Of a stretch of 43,917 nucleotides of DNA, positions 1 through 43,917 are shown piece after piece; the stretch's first letter is position 1; every line of letters starts with the position of its first letter. The translations under genes were made by a program, and so were the position numbers. This DNA comes from Clostridia bacterium. GTDB taxonomy: Bacteria; Bacillota; Clostridia; Acetivibrionales; DSM-27016. Location of the stretch: assembly GCA_026414765.1 (NCBI GenBank), contig JAOAIJ010000020.1:1-43917 (forward strand). Reading direction: 5' to 3'. Under the pieces are notes generated by a model. It was given only the letters and a program-made list of their open reading frames with translations. It was not told where the DNA came from and made no database searches.

Positions 1-24
1 GCGTCAGATGTGTATAAGAGACAG
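1..24. other. Sequencing adapter remnant (Nextera/Tn5 mosaic end)
   Basis: The first 24 bases end in the 19-bp Tn5 mosaic end AGATGTGTATAAGAGACAG, preceded by GCGTC as in the Nextera read-1 adapter. The genomic sequence starts at about base 25, in the middle of a reading frame. This is library contamination at a contig end, not biology. Confidence 0.97.
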
Positions 25-25
25 G

Positions 26-166
26 AACAGTATTAACTTCATTAAGAGCTGTGCCGAAATGAGTACAGACCCCCAGGTGCGTAATCTTTGCCAGCAGATG
101 GCAGCAGACCATCAGAACGATTTGCAGACGCTCATAAAACATATTAATACCGCTAATATACAGTAA
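26..166 (+). CDS. Spore coat-like protein, 3' fragment
   Basis: An open frame runs from the adapter junction to a TAA at 164-166. It encodes the last 46 residues of a protein, with a helical tail containing TDPQVRNLCQQMAADHQND. That style of sequence is common in small clostridial coat proteins with a ferritin-like or CotF-like helical bundle. The true start lies outside the window. The stop is 11 bases before the ATG of the next coat gene, and the GGAGGAG ribosome site of that gene follows it directly, so the two probably form one operon. The coat assignment rests on the neighbour and the helical pattern; the fragment alone is too short to be sure. Confidence 0.6.
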   Translation, partial: NSINFIKSCAEMSTDPQVRNLCQQMAADHQNDLQTLIKHINTANIQ

Positions 167-177
167 GGAGGAGAAAA

Positions 178-450
178 ATGAAAAACTTGTCAGATAAGGA
201 TATTCTCAATGTTTTATTGGATCAACATAAACACAGCGCTTCATCAATGACCAATATGATACTCGAAAGCAACAATCAGTTCCTGAGAAATGACGCTACA
301 AACATACTTACTAAAGTATTCCAGCACCAGAAGCAAATATATGATCTGATGACCCAAAAGGGCTGGTACCAGGTCCAGAACGCAAGCCAGCAGGATGTCA
401 GCAGAGCTCAGCAGGACGTAAGCAATATTCAATCATCGACGAGTATGTAA
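178..450 (+). CDS. Spore coat protein, CotF family
   Basis: A 90-residue protein with the coat-F (COG5577) pattern: an N-terminal LSDKDILNVLLDQHKHSASS segment, a helical core with LRNDATNILTKVFQHQKQIYDLM, then WYQVQNASQQDV and a low-complexity Q/S-rich tail. Coat-F proteins are made in the mother cell and added to the spore coat; no enzymatic role is known. GGAGGAG precedes the ATG. It sits between another coat-like fragment and a small Cys-rich protein, consistent with a coat operon. The length is normal for single-domain clostridial members. Confidence 0.85.
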   Translation: MKNLSDKDILNVLLDQHKHSASSMTNMILESNNQFLRNDATNILTKVFQHQKQIYDLMTQKGWYQVQNASQQDVSRAQQDVSNIQSSTSM

Positions 451-465
451 TAGGAGGTTTGCATT

Positions 466-627
466 ATGGTATGTAAAGACTGCAAAAGCTTTAAGCCCGA
501 TAAGAATTTTGAAGCCGGAAGGGAACTTTCACCCGAAATCAAATCAATAAAGGGCAAATGCGATGTAAACAATAATGAGTGTTTGGCAGGCGACAAGTGC
601 GGCTGCGGCGGTTTCGCCAAAAAATAA
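466..627 (+). CDS. Small six-cysteine protein, function unknown
   Basis: A 53-residue gene with a TAGGAGG ribosome site 7-8 bases before the ATG. Cysteines are at 3, 6, 32, 39, 45 and 47: a CxxC pair at the N-terminus and a C-x6-C-x5-C-x-C group at the C-terminus, separated by a charged stretch. It ends at a strong terminator, so it is the last gene of the coat operon. The cysteine arrangement suggests a bound metal, an iron-sulfur cluster or disulfide cross-linking in the coat, but I do not recognise the family. Its operon position makes a spore role plausible. Confidence 0.7.
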   Translation: MVCKDCKSFKPDKNFEAGRELSPEIKSIKGKCDVNNNECLAGDKCGCGGFAKK

Positions 628-659
628 AAATAGCAGGAGAATTTCTCCTGCTATTTTTA
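627..659. terminator. Bidirectional terminator between coat operon and SASP gene
   Basis: A perfect hairpin TAGCAGGAGAA / TTCTCCTGCTA (631-641 and 643-653) is flanked by A-rich sequence on the left and TTTTTAT on the right. It can stop transcripts from both convergent genes. Confidence 0.9.
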
Positions 660-671
660 TATTAATTACTA

Positions 672-854
672 TTACTGATTGTTGTAGTTTTTGCCAGTGT
701 AGGATTCGAATACCTTCTTAACGATATTTCCACCTATTCTACCAGCGTCTCTAGCAGCGAGGTCACCGTTGTAACCCTGCTTTAAATTAACGCCTACTTC
801 TTTAGCTATTTCATACTTCATGTTTTCGAATGATGTTTTGCTGTTGTTTGCCAT
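672..854 (-). CDS. Small acid-soluble spore protein, alpha/beta type
   Basis: A 60-residue protein with both SASP signatures: KYEIAKEVGVNLKQGYNGDL and the SRDAGR-like AARDAGRIGGNIVKKVFE. These proteins coat DNA in the forespore, protect it from UV and are cut by the germination protease at the EIA site, seen here as YEIAKEVG. An almost ideal AAGGAGGTGAT ribosome site lies before the ATG. It is transcribed towards the coat operon and shares its terminator. Family expectation is sigma-G control; I could not place a convincing sigma-G promoter. Confidence 0.96.
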   Translation of the reverse strand: MANNSKTSFENMKYEIAKEVGVNLKQGYNGDLAARDAGRIGGNIVKKVFESYTGKNYNNQ

Positions 855-936
855 GATATCACCTCCTTAATAATTATTGTTTCTAAAATATCTTCTAATA
901 TAAGTAGAAAGATTTGGCTTAAAGATGTGAATTTTT

Positions 937-944
937 TGTCGAAA
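937..944. promoter_or_regulatory. Possible Spo0A box
   Basis: TGTCGAAA matches the 0A-box core TGTCGAA. It lies in the intergenic space between the SASP gene and the uracil permease promoter, 7 bases before the -35 element of the latter. An 8-bp match in AT-rich DNA can arise by chance. Confidence 0.35.
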
Positions 945-950
945 TTTATG

Positions 951-979
951 TGGACTATTTTTCCTCTTTGTGGTATAGT
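951..979 (+). promoter_or_regulatory. Sigma-A promoter of the uracil permease gene
   Basis: A -35 TGGACT and a -10 TATAGT are separated by 17 bases, with a TG one base before the -10 (extended -10). It lies just upstream of the PyrR-type leader, so the predicted transcript contains the whole attenuator. Confidence 0.75.
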
Positions 980-1009
980 GTAAGAGAAAATAAAATTTGA
1001 ATACAGTGA

Positions 1010-1104
1010 AACTTTTAAATTAGCCCTGTGAGGCTGGTAAAGTTTATTCTTTGTTATTTTTGGGAGACAAGCTTCTTACCGGTCGTAGGTATGGAGCTTT
1101 TTTT
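1010..1104 (+). promoter_or_regulatory. PyrR-type pyrimidine attenuator
   Basis: The leader carries AGCCCTGTGAGGCTGG at about 1022-1037, close to the PyrR binding-loop consensus ARUCCNGNGAGGYU. It is closed by an AAACTTT (1010-1016) / AAAGTTT (1039-1045) stem. A terminator hairpin follows at 1069-1104: AAGCTTCTTACC pairs with GGTATGGAGCTT and is followed by a T run. In known systems PyrR with UMP stabilises the first stem, which frees the terminator and shuts off pyrimidine uptake. Position, motif and order all fit. Confidence 0.88.
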
Positions 1105-1206
1105 ATGGGATTTTTATTGTATTTCATATATGGACAATTCTCGGAATATTTTTTATTGAGACTTGTCAGTATATTAAGTAAATAATAAATAGGGGGAAGG
1201 TAAATT

Positions 1207-2511
1207 ATGCAAAGAAAAGTAATACAGGTTGAAGAAAAAGTGCCACTACTCCAAGGTTTACCTCTTAGTTTTCAGCATTTGTTTGCAATGTTCGGTGCAT
1301 CAGTTTTAGTTCCGTTTTTGTTTAATTCATGGGCGGGCAAACAGGTAATAGACCCTGCTCTTGTTTTACTCATGAACGGTATAGGAACCTTGATTTATTT
1401 GTTTTTGTGTAAAGGGAAGGCGCCAGCATTTCTAGGTTCCAGTTTTGCATTTTTGGCTCCTGTAAGTGCGGTTTTATCAATCTCAGGAGATAAAGAACTA
1501 AACTTTTCAAAAGCGTTAGGAGGTTTTATACTGGCTGGCATAATATTCTCAATTACTGCACTGATCATAGGTGCTGTAGGGACTAAATGGCTTGGTGTAG
1601 TATTACCTCCTGCAACAATGGGTCCTATAGTTGCTCTGATTGGACTTGAACTTGCAGGTATTGCAGCAGGGAATGCGGGATTACTCCCTGACCCGAAAAC
1701 AGGGCTTTATGACTCAAAAGCAGTTATTATATCAATAGTCACACTTGCTGTGGTAATACTTGGCTCCCTTTTATTCAGAGGCTTCCTTGGCGTAATTCCC
1801 GTACTATTTGCTGTTGTTGCCGGATATGCGCTGTCAGCAGCTATGGGATATGTAAAAACAGAAGCAATAACAGGAAAAGATTGGTTTGTTATCCCTCAAT
1901 TTGTTTTACCTACTTTTGATTTCAATGTAATGCTGATAATTGCACCTGCTGCGCTGGTTGTAATATCAGAACATATAGGCCATTTGTTTGTAACAAGCAA
2001 TATAGTAGGGCGAGACCTTGCTAAAGACCCTGGCTTGCACAGGTCCTTACTCGGAGATGGATTATCAACCATCTTGTCCGGTTTCTCCGGTTCTGTTCCA
2101 ACTACTACCTATGGAGAGAACATGGGTGTTATGGCTATAACAAGAGTATACAGCGTATGGGTTATAGGTGGCGCTGCCGTTATTTCCATAATACTTGCTT
2201 TTATTGGAAAGCTTTCAGGTGTAATTTCCAGTATACCGGGTCCTGTTATGGGCGGCATTACAATACTACTGTTTGGTGTTATAGCTGCTTCAGGTATAAG
2301 GATGATAGTAGAAGCAAAGGTGGATTACAGCAAATCAAGAAACCTTATACTCACAGCTGTTGTATTTATCGTTGGTTTAAGTGGAATATCAGTCAAACTA
2401 GGTGATGTTCCTTTAAAGGGCATGGCTCTCGCAACAGTTGTAGGAATGGCATTAAGCTTGATTTTCTACATTCTGGATAAGCTGAAGTTGACAAACGACA
2501 GTGCGGCATAA
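1207..2511 (+). CDS. pyrP: Uracil permease (NCS2 / UraA-PyrP family)
   Basis: A 434-residue membrane transporter of the nucleobase:cation symporter-2 family that imports uracil with protons. The N-terminus has the typical LPLSFQHLFAMFGASVLVPFL segment. There are about 14 hydrophobic segments, and the family motif around ISEHIGHLF (TM8, substrate Glu) is followed by GDGLSTILSGFSGSVPTTTYGENMGVMAIT in TM10. The ATG follows AGGGGGAAGG. It is a single-gene unit with its own promoter and PyrR-type leader, which strongly supports uracil over xanthine or uric acid as substrate. A strong terminator lies downstream. Confidence 0.95.
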   Translation: MQRKVIQVEEKVPLLQGLPLSFQHLFAMFGASVLVPFLFNSWAGKQVIDPALVLLMNGIGTLIYLFLCKGKAPAFLGSSFAFLAPVSAVLSISGDKELNFSKALGGFILAGIIFSITALIIGAVGTKWLGVVLPPATMGPIVALIGLELAGIAAGNAGLLPDPKTGLYDSKAVIISIVTLAVVILGSLLFRGFLGVIPVLFAVVAGYALSAAMGYVKTEAITGKDWFVIPQFVLPTFDFNVMLIIAPAALVVISEHIGHLFVTSNIVGRDLAKDPGLHRSLLGDGLSTILSGFSGSVPTTTYGENMGVMAITRVYSVWVIGGAAVISIILAFIGKLSGVISSIPGPVMGGITILLFGVIAASGIRMIVEAKVDYSKSRNLILTAVVFIVGLSGISVKLGDVPLKGMALATVVGMALSLIFYILDKLKLTNDSAA

Positions 2512-2841
2512 ATATGGAAGATGACAGTTCAACAGTATAAAAGTTGCTTCTGTTATTTAGATGCTAAAATGCTAAATATAAAAAAACTTTTATGATATGC
2601 TTTTAAAGCAAACTATAGTTGTTTGTAAAAGAAAAGGAGTCCGGTTGCTTTCCGGATTCCTTTTTGTTGTGCTAAAAAACATATTAAGGTATGATTTATA
2701 TCACAGAATTCAATTCAAAAATGAAGTATAATCTGGGTATAGGTTTGATGTTTCTAAAATATAAAATACATACAACAGGCTCATTGAAATGTTAAATCTG
2801 AAGACAAACAAAACAGAAAAATTTTGAGGAGGAAAAATATT
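2512..2841. other. Intergenic region with terminator
   Basis: The only clear element is the terminator at 2632-2665. A TATAAT at 2727-2732 could be the -10 of the ferredoxin gene, but no good -35 pairs with it. The region codes for nothing I can support. Confidence 0.6.
2632..2665 (+). terminator. Terminator of the uracil permease gene
   Basis: A 13-bp stem, AAAAGGAGTCCGG with CCGGATTCCTTTT, has a 7-base loop and ends in TTTTT. Confidence 0.93.
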
Positions 2842-3600
2842 ATGGCAGTGAGAAAGATTATTAAAATAGATCAAGAAAAATGTAATGGATGCGGATTGTG
2901 TGTGCCGAACTGTGCAGAAGGTGCGATTCAGATAATTAATGGAAAAGCGAAGCTTGTAAAGGATTCATACTGTGATGGTCTTGGAGCATGTCTTGGACAT
3001 TGTCCTATGGATGCATTACACATAATTGAAAGGGAAGCGGAAGATTTTAATGAGGAAGAGGCATTGGAGTTTGTGAAAAAAACTAAGGGAGAATCAACGC
3101 GTGATACAACTGTTCATCATCATGGAGTGGGAGGTTGTCCGGGAAGCAGAATGAGAATGTTCGGAAAAGATAGTGTAAGCACACAGAAGGCTTCAACTGT
3201 GGAGAATAGCGATATTGAAATCAAAATCAAGCCTCAGCTCAGGCAGTGGCCAGTACAACTAAGCCTTGTGCCGGTGAATGCACCATACTTTGAAAATGCT
3301 GACCTGCTAGTAACAGCAGACTGTGTTCCTTTTGCCTACGCAAACTACCATTTGGATTTATTGAAGGGTAAAGTTGTTGTTATCGGCTGTCCAAAGCTTG
3401 ATGATATACAGTACTATACAGAAAAACTCACAGAAATAATTGACGGCAACAGTATTAAAAGCATAACAGTTGCCCACATGGAAGTTCCTTGCTGTTCGGG
3501 CATTGTAAGGGCTGTAGATATGGCTACGGAGCGTTCGGGAAAATCAATACCTGTTACCAAGGTTAGAATCACCATCGATGGGGGAGCGGAATACAGATAA
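2842..3600 (+). CDS. Ferredoxin-domain protein, 2x[4Fe-4S]
   Basis: A 252-residue cytoplasmic iron-sulfur protein. The N-terminal 65 residues hold two cluster motifs: CxxCxxCxxxC in CNGCGLCVPNC, then CDGLGACLGHCP, which has the spacing C-x5-C-x3-C seen in this clostridial subfamily. The C-terminal 120 residues have cysteines in TADCVPFAY, VIGCPKLDD and EVPCCSGIV and probably bind another metal centre or partner. The start is the ATG at 2842, 8 bases after GAGGAGG; the TTG upstream lies inside that ribosome site and is rejected. It is monocistronic with its own terminator. It probably shuttles electrons; its partner is not shown by the neighbourhood. Confidence 0.85.
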   Translation: MAVRKIIKIDQEKCNGCGLCVPNCAEGAIQIINGKAKLVKDSYCDGLGACLGHCPMDALHIIEREAEDFNEEEALEFVKKTKGESTRDTTVHHHGVGGCPGSRMRMFGKDSVSTQKASTVENSDIEIKIKPQLRQWPVQLSLVPVNAPYFENADLLVTADCVPFAYANYHLDLLKGKVVVIGCPKLDDIQYYTEKLTEIIDGNSIKSITVAHMEVPCCSGIVRAVDMATERSGKSIPVTKVRITIDGGAEYR

Positions 3601-3603
3601 ATT

Positions 3604-3629
3604 AAAACCCGGCAGAATTGCCGGGTTTT
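3604..3629. terminator. Bidirectional terminator between convergent genes
   Basis: AAAACCCGGCA and TGCCGGGTTTT form an 11-bp stem with a GAAT loop, with A and T tracts on the two sides. It lies between the ferredoxin gene and the convergent glycosyltransferase gene. Confidence 0.93.
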
Positions 3630-3631
3630 GT

Positions 3632-4852
3632 TTAATGTTTACCTGCTTTTTGTACAAAGCTCCGGATGCTGTCAATTCTCCTGAACTTTTTCCGTGGGAG
3701 ATGGGAAACTACTGTCTCTCCCTTTTCTATGTTTAAAAGAAAATTGACAATTTCCCCGGCGATATCGGGGTTTCTGAAATTTCTCTGTGATTCCCTGATT
3801 TGCTTCAACATTTTTGCATTATCTGTAAGAAGGCCGCTTACTACTTTCTTAAGATTCTTAAGTTCTTTACAGACTACACCGAGGTTATATTTTTCCGCGT
3901 ATCCGGGGTTTCCCTCTTCTTGGCCAGGGAGAGCACCTGTTATTACCATTGGAGTATTGCATAGAACTGCTTCCATCATAACATTAGGGCTACCTCTAAC
4001 AAAGGTGATGTCTGACTCAAGCATGAAGTCTTGTACATTTTCTACAAAGCCGAATATTTCGACTCTATCGTTGTATTTTTCCTTGAGTGTCAACTCCAGC
4101 CTGGTTTTTAGCATTTTATTACGGCCGGCAATGATTTTTACTCTGCAGTTAAAATTTTTCAGTAGGATTTCTGCAACTCTTCTCATGTTGCCCACGCCTT
4201 CTCCACCACTCATAATCAAGCAATTAATCGGGATTTCTGTAAAATCCTTTTCAAATAAATCATGCTTAATGGGTTTATCCTGTTTTTTAAGCAAGTGATC
4301 ACAGAATTTTTCTCTGCTGGGAAAGCCTATGACCCTTAGCTTAGATTCTGGTACACCGAACTCAAGACACTTATATTTTGATTCAATTGTGGGACAAATA
4401 GTATAATCAGCTCTGGGATCAGCCCATAAGGGAGTTATTGTAACCAGGTCAGCAATTAATACAACAAAAGGTATATTGAGTTTGTTTTTCTTCATTATAT
4501 TTAGTAATGATCCGTTAAAATTTGCATGGACACAGATAATCAAGTCAGGCTTTACTTCTTGTATAAGCTTCAGGAAGCTGTCACGGACTGAGATTTCCAT
4601 AAACTCATTCATCAGCACGGGTGTTCTTATAGCTATATCCCAGAAAATTTTCCATAATTCCTTTGCATTTCTGGTAACTGATCCATAAAGTTTTCCTATT
4701 TTTAAACCTACATTTCCACCAAGAGCAAAACCATCAACTACATGAACTTCCACACCGGCATGTTTTCTGAATTGTTCTTTCAAAGAGTCGGTAATGCTTT
4801 TATGCCCGTGCCCTGTATAGTCTGAAGAGATTATAAGTATACTTTTTTTCAT
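3632..4852 (-). CDS. Glycosyltransferase, MGDG synthase / UgtP-like (GT28)
   Basis: A 406-residue GT-B fold enzyme. The N-terminus has the MGDG-synthase pattern ISSDYTGHGHKSITDSL. The middle has LIMSGGEGVGNMRRV, and the nucleotide-sugar part has VRGSPNVMMEAVLCNTPMVITG, with the Glu that holds the UDP ribose in this family. The expected reaction moves a hexose from UDP-sugar to diacylglycerol at the inner membrane face, giving glycolipids that can anchor lipoteichoic acid. No transmembrane helix is seen, as is normal. CAGGAGG precedes the ATG. It stands alone between convergent and co-directional neighbours. The exact sugar and acceptor cannot be read from the sequence. Confidence 0.85.
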   Translation of the reverse strand: MKKSILIISSDYTGHGHKSITDSLKEQFRKHAGVEVHVVDGFALGGNVGLKIGKLYGSVTRNAKELWKIFWDIAIRTPVLMNEFMEISVRDSFLKLIQEVKPDLIICVHANFNGSLLNIMKKNKLNIPFVVLIADLVTITPLWADPRADYTICPTIESKYKCLEFGVPESKLRVIGFPSREKFCDHLLKKQDKPIKHDLFEKDFTEIPINCLIMSGGEGVGNMRRVAEILLKNFNCRVKIIAGRNKMLKTRLELTLKEKYNDRVEIFGFVENVQDFMLESDITFVRGSPNVMMEAVLCNTPMVITGALPGQEEGNPGYAEKYNLGVVCKELKNLKKVVSGLLTDNAKMLKQIRESQRNFRNPDIAGEIVNFLLNIEKGETVVSHLPRKKFRRIDSIRSFVQKAGKH

Positions 4853-5194
4853 AAAACCTCCTGACTATGGTTTATATTTATAATAAATTCCGTGTTCTGA
4901 ATTTCTTTATCTGCTCTTTTCAGTAAATATAGCGCTTATAAAGTTTATACTATAATAATTATGTCCTTCAGCTTTTCTTTTTATTATGGTTAACATCTAA
5001 TAACGGGAATAGTAATTTTGAGTATGGAAAATAAATAAAGTCTGGTATCTAAATAAAATCATAAAGAATCATAGATTATTTATAGCATAAAACATAAAAA
5101 AACCTGTTGATTAAACAGGCAAAAATTCAAAACCAGGGTAGAATATTTGAAAATTATACAAATTGTAGTAATTTTAGAAAAGCTAACAACTGAA
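4853..5194. other. Intergenic region
   Basis: It holds the promoter region of the glycosyltransferase gene (an AT-rich stretch, no clear boxes) and the terminator of the FapA-like gene at 5096-5119. No coding sequence is seen. Confidence 0.55.
5096..5119 (-). terminator. Terminator of the FapA-like gene
   Basis: Read on the minus strand, CCTGTT pairs with AACAGG across a TAATC-type loop and is followed by a T7 run. Confidence 0.8.
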
Positions 5195-6784
5195 TTATGT
5201 GTGCTTCAGTTCTCCATCCTGATAATAGTATATTGTTGGAAGTGTGACAGTCGTGATTTCAAAGATACTTTTCCTGATGTGTAGTGTACAGTTGGGGTAG
5301 GCTTTTTTTGTTATGTTTATTTCGCCTTCTCCACGTGCTTTCAAATACCCTGCGATATCTTTCTTGTTTTCTTCCAGTTCTTTGATTTTGTCTTTGATGT
5401 AGGTCATTCTTTCATAATTCTCATTGTATTCTTTCCTCTGAAAAGGGTTTAACTGGCCATGTCCGTCAAAGTGAGCCAGAAGCTGCTTGATCTTTTGCTG
5501 TTCAGCTTTCAATGCATTTATTTTACTAAATATTTCCTGCAATTCTTCATTTAGAGCATCCCGGTTAAAACCGGTTACTTCTATTACTGTCTTTTTCTCC
5601 ATTTCAGAACCGGCTATAGGTACGACTACACGTATTTCAGCCGAGATATTACCGCCGATTATATGTCCGCCTGAAGAATCTATTATTACTTCCTTCGCCT
5701 TTAAAGTGCTGTTTATACAGTAAAATCCTATATGAATAGTACCTCCGCAGTTAATAGTAGTATCGTCAACAAATTTTGTGAAGACGTTTTTTGCCGCTTT
5801 TATTTCTACGTGGCCTTTTGAAGCAATACCGCCTTTAATGAAAATACTGCCATGGGTACTGGTAATTCCTTTAACGTTTCCAAGACCCAACTGTCCGTTA
5901 ATTTCTATATCCTTAGTAGCCTCTACGTAAAAACCGTCAGTTACTGTTCCTTTTATAGTCACATAGCCGTCAAACTTTATGTTTCCTGTTTTAAAATCAA
6001 CATCACCATCTATTTCCAAATGATTTGAGACCATGATCTTATCGCCGCAGTAGCTTACAGCGCCATTGATCTTTGAATACAGAGTAGTTATATTGTTTTC
6101 CGATATTTCCATAACCGAATTTTTATCATAGTTCAAGTTTATATTTTTACCATCTAAAGATTTGATGGGTTCGCCTTTTATGTTTGTTCCAGGAACACCT
6201 TTGGTTGCTTCCAGTCTTTCACCCAGCCAGTCTCCTGCTTTGACCCTGTTAATAAGCCGAAGTTCATAAAAATCAACCGTACCGTCCTTGTTGATTTCGG
6301 GTTTGGAGTCTTCGAGCTTGTACATTTTGATAACAGAATCGTTTCCTTTTATAGGAGGTATCCCTTTGGCTATCAAATAACGTTTGGCGCTATGAATTTC
6401 ATTCATGAAAAAATCTTTTGTAACCCCTGTAATTATTCCAGCTTGGGCGATTTTTGCGTCTGTTTCCCTTATTAGGTTTTCCCTGTTCTTAATATCGAGT
6501 TCTTCCTTGGTCATATTATATGTAATGTACGCTTCAAGGCAATCACTTGAGAAATCTATGACAATCCTCTCTTTTAGCATCCCGATTTTCTCTGCAGGAT
6601 GAGGTGCTGAATTTAGGATGGATTTAACTGCATTATAATTTGAGATACTGATTTGAGGGTGTGATATCAGTATGGAATTGAGGTGGTCAAAAGAGCAACC
6701 TTTCTTTAATGATTCCATGTATATATCGTTGTTCATTGAGCTTATTTTTATGAACTCATCGATAAAGATTATGTTGTCACCCAT
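5195..6784 (-). CDS. DUF342 protein, FapA-like
   Basis: A 529-residue member of the DUF342/FapA (PF03961) family. The N-terminal ~180 residues form the variable domain. From about residue 190 the family core starts with ELRLINRVKAGDWLGERLEATKG, then GTNIKGEPIK. A right-handed beta-helix of short hydrophobic/Gly repeats follows (DVDFKTGNIKFDGYVTIKG, ATKDIEINGQLGLG, HGSIFIKGGIASKGHVEIKA). A coiled coil at about 405-480 (ALNEELQEIFSKINALKAEQ) precedes the tail. In Vibrio, FapA takes part in flagellar assembly at the pole. The start at 6784 is preceded by AGGAGGG; the earlier in-frame start would overlap that site. A near-perfect sigma-D promoter upstream supports a motility role here. Confidence 0.88.
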   Translation of the reverse strand: MGDNIIFIDEFIKISSMNNDIYMESLKKGCSFDHLNSILISHPQISISNYNAVKSILNSAPHPAEKIGMLKERIVIDFSSDCLEAYITYNMTKEELDIKNRENLIRETDAKIAQAGIITGVTKDFFMNEIHSAKRYLIAKGIPPIKGNDSVIKMYKLEDSKPEINKDGTVDFYELRLINRVKAGDWLGERLEATKGVPGTNIKGEPIKSLDGKNINLNYDKNSVMEISENNITTLYSKINGAVSYCGDKIMVSNHLEIDGDVDFKTGNIKFDGYVTIKGTVTDGFYVEATKDIEINGQLGLGNVKGITSTHGSIFIKGGIASKGHVEIKAAKNVFTKFVDDTTINCGGTIHIGFYCINSTLKAKEVIIDSSGGHIIGGNISAEIRVVVPIAGSEMEKKTVIEVTGFNRDALNEELQEIFSKINALKAEQQKIKQLLAHFDGHGQLNPFQRKEYNENYERMTYIKDKIKELEENKKDIAGYLKARGEGEINITKKAYPNCTLHIRKSIFEITTVTLPTIYYYQDGELKHT

Positions 6785-6848
6785 ATGACACCCTCCTTTC
6801 CTTAACACACTATTCTATAGTAAGGAACTCAATTGACATTCACTATAT

Positions 6849-6875
6849 ATATCGGCATTTTCCACACCGGATTTA
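6849..6875 (-). promoter_or_regulatory. Sigma-D (flagellar sigma) promoter of the FapA-like gene
   Basis: On the minus strand, TAAA is followed after exactly 15 bases by GCCGATAT, matching the SigD/FliA consensus TAAA-N15-GCCGATAA at 11 of 12 positions. The start codon is 65 bases downstream of the -10. Confidence 0.85.
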
Positions 6876-6988
6876 ATATGTTTGTATACTAGATTGATCT
6901 TGGTGGTCAAAATCAATAAATCTACTTATAAACTCATAGATAAGCTCATATATTTCTATATGTATTTTGAATAAAGGAAGGCGTAGCT

Positions 6989-8185
6989 ATGTCAAAAAAG
7001 AAGATTTTACTTAACTTATGCTGTTTATTGATAGTCAGTTTGCTTTTATCATCAAGCATCTATGCTGATGATATTTATGAAGGAAAGCCAAGTATGCCAA
7101 CATTTTCAAGCAATGTCAACGATGTTGGTTCAAAAGTGCCAAATATTAATGCAATGGCTGCAATAGTAATAGATACTGAAAGCGGAAGAGTGATATATGA
7201 AAAAAATGCATATTCTAAAAGAGCAATAGCAAGTACAACAAAGATAGTTACAGCTATACTTGCATTAGAAAATGGAAATTTAGACGATGAAGTTACAGTA
7301 AGCAAGAGGGCAGCAAGTGTATGGGGCTCTACTATCAAACTGAAAGAGGGTCAGAAGCTTAAGCTTCGGGAGTTATTATACGGACTCATGCTGAATTCTG
7401 GAAATGATGCTGCTATTGCTATTGCAGAACATATAGGCGGGACCGTAGAGAATTTTTGTGAAATGATGACTAAAAAAGCACATGATCTGGGGGCAAAGAA
7501 CAGTTCCTTCAAGTCACCCCATGGGCTCGATATGGACGGACATTATTCTACTGCATATGATCTGGCTGTAATAGCGCGGTATGCACTAAAGAACAAAACA
7601 TTCTCAAATATTGTAAGAACTCAAATTGCGAGTATACCCGGGCGAAACCTGCACAATACAAACGAAATGTTATATGCTTACCAGGGCGCTGACGGGGTTA
7701 AGACAGGATATACTGGCAAGGCAGGGAGGTGCCTTGTGACTTCTGCCACGAGAAACAACTGGCGGATTATCTCTGTTACACTGGGGTCTCCAACAAGAAA
7801 TGCAAGGGCGCAAAGTAGTAAAAGCATATTGGATTATGCATTTGAAAACTATAAATTGCACAAGCTTATTTCAAAGGCAGAAAGTGTTGCAGTTTTACCT
7901 GTAATAAAAGGTTTGCAGGAAAGTATCCCTGTAAATGCAAGCAGAAGTATTAAACTTCCTTTAAGGCAGGACGAAATGGATGCTTTGGTAAAAGAAGTAA
8001 ACATCGGACAGGAGAAGCTGAAGGCTCCGGTAAAAGCTGGTACAAGGATTGGTAATATCAGATACGTCTTAAACGACAAGGTTATTGCTGAATCACCTCT
8101 GGAAATTGGTTCGGACGTAGAACGCAAGGGAATACTGGATTATCTGTGCGGGATTTTTACAGAATGGCTGAAACTTATGGAATGA
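6989..8185 (+). CDS. dacF: D-alanyl-D-alanine carboxypeptidase, DacF/PBP5 type
   Basis: A 398-residue serine peptidase of family S11 that trims the terminal D-Ala from peptidoglycan stem peptides outside the cell. A signal peptide covers about residues 1-26 (ends at IYAD). The three active-site motifs are present: S82-T-T-K85, S137-G-N139 and K238-T-G240. A C-terminal beta-rich domain (about 280-370) follows, with an amphipathic membrane anchor at the end (YLCGIFTEWLKLM). The ATG follows AAGGAAGG. In Bacillus, DacF acts in spore cortex formation, but the sequence does not separate DacF from vegetative DacA. Confidence 0.9.
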   Translation: MSKKKILLNLCCLLIVSLLLSSSIYADDIYEGKPSMPTFSSNVNDVGSKVPNINAMAAIVIDTESGRVIYEKNAYSKRAIASTTKIVTAILALENGNLDDEVTVSKRAASVWGSTIKLKEGQKLKLRELLYGLMLNSGNDAAIAIAEHIGGTVENFCEMMTKKAHDLGAKNSSFKSPHGLDMDGHYSTAYDLAVIARYALKNKTFSNIVRTQIASIPGRNLHNTNEMLYAYQGADGVKTGYTGKAGRCLVTSATRNNWRIISVTLGSPTRNARAQSSKSILDYAFENYKLHKLISKAESVAVLPVIKGLQESIPVNASRSIKLPLRQDEMDALVKEVNIGQEKLKAPVKAGTRIGNIRYVLNDKVIAESPLEIGSDVERKGILDYLCGIFTEWLKLME

Positions 8186-8201
8186 TAAATATATGATTGC
8201 C

Positions 8202-8230
8202 TTGATTATTTTATATGTGTTTTATATAAT
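8202..8230 (+). promoter_or_regulatory. Sigma-A promoter of the radical SAM-polX operon
   Basis: TTGATT and TATAAT are separated by 17 bases, 31 bases before the ATG of the radical SAM gene. Confidence 0.8.
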
Positions 8231-8261
8231 GTCCTCGAGGCTGGTAAGATGAGAGGAAAAT

Positions 8262-10034
8262 ATGAAAACACTTATAGTAGCATTGAATTCAAAATATATA
8301 CATTCTTCACTTGCACCGTGGTATTTGAAAGCCAGTTGTGGGGAGGAACCGGGTGAAATCACCATAAAGGAATTTACCATCAATGACAGTATTGATTCCA
8401 TATTGTCTGATATTTACCGGGGAAAAGCTGATCTGGTAGCTTTTTCGTGTTATATCTGGAATATTGATATTGTTTTGAAGATTGCAGAAAATCTCAAAAA
8501 GATTTGTCCCGGTATAAAAGTAGCTTTGGGAGGGCCTGAAGTATCTTTTGATTCAGTTCAAATACTGGAGAGGTATACATTTATTGATTATGTGATTATT
8601 GGAGAAGGAGAAAGTGTATTCAAACACTTATTGATTGCGGAAAAATTTGATAAAAGAGATGGGCTGTATGGGATTAAAGGCTTGACAGCAAGAATAAACG
8701 GAAAGGTTTATTCGAATACGGAATATCAAATGATAAACGATCTGGACTCCATTCCTTCCCCATATACTTCAGAAATGATTTTTTCCCTGAATAAGAGAAT
8801 AGTCTACTATGAGTCTTCAAGAGGATGTCCTTTTTCATGTACCTACTGTCTTTCATCTACCTTTGACGGGGTTAGGTATTTTTCGATGGACAGGGTGGAA
8901 GAAGATTTAAACCGGTTAATTGAGGCTGGAGTTGCCCAGATTAAGTTTGTTGACAGGACATTTAACTGTAACAGGAACAGAGCAAAACAGATATTTAAAT
9001 TCATAATTCAGAAAAGTAGATCCGGGATTAAGACGAACTTTCATTTTGAAGTGGCAGCAGATTTATTTGATGATGAAATGATTGAGATTCTGAAAAATGC
9101 ACCGGAAGGACTTATTCAGTTTGAAATCGGTGTACAGACAACAAATGAGGAGACTTTTGAAGTAATAAACAGAAAAACAAACCTTGTTAAGTTGTTTGAG
9201 AATACAAATAGGTTGAAAATGTTGGGAAATATTCACATTCATATGGATTTGATTGCAGGACTGCCTGGCGAAGGGATGAACTCCTTTAAAAATTCCTTTA
9301 ATGAGGCTTATAGTATAAAACCACATCAATTGCAACTGGGATTCCTGAAATTGCTGAAGGGTTCAAGTATCAGGGAAAGAGCCGGTGAGTATGACTATAT
9401 TTTTAAGGAGTATGCCCCTTACGAAATTCTCTCCAATAAGTATATTGGATTCAATGAAATTCTTTCTTTGAAGGAACTGGAGGAAATGGTAGAGAGATAC
9501 TACAATTCAGGGAGATTTATTCACATTTTGGAATATATTATGAATAGATTGTTTATGTCAGCCTTTGAATTTTATGAGCATTTGTCAGCATATTACAGAA
9601 CAAAAGGGTTTATGAACAAACCTCCATCAAGCAGGACTCTTTATAGCATCCTTTATGATTTTCTAAAGGATATAGCTCCGGACAGGAAAGGATTTATAAA
9701 TGAGATCTTAAAACTGGATTTTTTGTCTTCTGATAATTCTAATAATCTTCCTGAAGGTATAGAAAGAGAAGTTATGCAGGGATTCAAAGAATGGTGCTTT
9801 GATTTTTTAAAGAGTGAGCAGAATATAAGTCTGTACTTGCCTGATTTTAAGGGAGTACCGCCAAAACAAATATATAAATCAGTGCATTTTGAGATTTTTA
9901 GTAAGGATGTTTTAAGCGAACTTGGTATCAGTGATCTTAACCGGGGAAAATACGTAGTATTATTTAACTACAGTAGACGGAGCAGAGTAACTGGCCTGTA
10001 TGAGTTCAAACCTATTATGGAGAGTTACTTATAA
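8262..10034 (+). CDS. B12-binding-domain radical SAM protein (DUF4080 type)
   Basis: A 590-residue protein. Residues 1-130 form a Rossmann-like cobalamin-binding-type domain (ADLVAFSCYIWNIDIVLKIAENLKK, then VALGGPEVSF). Residues ~180-390 form the radical SAM barrel with C189-x3-C193-x2-C196 (GCPFSCTYC), and the DUF4080-type C-terminal region follows. The cluster cleaves S-adenosylmethionine to start radical chemistry; the substrate is unknown. No DxHxxG cobalamin-ligand motif is visible, so B12 may bind base-off without His or not at all. GAGAGGAAA precedes the ATG. It is 30 bases upstream of polX and probably co-transcribed with it. Confidence 0.85.
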   Translation: MKTLIVALNSKYIHSSLAPWYLKASCGEEPGEITIKEFTINDSIDSILSDIYRGKADLVAFSCYIWNIDIVLKIAENLKKICPGIKVALGGPEVSFDSVQILERYTFIDYVIIGEGESVFKHLLIAEKFDKRDGLYGIKGLTARINGKVYSNTEYQMINDLDSIPSPYTSEMIFSLNKRIVYYESSRGCPFSCTYCLSSTFDGVRYFSMDRVEEDLNRLIEAGVAQIKFVDRTFNCNRNRAKQIFKFIIQKSRSGIKTNFHFEVAADLFDDEMIEILKNAPEGLIQFEIGVQTTNEETFEVINRKTNLVKLFENTNRLKMLGNIHIHMDLIAGLPGEGMNSFKNSFNEAYSIKPHQLQLGFLKLLKGSSIRERAGEYDYIFKEYAPYEILSNKYIGFNEILSLKELEEMVERYYNSGRFIHILEYIMNRLFMSAFEFYEHLSAYYRTKGFMNKPPSSRTLYSILYDFLKDIAPDRKGFINEILKLDFLSSDNSNNLPEGIEREVMQGFKEWCFDFLKSEQNISLYLPDFKGVPPKQIYKSVHFEIFSKDVLSELGISDLNRGKYVVLFNYSRRSRVTGLYEFKPIMESYL

Positions 10035-10064
10035 AGGAATTTATAGCTTTTACCGGAGGCTTTT

Positions 10065-11780
10065 ATGGATAAACATGAAGTGAGTACGATACTTAATAAT
10101 ATAGGGACACTTTTGGAAATAAAGGGAGAAAGCTTTTTTAAATCAAAAGCTTACTATGATGCGGCAAGGACAGTGGAGCTACTGGAAGAAAACCTGGAAA
10201 TATTGATTAATGAAAACAGACTGAAAGGGATTAAAGGTATTGGTGAGGCTTTATGTAGTAAGATCACAGAACTCGTAACGACAGGAAAGCTGGATTATTA
10301 TGATAAACTTAAGGAATCAATACCTGGTGGTCTCATGGATATGCTGAAAATATCAGGTCTTGGACCGAAAAAAATCTGGACAATATATGAAGAATTGAAG
10401 ATCACTACCATAGGTGAACTCAAATATGCTTGTGAAGAAAACAGGCTAGCCAAACTTCCGGGTTTCGGACAAAAAACACAATTGAAGGTACTTGAGGGTA
10501 TAGAGAATCTGGACAAGTATACAGGACAATATCACTTTCCTCATGCAAAGAGACTTGCAGATGAAATCCTGGCTGACTTAAGAAAAAATGAATCGGTTAT
10601 CAGATGCAGTGAGGGAGGGAGTCTCAGAAGAAAAAAAGAGATTGTCAAAGATATTGACATACTTGTAAGCAGCAATGACAGTGATAAAGTAATGGATTTA
10701 TTCACATCTCATCCTTTAGTAGAGAGGGTAACGTCAAAGGGTGGGACAAAATCAAGTGTAATACTTTCTACAGGGATAAATGCTGATATAAGAGTTGTTT
10801 CAGATGAAGTGTACCCATATGCGCTTCATCATTTTACAGGGAGTAAAGAGCATAATACTGCTCTCAGACACATTGCAAAGCAAAAAGGGATAAAGGTTAA
10901 TGAATATGGCCTCTTCAAGGGTGATACACAAGTAAATTGTTCATCTGAAGAGGATATATTCAAGGTATTCGGCATGTCCTTCATACCGCCTGAATTACGG
11001 GAAAACAACGGAGAAATTGAGGCTGCCGGAAAAGGATTGCTTCCGGAACTTGTGAGAACTGAAGATATAAAGGGAATACTACATGTGCACTCAGAATACA
11101 GTGATGGGGCAAATTCCATTTCAGAGTTGGCAGAATATTGTATGGAAAAAGGGTATGTCTATATGGGAATCACTGACCATAGTGAGACGGCATATTATGC
11201 CGGAGGATTGAGGCTTGATAATATAAAGAGGCAGCATGAGGAAATTGACAGACTTAATTATAAGTATAAGGGCTTTAAGATTCTTAAAGGGATAGAATTG
11301 GACATACTGCCTGACGGAAGCGTTGATTACAACGATGAAGTATTGTCCTGGTTTGATTTTACTATAGCTTCTGTTCACTCGTCCTTTAATATGGAAGAGG
11401 ATAAGATGACAGACCGTGTAATAAAGGCAATGAAAAATGAACACATTAAAATTCTTGGGCACCCCACAGGGAGAATTTTGCTTGCACGGGAGCCATTCAG
11501 GATAAATCTTGATGAAATAATCAAAATTGCAGGTAAATGCGGAGTAGTACTTGAAATTAATGCAAATCCACACAGACTTGATCTGGATTGGCGTTATTGT
11601 AAAACTGCAAAAGAGGCGGGATGTAAATTTGCTGTTTGTCCAGATGCTCATAGGCTGGACGGCATAAATGATATATATTACGGGATAAATGTTGCGAGAA
11701 AAGGATGGCTTACCAGGGAAGATATAGTTAATTGTACGGATATTGATACTTTACTAAACATACTGAAGAAACCTTCCTAA
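10065..11780 (+). CDS. polX: DNA polymerase/3'-5' exonuclease PolX
   Basis: A 571-residue family X DNA polymerase used in base-excision repair gap filling. The N-terminal ~150 residues hold the 8-kDa-like region and helix-hairpin-helix motifs (LKGIKGIGEALCSKI, LKISGLGPKKIW). The polymerase palm has the nucleotidyltransferase motif GSLRRKKEIVKDIDIL with the paired Asp residues. From about residue 340 a PHP domain follows, starting with HVHSEYSDG and including ITDHSE, GIELDIL and CPDAHR, the Mn-dependent 3'-5' exonuclease and phosphatase site. The length matches Bacillus PolX. CCGGAGG precedes the ATG. Confidence 0.96.
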   Translation: MDKHEVSTILNNIGTLLEIKGESFFKSKAYYDAARTVELLEENLEILINENRLKGIKGIGEALCSKITELVTTGKLDYYDKLKESIPGGLMDMLKISGLGPKKIWTIYEELKITTIGELKYACEENRLAKLPGFGQKTQLKVLEGIENLDKYTGQYHFPHAKRLADEILADLRKNESVIRCSEGGSLRRKKEIVKDIDILVSSNDSDKVMDLFTSHPLVERVTSKGGTKSSVILSTGINADIRVVSDEVYPYALHHFTGSKEHNTALRHIAKQKGIKVNEYGLFKGDTQVNCSSEEDIFKVFGMSFIPPELRENNGEIEAAGKGLLPELVRTEDIKGILHVHSEYSDGANSISELAEYCMEKGYVYMGITDHSETAYYAGGLRLDNIKRQHEEIDRLNYKYKGFKILKGIELDILPDGSVDYNDEVLSWFDFTIASVHSSFNMEEDKMTDRVIKAMKNEHIKILGHPTGRILLAREPFRINLDEIIKIAGKCGVVLEINANPHRLDLDWRYCKTAKEAGCKFAVCPDAHRLDGINDIYYGINVARKGWLTREDIVNCTDIDTLLNILKKPS

Positions 11781-11789
11781 ATTTTATAT

Positions 11790-11798
11790 TGCTATAAT
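11790..11798 (+). promoter_or_regulatory. Extended -10 promoter of trpB2
   Basis: TGCTATAAT lies 9 bases after the polX stop and 59 bases before the trpB2 start. The -35 is poor, but the TGN-TATAAT form can work without one. Confidence 0.55.
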
Positions 11799-11856
11799 AC
11801 TGATTTTTTATTAAAATAACAATCAGCTACCAATATTTTGTGAGGAGATGAGTTAG

Positions 11857-13233
11857 GTGAGTAAGTTGAGTAAAAATGAGGTAACAAAAATCCTGCTTGA
11901 TGAGAGTGAAATACCTAAACAGTGGTACAATGTTATTGCTGATATGCCAAATAAACCGGCTCCTTTTTATAGTCCTGCTACAGGAAAAATTGCCACTCTT
12001 GAAGAGATGAGCGTAATATTTCCCAAGGAATTGATTTTACAGGAAATGGCCACAGATAGGTGGGTTGATATCCCAGTTGAAGTAAGGGAAATGTACAAGC
12101 AGTGGAGGCCATCTCCTCTATATAGAGCAAGGGGTCTAGAAAAACTTCTGGATACTCCGGCAAGGATATATTATAAATATGAGGGAACAAATGCTACAGG
12201 CAGTCATAAATTGAATACATCCCTGCCTCAGGCGTATTACAATAAAGAAGCAGGAATAAAGCGTCTTGCAACAGAAACCGGTGCAGGTCAGTGGGGGAGT
12301 GCATTGAGCCTCGCCTCCAGCCATTTCGGTCTTGAATGTACAGTATATATGGTAAAAGTAAGTTATCAGCAAAAGCCGTACAGACGCTCATTCATGCAAA
12401 CCTTCGGGGCGGAAGTGATAGCCAGTCCAAGCAGTCTCACAAACTGTGGAAGAGGTATTCTTGAAAGTGATCCGGATTGTACAGGCAGCCTTGGTATAGC
12501 TATAAGTGAAGCTGTAGAAGATGCAGCAACTCATGCAGATACAAATTATGCACTTGGAAGCGTTCTGAACCATGTATGTATGCATCAGACGATAATCGGA
12601 CTGGAAGCTAAAAAGCAGCTTGAGATGGTAGATGAATATCCGGATGTTATTTTTGCATGCTGCGGAGGCGGAAGTAATTTCGCCGGCATAACATTTCCTT
12701 TCCTCATGGATAAGTTCAAGGGACAAAAGGTAAGAGCTGTGGCAGTTGAACCTACAGCATGTCCTACATTGACAAAAGGTATATTTGCATTTGATTACGG
12801 TGATACTGCAAAGGTGGCACCAATAACAAAAATGTATACTCTCGGTCATGATTTTGTACCCGCAGGTATACATGCGGGCGGATTAAGATACCATGGGGAT
12901 TCACCTATAGTCAGCCAACTGTACCATGACGGACTGATAGAAGCGCAGGCGTTTGGACAGAAAGCCGTATTTGATGCAGCGGTTATGTTTGCACGTTCTG
13001 AAGGGATAGTGCCTGCTCCCGAATCTTCACATGCTATAAGAGCTGCTATAGATGAAGCTTTAAGAGCTAAGGAAGCCGGTAAGGAACAGGTTATACTCTT
13101 TAACCTCAGTGGACACGGTTATTTTGATTTTGCAGCATATGACAATTATTTCAGTGGAAAGCTAGATGATATTGAGTATTCAGAGGACTCAGTTAAAGCA
13201 AGTATGGCTAATCTACCGAAAATAGAAGAATAA
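11857..13233 (+). CDS. trpB2: Tryptophan synthase beta-like protein, TrpB2 class
   Basis: A 458-residue PLP enzyme of the TrpB2 group, longer than TrpB1 (about 400) by N-terminal and internal segments. The PLP lysine is K118 in GSHKLN, the phosphate loop is CCGGGSNFAG, and RPSPLYRARGLEK is typical of the group. The reaction is condensation of serine with indole to tryptophan. There is no trpA nearby, so it probably works as a stand-alone indole salvage enzyme or as a serine-lyase-like enzyme, as proposed for TrpB2. It starts with GTG at 11857, preceded by GAGGAGATGAG. It has its own promoter and terminator. Confidence 0.93.
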   Translation: MSKLSKNEVTKILLDESEIPKQWYNVIADMPNKPAPFYSPATGKIATLEEMSVIFPKELILQEMATDRWVDIPVEVREMYKQWRPSPLYRARGLEKLLDTPARIYYKYEGTNATGSHKLNTSLPQAYYNKEAGIKRLATETGAGQWGSALSLASSHFGLECTVYMVKVSYQQKPYRRSFMQTFGAEVIASPSSLTNCGRGILESDPDCTGSLGIAISEAVEDAATHADTNYALGSVLNHVCMHQTIIGLEAKKQLEMVDEYPDVIFACCGGGSNFAGITFPFLMDKFKGQKVRAVAVEPTACPTLTKGIFAFDYGDTAKVAPITKMYTLGHDFVPAGIHAGGLRYHGDSPIVSQLYHDGLIEAQAFGQKAVFDAAVMFARSEGIVPAPESSHAIRAAIDEALRAKEAGKEQVILFNLSGHGYFDFAAYDNYFSGKLDDIEYSEDSVKASMANLPKIEE

Positions 13234-13247
13234 AAAATTAGATAGAA

Positions 13248-13280
13248 AATAATGGCCTGCACAAATTGTGGGCCATTATT
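13248..13280. terminator. Terminator of trpB2 (possibly bidirectional)
   Basis: AATAATGGCC (13248-13257) pairs with GGCCATTATT (13271-13280), with a smaller CACAA/TTGTG stem inside the loop. It lies between trpB2 and the convergent flavodoxin gene. Confidence 0.75.
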
Positions 13281-13305
13281 TATTCATAATCAGCTTTTCT
13301 TAAAC

Positions 13306-13773
13306 TTAAAATAATTTGCAGAATTCTTCAACCATTTCTGTAATCTTCTTTTCACGACTTTTATTCTTCCAATTAGCGATTCCCGTACTGCAGACGGTTC
13401 CTCTTTTTTGTCCGCAAGCTTTTCTGAACTGTGTAATTGCCCGGTTTCCTCCCATCCATTGGTAGGGGAAGAATTGTGTGACAAAACAAATTAATTTTTT
13501 ATCTTGCAGCGATACCAATTGCTCCAAATAGACTCTCATTACCGGAGATAGAGAAAAACCTCTTACTGGTGCGCCAAATATCAAGGCATCATATGGACTT
13601 ATATCAGGGTAAATCTCGATTTTAAAATCCTTCATATTAGGTTGTTCGCCGCCAGTCAGCTTAATTTGCTCAAGGTTGACTACATGCCCTGCTTTTGTAA
13701 GGCTGTCATGGAGTTTTTGGGCAATAGAAAAGGTATTGCCGGTAAAAGAATGGATTATTATACCGATTTTCAT
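13306..13773 (-). CDS. Flavodoxin family protein
   Basis: A 155-residue flavodoxin-fold protein. The phosphate-binding loop HSFTGNTFSIAQKL is at residues 8-21, the ALIFGAPVRGFSLSPVM segment matches the second FMN loop, and there is a late ICFVTQFFPYQWMGGN strand-loop. Its size suits an FMN electron carrier. The start is the ATG at 13773, because the upstream in-frame ATG sits inside the GGAGG ribosome site. It converges with trpB2. Its redox partner is unknown. Confidence 0.85.
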   Translation of the reverse strand: MKIGIIIHSFTGNTFSIAQKLHDSLTKAGHVVNLEQIKLTGGEQPNMKDFKIEIYPDISPYDALIFGAPVRGFSLSPVMRVYLEQLVSLQDKKLICFVTQFFPYQWMGGNRAITQFRKACGQKRGTVCSTGIANWKNKSREKKITEMVEEFCKLF

Positions 13774-13874
13774 GGTAACCTCCATGTTTTTATTTAGTGA
13801 AAAGACTTAGTCTGTTAAATAACTATTTATATTTATGTATTATATAAAACTTTTAGCAGTTTTGAAAGATATTT

Positions 13875-13909
13875 GTTGGGGACACTTCTATGTTGGGGAC
13901 ACTTCTCAA
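13875..13909. repeat. Tandem GTTGGGGACACTTCT repeats at the left end
   Basis: Two identical 15-mers at 13875-13889 and 13892-13906 are separated by 2 bases; the second continues with CAA. The reverse-complement partner is at 15143-15160. Confidence 0.85.
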
Positions 13910-13989
13910 AAAAGAGATAATTTACAAAATAACTTTACCGAACAAGTGTTCTGTGATAAGATATAGAAAAAGGTTTTGGTGGTGAGTAT

Positions 13990-14922
13990 ATGCCAAGAAA
14001 AGCCCGACAGAAAAATCCACAGGCGATTTTTCATATAATGTGCCGCAGTATATCCGAATTTTTTTTATTCAGAGATGATGATGATAAAAATAAATATCTT
14101 GAATTGCTAAAAAGATACACTGAAAAATATAAGTGCAGCATATATGCATATTGTCTGATGAATAACCATTTACACATTCAGCTTGATCCAAAGGGGTTTG
14201 ATGTGTCAAAGTTTATGCACTGTACCAATACCGCATATGTAAGATATTACAATATAAAGTATAAAAGGCATGGTCATGTTTTCCAGGATAGATTTGAAAG
14301 TAGGGTGTTGGATACAGATGAGTATAATCTTGCGGTTTCAGCTTATATTCATAACAATCCTCAAGACTTGGATGGTTTCAGTGGTAAAGAACAAGATTAC
14401 AAGTATTCCTCCTATGGTATTTATCTTGGTAAAAGAAAAGATATATATGGATTGGTTGATAAGAGTTTTATAAAAGGACTCTTTAATGTGGAAGATGAGA
14501 ATAGATTTGTAGATAGGTATTTTGCATTTGTAAGCCACCAAAGAGACGTTGGTAGTTTCAAGGAGATTAATAAGAAATTATTGATTACTACAGAATATCA
14601 GTATGTTAGCGGTAGAAGAATTATTTTGAGGGATTTACTGCCTGTCAAAGTCATGTCATATATCTCGGACAAGCTGATGCTGGAGGATAGTAAACTTAAG
14701 GAATCAAGATGTAGGGGTAAAGTGCTTGAGTTCAGGGCTTTTACAGTCTATGCGCTAAGAGTTTTGTGTGGGCTTAGCTATAAGGAAATATGTAATTGTT
14801 TGTATAACTTAACAATTTCAGGGTGTTCAAGCCTTTGCAGTCGCGGTTTCGGAATTCTAAAGCATGGGGATTCAGTGTATAAAGATTTACTTAATGAATT
14901 AATCTGCATAGGGAATAGTTGA
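13990..14922 (+). CDS. IS200-like Y1 transposase, RAYT type
   Basis: A 310-residue single-strand DNA transposase. The N-terminal ~170 residues form the Y1_Tnp domain: PRKARQKNPQAIFHIMCRS start, the metal-binding HUH motif NNHLHIQL, the RHGHVFQDRFES segment, and the catalytic-Tyr region AYIHNNP. The C-terminal ~100 residues carry a helix-turn-helix-like segment (LRVLCGLSYKEICNCLYN) as in clostridial RAYTs with a DnaA-like tail. The frame is full-length and intact, so it may be active. GGTGGTGAG lies before the ATG. The flanking repeats are its likely substrate. Confidence 0.88.
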   Translation: MPRKARQKNPQAIFHIMCRSISEFFLFRDDDDKNKYLELLKRYTEKYKCSIYAYCLMNNHLHIQLDPKGFDVSKFMHCTNTAYVRYYNIKYKRHGHVFQDRFESRVLDTDEYNLAVSAYIHNNPQDLDGFSGKEQDYKYSSYGIYLGKRKDIYGLVDKSFIKGLFNVEDENRFVDRYFAFVSHQRDVGSFKEINKKLLITTEYQYVSGRRIILRDLLPVKVMSYISDKLMLEDSKLKESRCRGKVLEFRAFTVYALRVLCGLSYKEICNCLYNLTISGCSSLCSRGFGILKHGDSVYKDLLNELICIGNS

Positions 14923-14990
14923 ATCTGTAAGGAGTTTTCAATTCAGTATAAGCCATACCGGCGACTGAATATTAATTGAATAACTAATGC

Positions 14991-15039
14991 ATAAAAGCTT
15001 AACCATCCCTATAGGATTTATAGAGTGTTAAGCTTTTAT
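14991..15039. terminator. Hairpin downstream of the transposase gene
   Basis: ATAAAAGCTTAAC pairs with GTTAAGCTTTTAT (13 bp, 23-base loop) and is followed by TTG. An ATTCAGT/ACTGAAT inverted repeat (14941-14980) precedes it. It may be a terminator or part of the element's right end. Confidence 0.55.
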
Positions 15040-15142
15040 TTGTTGTTAATTTGATCTGTTGTGCTAGAATGAAAAATTCTATGGTACAGTATATCCTCCA
15101 TATTTACTTGTGTGACTAATATAGTGAGTGAAGTTTTTAAAG

Positions 15143-15160
15143 TTGAGAAATGTCCCCAAT
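15143..15160. repeat. Inverted copy of the GTTGGGGACACTTCTCAA repeat
   Basis: TTGAGAAATGTCCCCAAT is the reverse complement of the left repeat with two differences. It marks the likely right end of the Y1 element. Confidence 0.8.
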
Positions 15161-15169
15161 TCTACAATT

Positions 15170-16009
15170 CTACCTAGGTCTGATTCTTAACTCCATCCAG
15201 TCGAATGCGATCCAGTTGTTTGCCCCTGCATTAGAGGTATTCTCTATTACTATTCTGTTGTTTCTCCTAAGGTTAGGTATATTAAGGGTGAGGTCTCTCC
15301 AATTGTTAAATCTTCCGCCTGCAGGCCTTCCATGTACGAATGGTACTCTTCCCGTATGAACTACATTGCCGTTAATAGTAATTCTGGCTGAATACCTGTT
15401 TGCAGGCAAATCACCCATATCGTCTAGGACACCACGTATAACTATTTGGCTACCACCAAGATTGCCTGGTACAAATAAAAATGCAGGGATTTCGAAGGTC
15501 CAAACGCCCCTATTACCTGTGTATAAAATATCTGCGTTACCGCTTGGGTTACCATAATTCGGATAAGCGGTGAGCTCCTTGAAGAGTGCTATTACAGTAG
15601 ATGGAGGATTGTTACTTAGAATCGGCGGTGGATCATCAGGCCTTGAAATTAAAGGTGAATAGGTATTGCCATACGTCCCTGCGTTATTTGATGACATAAA
15701 TGGACACTGAAATGGTTGTGTAGGAACATTTATCTGCTCCTGGGGCATTACGGGCTGTACCTGAGCTGCTGCAGGCTGTACTTGCGGAATCTGAGCAGCA
15801 GGCAATTGAGAATTTGGAATATTAAATGCTGGAGGGAAAATATCTGGTGTCTGAACCATAGGTAAATCTTCAGGAGTTACATATTGTGGTATTTGTTCCA
15901 TTGGTGTAGGTTGCTGCATTGCAGGTGAAACAAATTGCTGGGGCTGCTGTTGCATTCCGGTAGCATTTCTATCTATGGGAAAAAAAGGGAAACTGTAATA
16001 CGGTAACAT
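15170..16009 (-). CDS. Pro/Gln-rich protein with C-terminal beta-sandwich-like domain, unknown
   Basis: A 279-residue protein with a strong AGGAGG site before the ATG. Residues 1-120 are a low-complexity Pro/Gln/Met/Ala region (PQYVTPEDLPMVQTPDIFPP, repeated QIPQ/QV units). From about 135 to the end there is a Gly/Asn/Arg-rich, strand-rich domain (VWTFEIPAFLF, SQIVIRGVLDD, YSARITINGNVVHTG, NRIVIENTS, WIAFDWMELRIRP) that looks like a jelly-roll fold. There is no signal peptide or anchor, so a mother-cell-made spore surface or exosporium protein is one possibility. I do not recognise the family. The next gene upstream on the same strand is 84 bases away. Confidence 0.75.
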   Translation of the reverse strand: MLPYYSFPFFPIDRNATGMQQQPQQFVSPAMQQPTPMEQIPQYVTPEDLPMVQTPDIFPPAFNIPNSQLPAAQIPQVQPAAAQVQPVMPQEQINVPTQPFQCPFMSSNNAGTYGNTYSPLISRPDDPPPILSNNPPSTVIALFKELTAYPNYGNPSGNADILYTGNRGVWTFEIPAFLFVPGNLGGSQIVIRGVLDDMGDLPANRYSARITINGNVVHTGRVPFVHGRPAGGRFNNWRDLTLNIPNLRRNNRIVIENTSNAGANNWIAFDWMELRIRPR

Positions 16010-16093
16010 AGTTTAGCCTCCTAAACATTTTTTACAAATATTATATGTAGTACATAATATTCAAAAAACTTTTTTATGTTACCTTGTTGGACA

Positions 16094-17836
16094 TTAGTTC
16101 TTCTCTTTAGTCTTGGGAGCATCAACAATACGGAATGTATAGCGTGTTACAGAATCAGCTGATACGAGCACGTCAACGGGTACAGGAATCGTGTATTGTC
16201 CAGGAAATTTTTCAGGGACAAAAGCGATTTTGTATTTCCCTGGATTAATCTTAAATACAGCAATACCTTCAGAATTTGTTACAGAAAAAAGAGTGTTTGG
16301 AAAGCCGGGAGCGGAAACTATTCCATCAATGGTTAGCTCAAGTTCGGCTACAGGTTTATTCTCCTTGTCAAGAACCTCAAGTTCAACTATTCCCCAAGGC
16401 TGAACTTCAGTCTTAGGCTCTTCCAGATTTACTGTTATGATTGTAGTTCCAGCAGATTTCAATTCGCAGAATAATGCAGCAGGAATTTGATATTGTGTAG
16501 GGAAATTATCGGAGTCAAAACTGATCCTGAATGCTCCCTTATCAAGTGTAAACTTGGCTGTACCAGCTTCATCCGTCAGAATGGATTTGCTCAAGTATTT
16601 ATCCGTAATAGTTGATTTGCCATCAACAAATATCTTTGTGTTTGTGATAGGAGCATTAGTTTTACTGTCTACCAATTTTACATGAAGAGTATAAACTGCC
16701 TCATCCTTGGCAGATATTATCTGCGTAACGGTATTTGCATTTTTCATTTTTGTAATGGCCATTCCGAAACCGTTAGCTTCAAAATCTGATGCAATTACGT
16801 TCAACTTATAAAAAATGACTGACAATAGCAAGAGACAGAAGAAAGCGAATAAAGTATTTTTAAGAATCCTGTAAGAATTACTGAAAACAAACTTTTCTTT
16901 ATTGTTTGTTTTTTTACTAGAAAAAAGTAATGGTATTATCGCCGGTAAATAGAAAAATGCTGCTGACAAAAATATTAGAAAAACTCCAAATACAGAAGCA
17001 GAGACGGCTATAGGTTTTATACAATCATCTAAATATGAGATAACCACATCTTTTTGTAGAGGAAGGGACATAACCAATGGATAGATGTTTTTCGGCATAA
17101 GTGAGTAGGTATAAAAAAACAATCCAATACCTGAAAATATTGATAGTACTCCGCCTGTAAGCGTGAAAGCAGCAATCCATCTGGTGGCGGAAGTGAATTT
17201 GCTGCATGTATAAATCCCTATAAATGCAAGTAAAAAGAGTACCAGGATGAAGAAGCCGGGTATCTGATCAAAAGCATAATACAGAAACTTTATTTTAAAG
17301 AAGGTGTCATATATATCACTTCTATTTATATAGAGCAGAATAGCACTAAGATTGATTTTTTCTATCTTTGTCAGTGCCTGATAAGGGGAATTCGGGCTTG
17401 TAACCGTACCCGTTTTTTCAATATTTCCGGTAGACTCCTTTAAATCTGATTTTGATGTACTCAGATAGATGTCAGGAAGGAATTTCCTTTCACCGCGGAA
17501 ATATTGAAAAAGTCCTTCTCTTATAGAATCTACGTTAAACTTTACCAGATCAGGTGTAACAGATTTTCGGAGCAGGTCAAACACTTGCTTATGCTGCACA
17601 AAATCCTCTGGAGACGCTTTCTTCAAACTATCAATATATTGGTTCATAGAACTACTGATAACAGAGTGTGCTTTTTTATAGATATCATGTTTACTAAACA
17701 ACTGACTATGGTAAGATGCTTCTAATACAGTATTGTTAATATTTGCTGTTGTGAATATTATAAAGAGGCTTATACCTGATAAAATGGCGGAAGCTGTAAA
17801 TATTATAAGTTTTATTACTTTTTTATAGGATTTCAA
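16094..17836 (-). CDS. Membrane protein with two prealbumin/CNA-B-like repeats, unknown
   Basis: A 580-residue protein. TM1 is at about 8-29, an outside domain at 30-190, then TM segments at about 193-212, 220-245, 275-305 and 327-348. The C-terminal 220 residues hold two related ~90-residue beta domains, each with a VxLxDxxxxxPI...K start, a D/NxEGxAxFxxxxGxxxIxF centre and a FPxQYxIPxxL turn. This pattern resembles CNA-B or carboxypeptidase-regulatory (transthyretin-like) domains, expected on the outer face. It starts with TTG at 17836 behind GGGGGA. The function is unknown. Confidence 0.75.
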   Translation of the reverse strand: MKSYKKVIKLIIFTASAILSGISLFIIFTTANINNTVLEASYHSQLFSKHDIYKKAHSVISSSMNQYIDSLKKASPEDFVQHKQVFDLLRKSVTPDLVKFNVDSIREGLFQYFRGERKFLPDIYLSTSKSDLKESTGNIEKTGTVTSPNSPYQALTKIEKINLSAILLYINRSDIYDTFFKIKFLYYAFDQIPGFFILVLFLLAFIGIYTCSKFTSATRWIAAFTLTGGVLSIFSGIGLFFYTYSLMPKNIYPLVMSLPLQKDVVISYLDDCIKPIAVSASVFGVFLIFLSAAFFYLPAIIPLLFSSKKTNNKEKFVFSNSYRILKNTLFAFFCLLLLSVIFYKLNVIASDFEANGFGMAITKMKNANTVTQIISAKDEAVYTLHVKLVDSKTNAPITNTKIFVDGKSTITDKYLSKSILTDEAGTAKFTLDKGAFRISFDSDNFPTQYQIPAALFCELKSAGTTIITVNLEEPKTEVQPWGIVELEVLDKENKPVAELELTIDGIVSAPGFPNTLFSVTNSEGIAVFKINPGKYKIAFVPEKFPGQYTIPVPVDVLVSADSVTRYTFRIVDAPKTKEKN

Positions 17837-18174
17837 ACTATAATCCCCCTAAAACAAATTGACAGCAGTTCTAAGTTTTTTAATAACGCACTAATCCTAT
17901 TATAGCATATATTCAGGATAGCATTAGTGTAAAAACTGGAATTTTGCATTAAGGTACTTCAAAATTCAATTTTAAAAAGGACTATAAAAACTGTATTGAG
18001 ATTTATGTTTCATGAATACATTTTAATATTAGAGACCTATTTGGCAGGTTTGCAGTCGTAGCTTAAAGCAGGTTTTATGCAGATATACTCTTATATGGCT
18101 TCTGTTTTACTATATGTATGGCCTTATGAACTGAGCAGCATACCTGGTTAATCAATTTTTAGGGGGTAAATTAT
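17837..18174. other. Divergent promoter region
   Basis: It separates the minus-strand membrane protein gene from the plus-strand prkA operon. The minus-strand extended -10 is at 17899-17907. A CATACCT at 18139-18145 resembles a sigma-E -10 for prkA, but no matching -35 is seen. There are no small genes. Confidence 0.5.
17899..17907 (-). promoter_or_regulatory. Extended -10 promoter of the membrane protein gene
   Basis: On the minus strand it reads TGCTATAAT, 63 bases before the TTG start. The -35 is weak. Confidence 0.5.
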
Positions 18175-20103
18175 ATGATTAAGCAAGATATTTCAAGTAT
18201 TATACTTAAGGATAGGGAAGAACGCAAAAACAGAAGTTTTGAAGGTTCATTCCTGCAATATCTTGATATGGTAAAAGAAAATCCTGACGTATCAATGCTG
18301 GCACATCAGAGAATGTACAATCTGATAACCTCCCAGGGCGTAGATGTGATAAAGACTGATGAAAATCCAAGATTGAGAAGGATTTATGGCAATGATATCA
18401 TAAAAAAATATAAATTCTTTGAAGAGGATTTTTTTGGGATAGATAAAACGATTATGAAAATTGTGAGGTATTTTCATTCAGCAGCGATGGCAGGTGAAGA
18501 AGCAAGGCAGGTGCTTTATCTCGTTGGACCGGTTGGTTCAGGTAAATCATCATTAATGGAAGCTCTAAAGAAGGCCTTGGAAATGAGTTCTCCAGTCTAT
18601 GCACTAAAAGGCTGTCCAATGAGAGAAGAACCTTTACATTTGATTCCTAAGCATTTAAGAATGCAGTTTGAAGAGATTCTCAACTTGAAAATCGAAGGAG
18701 ATCTTTGTCCGGTCTGCAGATATAGGCTGAAAAATGAGTTGAAGGGTGAGTATGAAAAATTTCCTGTTGAGACAGTAGGATTTTCAATAAGATCAAGAAA
18801 GGGAATAGGAGTTGTACCTCCTGTAGACCCAAATAATCAGGATACCAGTGTGCTCATAGGAAGTGTAGATATTTCTAAAATTGACCTATATCCAGAGGAC
18901 GATCCAAGGGTTCTATCACTAAATGGTGCTTTTAATGTAGGTAATAGGGGTTTGGTAGAGTTCATAGAAGTGTTTAAAAATGAGACTGAATACCTCCATA
19001 CAATGATTACAGCGACTCAGGAGAAATCTATTCCGTCGCCCGGAAAGGGTTCCATGATATACTTTGATGGAATAATTCTGGCTCACTCAAATGAAGCGGA
19101 ATGGAACAAATTTAAGTCCGATCATACAAATGAAGCTATACTTGACAGAATAGTAAAAGTAGAAATTCCCTACTGCCTTGAACTTGATGAAGAAATAAAG
19201 ATATATGAAAAGATACTCAGGAAAAGCAAATTCAAAGCTCATATTGCTCCACACACAATTGAAGTTGCTTCAATGTTTGCCATACTCACACGTTTGACTC
19301 CCTCAAGCAAGATAGATCCGATGACGAAGCTGAAAATATATAACGGTGAAGAAATTGTAGAAAAGGGTATGACAAGAAAGATCGACATATTTGAACTGCA
19401 TGAGGAAGCTCAGAGAGAAGGAATGACGGGAATATCCACAAGATTCATAATGAAAGCACTGGATACTGCATTATCTGAATCGGAACATAATTGTATAAAC
19501 CCTATTTCAGTTATGGAGACTTTGATTAGGGCTGTAAAGGAGCTGGGAATAGGTGAGGAGGAAAAAGAACGGTATTTACGCTTTATTCAGGATAGTATAA
19601 AGAAAGAATACAACAAGTTGCTTGAGAAAGAAGTGACAAAAGCATTTATTCACGGATACAGGGAGCAGGCTGAGAGTTTGTTCAACAACTATCTGGACCA
19701 TGCAGAAGCTTTTGTGAACAAGACAAAGATTAAGGATTCAAACACAGGAGAAGAACTGGAACCTGACGAAAAGTTTTTAAGATCGATAGAAGAGCAAATC
19801 GGGATCACAGATTCTGCAGCAAAGGGCTTCAGGTCTGATGTTACTGCATATATGTTTTTTGTCTTGCGCAACGGAGGAAAACTTGATTTTGACAGCTATG
19901 AGCCTTTGAAGGAAGCTATAGAGAAAAAATTAACGGTTTCTGTAAAAGAACTGAGCCGTATTATTACCCAAGCAAAAGTCAGAGATAAGGATCAGAACGA
20001 AAAGTATAATGCTATGGTTGATGAAATGAAGAAAAACGGATACTGTGACTGCTGCTGCAATGTTATACTCAAGTACGCAGCAAATAATTTGTGGAAAGAC
20101 TGA
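18175..20103 (+). CDS. prkA: Serine protein kinase PrkA (AAA+)
   Basis: A 642-residue PrkA protein, normal length. An AAA+ domain with Walker A GPVGSGKS (118-125) is followed by a zinc-like CPVCRYRLKNE region. The C-terminal part has the PrkA kinase-like domain (IHGYREQAESLFNNYLDHAEAF), and the end is Cys-rich (YCDCCCNVILKYA). In Bacillus it is made in the mother cell and supports sporulation. AGGGGG precedes the ATG. It heads the prkA-yhbH-spoVR operon, which corresponds to E. coli yeaG-yeaH-ycgB. Confidence 0.97.
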   Translation: MIKQDISSIILKDREERKNRSFEGSFLQYLDMVKENPDVSMLAHQRMYNLITSQGVDVIKTDENPRLRRIYGNDIIKKYKFFEEDFFGIDKTIMKIVRYFHSAAMAGEEARQVLYLVGPVGSGKSSLMEALKKALEMSSPVYALKGCPMREEPLHLIPKHLRMQFEEILNLKIEGDLCPVCRYRLKNELKGEYEKFPVETVGFSIRSRKGIGVVPPVDPNNQDTSVLIGSVDISKIDLYPEDDPRVLSLNGAFNVGNRGLVEFIEVFKNETEYLHTMITATQEKSIPSPGKGSMIYFDGIILAHSNEAEWNKFKSDHTNEAILDRIVKVEIPYCLELDEEIKIYEKILRKSKFKAHIAPHTIEVASMFAILTRLTPSSKIDPMTKLKIYNGEEIVEKGMTRKIDIFELHEEAQREGMTGISTRFIMKALDTALSESEHNCINPISVMETLIRAVKELGIGEEEKERYLRFIQDSIKKEYNKLLEKEVTKAFIHGYREQAESLFNNYLDHAEAFVNKTKIKDSNTGEELEPDEKFLRSIEEQIGITDSAAKGFRSDVTAYMFFVLRNGGKLDFDSYEPLKEAIEKKLTVSVKELSRIITQAKVRDKDQNEKYNAMVDEMKKNGYCDCCCNVILKYAANNLWKD

Positions 20104-20171
20104 TAAAGCAATTGATAATATTTATCTTATAGTTGTCGGTTCTTTATCATTTATGCCGGAGGCGAAGCATA

Positions 20172-21425
20172 ATGGCGATTTTTAGAGAGTTTAGCAGCAG
20201 CGGGAGGGACCGGTCTTCAGAAGACAGGCGGAGACATAAAGAATTGGTTGAGGAATCTATCAAGAAAAACCTGGGTAACATTATTGCAGAAGAAAGCATT
20301 ATCGGGCAGAGCAGGGATAAGAAAATAAAAATCCCCATAAAGGGTATAAAAGAGTATCAGTTTATATACGGAAAAAACGGGCCTGGAGTAGGTTCAGGCG
20401 ATGGTACTGAGAAAAGAGGGGATAAAATCGGTGAGGATAAATCCGGGCAAGGTAGTAATGGTAACGGGCAGGCAGGTAATCAGGAAGGTGAAGATGTATA
20501 TGAGACTGAGGTTACAATTGAAGAGCTTGTAAATTATTTATTTGATGATTTGAACCTTCCGGATATAGATAAGAAAAAAATCGCAGAGATTGAATCAATA
20601 AAAAGTATAAAAAAAATAGGATACCAGCGTAAAGGTATTCCACCACGACTGGCAAAGAGGCGGTCTGTCGTAGAGAAAATAAAAAGAAGGCAGGCGTATA
20701 ACAGGTCGCAGGAAGAGTTTGAAGCACAAAACGAGGGAAATATTGATGATTTATATAGCGATTATGATGGAGCTGCAGATGATCAGAATATGGAGGCTCG
20801 TAGCGAAGCTACAGTAACAAAAAGGTTTCCTTTTATGGAAGATGACTTAAGATATCATAGAGTCAGGGAGGATCATAAAAAGGATTATAATGCTGTAGTT
20901 ATATGCATAATGGATGTTTCAGGCTCTATGGATCAGACCAAAAAATACATGGCCAGGAGTTTTTATTTCCTGCTATACCAATTTATCAGACTTAAGTATT
21001 CTAATGTTGAAGTTGCTTTTGTAGCTCACACAACTACTGCAAAAGAGGTAAATGAAGATGAGTTTTTTCACAAAGGGGAATCTGGGGGGACCTACATAAG
21101 CAGTGGGTATGAAAAGGCTTTAGAAATAATTGAACAGAGATACAACCCGACAAGTTGGAATATATATGCTTTTCACTGTAGTGACGGAGATAATTGGACA
21201 GAAGATAATAAAAGAGCAATTGAATATGCCCAGAAGCTGTGTGATGTTTGCAATTTGTTCGGATATGGCGAAATTGTTCCAGGTTATTACTCTTCCAGCA
21301 GTACAATTAAATCAGATTTTCAGAAGAATATAAGGCATAAAAACTTTGCTATTGTTACCATGACCAAGAAGGAAGATGTTTATAGCGCCCTGAAAAAGCT
21401 TCTTGACAAAGAAAATGAAGATTAG
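20172..21425 (+). CDS. yhbH: Sporulation protein YhbH (DUF444)
   Basis: A 417-residue DUF444 protein. The N-terminus [17 protein letters not shown] is the family hallmark. A Gly/Lys-rich linker (~75-110) leads to a VWA-like domain with the MIDAS motif DVSGSMD at about residue 250, followed by [15 protein letters not shown] and HCSDGDNW. The function is unknown but linked to PrkA; in Bacillus it is needed for normal spore formation. The start is the ATG at 20172 behind GGAGG; a TTG 39 bases earlier has no ribosome site. It is 68 bases after prkA. Confidence 0.94.
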
Positions 21426-21514
21426 GAAGCCAGTTGGAATTTGGTAAACAATAATGAGATAATATGAGTTTACAATAAAATCGGTGACTGGTAATTTCGG
21501 TAGGGGGTGTTATT

Positions 21515-22903
21515 GTGGCGGATTACAGTATAAGAGAACTGGAGAAATGGAATGAAAAGATAGAAGAAATTGCGAAAGAGGCAGGACTTGATTATTATGA
21601 TCAGGAATTTGAAATAATAAGTTATGAAGATATGATGGGATATGAAACATATATCGGTATGCCTTCGCATTATCCGCATTGGAGTTATGGAAAAGCTTAT
21701 GAAAGAATCAAGACCCTCAACAGATATAACTTATCAGGGTTAGCTTATGAGATGGTGATAAATGCAAATCCGTGCATAGCATACCTGATGAAGGATAATA
21801 CATTGCTTCTTCAGATACTGACCATTGCACATGTTTATGGACATAATGATTTTTTTAAGAACAACAGAATGTTTAAGATTGGCACCAGAGCGGACTATAC
21901 GCTAGAGATGTTTAAGAATCATGCAAACAGAATCAGAGCCTATATTGCCGATCCGGGTATCGGATATAAAAAAGTCGAGAGGATACTGAATGCAGCACAT
22001 GCTCTTAAATACCAAACATCCAGATTAGTTGGAGAAAAGAGGATTCCGGAAAATGAAAAAAGGAAGGCAGTTCTTGAACGTTATAGTAAAGAAGACTATG
22101 ATTTCCCTCTTTTAAATCCCAAAAACCAAAAAACGGATACAGGCGTAGAGCTTAATAAGATTCCAATAGAGCCTGAAGAAAACATACTTTATTTTTTATC
22201 AAAGTATGGGAGGTTAAGTGAGTGGGAAAAAGACATGCTGGATATTGTCAGAGAAGAAACTACGTACTTTGTTCCCCAAATTGAAACTAAAATAATGAAT
22301 GAAGGATGGGCAAGCTTCTGGCATTACACTATACTAAATAAACTTGAACTGACACAAGGGTTGCATTTTGAATTTCTTAAGAGACATAATCAGGTAATAA
22401 GGCCGCATGAGGGACGTATTAATCCATATTATATAGGCTTTAAGATTTTTGAGGATTTAGTCAGAAAATACCCTGACAACCCAAATAAGATTTTTGAAGT
22501 TCGTGAGATTGAAAGAGATCAGTCCTTCCTGAGGAGATATCTGACTTATGAATTGTGCAATGAGATGAATCTTTTTGAATACATAAAGGTAGACCGTGAT
22601 TATGTTATTTCTGAAGTGCCGGATGAGGAAGGATGGAAGACAATAAGGGATACACTTGTATTTTCAACGGGTATGGGTGGGATACCTAACATTGTTGTGG
22701 ATGAATGGGTTCAGAAAGACAATACACTGATACTTGAGCACAAGTACGACGGAAGGGAGCTGGAATTAAACTATGCTTATGAGACTTTGAAGCATATAGC
22801 AGACTTATGGGACGGAAAAGTTATGCTTATAACATTTCTGGATAATAAGCGCAAGATAGTAATCTGTGATGAACAAAAGAGGATAACGATGACAAATACT
22901 TAA
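21515..22903 (+). CDS. spoVR: Stage V sporulation protein R (SpoVR)
   Basis: A 462-residue SpoVR family protein with the typical YDQEFEIISYEDMMGYETYIGMPSHYPHWSYGK-type start (positions ~26-60) and the conserved HVYGHNDFFKNN, NEGWASFWHYT and GLHFEF motifs. The His/Glu-rich motifs suggest a metal site, but the biochemical role is not known. In Bacillus it affects spore cortex formation. It starts with GTG at 21515 after GGGGGTG. It is the last gene of the operon, and its stop overlaps a GNRA-type terminator. Confidence 0.96.
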   Translation: MADYSIRELEKWNEKIEEIAKEAGLDYYDQEFEIISYEDMMGYETYIGMPSHYPHWSYGKAYERIKTLNRYNLSGLAYEMVINANPCIAYLMKDNTLLLQILTIAHVYGHNDFFKNNRMFKIGTRADYTLEMFKNHANRIRAYIADPGIGYKKVERILNAAHALKYQTSRLVGEKRIPENEKRKAVLERYSKEDYDFPLLNPKNQKTDTGVELNKIPIEPEENILYFLSKYGRLSEWEKDMLDIVREETTYFVPQIETKIMNEGWASFWHYTILNKLELTQGLHFEFLKRHNQVIRPHEGRINPYYIGFKIFEDLVRKYPDNPNKIFEVREIERDQSFLRRYLTYELCNEMNLFEYIKVDRDYVISEVPDEEGWKTIRDTLVFSTGMGGIPNIVVDEWVQKDNTLILEHKYDGRELELNYAYETLKHIADLWDGKVMLITFLDNKRKIVICDEQKRITMTNT

Positions 22904-22922
22904 CGCCGAAAGGCGTTTTTTT
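22902..22922 (+). terminator. Terminator of the prkA-yhbH-spoVR operon
   Basis: AACGCC-GAAA-GGCGTT followed by a T run. The 5' arm begins inside the spoVR stop codon. Confidence 0.93.
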
Positions 22923-23050
22923 GATATACAGGAAATTGTGCTTCATATTTCCTGCGCAGAGGAATTCAGACTTGCCGGTTAGTAGGAGGTGTCCAGAGTA
23001 AAGTATGATAGCATTTGTTCATGGTGAAAGTTTTAAAAAATTGTTTTTAA

Positions 23051-23059
23051 TGGTATAAT
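23051..23059 (+). promoter_or_regulatory. Extended -10 promoter of punA
   Basis: TGGTATAAT, 36 bases before the ATG. The best -35 is weak (GTTTTA), so this depends on the extended -10. Confidence 0.55.
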
Positions 23060-23095
23060 ACATGAATAATTCATAAATTTTTCGGAGGCGTTATT

Positions 23096-23935
23096 ATGCA
23101 GGACTTAAATAATCAGGATTATTATGAAAAAGTTTCTGAAACTGCGAAGTACATAAAAGAAAGGATAAAAGAAAAACCAGTAATCGGAATAATTTTGGGA
23201 TCTGGTCTGGGACCATTGGTAAATCATCTTGAGAACCCGGAAGAGATAGACTACACTGAGATACCTCATTTCCCGGTCACCACTGTAGAGGGACATGCCG
23301 GTAAGCTTGTGTCTGGAAAGATCGGTGGAAAGACTGTATTGGTTATGAAGGGTAGATTTCATCATTATGAAGGATATGATATTTCCCAAGTTATTTATCA
23401 TATCAGAGTTTTTAAGCTTCTCGGAATAAATGATCTTCTTGTTACCAATGCGGCAGGAGGAATAAATAAGGAATTCAAATCAGGAGCGTTGATGCTTATC
23501 AAAGATCATATCAGCTTTTTTGCACCCTCACCCTTAAGGGGGAAAAATGTAAATGAGTTTGGTGTAAGATTCCCTGACATGAGTGAGGCGTACAGCAGAA
23601 GTTTGATAAATATTGCCAAAGACACTGCAGGTAAGTTGGGAATTGATGTACAGGAAGGTATATATGCATTTGCTCAGGGACCCATGTATGAAACTCCTGC
23701 AGAAATACGTGCACTTTCTATACTGGGGGCTGATGCGGTAGGCATGTCTACCGTACCTGAAGTCATAGCAGCCCGACATGCCGGAATGAGAGTACTCGGC
23801 ATGTCGTGTATTACCAACATGGCAGCCGGTATACTGGATCAACCTCTAAACCATGAAGAGGTAATGCAGACAGCAAAAAGAGTAGAGGAGAAATTTACAA
23901 ATCTGGTAAAAGCTATTGTTGCAGAATGGCAATAA
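23096..23935 (+). CDS. punA: Purine nucleoside phosphorylase (family 2, inosine/guanosine)
   Basis: A 279-residue trimeric-type PNP. Motifs: phosphate loop GSGLGP at 37-42, FPVTTVEGHAGK, RFHHYEGY, the LVTNAAGGIN signature, FAQGPMYETPAEI and LGADAVGMSTVPEV. The Glu in YETPAE and the Asn in ITNMAAG belong to the purine site of 6-oxopurine-specific enzymes. It splits inosine or guanosine with phosphate into base plus ribose-1-phosphate. GGAGG precedes the ATG. Its position near the sahH-like and deaminase genes would let it take the inosine released in deamination-first SAH recycling. Confidence 0.94.
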   Translation: MQDLNNQDYYEKVSETAKYIKERIKEKPVIGIILGSGLGPLVNHLENPEEIDYTEIPHFPVTTVEGHAGKLVSGKIGGKTVLVMKGRFHHYEGYDISQVIYHIRVFKLLGINDLLVTNAAGGINKEFKSGALMLIKDHISFFAPSPLRGKNVNEFGVRFPDMSEAYSRSLINIAKDTAGKLGIDVQEGIYAFAQGPMYETPAEIRALSILGADAVGMSTVPEVIAARHAGMRVLGMSCITNMAAGILDQPLNHEEVMQTAKRVEEKFTNLVKAIVAEWQ

Positions 23936-24047
23936 AATTGATAAGCTAAATTTACCATAACAAGTTTTTACTTACCGGTAATTCTCCATATGCTTTTCAG
24001 CAGCTGGTATGGGCATATTGGTTTGATTATTCGAAATGGGGTGCGGA

Positions 24048-24326
24048 ATGAAGCATTTATTTGCGTCTGGGGAACATATATACAAAAAGAATGTAAAACA
24101 GTTACGGGACGTCAGTTTTGAAGCTGAATACCTGGTATATGACGAAGTTGCTGAAGATACTGAGTTTGAAGCAGTGGGACGTATTGAAGATAAAAATGTA
24201 TCTGTGAAATTCAGAATAAAAGGAGACAGTTACAGCGACATAAAGTTTAGACATACGGTTAAGATTCTGATGCAGTCGGACATATTACTTGCGGATTGGG
24301 AGAATTATGAAATAGTGTATCTGTAG
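24048..24326 (+). CDS. Hypothetical 92-residue protein
   Basis: A small acidic protein rich in beta-strand-like segments (VSFEAEYLVYDEV, FEAVGRIEDKNVSVKFRIKG, FRHTVKILMQSDILLADW). There is no signal peptide or membrane segment. The start is the ATG at 24048; an in-frame ATG at 24036 is also possible, and neither has a strong ribosome site (GGGGTGCGG precedes the later one). It ends at a terminator. It lies between punA and the sahH-like gene. I do not recognise it. Confidence 0.6.
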   Translation: MKHLFASGEHIYKKNVKQLRDVSFEAEYLVYDEVAEDTEFEAVGRIEDKNVSVKFRIKGDSYSDIKFRHTVKILMQSDILLADWENYEIVYL

Positions 24327-24361
24327 ACAATCATAAAAAATGTTAATGGCATAAATGGATT

Positions 24362-24388
24362 AAGGAGTGCGTAAAGCATTCCTTTTTA
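24362..24388 (+). terminator. Terminator after the hypothetical gene
   Basis: AAGGAGTGC pairs with GCATTCCTT (one G-T pair) across GTAA, followed by TTT-A-TTTTT. Confidence 0.85.
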
Positions 24389-24514
24389 TTTTTCATTGTA
24401 ATTGCAAAATGTATTAAAAACACACAAATGCAAAAACTTTGTATTGATTAAGTTTTATGACAGCAAACAGTGTAGGTTTGAATGAATTTAAGTGAATATA
24501 GATAAAAATAAGTG

Positions 24515-24543
24515 TTGATAAATTAATATAATTTGTATACAAT
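24515..24543 (+). promoter_or_regulatory. Sigma-A promoter of the sahH-like operon
   Basis: TTGATA and TACAAT with a 17-base spacer. Start of transcription is expected near 24550, giving a leader of about 88 bases. Confidence 0.7.
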
Positions 24544-24594
24544 GGTATATGGATGTATATAAAATTATTCAAAATAACTTATAAGCATATATAA

Positions 24595-24614
24595 TTAGTA
24601 CTTGTTTGTACTAA
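24595..24614. promoter_or_regulatory. Inverted repeat in the sahH-like leader
   Basis: TTAGTAC-N6-GTACTAA is a perfect 7-bp-arm repeat between the promoter and the ribosome site. It could be an operator or an mRNA hairpin. Its core resembles, in inverted order, the TTACT/AGTAA arms before the deaminase gene. Confidence 0.45.
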
Positions 24615-24637
24615 AAACGATCAATGGAGGTATTTAA

Positions 24638-25885
24638 ATGAAAAGTGTTATACGTGACATCAATATGGCGGATTCAGGAAGAAAGAAAATTGAATGGGTT
24701 AGAAAAAACATGCCGCTTCTTCGGAGCTTAGAAGAGGAATTTTCAAAAGAACAACCCTTTAAAGGCATAAATGTGACCGTATCGGTTCACCTGGAAGCGA
24801 AGACTGCATATCTGGCTAAGGTAATAGCCGCAGGGGGAGCACATGTATCCGTTACGGGAAGCAATCCTCTTTCTACACAGGATGACGTTGCCGCAGGTCT
24901 TGCAGCTGACGGGCTTGATGTATATGCGTGGTATAATTCAACCAAGGAAGAGTATGCTGAACATTTGAAGATGGCTTTGGGAGATAAGCCCAACATAATA
25001 ATAGATGATGGTGGCGACCTTATTCATCTTTTGCACACAACCGAAAAACATCTTCTTCCAAGTGTTATAGGAGGATGCGAAGAGACTACCACCGGTGTTT
25101 TGAGACTGAAGGCCATGGAAAAGGAAGGTGCTCTTTTATTTCCGATGGTTGCAGTAAATAATGCATACTGCAAATATTTGTTTGACAATCGCTATGGAAC
25201 CGGACAGTCCGTATGGGATGGGATTAACAGAACAACTAACCTGATAGTTGCGGCTAAAGATGTAGTAGTAATAGGTTATGGCTGGTGTGGAAAAGGTATA
25301 GCAATGAGGGCAAAAGGGTTAGGTGCAAATGTAATAGTCTGTGAAATAGATCCTATTAAGGCAACAGAGGCTGTTATGGATGGTTTTAAAGTCATGAAGA
25401 TGGATGAGGCAGCAAAACACGGTGACATATTCGTAACTGTAACCGGGTGCAGCAGAGTAATATATGAAGATCATTATAAGGTAATGAAAAATGGAGCAAT
25501 ACTTTGCAACGCAGGGCACTTTGATGTTGAAATATGCATTCCTGAGCTTGAAAAGCTTGCTGTAGAGAAGAAAGAACAGAGAAGGAATATTATGGGTTAT
25601 AAGATGGCAGACGGAAGGTGGATAAATCTGCTTGCTGAAGGAAGACTGGTAAATCTTGCAGCGGGAGACGGACATCCTGCAGAAATTATGGATATGAGTT
25701 TTGCACTTCAGGCTCTTAGCGCAAAGTATGTACTGGAAAATCACAAGAGCCTTGGCAAAAAAGTAATAGATGTACCTTCAGAGATAGACCATAGGGTTGC
25801 AAATATGAAACTTGATTCATGGGGTATAAAAATAGATAAGCTGTCTGAAGAACAGAAAAAATATCTTGAGAGTTGGACGGAATAA
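24638..25885 (+). CDS. S-adenosylhomocysteinase family; probably S-inosylhomocysteine hydrolase
   Basis: A 415-residue NAD-dependent hydrolase of the SAHH family. NAD loop: [19 protein letters not shown]; catalytic and substrate motifs: [34 protein letters not shown] and CNAGHFD. It releases homocysteine from an S-nucleosylhomocysteine. The base-binding motif, HMTxET or HMTxQT in classical SAHH, reads H51-L-E53-A-K55-T56: Thr57 and Glu59 (human numbering) are replaced by Glu and Lys. That is the archaeal/Thermotoga form and fits a 6-oxo base. The C-terminal Lys-Tyr tail of human SAHH is replaced by [12 protein letters not shown]. It is 2 bases upstream of the HTH-methyltransferase. Confidence 0.88.
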
Positions 25886-25887
25886 AT

Positions 25888-26706
25888 ATGGAGAAGGAAA
25901 TACTTACATTGGATGAAGCTGCACAGCTGTTTGGAGTAAGTGTAAAAACCTTTATAAAGTTGCTGAAAGAGGATAAGGTCCCTGCAAGAAAAATCGGACG
26001 CGAGTGGCGTTTTAGCCGGAATGCACTTATAAGCTGGCTGTCGGCAGGTGATTCTCAAACTTATTCGGCAAGTGAAGGTGAACTAAAGGAATTCTTTAAT
26101 CAGGTTGCGCCAGAGTGGGAAGAAATCAGCCGTGAGTATTATGATCAGTCTATCAAAAACAGGATAGTAGATATGGGAATACTGATGAAAAATATGACTG
26201 TGGTTGATCTCGGGTGTGGAGACGGGTATATTTCCAGAGCTGTATCGGGAATGGTTGATAAGGTTATTGCAATAGATATTTCCAGCAAAATGCTGGAGCT
26301 ACTCAATAAAAAGGCGGCTGAGGCCGGAATAAAGAATATTGAAACCATAGAAACAGAAGCTCAGGAAGTGCCGTTGAAGGATTCTATAGCTGATGTTGTT
26401 TTCGCCAGTATGTTCCTGCACCATATAGAAGAACCTGAAGAGATCATTCAGGAAATGTACCGCATTGTAAGACCTGAGGGTATAGCGGTAATTGCAGATT
26501 TTCAAAAGCATAAAAATGCGGAAATGAAAAAAAGAATGCATGACGTCTGGAGCGGTTTTTCTACATCAGAAGTAAAAAAATGGTTTATAAATGCAGGATT
26601 CAGCAATATAAATATTGAAATTTTGGAGCATGAAAACAACTACTCTTCAGAATACAACAATATAGGTGAAAAACCGTCGGTATTCATATTAACTGCAGAA
26701 AAGTGA
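25888..26706 (+). CDS. Excisionase-type HTH fused to SAM methyltransferase
   Basis: A 272-residue two-domain protein. Residues 6-54 are a MerR/excisionase-type winged HTH (LTLDEAAQLFGVSVKTFIKLL, RKIGREWRFSRNALISWL). Residues ~70-270 are a class I methyltransferase: motif I VVDLGCGDGY (105-114), acidic end of strand 2 at D130, PLKDSIADVVFASMFLHHIEE and a motif III-like YRIVRPEGIAVIADF. It starts at the ATG at 25888, 2 bases after the sahH-like stop, so translation is probably coupled. A link with SAH removal suggests either a methyltransferase that binds DNA or a regulator that senses SAM/SAH through its methyltransferase fold; no substrate can be read. Confidence 0.88.
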   Translation: MEKEILTLDEAAQLFGVSVKTFIKLLKEDKVPARKIGREWRFSRNALISWLSAGDSQTYSASEGELKEFFNQVAPEWEEISREYYDQSIKNRIVDMGILMKNMTVVDLGCGDGYISRAVSGMVDKVIAIDISSKMLELLNKKAAEAGIKNIETIETEAQEVPLKDSIADVVFASMFLHHIEEPEEIIQEMYRIVRPEGIAVIADFQKHKNAEMKKRMHDVWSGFSTSEVKKWFINAGFSNINIEILEHENNYSSEYNNIGEKPSVFILTAEK

Positions 26707-26721
26707 GCTGGAGGAGGGTGT

Positions 26722-26761
26722 ATTACTATAGTAATCGGTATTTTTACATTACTTAAAGTAA
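26722..26761. promoter_or_regulatory. Two TTACT..AGTAA palindromes before the deaminase gene
   Basis: ATTACTATAGTAAT (26722-26735) is a perfect 14-bp palindrome and TTACTTAAAGTAA (26749-26761) is a near-copy with the same arms, offset by 26 bases. They lie between the HTH-methyltransferase gene and the deaminase gene and could be its operator. Confidence 0.5.
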
Positions 26762-26815
26762 GCAGCCTCCTTATTTATTTTATATTATTGTTAATCAAAT
26801 ATTTGGAGGTTTATT

Positions 26816-28123
26816 ATGAAAATTCTGATAAAGAATGCGGACATAATTACAATTGATGATGAGAGAATGTTTATAAATAATGGCAATGTGGCTATAGAAA
26901 ACGGATACATAAAATTTGTCGGAGCAGAAGCAGATGTTACTGGCTTTAATGCAGACAGGGTAATTGATGGCAGCAACAAGCTGGTGCTGCCGGGACTGGT
27001 CAACTCCCATACTCACAGTCCGATGACCATATTCCGTAACTACGCAGATGATCTTGCACTAGAGGAATGGCTTTTTAAGAAGATAATTCCTGCAGAATCG
27101 AAACTTACCCCTGAGGATGTTTATTGGGGTGCAATGCTGGGTATAACTGAGATGATCAAGTCAGGTACAACGTGTTTTGCGGACATGTATCTGCATATGG
27201 ATGAGGTAGTTAGAGCAGTACAGGAATCAGGAATCCGTGCAAATATCAGCAGGGGGCCGATACAGTCAAGTGTGAGAACTAAATCGGGCCTTGAAGTAGA
27301 CGCTGATAGCTGTACAGGTTTCTTTAATAATTGGAATAACAAGGAGAATGGGCGAATCAAGGTATATGTCGAAATTCATTCGGTATACCTTTTTGATGAA
27401 GAATCTATAAGAGATGCAGCTGCATTAGCAAAGCAGCTTAATACCGGTATACATATTCACCTGGCGGAGACACTTGGCGAAAATGAGACGAGTATAAACA
27501 AATATGGGGCAGATCCGATTGAGATAAGCGAGAGATTAGGAATTTTTGATGTTCCTGTTTTTGCTGCACACTGTGTTCAGCTATCGGACAAGAACCTTAA
27601 AATGCTAAAAGAAAGAAATGTAAATGTATCACATAACCCTACCAGCAACTTAAAATTAGGAAGTGGAATAGCAAGAGTGCCTGAAATGCTGGCGGAAGGA
27701 ATAAATGTATCCCTTGGGACTGATGGAACTGCGAGTAATAATAATTTGAATCTGATTGAAGAAATGCATATTGCAGCTTTGATCCATAAAGGGGTTAGCA
27801 AAGATCCGACTTTGGTAAATGCTGAACAAGTGCTGAAAATGGCTACAGTAAACGGAGCAAAGGCTATTGGTTTTGGTGATGAAACAGGAGTTTTGAAGCA
27901 AGGAATGAAAGCTGATGTTATTCTGATAGATATGGATAAACCTCATTTGAATCCAAGGAATAACTTAATGTCTGCTGTTGTATATTCTGCTCAAGCTTCA
28001 GATGTAGATACGGTTATTATTGATGGGAAAATCGTTATGGAGAACAGAAAATTGATAACCATAGATGAAGAAAAAGTAAAATATAAAGTGAATGAAATTA
28101 CCCGTAGAATACTGGGCAGTTAA
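26816..28123 (+). CDS. mtaD: 5-methylthioadenosine/S-adenosylhomocysteine deaminase
   Basis: A 435-residue amidohydrolase (TrzN/AtzA/MtaD group). Metal and active-site motifs in order: NSHTHSPM (HxH), LEEWLFKKIIPAE, HIHLAET, FAAHCVQ, and the Asp in LGTDGTASNNNLNL. A C-terminal composite beta-sandwich (GMKADVILIDMDKP, VIIDGKIVMENRK) completes it. It removes the 6-amino group of MTA, SAH or 5'-deoxyadenosine as ammonia, giving the inosyl form. GGAGG precedes the ATG. With the HLEAKT-type SAHH homologue and a 6-oxopurine PNP close by, it fits the first step of deamination-first SAH recycling. Its homologue DadD does the same in methanogens. Confidence 0.93.
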   Translation: MKILIKNADIITIDDERMFINNGNVAIENGYIKFVGAEADVTGFNADRVIDGSNKLVLPGLVNSHTHSPMTIFRNYADDLALEEWLFKKIIPAESKLTPEDVYWGAMLGITEMIKSGTTCFADMYLHMDEVVRAVQESGIRANISRGPIQSSVRTKSGLEVDADSCTGFFNNWNNKENGRIKVYVEIHSVYLFDEESIRDAAALAKQLNTGIHIHLAETLGENETSINKYGADPIEISERLGIFDVPVFAAHCVQLSDKNLKMLKERNVNVSHNPTSNLKLGSGIARVPEMLAEGINVSLGTDGTASNNNLNLIEEMHIAALIHKGVSKDPTLVNAEQVLKMATVNGAKAIGFGDETGVLKQGMKADVILIDMDKPHLNPRNNLMSAVVYSAQASDVDTVIIDGKIVMENRKLITIDEEKVKYKVNEITRRILGS

Positions 28124-28153
28124 GTATGATTGTAAAGAATACTACACTCTTAG

Positions 28154-28182
28154 TAGACAATTTTGATTATTTATTATAATAT
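28154..28182 (+). promoter_or_regulatory. Sigma-A promoter of the HD-GYP gene
   Basis: TAGACA and TAATAT with a 17-base spacer, about 115 bases before the ATG. Confidence 0.6.
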
Positions 28183-28297
28183 ATTTAATGGATTTATTTC
28201 CATAACAATTAGATGTGGCTGTTTATAGAGCAATTTAGTATTATTGGCACAAGTATATGATGAAATTATCTCCTTACTTGTATTTTGGGGGAAATAG

Positions 28298-29362
28298 ATG
28301 AGGCGTATTTCTATAGAAAACTGCCATGAAGGCATGATATTGGGAAAAACCATATTTTCGGATGGTAGCCGGATCTTGCTTAATGAGGGTGTAGAGCTTA
28401 AACAATCATATATAGAAAGACTAAAGCTATACAATGTATCCGAGATATATATTCAGGATGAATTATCCAGTGATATTTTCATTAGCGATGTGGTTGATGA
28501 AAGAACACGTATCGAGGCAAAAGCACTGGTTAAGTCCGTGATGGAAGATTGCAGGAAGAATTCTAGAATTGATTCGGACAGGGCCAAGTTAATGGTAGAT
28601 CGGATAATAGATGAGCTTCTTTCACAAAGAGATATTCTTGTAAATTTGTCGGATATAAAAACAACTGATGATTACACTTTTGCACACTCGGTAAATGTAT
28701 GCATACTTTCGCTTATTACCGGAATGAAACTAGGACTTAACCAGTTAAGGCTGAAAGATCTTGGAGTAGGTGCACTGCTTCATGATATTGGCAAAACCTT
28801 AGTTCCGGCAGAAATAATTAAAAAGCCAGGAGAACTCACTGACGAAGAATATGAGACGGTTAAGCAGCATACTGTTTTAGGACATAATATATTAAAAGCC
28901 GATCTGGACATAAGTATATCTTCTGCATTTGTTGCCTTCGGGCACCATGAAAGGTATGACGGAAGTGGCTATCCTATGGGACTAAAAGGGGATAATATCC
29001 ATTTGTTTGCGCGGATAGTAGCTATTGCAGATGTATATGATGCGTTAACCTCTGACAGGGTATATCATAAAAAAATGAAGAACCATGAAGCAATAGAGTT
29101 AATTACAACAGTGGGTGCCCATCAATTTGACAATGAGATACTGCAGTGTTTTATTAAGAATATTGCTATGTATTCAATGGGAACAGGAGTTATACTGGAT
29201 ACAGGAGAAAGAGGAATCGTTGTGGATTGCAACAAAGACTTTCCTACACGGCCTGTTATTCGGATTGTTTACCGTGCAAATGGGGAAAAGGTTAATGTAT
29301 ATGAAGAGATAGACCTTACCAAAAAACTTAATGTGTTTGTAATGGATAGCTGCGAATTATAG
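28298..29362 (+). CDS. HD-GYP domain protein, probable c-di-GMP phosphodiesterase
   Basis: A 354-residue protein. Residues 1-60 form a short N-terminal DUF3391-like beta domain (ENCHEGMILGKTIFSDGSRIL). The HD-GYP domain covers about 120-290 with H162-D163..K166 (LLHDIGK), H216-H217-E218 and D221-GSGYP226. A small C-terminal beta domain (GVILDTGERGIVVDCN) follows. HD-GYP proteins cut c-di-GMP to pGpG or GMP and control motility and biofilm; all key residues are present. It is soluble, with no membrane segments. The ribosome site is GGGGGAA before the ATG. It has its own promoter. Confidence 0.93.
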   Translation: MRRISIENCHEGMILGKTIFSDGSRILLNEGVELKQSYIERLKLYNVSEIYIQDELSSDIFISDVVDERTRIEAKALVKSVMEDCRKNSRIDSDRAKLMVDRIIDELLSQRDILVNLSDIKTTDDYTFAHSVNVCILSLITGMKLGLNQLRLKDLGVGALLHDIGKTLVPAEIIKKPGELTDEEYETVKQHTVLGHNILKADLDISISSAFVAFGHHERYDGSGYPMGLKGDNIHLFARIVAIADVYDALTSDRVYHKKMKNHEAIELITTVGAHQFDNEILQCFIKNIAMYSMGTGVILDTGERGIVVDCNKDFPTRPVIRIVYRANGEKVNVYEEIDLTKKLNVFVMDSCEL

Positions 29363-29386
29363 AATGTATTGAGAGTATACTAAGAC

Positions 29387-29415
29387 TTGACAATGAAATT
29401 TCCTTTGAATAATAT
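29387..29415 (+). promoter_or_regulatory. tRNA-Thr promoter
   Basis: TTGACA and TAATAT, 17-base spacer, 36 bases before the tRNA. Confidence 0.75.
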
Positions 29416-29451
29416 TATTTATATAGGATGATTGACTCTTTGGTATGTTAT

Positions 29452-29526
29452 GCCGCTGTGGCTCAGGGGTAGAGCAATTCACTCGTAATGAATAGGCCGC
29501 GGGTTCGATTCCCGCCAGCGGCTCCA
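29452..29526 (+). tRNA. tRNA-Thr (anticodon CGT), CCA encoded
   Basis: A full cloverleaf: acceptor GCCGCTG/CAGCGGC, D stem GCTC/GAGC, anticodon stem ATTCA/TGAAT with loop CTCGTAA, T stem GCGGG/CCCGC with TTCGATT, discriminator T and genomic CCA. Anticodon CGT reads ACG threonine codons. Confidence 0.97.
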
Positions 29527-29541
29527 AGAGTTATCTGTAAA

Positions 29542-29590
29542 AAGGTATATCAATCAGCCTGATTATTATGATATAATTAAGATATACCTT
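29542..29590. repeat. AAGGTATATC / GATATACCTT inverted repeat around a promoter
   Basis: Perfect 10-bp arms at 29542-29551 and 29581-29590. Between them is an extended -10, TGATATAAT (29569-29577), which would drive the 47-residue gene. The arms fall near -40 and the start site, as in an operator pair; they could also form a hairpin after the tRNA. Confidence 0.6.
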
Positions 29591-29615
29591 AATATAGCTG
29601 TTAGGAGGGATTTCT

Positions 29616-29759
29616 ATGACAGCATATGAGTTGGTTTCATCTGAGAAGACACTTCTGGTTGAATTGATAATAAGAGAGATAACCAGACTAAAAGAATTAA
29701 ATGATATGGAAGGAATAAACAAGCTTGAATCTATACTTGAAAAGATAGAAAAAATGTAA
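29616..29759 (+). CDS. Small 47-residue helical protein, unknown
   Basis: Encodes a short, charged, all-helical protein (TAYELVSSEKTLLVELIIRE then ITRLKELNDMEGINKLESIL). The ribosome site TTAGGAGG is 8 bases before the ATG, a promoter with flanking inverted repeat precedes it and a strong terminator follows, so it is a complete single-gene unit. The heptad pattern suggests self-association. There are no known motifs. Confidence 0.7.
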   Translation: MTAYELVSSEKTLLVELIIREITRLKELNDMEGINKLESILEKIEKM

Positions 29760-29786
29760 GCCGGTTGCATACCGGCTATTTTTATT
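29759..29786 (+). terminator. Terminator of the 47-residue gene
   Basis: AGCCGGT-TGCAT-ACCGGCT followed by ATTTTTATT. It begins at the last base of the stop codon. Confidence 0.92.
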
Positions 29787-29918
29787 GTATATGAATACCT
29801 CGCGCTATGCGCGTGGTTCTAAAGAGCTTTAGCTATAGAAGTGGATTTAAAAACCTCCTTATGATAGAATAGAGCAGGTTTCGCTGACCGCTCAAAAAAA
29901 TCAAAGGAGGTCGTCGCA

Positions 29919-30068
29919 ATGGACGAAAGTAGTTTATCACATACGAAGTGGGAATGTAAATACCATATAGTATTTGCTCCAAAATTCAGAAGGAAAGAAA
30001 TATATGGAAAGCTAAAAACGGATATAGGGCAAATATTAAGACAATTATGTGTCCTGAACGATACTTGA
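29919..30068 (+). pseudogene. IS200-type transposase tnpA, 5' fragment
   Basis: The frame starts at ATG after AAAGGAGG and encodes SLSHTKWECKYHIVFAPKFR followed by RKEIYGKLKTDIGQILRQLC, the usual IS200 TnpA N-terminus. It then runs into the inserted element and stops 6 codons later (TGA 30066-30068). The HUH motif and catalytic Tyr are absent here. A matching 12-codon piece (HFWCKGYYVSTV) is at 31380-31415, followed by TAG. Confidence 0.85.
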
Positions 30069-30107
30069 GTTGACACTCCTCTGGGAAATATTAAGTTTCA
30101 TTTATCT

Positions 30108-30203
30108 AGCGCTACCAAATATGGTGGCGCTTTTATATTATCAGGTTGCGCGCTGACCTGATACTTTCATTTACTAACTTTCTTTTCGCGGGAAAAGAAA
30201 GTT
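30108..30203. repeat. Three tandem stem-loops inside the IS481-type element
   Basis: Hairpin 1: AGCGCTACCA/TGGTGGCGCT (30108-30131), followed by TTTTAT. Hairpin 2: TATCAGGT/ACCTGATA (30139-30163). Hairpin 3: AACTTTCTTTTC/GAAAAGAAAGTT (30176-30203, 12 bp, 4-base loop). They fill the space between the left end and the transposase stop codon. The first may block transcription entering from outside. Confidence 0.8.
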
Positions 30204-30230
30204 ACAAAGAAAAGCGAACCTCCCAAAATA

Positions 30231-31277
30231 CTAGCTTACTGCACCCGGATGGATCTTCTCCCGTACCAAATGTAGACTGTCCAGGAAAGTCTGCATAGGG
30301 GTTTTGCCTTTACACCTTTTGCCCTGATGTGTACGTTCTTCGTTATACTGAAGCATATAAAAGTCTAAATCTTCCTGCAGATGTTCAACCGTTTTATATA
30401 CTGTTTTTCTGAATGCTACCTTATAAAATTCATTTAATAGTGTTTGATTAAAACGCTCACAAATACCATTGGTTTGAGGACTTTTAGCCTTAGTCATTGT
30501 ATGCTCAATATCATTCATCTGTAAGAACAGCTCATACAAATGCTTTTCTGGAGCACCATAATATTCTGTTCCTCTATCAGTTAATACTCTCATTACCGGT
30601 ATCATGTGACTTTCAAAGAATGGTAGAACTCTCTCATTTAATATATCTGCAGCCGTAACAGGAATTTTTGCAGTGTACAATTTAGCAAATCCCACAGCAG
30701 AGTACGTATCAATGACAGTCTGCTGATATATTCTGCCGACTCCTTTAATATATCCCACATAGAATGTATCTTGTGCAATTAAGTATCCAGGGTGTTGAGT
30801 ATCAATTTCATCTATAGATATATTCTTTTCCTGCTTTGCTTTTTCTAAAGCAACAAGTTGTTCTTCCGTGTAGAGAATACCTTCTTTTGCAGCTTTCTCT
30901 TCAAGCTTTTTTAGCCTCTTTTCAAATGTCTCTATGGAATTTCTGAGCCATATGGATCTTATTCCACCGGCGGATACGAGCACTCCTTGCTTTCTGAGTT
31001 CATTACTTGCTCTAAGCTGACCATATGCAGGTTTCTCATAAGCCATCCTTACTACAGCTTCTTCAATTTCAGGGGCTACTCTGTTCTTTATACAAGGCTT
31101 TTTACGGGTTTTATCCTTTAACCCTTCAAGTCCTTGTTCTGCATAAGTTTTCCTTATGTCGTAAAAATGCTGCCGGCTAACTCCATGAATTTTACATGCT
31201 TCACTTACGTTTCGAAGATATTCTGCCAACTCTATTAAACTCATTTTATTCTTAACTATACGTTCTTGTATTGTCAT
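30231..31277 (-). CDS. IS481 family transposase
   Basis: A 348-residue DDE transposase. N-terminal HTH (LAEYLRNVSEACKIHGVSRQ, FYDIRKTYAEQGLEGLKDKT) and a second HTH region (KPAYGQLRASNELRKQGVLV). The integrase core has the catalytic Asp in LIAQDTFYVGYI, the second Asp in VLTDRGTEYYG and the Glu in NGICERFNQTLLNEFY. The frame is intact, so the element may be mobile. It starts at 31277 behind AGGAGGAG; the longer frame upstream has no ribosome site. Confidence 0.92.
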   Translation of the reverse strand: MTIQERIVKNKMSLIELAEYLRNVSEACKIHGVSRQHFYDIRKTYAEQGLEGLKDKTRKKPCIKNRVAPEIEEAVVRMAYEKPAYGQLRASNELRKQGVLVSAGGIRSIWLRNSIETFEKRLKKLEEKAAKEGILYTEEQLVALEKAKQEKNISIDEIDTQHPGYLIAQDTFYVGYIKGVGRIYQQTVIDTYSAVGFAKLYTAKIPVTAADILNERVLPFFESHMIPVMRVLTDRGTEYYGAPEKHLYELFLQMNDIEHTMTKAKSPQTNGICERFNQTLLNEFYKVAFRKTVYKTVEHLQEDLDFYMLQYNEERTHQGKRCKGKTPMQTFLDSLHLVREKIHPGAVS

Positions 31278-31436
31278 AATTAAAATCTCCTCCTTACAAT
31301 CAAGATGTTGTCCAGAGGAGATATTGCCCAAACATTATTCAGATACTGTCAAGTCAAGTTAATTTTCTTACAGAACAGACATTTTTGGTGTAAAGGCTAC
31401 TATGTTAGTACAGTTTAGGCATAAAGCGAGTAATAG

Positions 31437-31479
31437 ACCCTTCTAAGGGTTCAAATAAAAACCACCCTTTTAAGGGTGG
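31437..31479 (-). terminator. Tandem hairpins downstream of the chemoreceptor gene
   Basis: Two hairpins share the ACCCTT/AAGGGT core: 31437-31450 and CCACCCTT-TT-AAGGGTGG at 31462-31479. On the minus strand the second is followed by TTTTTATTT, so it probably ends the chemoreceptor transcript. It may derive from the right end of the IS200 remnant. Confidence 0.7.
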
Positions 31480-31546
31480 ATGATTATTGGGGGAATTAAG
31501 TTTTGCTACAGTTCCTATTGAATTTAAAGAAGCATTTTATGAAAGG

Positions 31547-33196
31547 TTATATTTTAAACTTTGCTATAAGCATTTTTAAATCTTCAGCCATTTTTGACAA
31601 GTTGTTGGATAGTGTTGACATTTCCTCCACTGAAGCAGTTTGTTCTTCTGTTGCTGCAGCAGCGGCTTGCGTATTTTCCGAAGTATCCGTTGCAATATGA
31701 AGTACTTCATCTATATCCCTAACAACTCTTTCACTTTCTTTTGTAATGCCCTGAATGGATCCTGTTACCGCCTGAATCTCTTTTGTCACCTTTTCAATAG
31801 CAGATAAAATATCACCAAAAGCATCCCCTGCTTGATTTACGATATTAATTCCATTTTTTACAGACTCGGTACCCTGATTTATTGAACTAACCACTACGGA
31901 GGTGTTATTCTGAATCTCATTTATTATGATACTTATCTCCTTTGTTGAGCTTGCTGATTGTTCAGCGAGTTTTCTTATCTCTTCCGCAACAACACTGAAT
32001 CCTTTTCCAGCTTCTCCTGCTCTTGCTGCTTCTATTGCAGCATTTAATGCAAGGAGATTTGTTTGCGCTGATATACTGTTAATAATTTCTAGAATATTTC
32101 CTATTTCTTTTGTTTTTTCTCCAAGCTCTGTAACTAATCCTGCAGAACCCGTAACAACTTCACTAATTTTATTCATCTGTAGGATGCTTTCTTGCACCTT
32201 GCTTTTTCCAGTATTCGCAAAGGCTGATGCATTAAGTGACGAGTCAGCAACCTCCATACTGCTATTTGAAATATTTTGCATTCCATTGTACATCTCATTT
32301 ATAAAACTGGAAACGTCCGATACTTTTCTTAACTGTAGCTCTGAGCCATGAGCTATATTTTGAATTGTTGATGAAATATCTTCCGATGCTTTAGCACTTT
32401 GCTCAGCACTCATGTTTAACTCTTCGGCCAAATTAGTAACCTGTTCTGAATGAGTACTGATTTTATCAATCGTATTCTTAAGCTTATCAACCATAATATT
32501 AAAATTCTTGGCTAATTGTCCGATTTCATCCTCGCCGAATTTCTGATCAATATTTCTTAAGTTGCAATCTGCAATCTGCTTACATATGGCACTTAATGAA
32601 TTTATATCACTTTTCATTGTTTTGACGATTCTATAGCTGATTGTTAAAAGAACGATATTTACCACTAATATCAGACAAATAACAATGTAGTTAACTTTTT
32701 TCTGTACCCCAATAAAAAGATTATGAAAATCATCAGTATAGAACTTAATTTTTTCAGAGATCTCTGCTTCTGATTGGATAAATTGTTCCTTGCCGATTTT
32801 ACCGGACTCTAAATCTTTTGTCAGAGTGAGGCTTTTTTTCAACTCAACAATATCCAGTTCACATAATTCAATTGCACGCTTCATATCACTTGGAAGCAAG
32901 GCCTTATCAAGCCAGTTTACCATAGAAATGACTTCTTCCGGCAATGTTTGCATGACATCACGGCCTTTATAAAATACATCAAGGTTGTCTTTGTTTCCAG
33001 TTTCTACATACTGGTTGATGTAATATTTATTTTTCCAGAGCAGTTCGACATGATTTCTTTCCAAGCCTTGGAGGTGTGCAATTTTCTGAAAGTAGTATAT
33101 ACCGAATAGTGTAACGCCTAAAGCAATGACCGGTAGAACCAAAAGCAGTACCAACTTCTGTTTTAAAACCTTTTTCATCGTTGTTTTAAAATTCAT
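31547..33196 (-). CDS. Methyl-accepting chemotaxis protein
   Basis: A 549-residue chemoreceptor. TM1 about 14-36, a ~130-residue helical outside sensor (4HB-like, no recognised ligand motif), TM2 about 170-190, HAMP about 190-243, then the long signalling coiled coil with the highly conserved hairpin tip ([20 protein letters not shown]) and a glutamine/glutamate-rich methylation region. It reports outside signals to CheA/CheW. The ATG follows GGGGGAT. It is monocistronic. A GACTATG-TAT-CATAGTC repeat lies 40 bases upstream. The ligand is unknown. Confidence 0.95.
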
Positions 33197-33235
33197 TGAT
33201 ATCCCCCATTTGACAGTTGTTTTGACAGGTATTTA

Positions 33236-33252
33236 GACTATGTATCATAGTC
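33236..33252. promoter_or_regulatory. Inverted repeat before the chemoreceptor gene
   Basis: GACTATG-TAT-CATAGTC, perfect 7-bp arms, 40 bases before the ATG. A repressor or activator site is likely; the protein is unknown. Confidence 0.5.
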
Positions 33253-33615
33253 AGTTTGTTGTTTTGTGATATTTGACATAACATATTTTTGATTCACTTG
33301 TGTGATGAATTAATTAATACTTGTTGCGGAAAGTCCTCACTATTACAGCAAGATATGTATTTCTGAAGCTTTTACAGATAAGACAAGCAAGAGCATCTTT
33401 TCATAACTAATAACTTTAATTAGGAATATACAGTACAGAGTGATTATACATCTTCGTTGAGTTAATGGCAAAATCTAAAAGAATTATTTTCAAATGTCGG
33501 ACAAACTTTAAAAGACCTTTGATTTAAAAATGATCTTAGACTTTATTCTTTACTATAGTGTATTAACTGTATACTACTGAAATTAGTAATTCAGTTTAAA
33601 ATACTAAATACATTA

Positions 33616-33652
33616 TTCGACACTTTATGTAAATATCCTCTCTTATTCGACA
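33616..33652. promoter_or_regulatory. Two Spo0A-like boxes, 30 bases apart
   Basis: Both 33616-33622 and 33646-33652 read TTCGACA, the reverse complement of the 0A box TGTCGAA. The spacing of 30 bases is close to three helical turns, placing them on one DNA face. They lie upstream of the chemoreceptor gene. Confidence 0.5.
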
Positions 33653-33700
33653 AAAAATTTATAAATTATAGTTAACTTACATAATATTCAGGATAATGCG

Positions 33701-33729
33701 AAAGGCCTATGCACATCGCACAGACCTTT
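33701..33729 (-). other. RNA-like hairpin downstream of a small membrane gene
   Basis: Read on the minus strand, AAAGGTCTGTGC pairs with GCATAGGCCTTT over 12 bp with two G-U pairs. On the plus strand these become mismatches, so the fold suits a minus-strand RNA. No T run follows, so it may protect the 3' end of the upstream small gene's mRNA or be a weak terminator. Confidence 0.5.
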
Positions 33730-33776
33730 CATTGTTCAATAAACACGGCTATCAATATTTTTAGCAATATTACGGT

Positions 33777-33965
33777 CTATTTTTTCATAATGTATTTCAA
33801 TACTAAAAGGTTTAAGCCCAGAACTGTAGAGAATACGGCAAAAAACAAAACTATTAAAGAAAGAATCAGATTTTTATTTATTTGAACTATACCGAATACT
33901 CCTAAGACAATTCCGGCGATTATCAACGCTATACTTGAGATTAGAGCTAATGATCTCCGATCCAT
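33777..33965 (-). CDS. Small membrane protein with two TM helices
   Basis: A 62-residue protein: a short MDRRS start, TM1 at about 6-26 (LALISSIALIIAGIVLGVFG), TM2 at about 34-56 (ILSLIVLFFAVFSTVLGLNL) and a positively charged end (KYIMKK). The ATG at 33965 follows GGAGG; the ATG 12 bases earlier sits in that site. It is a single-gene unit. No family is recognised. Confidence 0.7.
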   Translation of the reverse strand: MDRRSLALISSIALIIAGIVLGVFGIVQINKNLILSLIVLFFAVFSTVLGLNLLVLKYIMKK

Positions 33966-34179
33966 AATTTCCTCCATTTTTTTAGTTAATTAAAGTATAC
34001 ACTATAATTGCAGTTTAGGTAATAAAAACTTCGTATACGTAATTTTGAAGCTTTTTGCGGCTGAACAAATTGTGATAGCAATAAAGTTGTTGCACTGAAT
34101 AGCCTAATACGACCTTCAATAAATCACCATTATTATTTTTGTTATTATGCATAATATAAATAATAAAGGAGTGATCATA

Positions 34180-34287
34180 ATGAGTAAAAAGGCACTGACA
34201 GTATTGATTATCGTAGCTTTAATAGTGATTTTAGCAGCTGCAGGAGTAGGAATTCATCACATGATGAATCCGGCTGTGGCGAAGTAA
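34180..34287 (+). CDS. 35-residue single-TM peptide
   Basis: Codes for MSKKALTVLIIVALIVILAA then AGVGIHHMMNPAVAK: a basic start, one TM helix of about 20 residues, and a His-His-Met-Met tail outside or inside. AAAGGAGTGATC precedes the ATG, an excellent ribosome site. An ATTATGCATAAT palindrome lies 25 bases upstream. It could be a small regulatory membrane peptide; no family is known to me. Confidence 0.6.
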   Translation: MSKKALTVLIIVALIVILAAAGVGIHHMMNPAVAK

Positions 34288-34333
34288 CTCTTTAGAGCAG
34301 GCATGCACAGCCTTTACTAAAAGGAGCTGTAAA

Positions 34334-34372
34334 ATGAGAGGATGTGTACTAAAGCTTAGTGAGAAAAAATAA
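34334..34372 (+). CDS. Possible 12-codon ORF upstream of the MBL gene
   Basis: MRGCVLKLSEKK follows AAGGAG at good spacing and ends 51 bases before the next gene. It could be a leader peptide. No terminator or attenuator structure accompanies it, so support is only the ribosome site. Confidence 0.25.
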   Translation: MRGCVLKLSEKK

Positions 34373-34423
34373 TCCAATCATAAAATAACCTATCCCGTAC
34401 ATACTAAAGTCGGGTGACATAAT

Positions 34424-35341
34424 ATGAAAAAGGTATTTTCAACATTATTCTTGCTGTTTTTTTTTGCCGGAAGTCTCACATGCAGTCTGCCGCGTATGAA
34501 TTCAGAATTTAAACGAACTGCTAAACAAGAACCCTTTTCAATGCGGTCAAAGGAGATTCTCGGCACTCAAGGAAAATTATCAGTGCATTTTATTGATGTA
34601 GGACAGGGAGACAGCATACTTGTAATGACACCGTCAAAAAAAGTTGTGCTTATAGATGCAGCTGCTGAAAACCGGAAAAACGAAGTGGTATCCTATTTGA
34701 AAAAACTAGATATAAAATTAATAGATATATTGATTGCTACTCATCCCCATGACGATCATGTAGGAGGTATGTCCGAAGTAATAAAAAAATTCAGTATACA
34801 GGAGGCAATACTACCTGAGGCACCATTTGAAAACAATGACAGCAGGGATTTTATTGAAGCTTTGAGGGCTAAAAAGATAACTGGCAGCACTGTAAGTCCC
34901 GGTTATTGTATTAAGCTGGATAATGTCAGCTTCCAAGTGTTTGCACCTTGTAGTAAAAATTATTACTATATAAATAACTATTCACTGGTTATTAAAATTG
35001 TCTATGGGAAAAGTTCCTTCTTATTAGCTGGTGATGCACAGTTTTCCTCGGAAGAGCAAATGCTTTCTGAGGGCTATAATCTCAAAGCAGATGTGCTTAA
35101 AGTAGGACATCATGGAAGCGAAGGATCATCAAGTATAGAGTTTTTAAATGCCGTAAGGCCGAGATATGCAGTGATATCTGTGGGGAAACTCAATCCTTAC
35201 GGACATCCGAATAATGCAGTTATAGACAGGATAAAGAGTATAGGAGCAAAAGTGCTGAGAACAGATATAGAAGGGGACATTATTCTTATATCAGATGGTA
35301 ATAGAATAATTGCAGATAAGTATTTTAAAAAAGCATCGTAA
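34424..35341 (+). CDS. Exported ComEC-like metallo-beta-lactamase-fold protein
   Basis: A 305-residue protein with a signal peptide (residues 1-20; a Cys at 20 in SLTCSL could be a weak lipobox). The MBL domain starts at about 47 with LSVHFIDVGQGDSIL and has the metal motif THPHDDHVGG (HxHxDH form), AGDAQFSSEE, and VGHHGSEGSS. This set is that of the soluble nuclease-like domain of ComEC/Rec2, here without the channel. It may act on nucleic acid or nucleotides outside the cell; the substrate is not proven. No strong ribosome site is seen (a GGGTGAC precedes the ATG). Confidence 0.85.
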   Translation: MKKVFSTLFLLFFFAGSLTCSLPRMNSEFKRTAKQEPFSMRSKEILGTQGKLSVHFIDVGQGDSILVMTPSKKVVLIDAAAENRKNEVVSYLKKLDIKLIDILIATHPHDDHVGGMSEVIKKFSIQEAILPEAPFENNDSRDFIEALRAKKITGSTVSPGYCIKLDNVSFQVFAPCSKNYYYINNYSLVIKIVYGKSSFLLAGDAQFSSEEQMLSEGYNLKADVLKVGHHGSEGSSSIEFLNAVRPRYAVISVGKLNPYGHPNNAVIDRIKSIGAKVLRTDIEGDIILISDGNRIIADKYFKKAS

Positions 35342-35368
35342 GATTTTATGCTTGATGGAGAGCCTGTT

Positions 35369-35515
35369 CTACTTGTTTTCCTCGTTTTGAGCCTTCATGA
35401 GCATAATTTTTATTTCCTTCAGTTGCTCAGAGTTATTGATTGCTGCTTTTACTATAAGGTATAAAGCAACGAAAAAAACAAATACTCCAAAAATGATAAG
35501 AAATAATATTGGCAT
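35369..35515 (-). CDS. 48-residue single-TM protein
   Basis: It begins with a TM helix (PILFLIIFGVFVFFVALYLI) and ends with a charged helix (NNSEQLKEIKIMLMKAQNEE), like a small anchored coiled coil. GGGAGAG lies before the ATG. It converges with the MBL gene, ending 27 bases from its stop. The family is not known to me. Confidence 0.6.
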   Translation of the reverse strand: MPILFLIIFGVFVFFVALYLIVKAAINNSEQLKEIKIMLMKAQNEENK

Positions 35516-35645
35516 ATATTTTCTCTCCCAAACTAAATTTATTTCGGCTTATATAGCGTTATGCTACATGAATTTCTGATTAACACAATACTTTTATTCT
35601 GCTAAAATTATATTCCTTTTTATCAAATATGTAAATAATGAGTGA

Positions 35646-35664
35646 GAGGCTGATATACAGCCTC
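35646..35664 (-). terminator. Hairpin at the end of the lipoprotein gene
   Basis: GAGGCTG and CAGCCTC with a 5-base loop, ending at the stop codon. It is T-poor on the minus strand, so termination may be weak. Confidence 0.5.
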
Positions 35665-36020
35665 TATTTTGAAATAATGAAGACAGTTGTATCCTTCATG
35701 TTTTGTGAAGGTACGATCACAGCCAGATGTTTTTCTTTTTCAACTGTAATACTGCTCGGTTTTTTATCATCTGTGGTTTTCCATCCGTTTTTATGCAGAA
35801 GTTTTTCGTATTCAGTTATTATGTCTTCAATTTTTGCATCGGCTATTGAATAACTTGCAGTTGAAAAACCGTATTCATTTGCAGGGGAAGAATTCTCAAG
35901 TACCATGCCCGGGTATGAAGGCAAATATGAGAATTCTTTAGTATATTTTACCACACTTCCGCATGCGGAAATAATAAGCACAAGTATAAAAGCTGAAACA
36001 AGTATAATACTCTTTTTCAT
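35664..36020 (-). CDS. Lipoprotein, unknown function
   Basis: A 118-residue protein with a lipoprotein signal (KKSIILVSAFILVLIISAC; lipobox ISAC, so Cys 19-20 is lipid-modified). The mature part has a YLPSYPGMVLENSS segment, a FSTASYSIADAKIEDIITEY helix and a beta tail (KHLAVIVPSQ, TTVFIISK), resembling small ferredoxin-like folds. The ATG at 36020 follows AGGAGGTG; the longer frame would include that site. A GAGGCTG/CAGCCTC hairpin (35646-35664) abuts the stop codon. Confidence 0.8.
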   Translation of the reverse strand: MKKSIILVSAFILVLIISACGSVVKYTKEFSYLPSYPGMVLENSSPANEYGFSTASYSIADAKIEDIITEYEKLLHKNGWKTTDDKKPSSITVEKEKHLAVIVPSQNMKDTTVFIISK

Positions 36021-36344
36021 TGTGACACCTCCTGGAGACATTATTGACAGAAAAGCGGAAATTTATTTCTTTTATATATTTCCCGCTAAATCAGCACAAA
36101 GTACATACGAATTGATTGGAGTTTGTTAGCTTGTCTCGTAAAACAATATTTGACAGCGTACCTTTTGTCTATGTAAAATATGTTTATGCTGATGATTGAC
36201 GCATTATATCGGATATGTTGAAGGATTCCATGTACTTATAACAGGTTGCCAGAAAACTGATAGTAATAATAAATGGCGAAGCGAGTCAATTTATTATTAA
36301 CGACAACTATGAAAATATTATTTATTAAAAGAGGTATGGAGAAA
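36021..36344. other. Divergent intergenic region
   Basis: It lies between the lipoprotein gene (minus) and the aminotransferase gene (plus). The one clear element is the promoter at 36150-36179. The stretch 36273-36344 is open in the aminotransferase frame but has no ribosome site, so it is treated as leader. Confidence 0.55.
36150..36179 (+). promoter_or_regulatory. Sigma-A promoter of the class IV aminotransferase gene
   Basis: A perfect TTGACA -35 is followed after 18 bases by TAAAAT. The leader is long (about 160 bases). Confidence 0.6.
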
Positions 36345-37169
36345 ATGCAGGACATTGTTGGGAATTACTACGTTTTGAATAATTCGGTAGATACACTGAA
36401 GGAAGATTTTACAATTGACTATGAAAAGAGTACCTTTTATGAGGTTATACGCATAATAGACGGTGTTCCTTTATTTTTTGAGGAACATTACAACCGGTTG
36501 AAAAATTCTATGAACATTCTGGACTTGAACCTGAAGTGTTCAAAGCAGGAGCTGAAATCATCAATAAAGAAGCTCATTGAAGTGTATGGTTCTCCGGATT
36601 GCAATGTAAAAATCAATATATACGACTCGGAAGGTGAGCAGAATTGCCTGCTATATATAAGTAAAAGCTACTATCCTCCAAAGGAAGAAGTTGAAAAGGG
36701 CATAGGGGTCAGTTTGCTAAAATTGGAGAGAAACAACCCCAACGTTAAAATAATCAATACTTCTTATAAGGAAGCGGTTAGTAAAAAAATGAATGAAACC
36801 GGAGCATTTGAAATTCTTTTAGTAAATGAGGATGGAAAAGTTACTGAAGGTAGTAAGTCAAATGTATTTTTTGTAAGGGGTACCAAAGTATTTACATCTC
36901 CAGGCGAGTATGTATTAAAGGGAATTACCAGACAATATATTATTGATGTTTGTAAAAGGCTTGAACTGGAAGTTGTTGAGACACTTATAGATATTGTATC
37001 ATTGAGCGAGATGGAGGGTCTGTTCATATCGGGAACCTCAATAAAGGTTTTACCCGTATCTACTGTAGACTCATTTGTGTTTTCCTCCGGTAGCCATCCT
37101 ACGATAATAGATATAAGGGATCAGTTTGATAAATTTATTGATGATTATGTTTCAAGAAACAGGGAATAA
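36345..37169 (+). CDS. Class IV aminotransferase (PLP)
   Basis: A 274-residue PLP enzyme of fold IV. The catalytic Lys is K142 in NTSYKEAV, the cofactor Glu/Ser are in VTEGSKSNVFFV (E169), then VLKGITRQYII and FISGTSIKVLPV near the end. The group includes branched-chain aminotransferase, D-amino acid aminotransferase and aminodeoxychorismate lyase (PabC). It lacks clear BCAT or PabC hallmarks I trust, so the substrate is left open; folate genes 2 kb away (thyA, folA) make PabC possible. The start at 36345 is chosen for AAGAGG 10 bases upstream; the ATG at 36336 lies too close to it. Confidence 0.82.
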   Translation: MQDIVGNYYVLNNSVDTLKEDFTIDYEKSTFYEVIRIIDGVPLFFEEHYNRLKNSMNILDLNLKCSKQELKSSIKKLIEVYGSPDCNVKINIYDSEGEQNCLLYISKSYYPPKEEVEKGIGVSLLKLERNNPNVKIINTSYKEAVSKKMNETGAFEILLVNEDGKVTEGSKSNVFFVRGTKVFTSPGEYVLKGITRQYIIDVCKRLELEVVETLIDIVSLSEMEGLFISGTSIKVLPVSTVDSFVFSSGSHPTIIDIRDQFDKFIDDYVSRNRE

Positions 37170-37184
37170 TTCACTAAATATGCT

Positions 37185-37226
37185 AACGGGCTTGTCTGAA
37201 GAGTACTTCAGACAAGCCCGTTTTTT
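37185..37226 (+). terminator. Terminator of the aminotransferase gene
   Basis: A 17-bp stem starting AACGGGCTTGTCTGAAG, loop AGTA, then T6. The strongest hairpin in the window. Confidence 0.96.
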
Positions 37227-37301
37227 GTATATAAATGTTTGTAAACACAAAACATATAGATAAAACCGGATTATTTACAATATGCTTTAGGAGGGGATTA
37301 C

Positions 37302-37496
37302 ATGGATGAGAGAATAGTTTTCAGCAGAGTAAACAGTATGCTTGCAGAAGCTGATTATCCTTTGGAGATTAAGGATATTGCAGATTTGGAAGATTTTCTG
37401 AATGATGCTGGAAATGCCAGTATGGGCTTATATGACGAAATAGAACAGCTCTATAATCAATTGCTGGGTTATGAAGATACTGCTGAAGATTTTTAG
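37302..37496 (+). CDS. Small acidic 64-residue protein, unknown
   Basis: Acidic (many Asp/Glu), helical, starting MDERIVFSRVNSMLAEADYP and ending in YNQLLGYEDTAEDF. TAGGAGGGG precedes the ATG and a strong terminator follows, so it is a single-gene unit. No motif or family is recognised. Confidence 0.72.
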   Translation: MDERIVFSRVNSMLAEADYPLEIKDIADLEDFLNDAGNASMGLYDEIEQLYNQLLGYEDTAEDF

Positions 37497-37514
37497 TATC
37501 AAGCGGGATCTCGG

Positions 37515-37546
37515 GCACCTCCCTTTAGCAAAAGGAGGTGCTTTTT
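37515..37546 (+). terminator. Terminator of the 64-residue gene
   Basis: GCACCTCC pairs with GGAGGTGC over a short loop (which can add CTTT/AAAG pairs), followed by TTTTT. Confidence 0.93.
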
Positions 37547-37784
37547 ATCATCTGGATATTTATACTATAAAAGCAGTGTTAGACACCTTGGTTTCTTAAA
37601 AGGATATTCGGATATTGACATTGTATATATATTATGCAATCATAGCCACTGAAGGGAAATTTTCCTTTTACAGATTTTATTCAGTCAGAAAATCTTTTCT
37701 GTATTTAGTTACAGTATGAGTATTATCTGATATTTTATATTTAAGTAATATAGGTTCGCATGTCTTTGCGGGAGGAGCAAGTGT

Positions 37785-38918
37785 ATGGAGCAGGTAGATT
37801 TTTTGGTTATCGGTGCCGGTGTTGTGGGGTTGGCTATAACTGCCGAACTATCGGAAAGGTATGGTGAAAGCAGTATTTTGCTTGTTGAAAAGCACAAGAA
37901 ATTCGGACAGGAGACATCAAGCAGAAACAGCGAGGTAATCCATTCGGGTATTTATTATCCGACAAGCTCTTTGAAAGCTCAGCTTTGTATAGAAGGAAAC
38001 CGCTTGATGTATGAGTTTTGTCGTACATGGAATATTCCCCATGAAAGAATTGGGAAGATTATAATAGCCAGATGTGAAGACGAGATTTCTGCCCTTGAGG
38101 CCTTTATAAAAAAGGGTATGGAAAATGGTGTTATGGATCTGGAAATGCTGGATCAAAAACAGGTTTCCAGATTGGAACCGAATATTAAGGCCGTAGCAGC
38201 TATATTATCCCCATCAACAGGAATTGTCGATTCACACCAGTTGATGGCACGCTTTGAATCCAATGCAAAAAAGCAAAATGCAATGATAGCTTACGGCCAT
38301 GAAGTCACAGGTATAGAACAGACATGTGATGGATATATGGTTGCATATAAATCCTTAAATGGAGACAGTGGTATTATAAAATGCAGTTACATTATAAATA
38401 GTGCAGGTTTGGGTTCTGATAAGATTGCCGGACTGATGGGACTAGACATAGACAAGGAAGGATACCGCCTGTTCCCATGCAAAGGTGAATATTTCAGTGT
38501 AAAGGCTTCAAAGTCAGGAATGGTATCGCGTTTGGTGTATCCGCCACCACTAAAAAACCTGAAAGGTTTGGGAATCCATGTGACTAAATCAATGGATGGC
38601 AACATAAGATTGGGCCCGAACGCTTTTTACGTGGATCAGATTGATTATGATGTTGATTCTGGTCATTCAGGAATGTTCTACAAGGCAGCTAAGGAGTATC
38701 TGCCATTTTTGGAGGAATTGGACATAGGTCCTGATATGGCTGGTGTGAGACCAAAGCTGCAAGGCCCTGATGACCCTGTAAAAGATTTCATAATCAACTA
38801 TGAAGGCGATAAGGGCTTGCCGGGAGTCATTAACCTTTTAGGAATTGAGTCACCCGGTTTGACATCAAGCTTGAGTATCGCAAAATATGTAGTAAAACTG
38901 ATAGAAAATAAATTTTAG
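37785..38918 (+). CDS. FAD-dependent oxidoreductase, LhgO-like
   Basis: A 377-residue DAO-superfamily flavoprotein. FAD dinucleotide motif VIGAGVVGLAIT (8-19), then ILLVEKHKKFGQETSSRNSEVIHSG (split around 32-56), the substrate-side RLFPCKGEYFSV and the C-terminal LLGIESPGLTSSLSIAKYV. It resembles L-2-hydroxyglutarate oxidase (LhgO) and anaerobic glycerol-3-phosphate dehydrogenase-related proteins. It oxidises a 2-hydroxyacid or similar substrate and passes electrons on; the exact substrate is not certain. GGGAGGAG lies before the ATG. Monocistronic. Confidence 0.85.
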   Translation: MEQVDFLVIGAGVVGLAITAELSERYGESSILLVEKHKKFGQETSSRNSEVIHSGIYYPTSSLKAQLCIEGNRLMYEFCRTWNIPHERIGKIIIARCEDEISALEAFIKKGMENGVMDLEMLDQKQVSRLEPNIKAVAAILSPSTGIVDSHQLMARFESNAKKQNAMIAYGHEVTGIEQTCDGYMVAYKSLNGDSGIIKCSYIINSAGLGSDKIAGLMGLDIDKEGYRLFPCKGEYFSVKASKSGMVSRLVYPPPLKNLKGLGIHVTKSMDGNIRLGPNAFYVDQIDYDVDSGHSGMFYKAAKEYLPFLEELDIGPDMAGVRPKLQGPDDPVKDFIINYEGDKGLPGVINLLGIESPGLTSSLSIAKYVVKLIENKF

Positions 38919-39125
38919 AGTCTATTTGCTCAGATTGAGGATTTTCTGCGCTTAACCGGATCAATAAGTTTTATGGTCATTCCAATATGCATATTTTATT
39001 ATCCGGATGGTAAGAAAAGTACGCTTCCTGGTACGGTGGTCTGATTTACACAAACTGAGTTTTTATGTTATTATAATTTAGAATCTGATTTTTACTTTTA
39101 CTTTAGATAAACGGGGGTTATGCAG

Positions 39126-39920
39126 ATGAAGCAGTATCTTGATCTATGTAGGTATATCCTTGAAAAAGGCACAAAGAAACATGACCGTACAGGAACAGGA
39201 ACAATCAGTGTATTCGGATATCAGATGAGATTCGACCTGAATGAAGGGTTTCCTCTTGTTACTACTAAAAAGCTGCATTTAAGATCAATTATCCATGAAC
39301 TGCTTTGGTTTATAAAAGGTGATACAAACATAAAGTATTTGAAGGATAACGGTGTATCAATATGGGATGAGTGGGCTGACGAAAATGGTGAATTAGGCCC
39401 TGTCTATGGGCATCAGTGGAGATCATGGCCGGCCAGTGACGGAAGAACTATAGACCAGCTGGCAGATCTGATTGGAAATCTGAAAACGAACCCGGATTCA
39501 AGAAGGCATATTGTAAGTGCCTGGAATGTAGGAGAACTCGATAAGATGGCATTGCCGCCATGTCATTGCTTTTACCAGTTCTATGTAGCTGATAACAAGT
39601 TGTCATGCATGCTATATCAAAGGAGTGCAGATGTTTTTATAGGCGTACCTTTTAATATTGCTTCGTATGCGCTGATGACAATGATGATAGCACAGGTTTG
39701 TGGATATGAGCTCGGAGATTTTGTTCATACTCTCGGGGATGCACATATTTACTCAAATCATTTAGAACAAGTAAACCTGCAATTATCGCGTGAACCTAGG
39801 CTGCTACCTAAAATGCAGATAAATACAGATGTAAAATCCATATTTGATTTTAAATTTGAAGATTTTAAACTTTTGGATTATGATCCCCATCCACATATTA
39901 AAGGAGCAGTAGCAGTATGA
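39126..39920 (+). CDS. thyA: Thymidylate synthase
   Basis: A 264-residue ThyA, the same length as the E. coli enzyme. It makes dTMP from dUMP with methylene-tetrahydrofolate. Catalytic Cys146 lies in [12 protein letters not shown]; folate and dUMP motifs include [33 protein letters not shown] and [10 protein letters not shown]. The start is the ATG at 39126 (MKQYLDL), 8 bases after GGGGG; the ATG at 39120 is too close to that site. Its stop overlaps the start of folA (ATGA), so the two are translated together. Confidence 0.97.
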
Positions 39921-40399
39921 TTTCTTTGATTCTGGCAATGGATAAAAACCGTACCATTGGGTTGGAAAACAAACTTCCCTGGCGCTTACCGGCTGATCTT
40001 GCATATTTTAAAAAAGTTACTATGGGACATGCCGTAATTATGGGGCGCAAAACTTTTGAATCAATCGGAAAACCTCTTCCGGGTCGAAGAAATATTATTA
40101 TTTCCAGAAATAATTCTTACACTGCTGAAGGTTGTACAGTATACAATTCAGTTGAAGAAGTTGTTGACAGTGTGGGGGATGAAGATGTTTTTGTCATAGG
40201 TGGGGCCAATATATACAATGAGTTCATTAACTACGCACAGAGACTATATATTACACTGATTGAGGAAACTTTTATAGGGGACGCATTTTTCCCGGAAATT
40301 GACTCTGCCGGATGGAAACTGATATCAAAAGAGAAGGGTATAAAGGACGAAAAAAATCCGTACGACTATTGTTTTATGCTATATGATAGGCTCAGATAG
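39917..40399 (+). CDS. folA: Dihydrofolate reductase
   Basis: A 160-residue DHFR that regenerates tetrahydrofolate from the dihydrofolate ThyA produces. It has the [19 protein letters not shown] active-site segment with the acid Asp27, [24 protein letters not shown] and [13 protein letters not shown] (NADPH loop). It overlaps thyA by 4 bases (ATGA), showing direct coupling. It ends 7 bases before a long AT-rich hairpin. Confidence 0.97.
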
Positions 40400-40406
40400 G
40401 TGAAAG

Positions 40407-40447
40407 ATAACAATTTGTATATTGCACATAAATATACAAATTGTTAT
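40407..40447. repeat. Long AT-rich inverted repeat after folA
   Basis: Perfect 17-bp arms (ATAACAATTTGTATATT and its complement) with a 7-base loop. It starts 8 bases after the folA stop. No T tract follows, so termination is possible but not proven; a 3'-end stabiliser or small mobile hairpin is the alternative. Confidence 0.8.
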
Positions 40448-40818
40448 GTACGGTAGCTAAAGACCTTTTACAACAGGCTTTGACAGCGTGATTGCCTCGA
40501 ACAAAAAACCAAATGCAGTTGATCTGGACAAAATAGGATACAATAGTACGAATAATTTCTAAAAAAACAAATAAATGTGGGGAATTTTCCATAAATTGTA
40601 TTGACAGAAAATGTAAGTTGCTATATACTGAAAATATCAATAAACGACTGAGTTTTTGGTAAACAAATATGATTTATTGTTTACCTTTATAGAGTGGTTT
40701 AGTACAGTATATTAAGTATTATGATAAAAAAAGTGAATATGAAAAACGGACTCGAAATGTACATGGGTTAGCAAATGTTTGGTTTTACAATTATCAAAGA
40801 AGCATATCTGTTAGTTGT

Positions 40819-40825
40819 TGTCGAA
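40819..40825. promoter_or_regulatory. Possible Spo0A box between direct repeats
   Basis: TGTCGAA, flanked by AAGCATATCT repeats 41 bases apart and a GTTGT/ACAAC pair. It is about 590 bases upstream of the amylase gene, so its target is unclear. Confidence 0.3.
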
Positions 40826-41340
40826 AAGATTTTACAACTTAAGCATATCTATTCTTATCAATATTTTGAAACATATAATTCAATTCACACGTTAACATTC
40901 CCAAAAGAATATTATTACAGTTTTGTATGAGGTCATACAGCAATATGGTGTTTATTTTAGTGTGCATATAGCTAATATCTATTGATTAGCCGGTGTTTAG
41001 TCATTAAGTTTTTGCTAAGCGTATGAATGCAGAAATAGGTATGACAGAAATATCGAATGATTTGAATGCAACATATTCAGGCTTTGACATATTTGTTTCT
41101 GACTGCATGATTGCATGTGTTTTCTGTATTATTTTTCACAACCTCAGTATTGATTCCCTGATTTTTTCCTTTTTGATACCAGGCAGCGTATATAGGCTAT
41201 GGTTTATTAAGCTTTGCCCGAATTACATATAAAAACCTATATCAAATTAATTTACTTTCACTAGCGTGTATGAAGAGCAAATTACTCAATGCTGCTATTT
41301 TAGCTTGCTTATAAAGAATCTGCAGCAAAAGGAGGTGTTT

Positions 41341-41376
41341 TTGTCGTGGGCTGAAGTAGTATTGCTCGTGAAGTAG
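41341..41376 (+). CDS. Possible 11-residue leader peptide
   Basis: TTG start right after AAAGGAGGTG; encodes SWAEVVLLVK after the start residue and stops at TAG, 37 bases before the amylase ATG. The ribosome site is among the strongest in the window, yet no long frame follows it, so a leader peptide is suggested. Spacing to TTG is short, which lowers confidence. Confidence 0.2.
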   Translation: MSWAEVVLLVK

Positions 41377-41413
41377 ACGCTAATAAAAAATAAAAGAAAG
41401 AAGGAGTATTGTT

Positions 41414-42865
41414 ATGAAAAAAAGAATTTGTACATTTTTTGTCATCATTGTTTTACTGCTGAGTTTAGCGGTAATACCTTCTGCATCAGGTACAGATATA
41501 AGTTATAATGGTAATGACACTGGAAAAGATGTCATGCTGCAGGGATTCCACTGGAACAGTGCAAATCTGGGGGGGACTTGGTACAATACGGTTAACAGCA
41601 ATGCAACGAATATAGGGTCTTACTTTACAGCGGTTTGGATGCCACCACCGAATACGGCCCCAAGCTTCGCAAAGCAAGGGTATTTGCCTGAAAACTGGTA
41701 TAATATGAGTAATTATTATGGCACACAAGCTAACCTGAAAACTGCTATAACTTCCCTCCATAGCAAAAATGTGAAGGTTCTGGCAGACATAGTAGTAAAC
41801 CACAGAAACGGTATGTCCCAATGCCCTCATGGCAGATGGATAAATTTCAGCAGTCCTACGATGACTCCTAGTGTAAACCTTATTGATGGTGATTATGATA
41901 GAGTCAACAACGGTACTGAAACCACATGTTCTACTTGTGCTAACAACAACCATACAGAGGGTTCATGGGCATATGGCGGAAGAACATATTCCTGTGACGA
42001 TTATAATGCAGCTCCTGACTTAACACATTGGGCTACAGATACAAGGGATAAGATAAAAGCATGGCAGACATGGCTTAAGAATGCTACAAACGCCGGTTTT
42101 GACGGTTGGCGTTATGATTTTATCAGAGGGTTTGCTCCACAGTACCTCGGCGAATATAACACCAGTTCATCTCCCTATATTTCTGTAGGTGAGTTCTGGA
42201 AATTTGAGAATGAAGGGCTTCCGTCCTCAGCTCGCCAGGCATTGGCTGATGTAGTAAGTCAATCAGGAAATAAGACTATGGTATTTGACTTCGATCTGAA
42301 GAGATCACTGAACAGTGCATTCGGTGGATGGACTTTCAATGGCGGGGCTCTGGCAACTACAGGAACAAATACAATAAATGGATTGGTCGGATGGTGGTCA
42401 AATGCAGCTGTTACTTTTGTTGACAACCATGATACAGGCTGGTCACCAGGCTTGGCACAAAATCACTGGCCTCTTCCGAACCCATGCAACGGTGATTTGA
42501 TTTCCGTTAAATGTGCTTACGCATTTATACTGACTCATCCTGGTATTCCAAATGTTTATTGGGCTGACTGGCGCGACCGCGGCAGTGACCTTACTACAGT
42601 TATAGAAACTTTGATTAAGATCCGTAGAAGCAATAATGTAACACGTATGTCTAATGTCAGGGTTGTCCGCGCAGAAAATGGACTATATGCAGCTTATATA
42701 GGAACAGCTAACGGTGAACAGGTTGCTATAAAGATTGGTAATCAGGGATCGAGCAACTACGAAGGCTGGACTCCAAGCTCAAGCCTTGGACTTACAAAGA
42801 CGTTTACAAGATACTACAGTGGAGGACATGCATTTACCGTATTCTATAAGAATACAGCAGCTTGA
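41414..42865 (+). CDS. Secreted alpha-amylase, GH13, plant/archaeal type
   Basis: A 483-residue enzyme with a signal peptide (1-25). The GH13 motifs are intact: region I DIVVNH (125-130), region II GWRYDFIRG with nucleophile D235, region III VGEFWK with acid E260, region IV FVDNHD with D340. MLQGFHWNS and VWMPPPNTAPSFAKQGYLPENWY mark the plant/archaeal-like subgroup, and an amyl-C2-type beta domain (VTRMSNVRVVRAENGLYAAYIG) ends it. It cuts internal alpha-1,4 links of starch outside the cell. No carbohydrate-binding module, dockerin or S-layer domain is attached. The ATG follows AAGGAG. Confidence 0.94.
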   Translation: MKKRICTFFVIIVLLLSLAVIPSASGTDISYNGNDTGKDVMLQGFHWNSANLGGTWYNTVNSNATNIGSYFTAVWMPPPNTAPSFAKQGYLPENWYNMSNYYGTQANLKTAITSLHSKNVKVLADIVVNHRNGMSQCPHGRWINFSSPTMTPSVNLIDGDYDRVNNGTETTCSTCANNNHTEGSWAYGGRTYSCDDYNAAPDLTHWATDTRDKIKAWQTWLKNATNAGFDGWRYDFIRGFAPQYLGEYNTSSSPYISVGEFWKFENEGLPSSARQALADVVSQSGNKTMVFDFDLKRSLNSAFGGWTFNGGALATTGTNTINGLVGWWSNAAVTFVDNHDTGWSPGLAQNHWPLPNPCNGDLISVKCAYAFILTHPGIPNVYWADWRDRGSDLTTVIETLIKIRRSNNVTRMSNVRVVRAENGLYAAYIGTANGEQVAIKIGNQGSSNYEGWTPSSSLGLTKTFTRYYSGGHAFTVFYKNTAA

Positions 42866-42901
42866 TGGAATAAATTGTTGTCTGTGAGTTAGGTATGTTC
42901 T

Positions 42902-42940
42902 AAAAGGAAGAAAAGGAAGGTGCATTTTCTTCCTTTTTTC
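42902..42940 (+). terminator. Terminator of the amylase gene
   Basis: AAAAGGAAGAAAA pairs with TTTTCTTCCTTTT (13 bp, 10-base loop), followed by TTC-T-rich sequence. Confidence 0.85.
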
Positions 42941-43184
42941 TTTTATGCATTAAGAGGAAACTGATAAGGCTGCTGCTGAACTTAAAGCATAAACTGTGCC
43001 AATTCACTTTTATCAAAATGTGCAATCCGAGGTGTTTTCAGTACTGTTTCACAGCAATACCATAATACATTTCTTAAAATCATTTTTTATGATATAATAA
43101 TAAATAGACGAAATTTAACAAGCTCTCAAAAGGGGTTTTGGCAGGAAGTGGTTCGTTAATTTGACGGGATAGAATAATTAAATG

Positions 43185-43214
43185 TTGACACATTTTTAAA
43201 AATTAATATATAAT
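43185..43214 (+). promoter_or_regulatory. Sigma-A promoter of rpsU-yqeY
   Basis: Consensus TTGACA and TATAAT with an 18-base spacer. Confidence 0.8.
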
Positions 43215-43313
43215 ATAGTGTGTGCTGTAATTAGCTTAATTCCCACTAATTTACAAAGCAAGAAATGAAGTTTATTCTTGGCACAATTGTTACCATCGGA
43301 GGGAGGGAAACAC

Positions 43314-43490
43314 GTGTCTGAAGTTAGAGTAAAAGAGAATGAATCACTTGATAGTGCTCTCAAGAGATTTAAGAGGCAGTGCGCTAAATCCGGCGTTCTC
43401 GCTGAAGTTCGTAAGAGAGAGCATTACGAAAAACCAAGTGTAAGAAGGAAGAAGAAGTCTGAAGCAGCAAGAAAAAGAAAGTATAAATAA
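43314..43490 (+). CDS. rpsU: 30S ribosomal protein S21
   Basis: A 58-residue S21 protein, usual length for Firmicutes. The [20 protein letters not shown] start, [18 protein letters not shown] and the basic tail [15 protein letters not shown] are standard. It binds near the anti-SD region of 16S rRNA in the small subunit. It starts with GTG at 43314 behind GGAGGGA; the longer ATG frame runs through that site. It is 14 bases upstream of yqeY, a common gene pair. Confidence 0.97.
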
Positions 43491-43504
43491 GGGAGGCTTA
43501 TTAG

Positions 43505-43917
43505 ATGTCCCTTAAGGAACGACTGCTGGAAGATATGAAAGCCGCCATGAAGGATAAGGATGCTATAAAAAAGAATACTATCCAGATGGCAAGGTCGGCC
43601 GTGCTTCAGGTAGAAAAAGATAATAGGATTACCCTCGACGATGATGGTATAGTTGAAGTAATAGCTAAAGAAGTTAAGAAGCGTAGGGATTCGCTGCCTG
43701 ACTATGAAAACAGCGGAAGAGCGGATCTTATCGAGAGCTTAAAAGTCGAAATAGACGTTTTGATGAAGTACTTACCTCAGCAGTTAAACGAAGATGAAAT
43801 CGAAGCAATAGTCAAACAAGCTATAACGGATACCGGAGCAAGTTCGGCCAGGGATATAGGAAAGATAATGCAGGCGGTAATGCCTCAGACTAAAGGCAGA
43901 GCTGACGGCAAGGTTAT
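43505..43917 (+). CDS. yqeY: YqeY family protein (GatB/YqeY domain), 3' end cut off
   Basis: The first 137 residues of a ~147-residue protein; the window ends before the stop. It has the family pattern SLKERLLEDMKAAMKDKD, a VEVIAKEVKKRRDSL helix, LPQQLNEDEIEAIV and a late DIGKIMQAVMPQTKGRADGK. It resembles the tRNA-binding tail of GatB and may assist tRNA amidation; the actual role is unknown. GGGAGG precedes the ATG, in the rpsU operon. Confidence 0.94.
   Translation, partial: MSLKERLLEDMKAAMKDKDAIKKNTIQMARSAVLQVEKDNRITLDDDGIVEVIAKEVKKRRDSLPDYENSGRADLIESLKVEIDVLMKYLPQQLNEDEIEAIVKQAITDTGASSARDIGKIMQAVMPQTKGRADGKV

Follow-up and report, generated by a model that had tools for sequence, protein, structure and literature searches.

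The window analyzed here, the whole stretch of 43,917 nucleotides, comprises positions 1 to 43,917 of contig JAOAIJ010000020.1 from a Clostridia bacterium of the order Acetivibrionales (GenBank assembly GCA_026414765.1). Its forward strand carries a gene cluster in which a helix-turn-helix (HTH) domain is fused to a methyltransferase domain, in a gene placed among those predicted to remove S-adenosylhomocysteine (SAH). The features of the cluster are as follows.

23096-23935, forward strand: purine nucleoside phosphorylase (PNP) of the inosine/guanosine type (TIGR01700, 362.6 bits against a cut-off of 293.35), a neighbor in many of the clusters.
24036-24326, forward strand: 96-aa ORF without a known family, seen in a few other clusters too (L042, L046 and L100).
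24483-24522, forward strand: predicted operator of four tandem 10-bp direct repeats, TGAATTTAAG TGAATATAGA TAAAAATAAG TGTTGATAAA, a footprint common to relatives.
24515-24543, forward strand: predicted operon promoter (−35 TTGATA, 17-nt spacer, −10 TACAAT), from a consensus scan and homologous sites.
24638-25885, forward strand: S-adenosyl/S-inosyl-homocysteine hydrolase (SAHH; NF004005, 687 bits against a cut-off of 275), with HLEAK (HxExK) at residue 51.
25888-26706, forward strand: HTH_17-methyltransferase fusion (HTHMT), predicted regulator, with an ATG start and 272 aa.
25903-26046, forward strand: HTH_17 domain (excisionase/BldC-like winged HTH), residues 6-53, from Pfam and fold matches to RdfS (8dgl) and BldC (6ama).
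26185-26622, forward strand: class I methyltransferase domain, approximately residues 100-245, predicted SAM/SAH sensor, from Pfam and invariant motif residues.
26711-26772, forward strand: hairpin with a U-rich tail in the gap that separates the regulator gene from mtaD (minimum free energy −24.1 kcal/mol).
26816-28123, forward strand: MtaD-type amidohydrolase (MTA/SAH/5'-deoxyadenosine deaminase family) from Pfam and NCBIfam, its exact substrate being a prediction.

The ORF at 24036-24326 gave no Pfam or NCBIfam match at E ≤ 0.001, and the MtaD-type protein reached the cut-off of none among the 25 NCBIfam models listed. Further upstream, the region 18175-22903 contains a SpoVR gene (Pfam), beside which lie genes that we take to encode a PrkA-type kinase and a YhbH-like protein; SpoVR stays close to the PNP/SAHH cluster in several genomes. 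On the minus strand, the ORF at 30231-31331 resembles an IS481-type transposase. The hairpin at 26711-26772 is more stable than expected (z −3.2, with 0 of 200 shuffles as low), is absent from the list of a simple terminator scan, and may attenuate mtaD expression. A SAM riboswitch, considered as an alternative means of control, was not found in the window; elsewhere RF00162 occurs with or without the regulator, being present under stricter filters in 48 of the 58 genomes of the order, mostly once in each. The HxExK fingerprint of the hydrolase has been associated with a preference for S-inosylhomocysteine (SIH) (PMC10978960). With MtaD and an inosine-type PNP near this hydrolase, the operon would encode a route from SAH through SIH to inosine and homocysteine, and it is probably an instance of the SIH route in Clostridia.

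The fusion gene begins two nucleotides past the SAHH gene (TAA at 25883-25885, ATG at 25888), as the preliminary description had noted. That description had also recognized an excisionase-type HTH joined to a class I methyltransferase with an intact GCGDGY motif, and both assignments were borne out by Pfam, NCBIfam and AlphaFold2. Specifically, residues 6-53 match HTH_17 (E = 1.8e-12; 47.7 bits against a cut-off of 27), the protein scores 39.4 bits with TIGR01764 "excise" (cut-off 28.8), and residues 106-202 match Methyltransf_11 (E = 1.4e-23), with GCGDGY at residues 109-114. The AlphaFold2 model (mean pLDDT 87.9) combines a methyltransferase-like fold with a winged HTH and a long helix, and pLDDT drops below 50 in the linker residues 55-62. 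Foldseek searches with this model matched class I methyltransferases, several of them SAH-bound. With the HTH alone, no match was obtained at E ≤ 0.001, the best being the RdfS excisionase (8dgl) and BldC (6ama) at weak E values of 0.007-0.013; a sequence search of the PDB for a solved relative of the HTH returned nothing useful.

Matches to the fusion protein at E ≤ 1e-20 were found in 31 of 58 genomes of the order, so this is not a chance ORF. The HTH is included in 26 of the 31, among them a copy with an internal stop (G037; in this locus, L060, the stop comes soon after the start, and it was not used as a protein) and one cut by a contig end (G038). G035 and G046 hold partial copies in the same gene cluster in which no HTH was found, and the matches in G021, G023 and G051 are other, separate methyltransferases. 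We counted as regulator-positive 28 genomes, the window genome included; these are the 26 with the HTH plus G035 and G046, which were counted from their partial copies and are in neither the metH nor the metF test described below. PNP, SAHH or MtaD genes lie on the same strand in the fetched neighborhood of 27 of these 28 genomes, in varying order. The exception (G049, locus L046) has only SpoVR and the 96-aa ORF nearby. The same two-domain protein recurs beside PNP, SAHH or MtaD genes in other Clostridia, its recurrence next to sahH being a point that the preliminary description had singled out for checking.

In a search of named genomes, 80 of 137 relatives were kept, of which L254-L285 match the HTH only. 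Here, 35 of 36 clade-1 loci carry PNP, SAHH or MtaD, many of these loci being genomes already counted in the order and one, L248, having been assigned to clade 1 by its linkage. Clade-1 hosts include, among clostridia, Pseudobacteroides cellulosolvens, Acetivibrio alkalicellulosi, Herbivorax and Anaerobacterium chartisolvens. Beyond the order, 398 further genomes from across the phylum were scanned and yielded another seven two-domain proteins, all of which belong to a second clade. The expectation that homologues would stay with sahH or mtaD therefore holds in part: clade 1 is so linked, but the diverged clade 2 sits by leuC. Among ten regulator-negative loci that were fetched, eight (L092-L098 and L101) lack the fusion gene yet still have SAHH with MtaD after it, indicating that the enzymes do not need the fusion gene.

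The predicted operator upstream of SAHH consists of repeats with the consensus TGwAnATAAn, the last of the four containing the −35 box. The promoter consensus scan alone found no more promoters than in shuffles; a TTGATA-17-TATAAT layout is seen again at many homologous sites. When 114 upstream regions were compared, at least 20 of 29 consensus positions were present in 22, all of them from fusion-gene loci (91 regions), and the 23 regions of regulator-negative loci reached a maximum of 18. By this measure, 17 of 28 positive clusters reach 20/29 in a PNP, SAHH, HTHMT or MtaD upstream region; those below it are L041, L043, L046, L048, L050, L052, L060, L061, L062, L064 and L066, some of which are fragmentary. 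Four-repeat chains scoring at least 17, a threshold used without a shuffle control, precede the regulator, SAHH or PNP gene in 28 of 36 named clade-1 loci. Across the 58 genomes, the 29-bp pattern occurs with at most one mismatch in 12 places, of which eleven fall at HTHMT, PNP or SAHH promoters in regulator-positive genomes, while the twelfth is in a negative genome (G025); as the pattern was drawn from such sites its recall is circular, but its absence from other places is not. The sites 24595-24614 and 26722-26761, which the preliminary description had suggested as operators, were dropped. They are inverted repeats without a counterpart at fewer than two mismatches in the other 113 upstream regions (the third pattern used was one base off the window, and 12-13-base patterns match at two mismatches by chance), and the second lies in the stable hairpin with its U-rich tail.

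The repeats also occur elsewhere in the window genome. A three-repeat pattern with up to two mismatches gave eight matches (one for the reversed control), all at three promoters: three at the metH operon (contig C9, L103), three at the sahH operon and two at metF (C15, L180). A looser 29-bp pattern with up to three mismatches gave seven matches versus three for the control, located at the sahH promoter, at the metH operon and, in five cases, at other genes (L104-L108, judged by eye). Upstream regions were then scanned with a 10-bp position weight matrix (PWM) trained only on 17 SAH-operon promoters, excluding L056 as a near copy of L055, with four units chained at 10-11 bp steps; one strand was scanned for metH and both for metF. 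For metH, the scan ran upstream of a 211-aa gene that no Pfam or NCBIfam model matched and that has metH behind it, on its own strand, in all 24 loci. An array was detected there in 7 of 11 positive genomes (scores of 18.8-34.7, z 5-8 against dinucleotide shuffles) versus 0 of 13 negative genomes, where the score never exceeded 10.6 (Fisher p = 9.5e-4, with the cut chosen after the scores were seen). The four positive genomes without a metH array all belong to genus g4. The metF test took in the 30 stronger of 41 MetF matches and gave higher scores in the positive genomes (20) than in the negative ones (10) (Mann–Whitney p = 2.3e-4; the genomes being related, this value and that for metH overstate independence). 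Arrays with z ≥ 3.2 against dinucleotide shuffles precede metF in 19 of 20 positive versus 1 of 10 negative genomes, the latter being G016 (score 18.9), a 580-contig assembly.

From a genome-wide scan, 20 stretches were inspected, mostly two-register matches or sites conserved between genomes. In these, six positive genomes have an array ahead of metF, and five genomes of family f7 have one ahead of a homocysteine-methyltransferase-like gene, one of these genes being identified by NCBIfam, below its cut-off. A separate long SAHH gene could be examined in five positive genomes (G005, G028, G029, G030 and G048), and in all five an array lies ahead of it (17.4-22.4); these five arrays are on the opposite strand and alike one another, and they were looked up on purpose, with no shuffle control. 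L201 (G016) is outside this count, its SAHH gene being cut by the contig. Stretches from negative genomes (L193-L197; 9.1-17.4) are near genes that appear unrelated by eye, and three from positive genomes, L191 (12.3), L198 (13.2) and L182 (23.3), are not near methionine-cycle genes. The strong L182 array (G030, contig C74) lies amid genes that look phage-like by eye. In G005, an apparent partial SAHH duplication (C2:2444634-2448435) is present beside an intact copy. From the arrays at SAH-operon, metH, metF and SAHH promoters, the predicted regulon comprises SAH removal and homocysteine remethylation.

In family f2, metH promoters share, by eye, a T-rich TTGATTTTTT...ATATATAAT layout with no repeats, whether the fusion gene is present or absent (L132-L136, L138, L141-L142, L145, L147 and L150-L152). 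Some other regulator or element may act at these metH-operon promoters.

The arrays could in principle be generic promoter sequence, that is, AT-rich UP-like elements unrelated to the protein. They are indeed AT-rich and overlap or touch promoters, and the two-mismatch repeat scan is noisy, with control matches in many genomes. However, no repeats were found at the corresponding promoters of relatives without the regulator, bar metF in G016, and the metH and metF arrays of the positive genomes exceed dinucleotide shuffles (seven genomes and 19 of 20, respectively, as above). Moreover, the highest-scoring plus-strand chain anywhere in the locus falls at the gene's own promoter in 11 of the 12 loci of clade 2. 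A generic origin of the repeats is therefore highly improbable. The domains, the gene linkage, the repeat footprint, the wider target set and the association of the repeats with the regulator gene are all direct results of the computation.

Comparison of the two halves of the protein revealed that the HTH is its best conserved part. Mean identity to the window protein over 24 clade-1 rows is 82% for the HTH (residues 5-54) versus 50% for the methyltransferase (residues 100-240), the corresponding values for nine clade-2 rows are 65% and 38%, and the same ranking was obtained in a comparison keeping 31 rows. This is the pattern expected of a DNA-binding protein with a fixed operator. Class I methyltransferase features, namely SAM-binding motif I and the acidic residue of motif II, are present, with no variation at D107, G109, G111, G113 or D130 across all 34 rows (the window protein and 33 relatives, taken from 48 named loci with the methyltransferase part). 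The catalytic-looking LHH, D204, H208 and D219 positions are conserved as well. Together with the SAM motif, these positions would suit an active small-molecule or macromolecule methyltransferase in which the HTH only tethers or dimerizes the enzyme and which is co-localized with SAH-removal genes because it produces SAH; the same C-terminal D-x-W-x-G-F stretch is found in an HTH-less methyltransferase (L067, 36% identity). Such an enzyme does not readily account for conservation that peaks in the HTH, for a repeat footprint that tracks the gene and reaches promoters at other genomic sites, those of metH and metF, or for the retention of SAHH and MtaD without it in 8 of 10 fetched negative loci, and we regard it as improbable.

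The preliminary description had contrasted the fusion protein with SahR, an ArsR-type SAH regulator of proteobacteria, as being of unrelated architecture, and here it needs correction. We fetched SahR-like ArsR/SmtB proteins from Leptospira (beside ahcY/metH), Sphingomonas (metF/metH), Sinorhizobium and Rhizobium (both metF). The Leptospira, Sphingomonas and Sinorhizobium proteins were scanned, and all three contain HTH_5 plus Methyltransf_11. The Sinorhizobium gene is 1023 nt long, as is sahR of Ensifer aridi (PMC8877191), and context and size suggest that the fetched proteins are SahR orthologues. SahR is an SAH-responsive member of the ArsR family found mainly in alpha- and delta-proteobacteria, and the SahR-like proteins scanned share with the window protein the layout of an HTH followed by Methyltransf_11. 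The core SahR regulon comprises sahR, ahcY, metH, metF and metK, and its operator is a 20-bp palindrome (PMC4239095). The window regulator likewise covers the SAH hydrolase gene, metH and metF, as judged by predicted operators, but these are tandem 10-bp direct repeats, and its HTH is HTH_17/excise, with no HTH_5 among the Pfam hits. Given these differences in HTH family and operator, the window protein is not SahR by family, yet it appears to work like SahR. The SahR-like protein of Leptospira also has the C-terminal H..D-x-W-x-G-F stretch of the HTH_17 fusions, which is only suggestive of a common origin. Whether the methyltransferase domains of SahR and of the HTH_17 fusions descend from one specific ancestor was left open by a tree of 38 domains, in which support is 96/92 for clade 2, 95/99 for clade 1 without L248 and 44/77 for SahR, and 15 of 35 inner branches, including the fork joining the groups, are open.

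The HTH domain, by its best fold matches, points to BldC and RdfS. BldC binds AT-rich direct repeats head-to-tail with a spacing of approximately one helical turn (PMC5859096), and head-to-tail oligomers have also been reported for RdfS, at sites described as lacking a consensus motif (PMC11963761). The predicted sites of the window family, at 10-11 bp steps, resemble those of BldC in spacing and differ from those of RdfS in having the repeat TGwAnATAAn. BldC has 68 aa and no effector domain, whereas the window protein has 272 aa with a methyltransferase domain. A search of open-license papers returned no description of an HTH_17-methyltransferase regulator. A further parallel is McbR, a repressor of the TetR family from Corynebacterium glutamicum. 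McbR is inactivated by SAH, so that SAH induces sulfur and methionine genes (PMC2580772); this is the same logic as that proposed here, although operator and phylum differ.

Clade 2 comprises 12 named loci whose proteins are 39-44% identical to the window protein. In 11 of the 12, the gene stands just before leuC, followed in nine of these by leuB, and leuC and leuB accompany all seven clade-2 loci of the phylum search; NCBIfam models above cut-off identified leuC and leuB in L082 and leuD in L085. The fusions directly upstream of leuC are in L237-L245, L247 and L252, and also in L082-L088. Related repeats, e.g., AGAATATAAG, precede the gene in 11 of the 12 loci (PWM scores of 7.6-25.9), L246 having neither the leuC linkage nor a repeat. 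The clade-2 fusion is thus a candidate regulator of the leucine pathway. Some methyltransferases, such as yeast Tmt1, act on 3-isopropylmalate, which makes this compound a possible clade-2 ligand. The link to leuC implies that SAH need not be the ligand of the methyltransferase domain throughout the family, which is thus a set of putative sensors with a methyl-cycle connection in clade 1 alone. In another group of proteins of ∼90-167 aa (L254-L281), mostly from Clostridium and relatives, the same HTH (∼60% identity) precedes an unrelated-looking C-terminal part in which a YKQQR..EKLEFKIFW-type stretch is common; the HTH thus appears as a module combined with different partners.

These findings bear on the ligand of the window protein. 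The same gene could encode a regulator responding to another metabolite of the cycle, i.e., SIH, MTA or homocysteine, much as clade 2 perhaps responds to a leucine-pathway acid. The sister clade does sit at a pathway without SAM chemistry, and the HxExK-type SAHH, MtaD and PNP suggest an SIH route in the window operon. But the SAM-motif residues are invariant, and the regulator and its arrays are kept where the hydrolase is of the SAH-preferring HxTxE or HxTxQ types: other clusters encode HVTTE-type hydrolases, and the separate SAHH genes encode HMTIQ. The regulator is therefore found with HLEAK, HVTTE and HMTIQ enzymes alike, which favors SAH, their common substrate, over SIH as the signal. 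We consider a ligand other than SAM or SAH rather unlikely.

We propose that the product of the fusion gene regulates the transcription of methionine/SAM-cycle genes and would sense SAM/SAH, a reading to which we assign a probability of roughly three in four. The suggestion of the preliminary description that the protein is a DNA-binding regulator of the SAH-removal operon gains support from the linkage, the conserved HTH and the operator footprint at metH, metF, homocysteine-methyltransferase-like and separate SAHH genes. In the proposed mechanism, the BldC/excisionase-like winged HTH would bind the row of AT-rich 10-bp direct repeats, probably by lining up head-to-tail as an oligomer in which each helical turn carries one protomer. 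As read by eye, the arrays run into the −35 box at SAH operons and many metF genes, and in several genomes they lie downstream of it at metH, positions that suit repression. Sitting on the −35 region, or beyond it at some metH promoters, the oligomer would block RNA polymerase. The methyltransferase-fold domain would bind SAM/SAH and act as the sensor, such that the protein would leave the operator as SAH builds up. The freed operator would allow SAH recycling (SAHH or SIHH, MtaD and PNP) and remethylation (MetH and MetF) to be switched on. DNA binding, oligomerization, SAM/SAH as the ligand and repression with SAH as the inducer are the steps that we infer.

SAH inhibits most methyltransferases, and no description of an SAH-sensing protein in these Clostridia was found in searchable papers. 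If the proposal is correct, the protein would be a second example, beside SahR, of an enzyme fold used as an SAH sensor. It comes with a list of predicted targets and with an operator that a single oligonucleotide would suffice to test. More tentatively, and at somewhat below even odds, Clostridia and their relatives may harbor a new modular family in which a methyltransferase-fold sensor sets how far a filament-forming BldC-like HTH occupies successive 10-bp repeats, with an SAH/SAM branch governing the methyl cycle and a leuCDB branch retuned to a leucine-pathway metabolite. On that reading, the logic of SahR would be an independent development, or one with an independently exchanged DNA-binding half, and control would be graded and cooperative instead of being exerted by a dimer on a palindrome. 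The findings also name a likely leuCDB regulator for other Bacillota, and they suggest that a metabolite sensor can be attached to the BldC-type HTH, which is known as a stand-alone oligomer.
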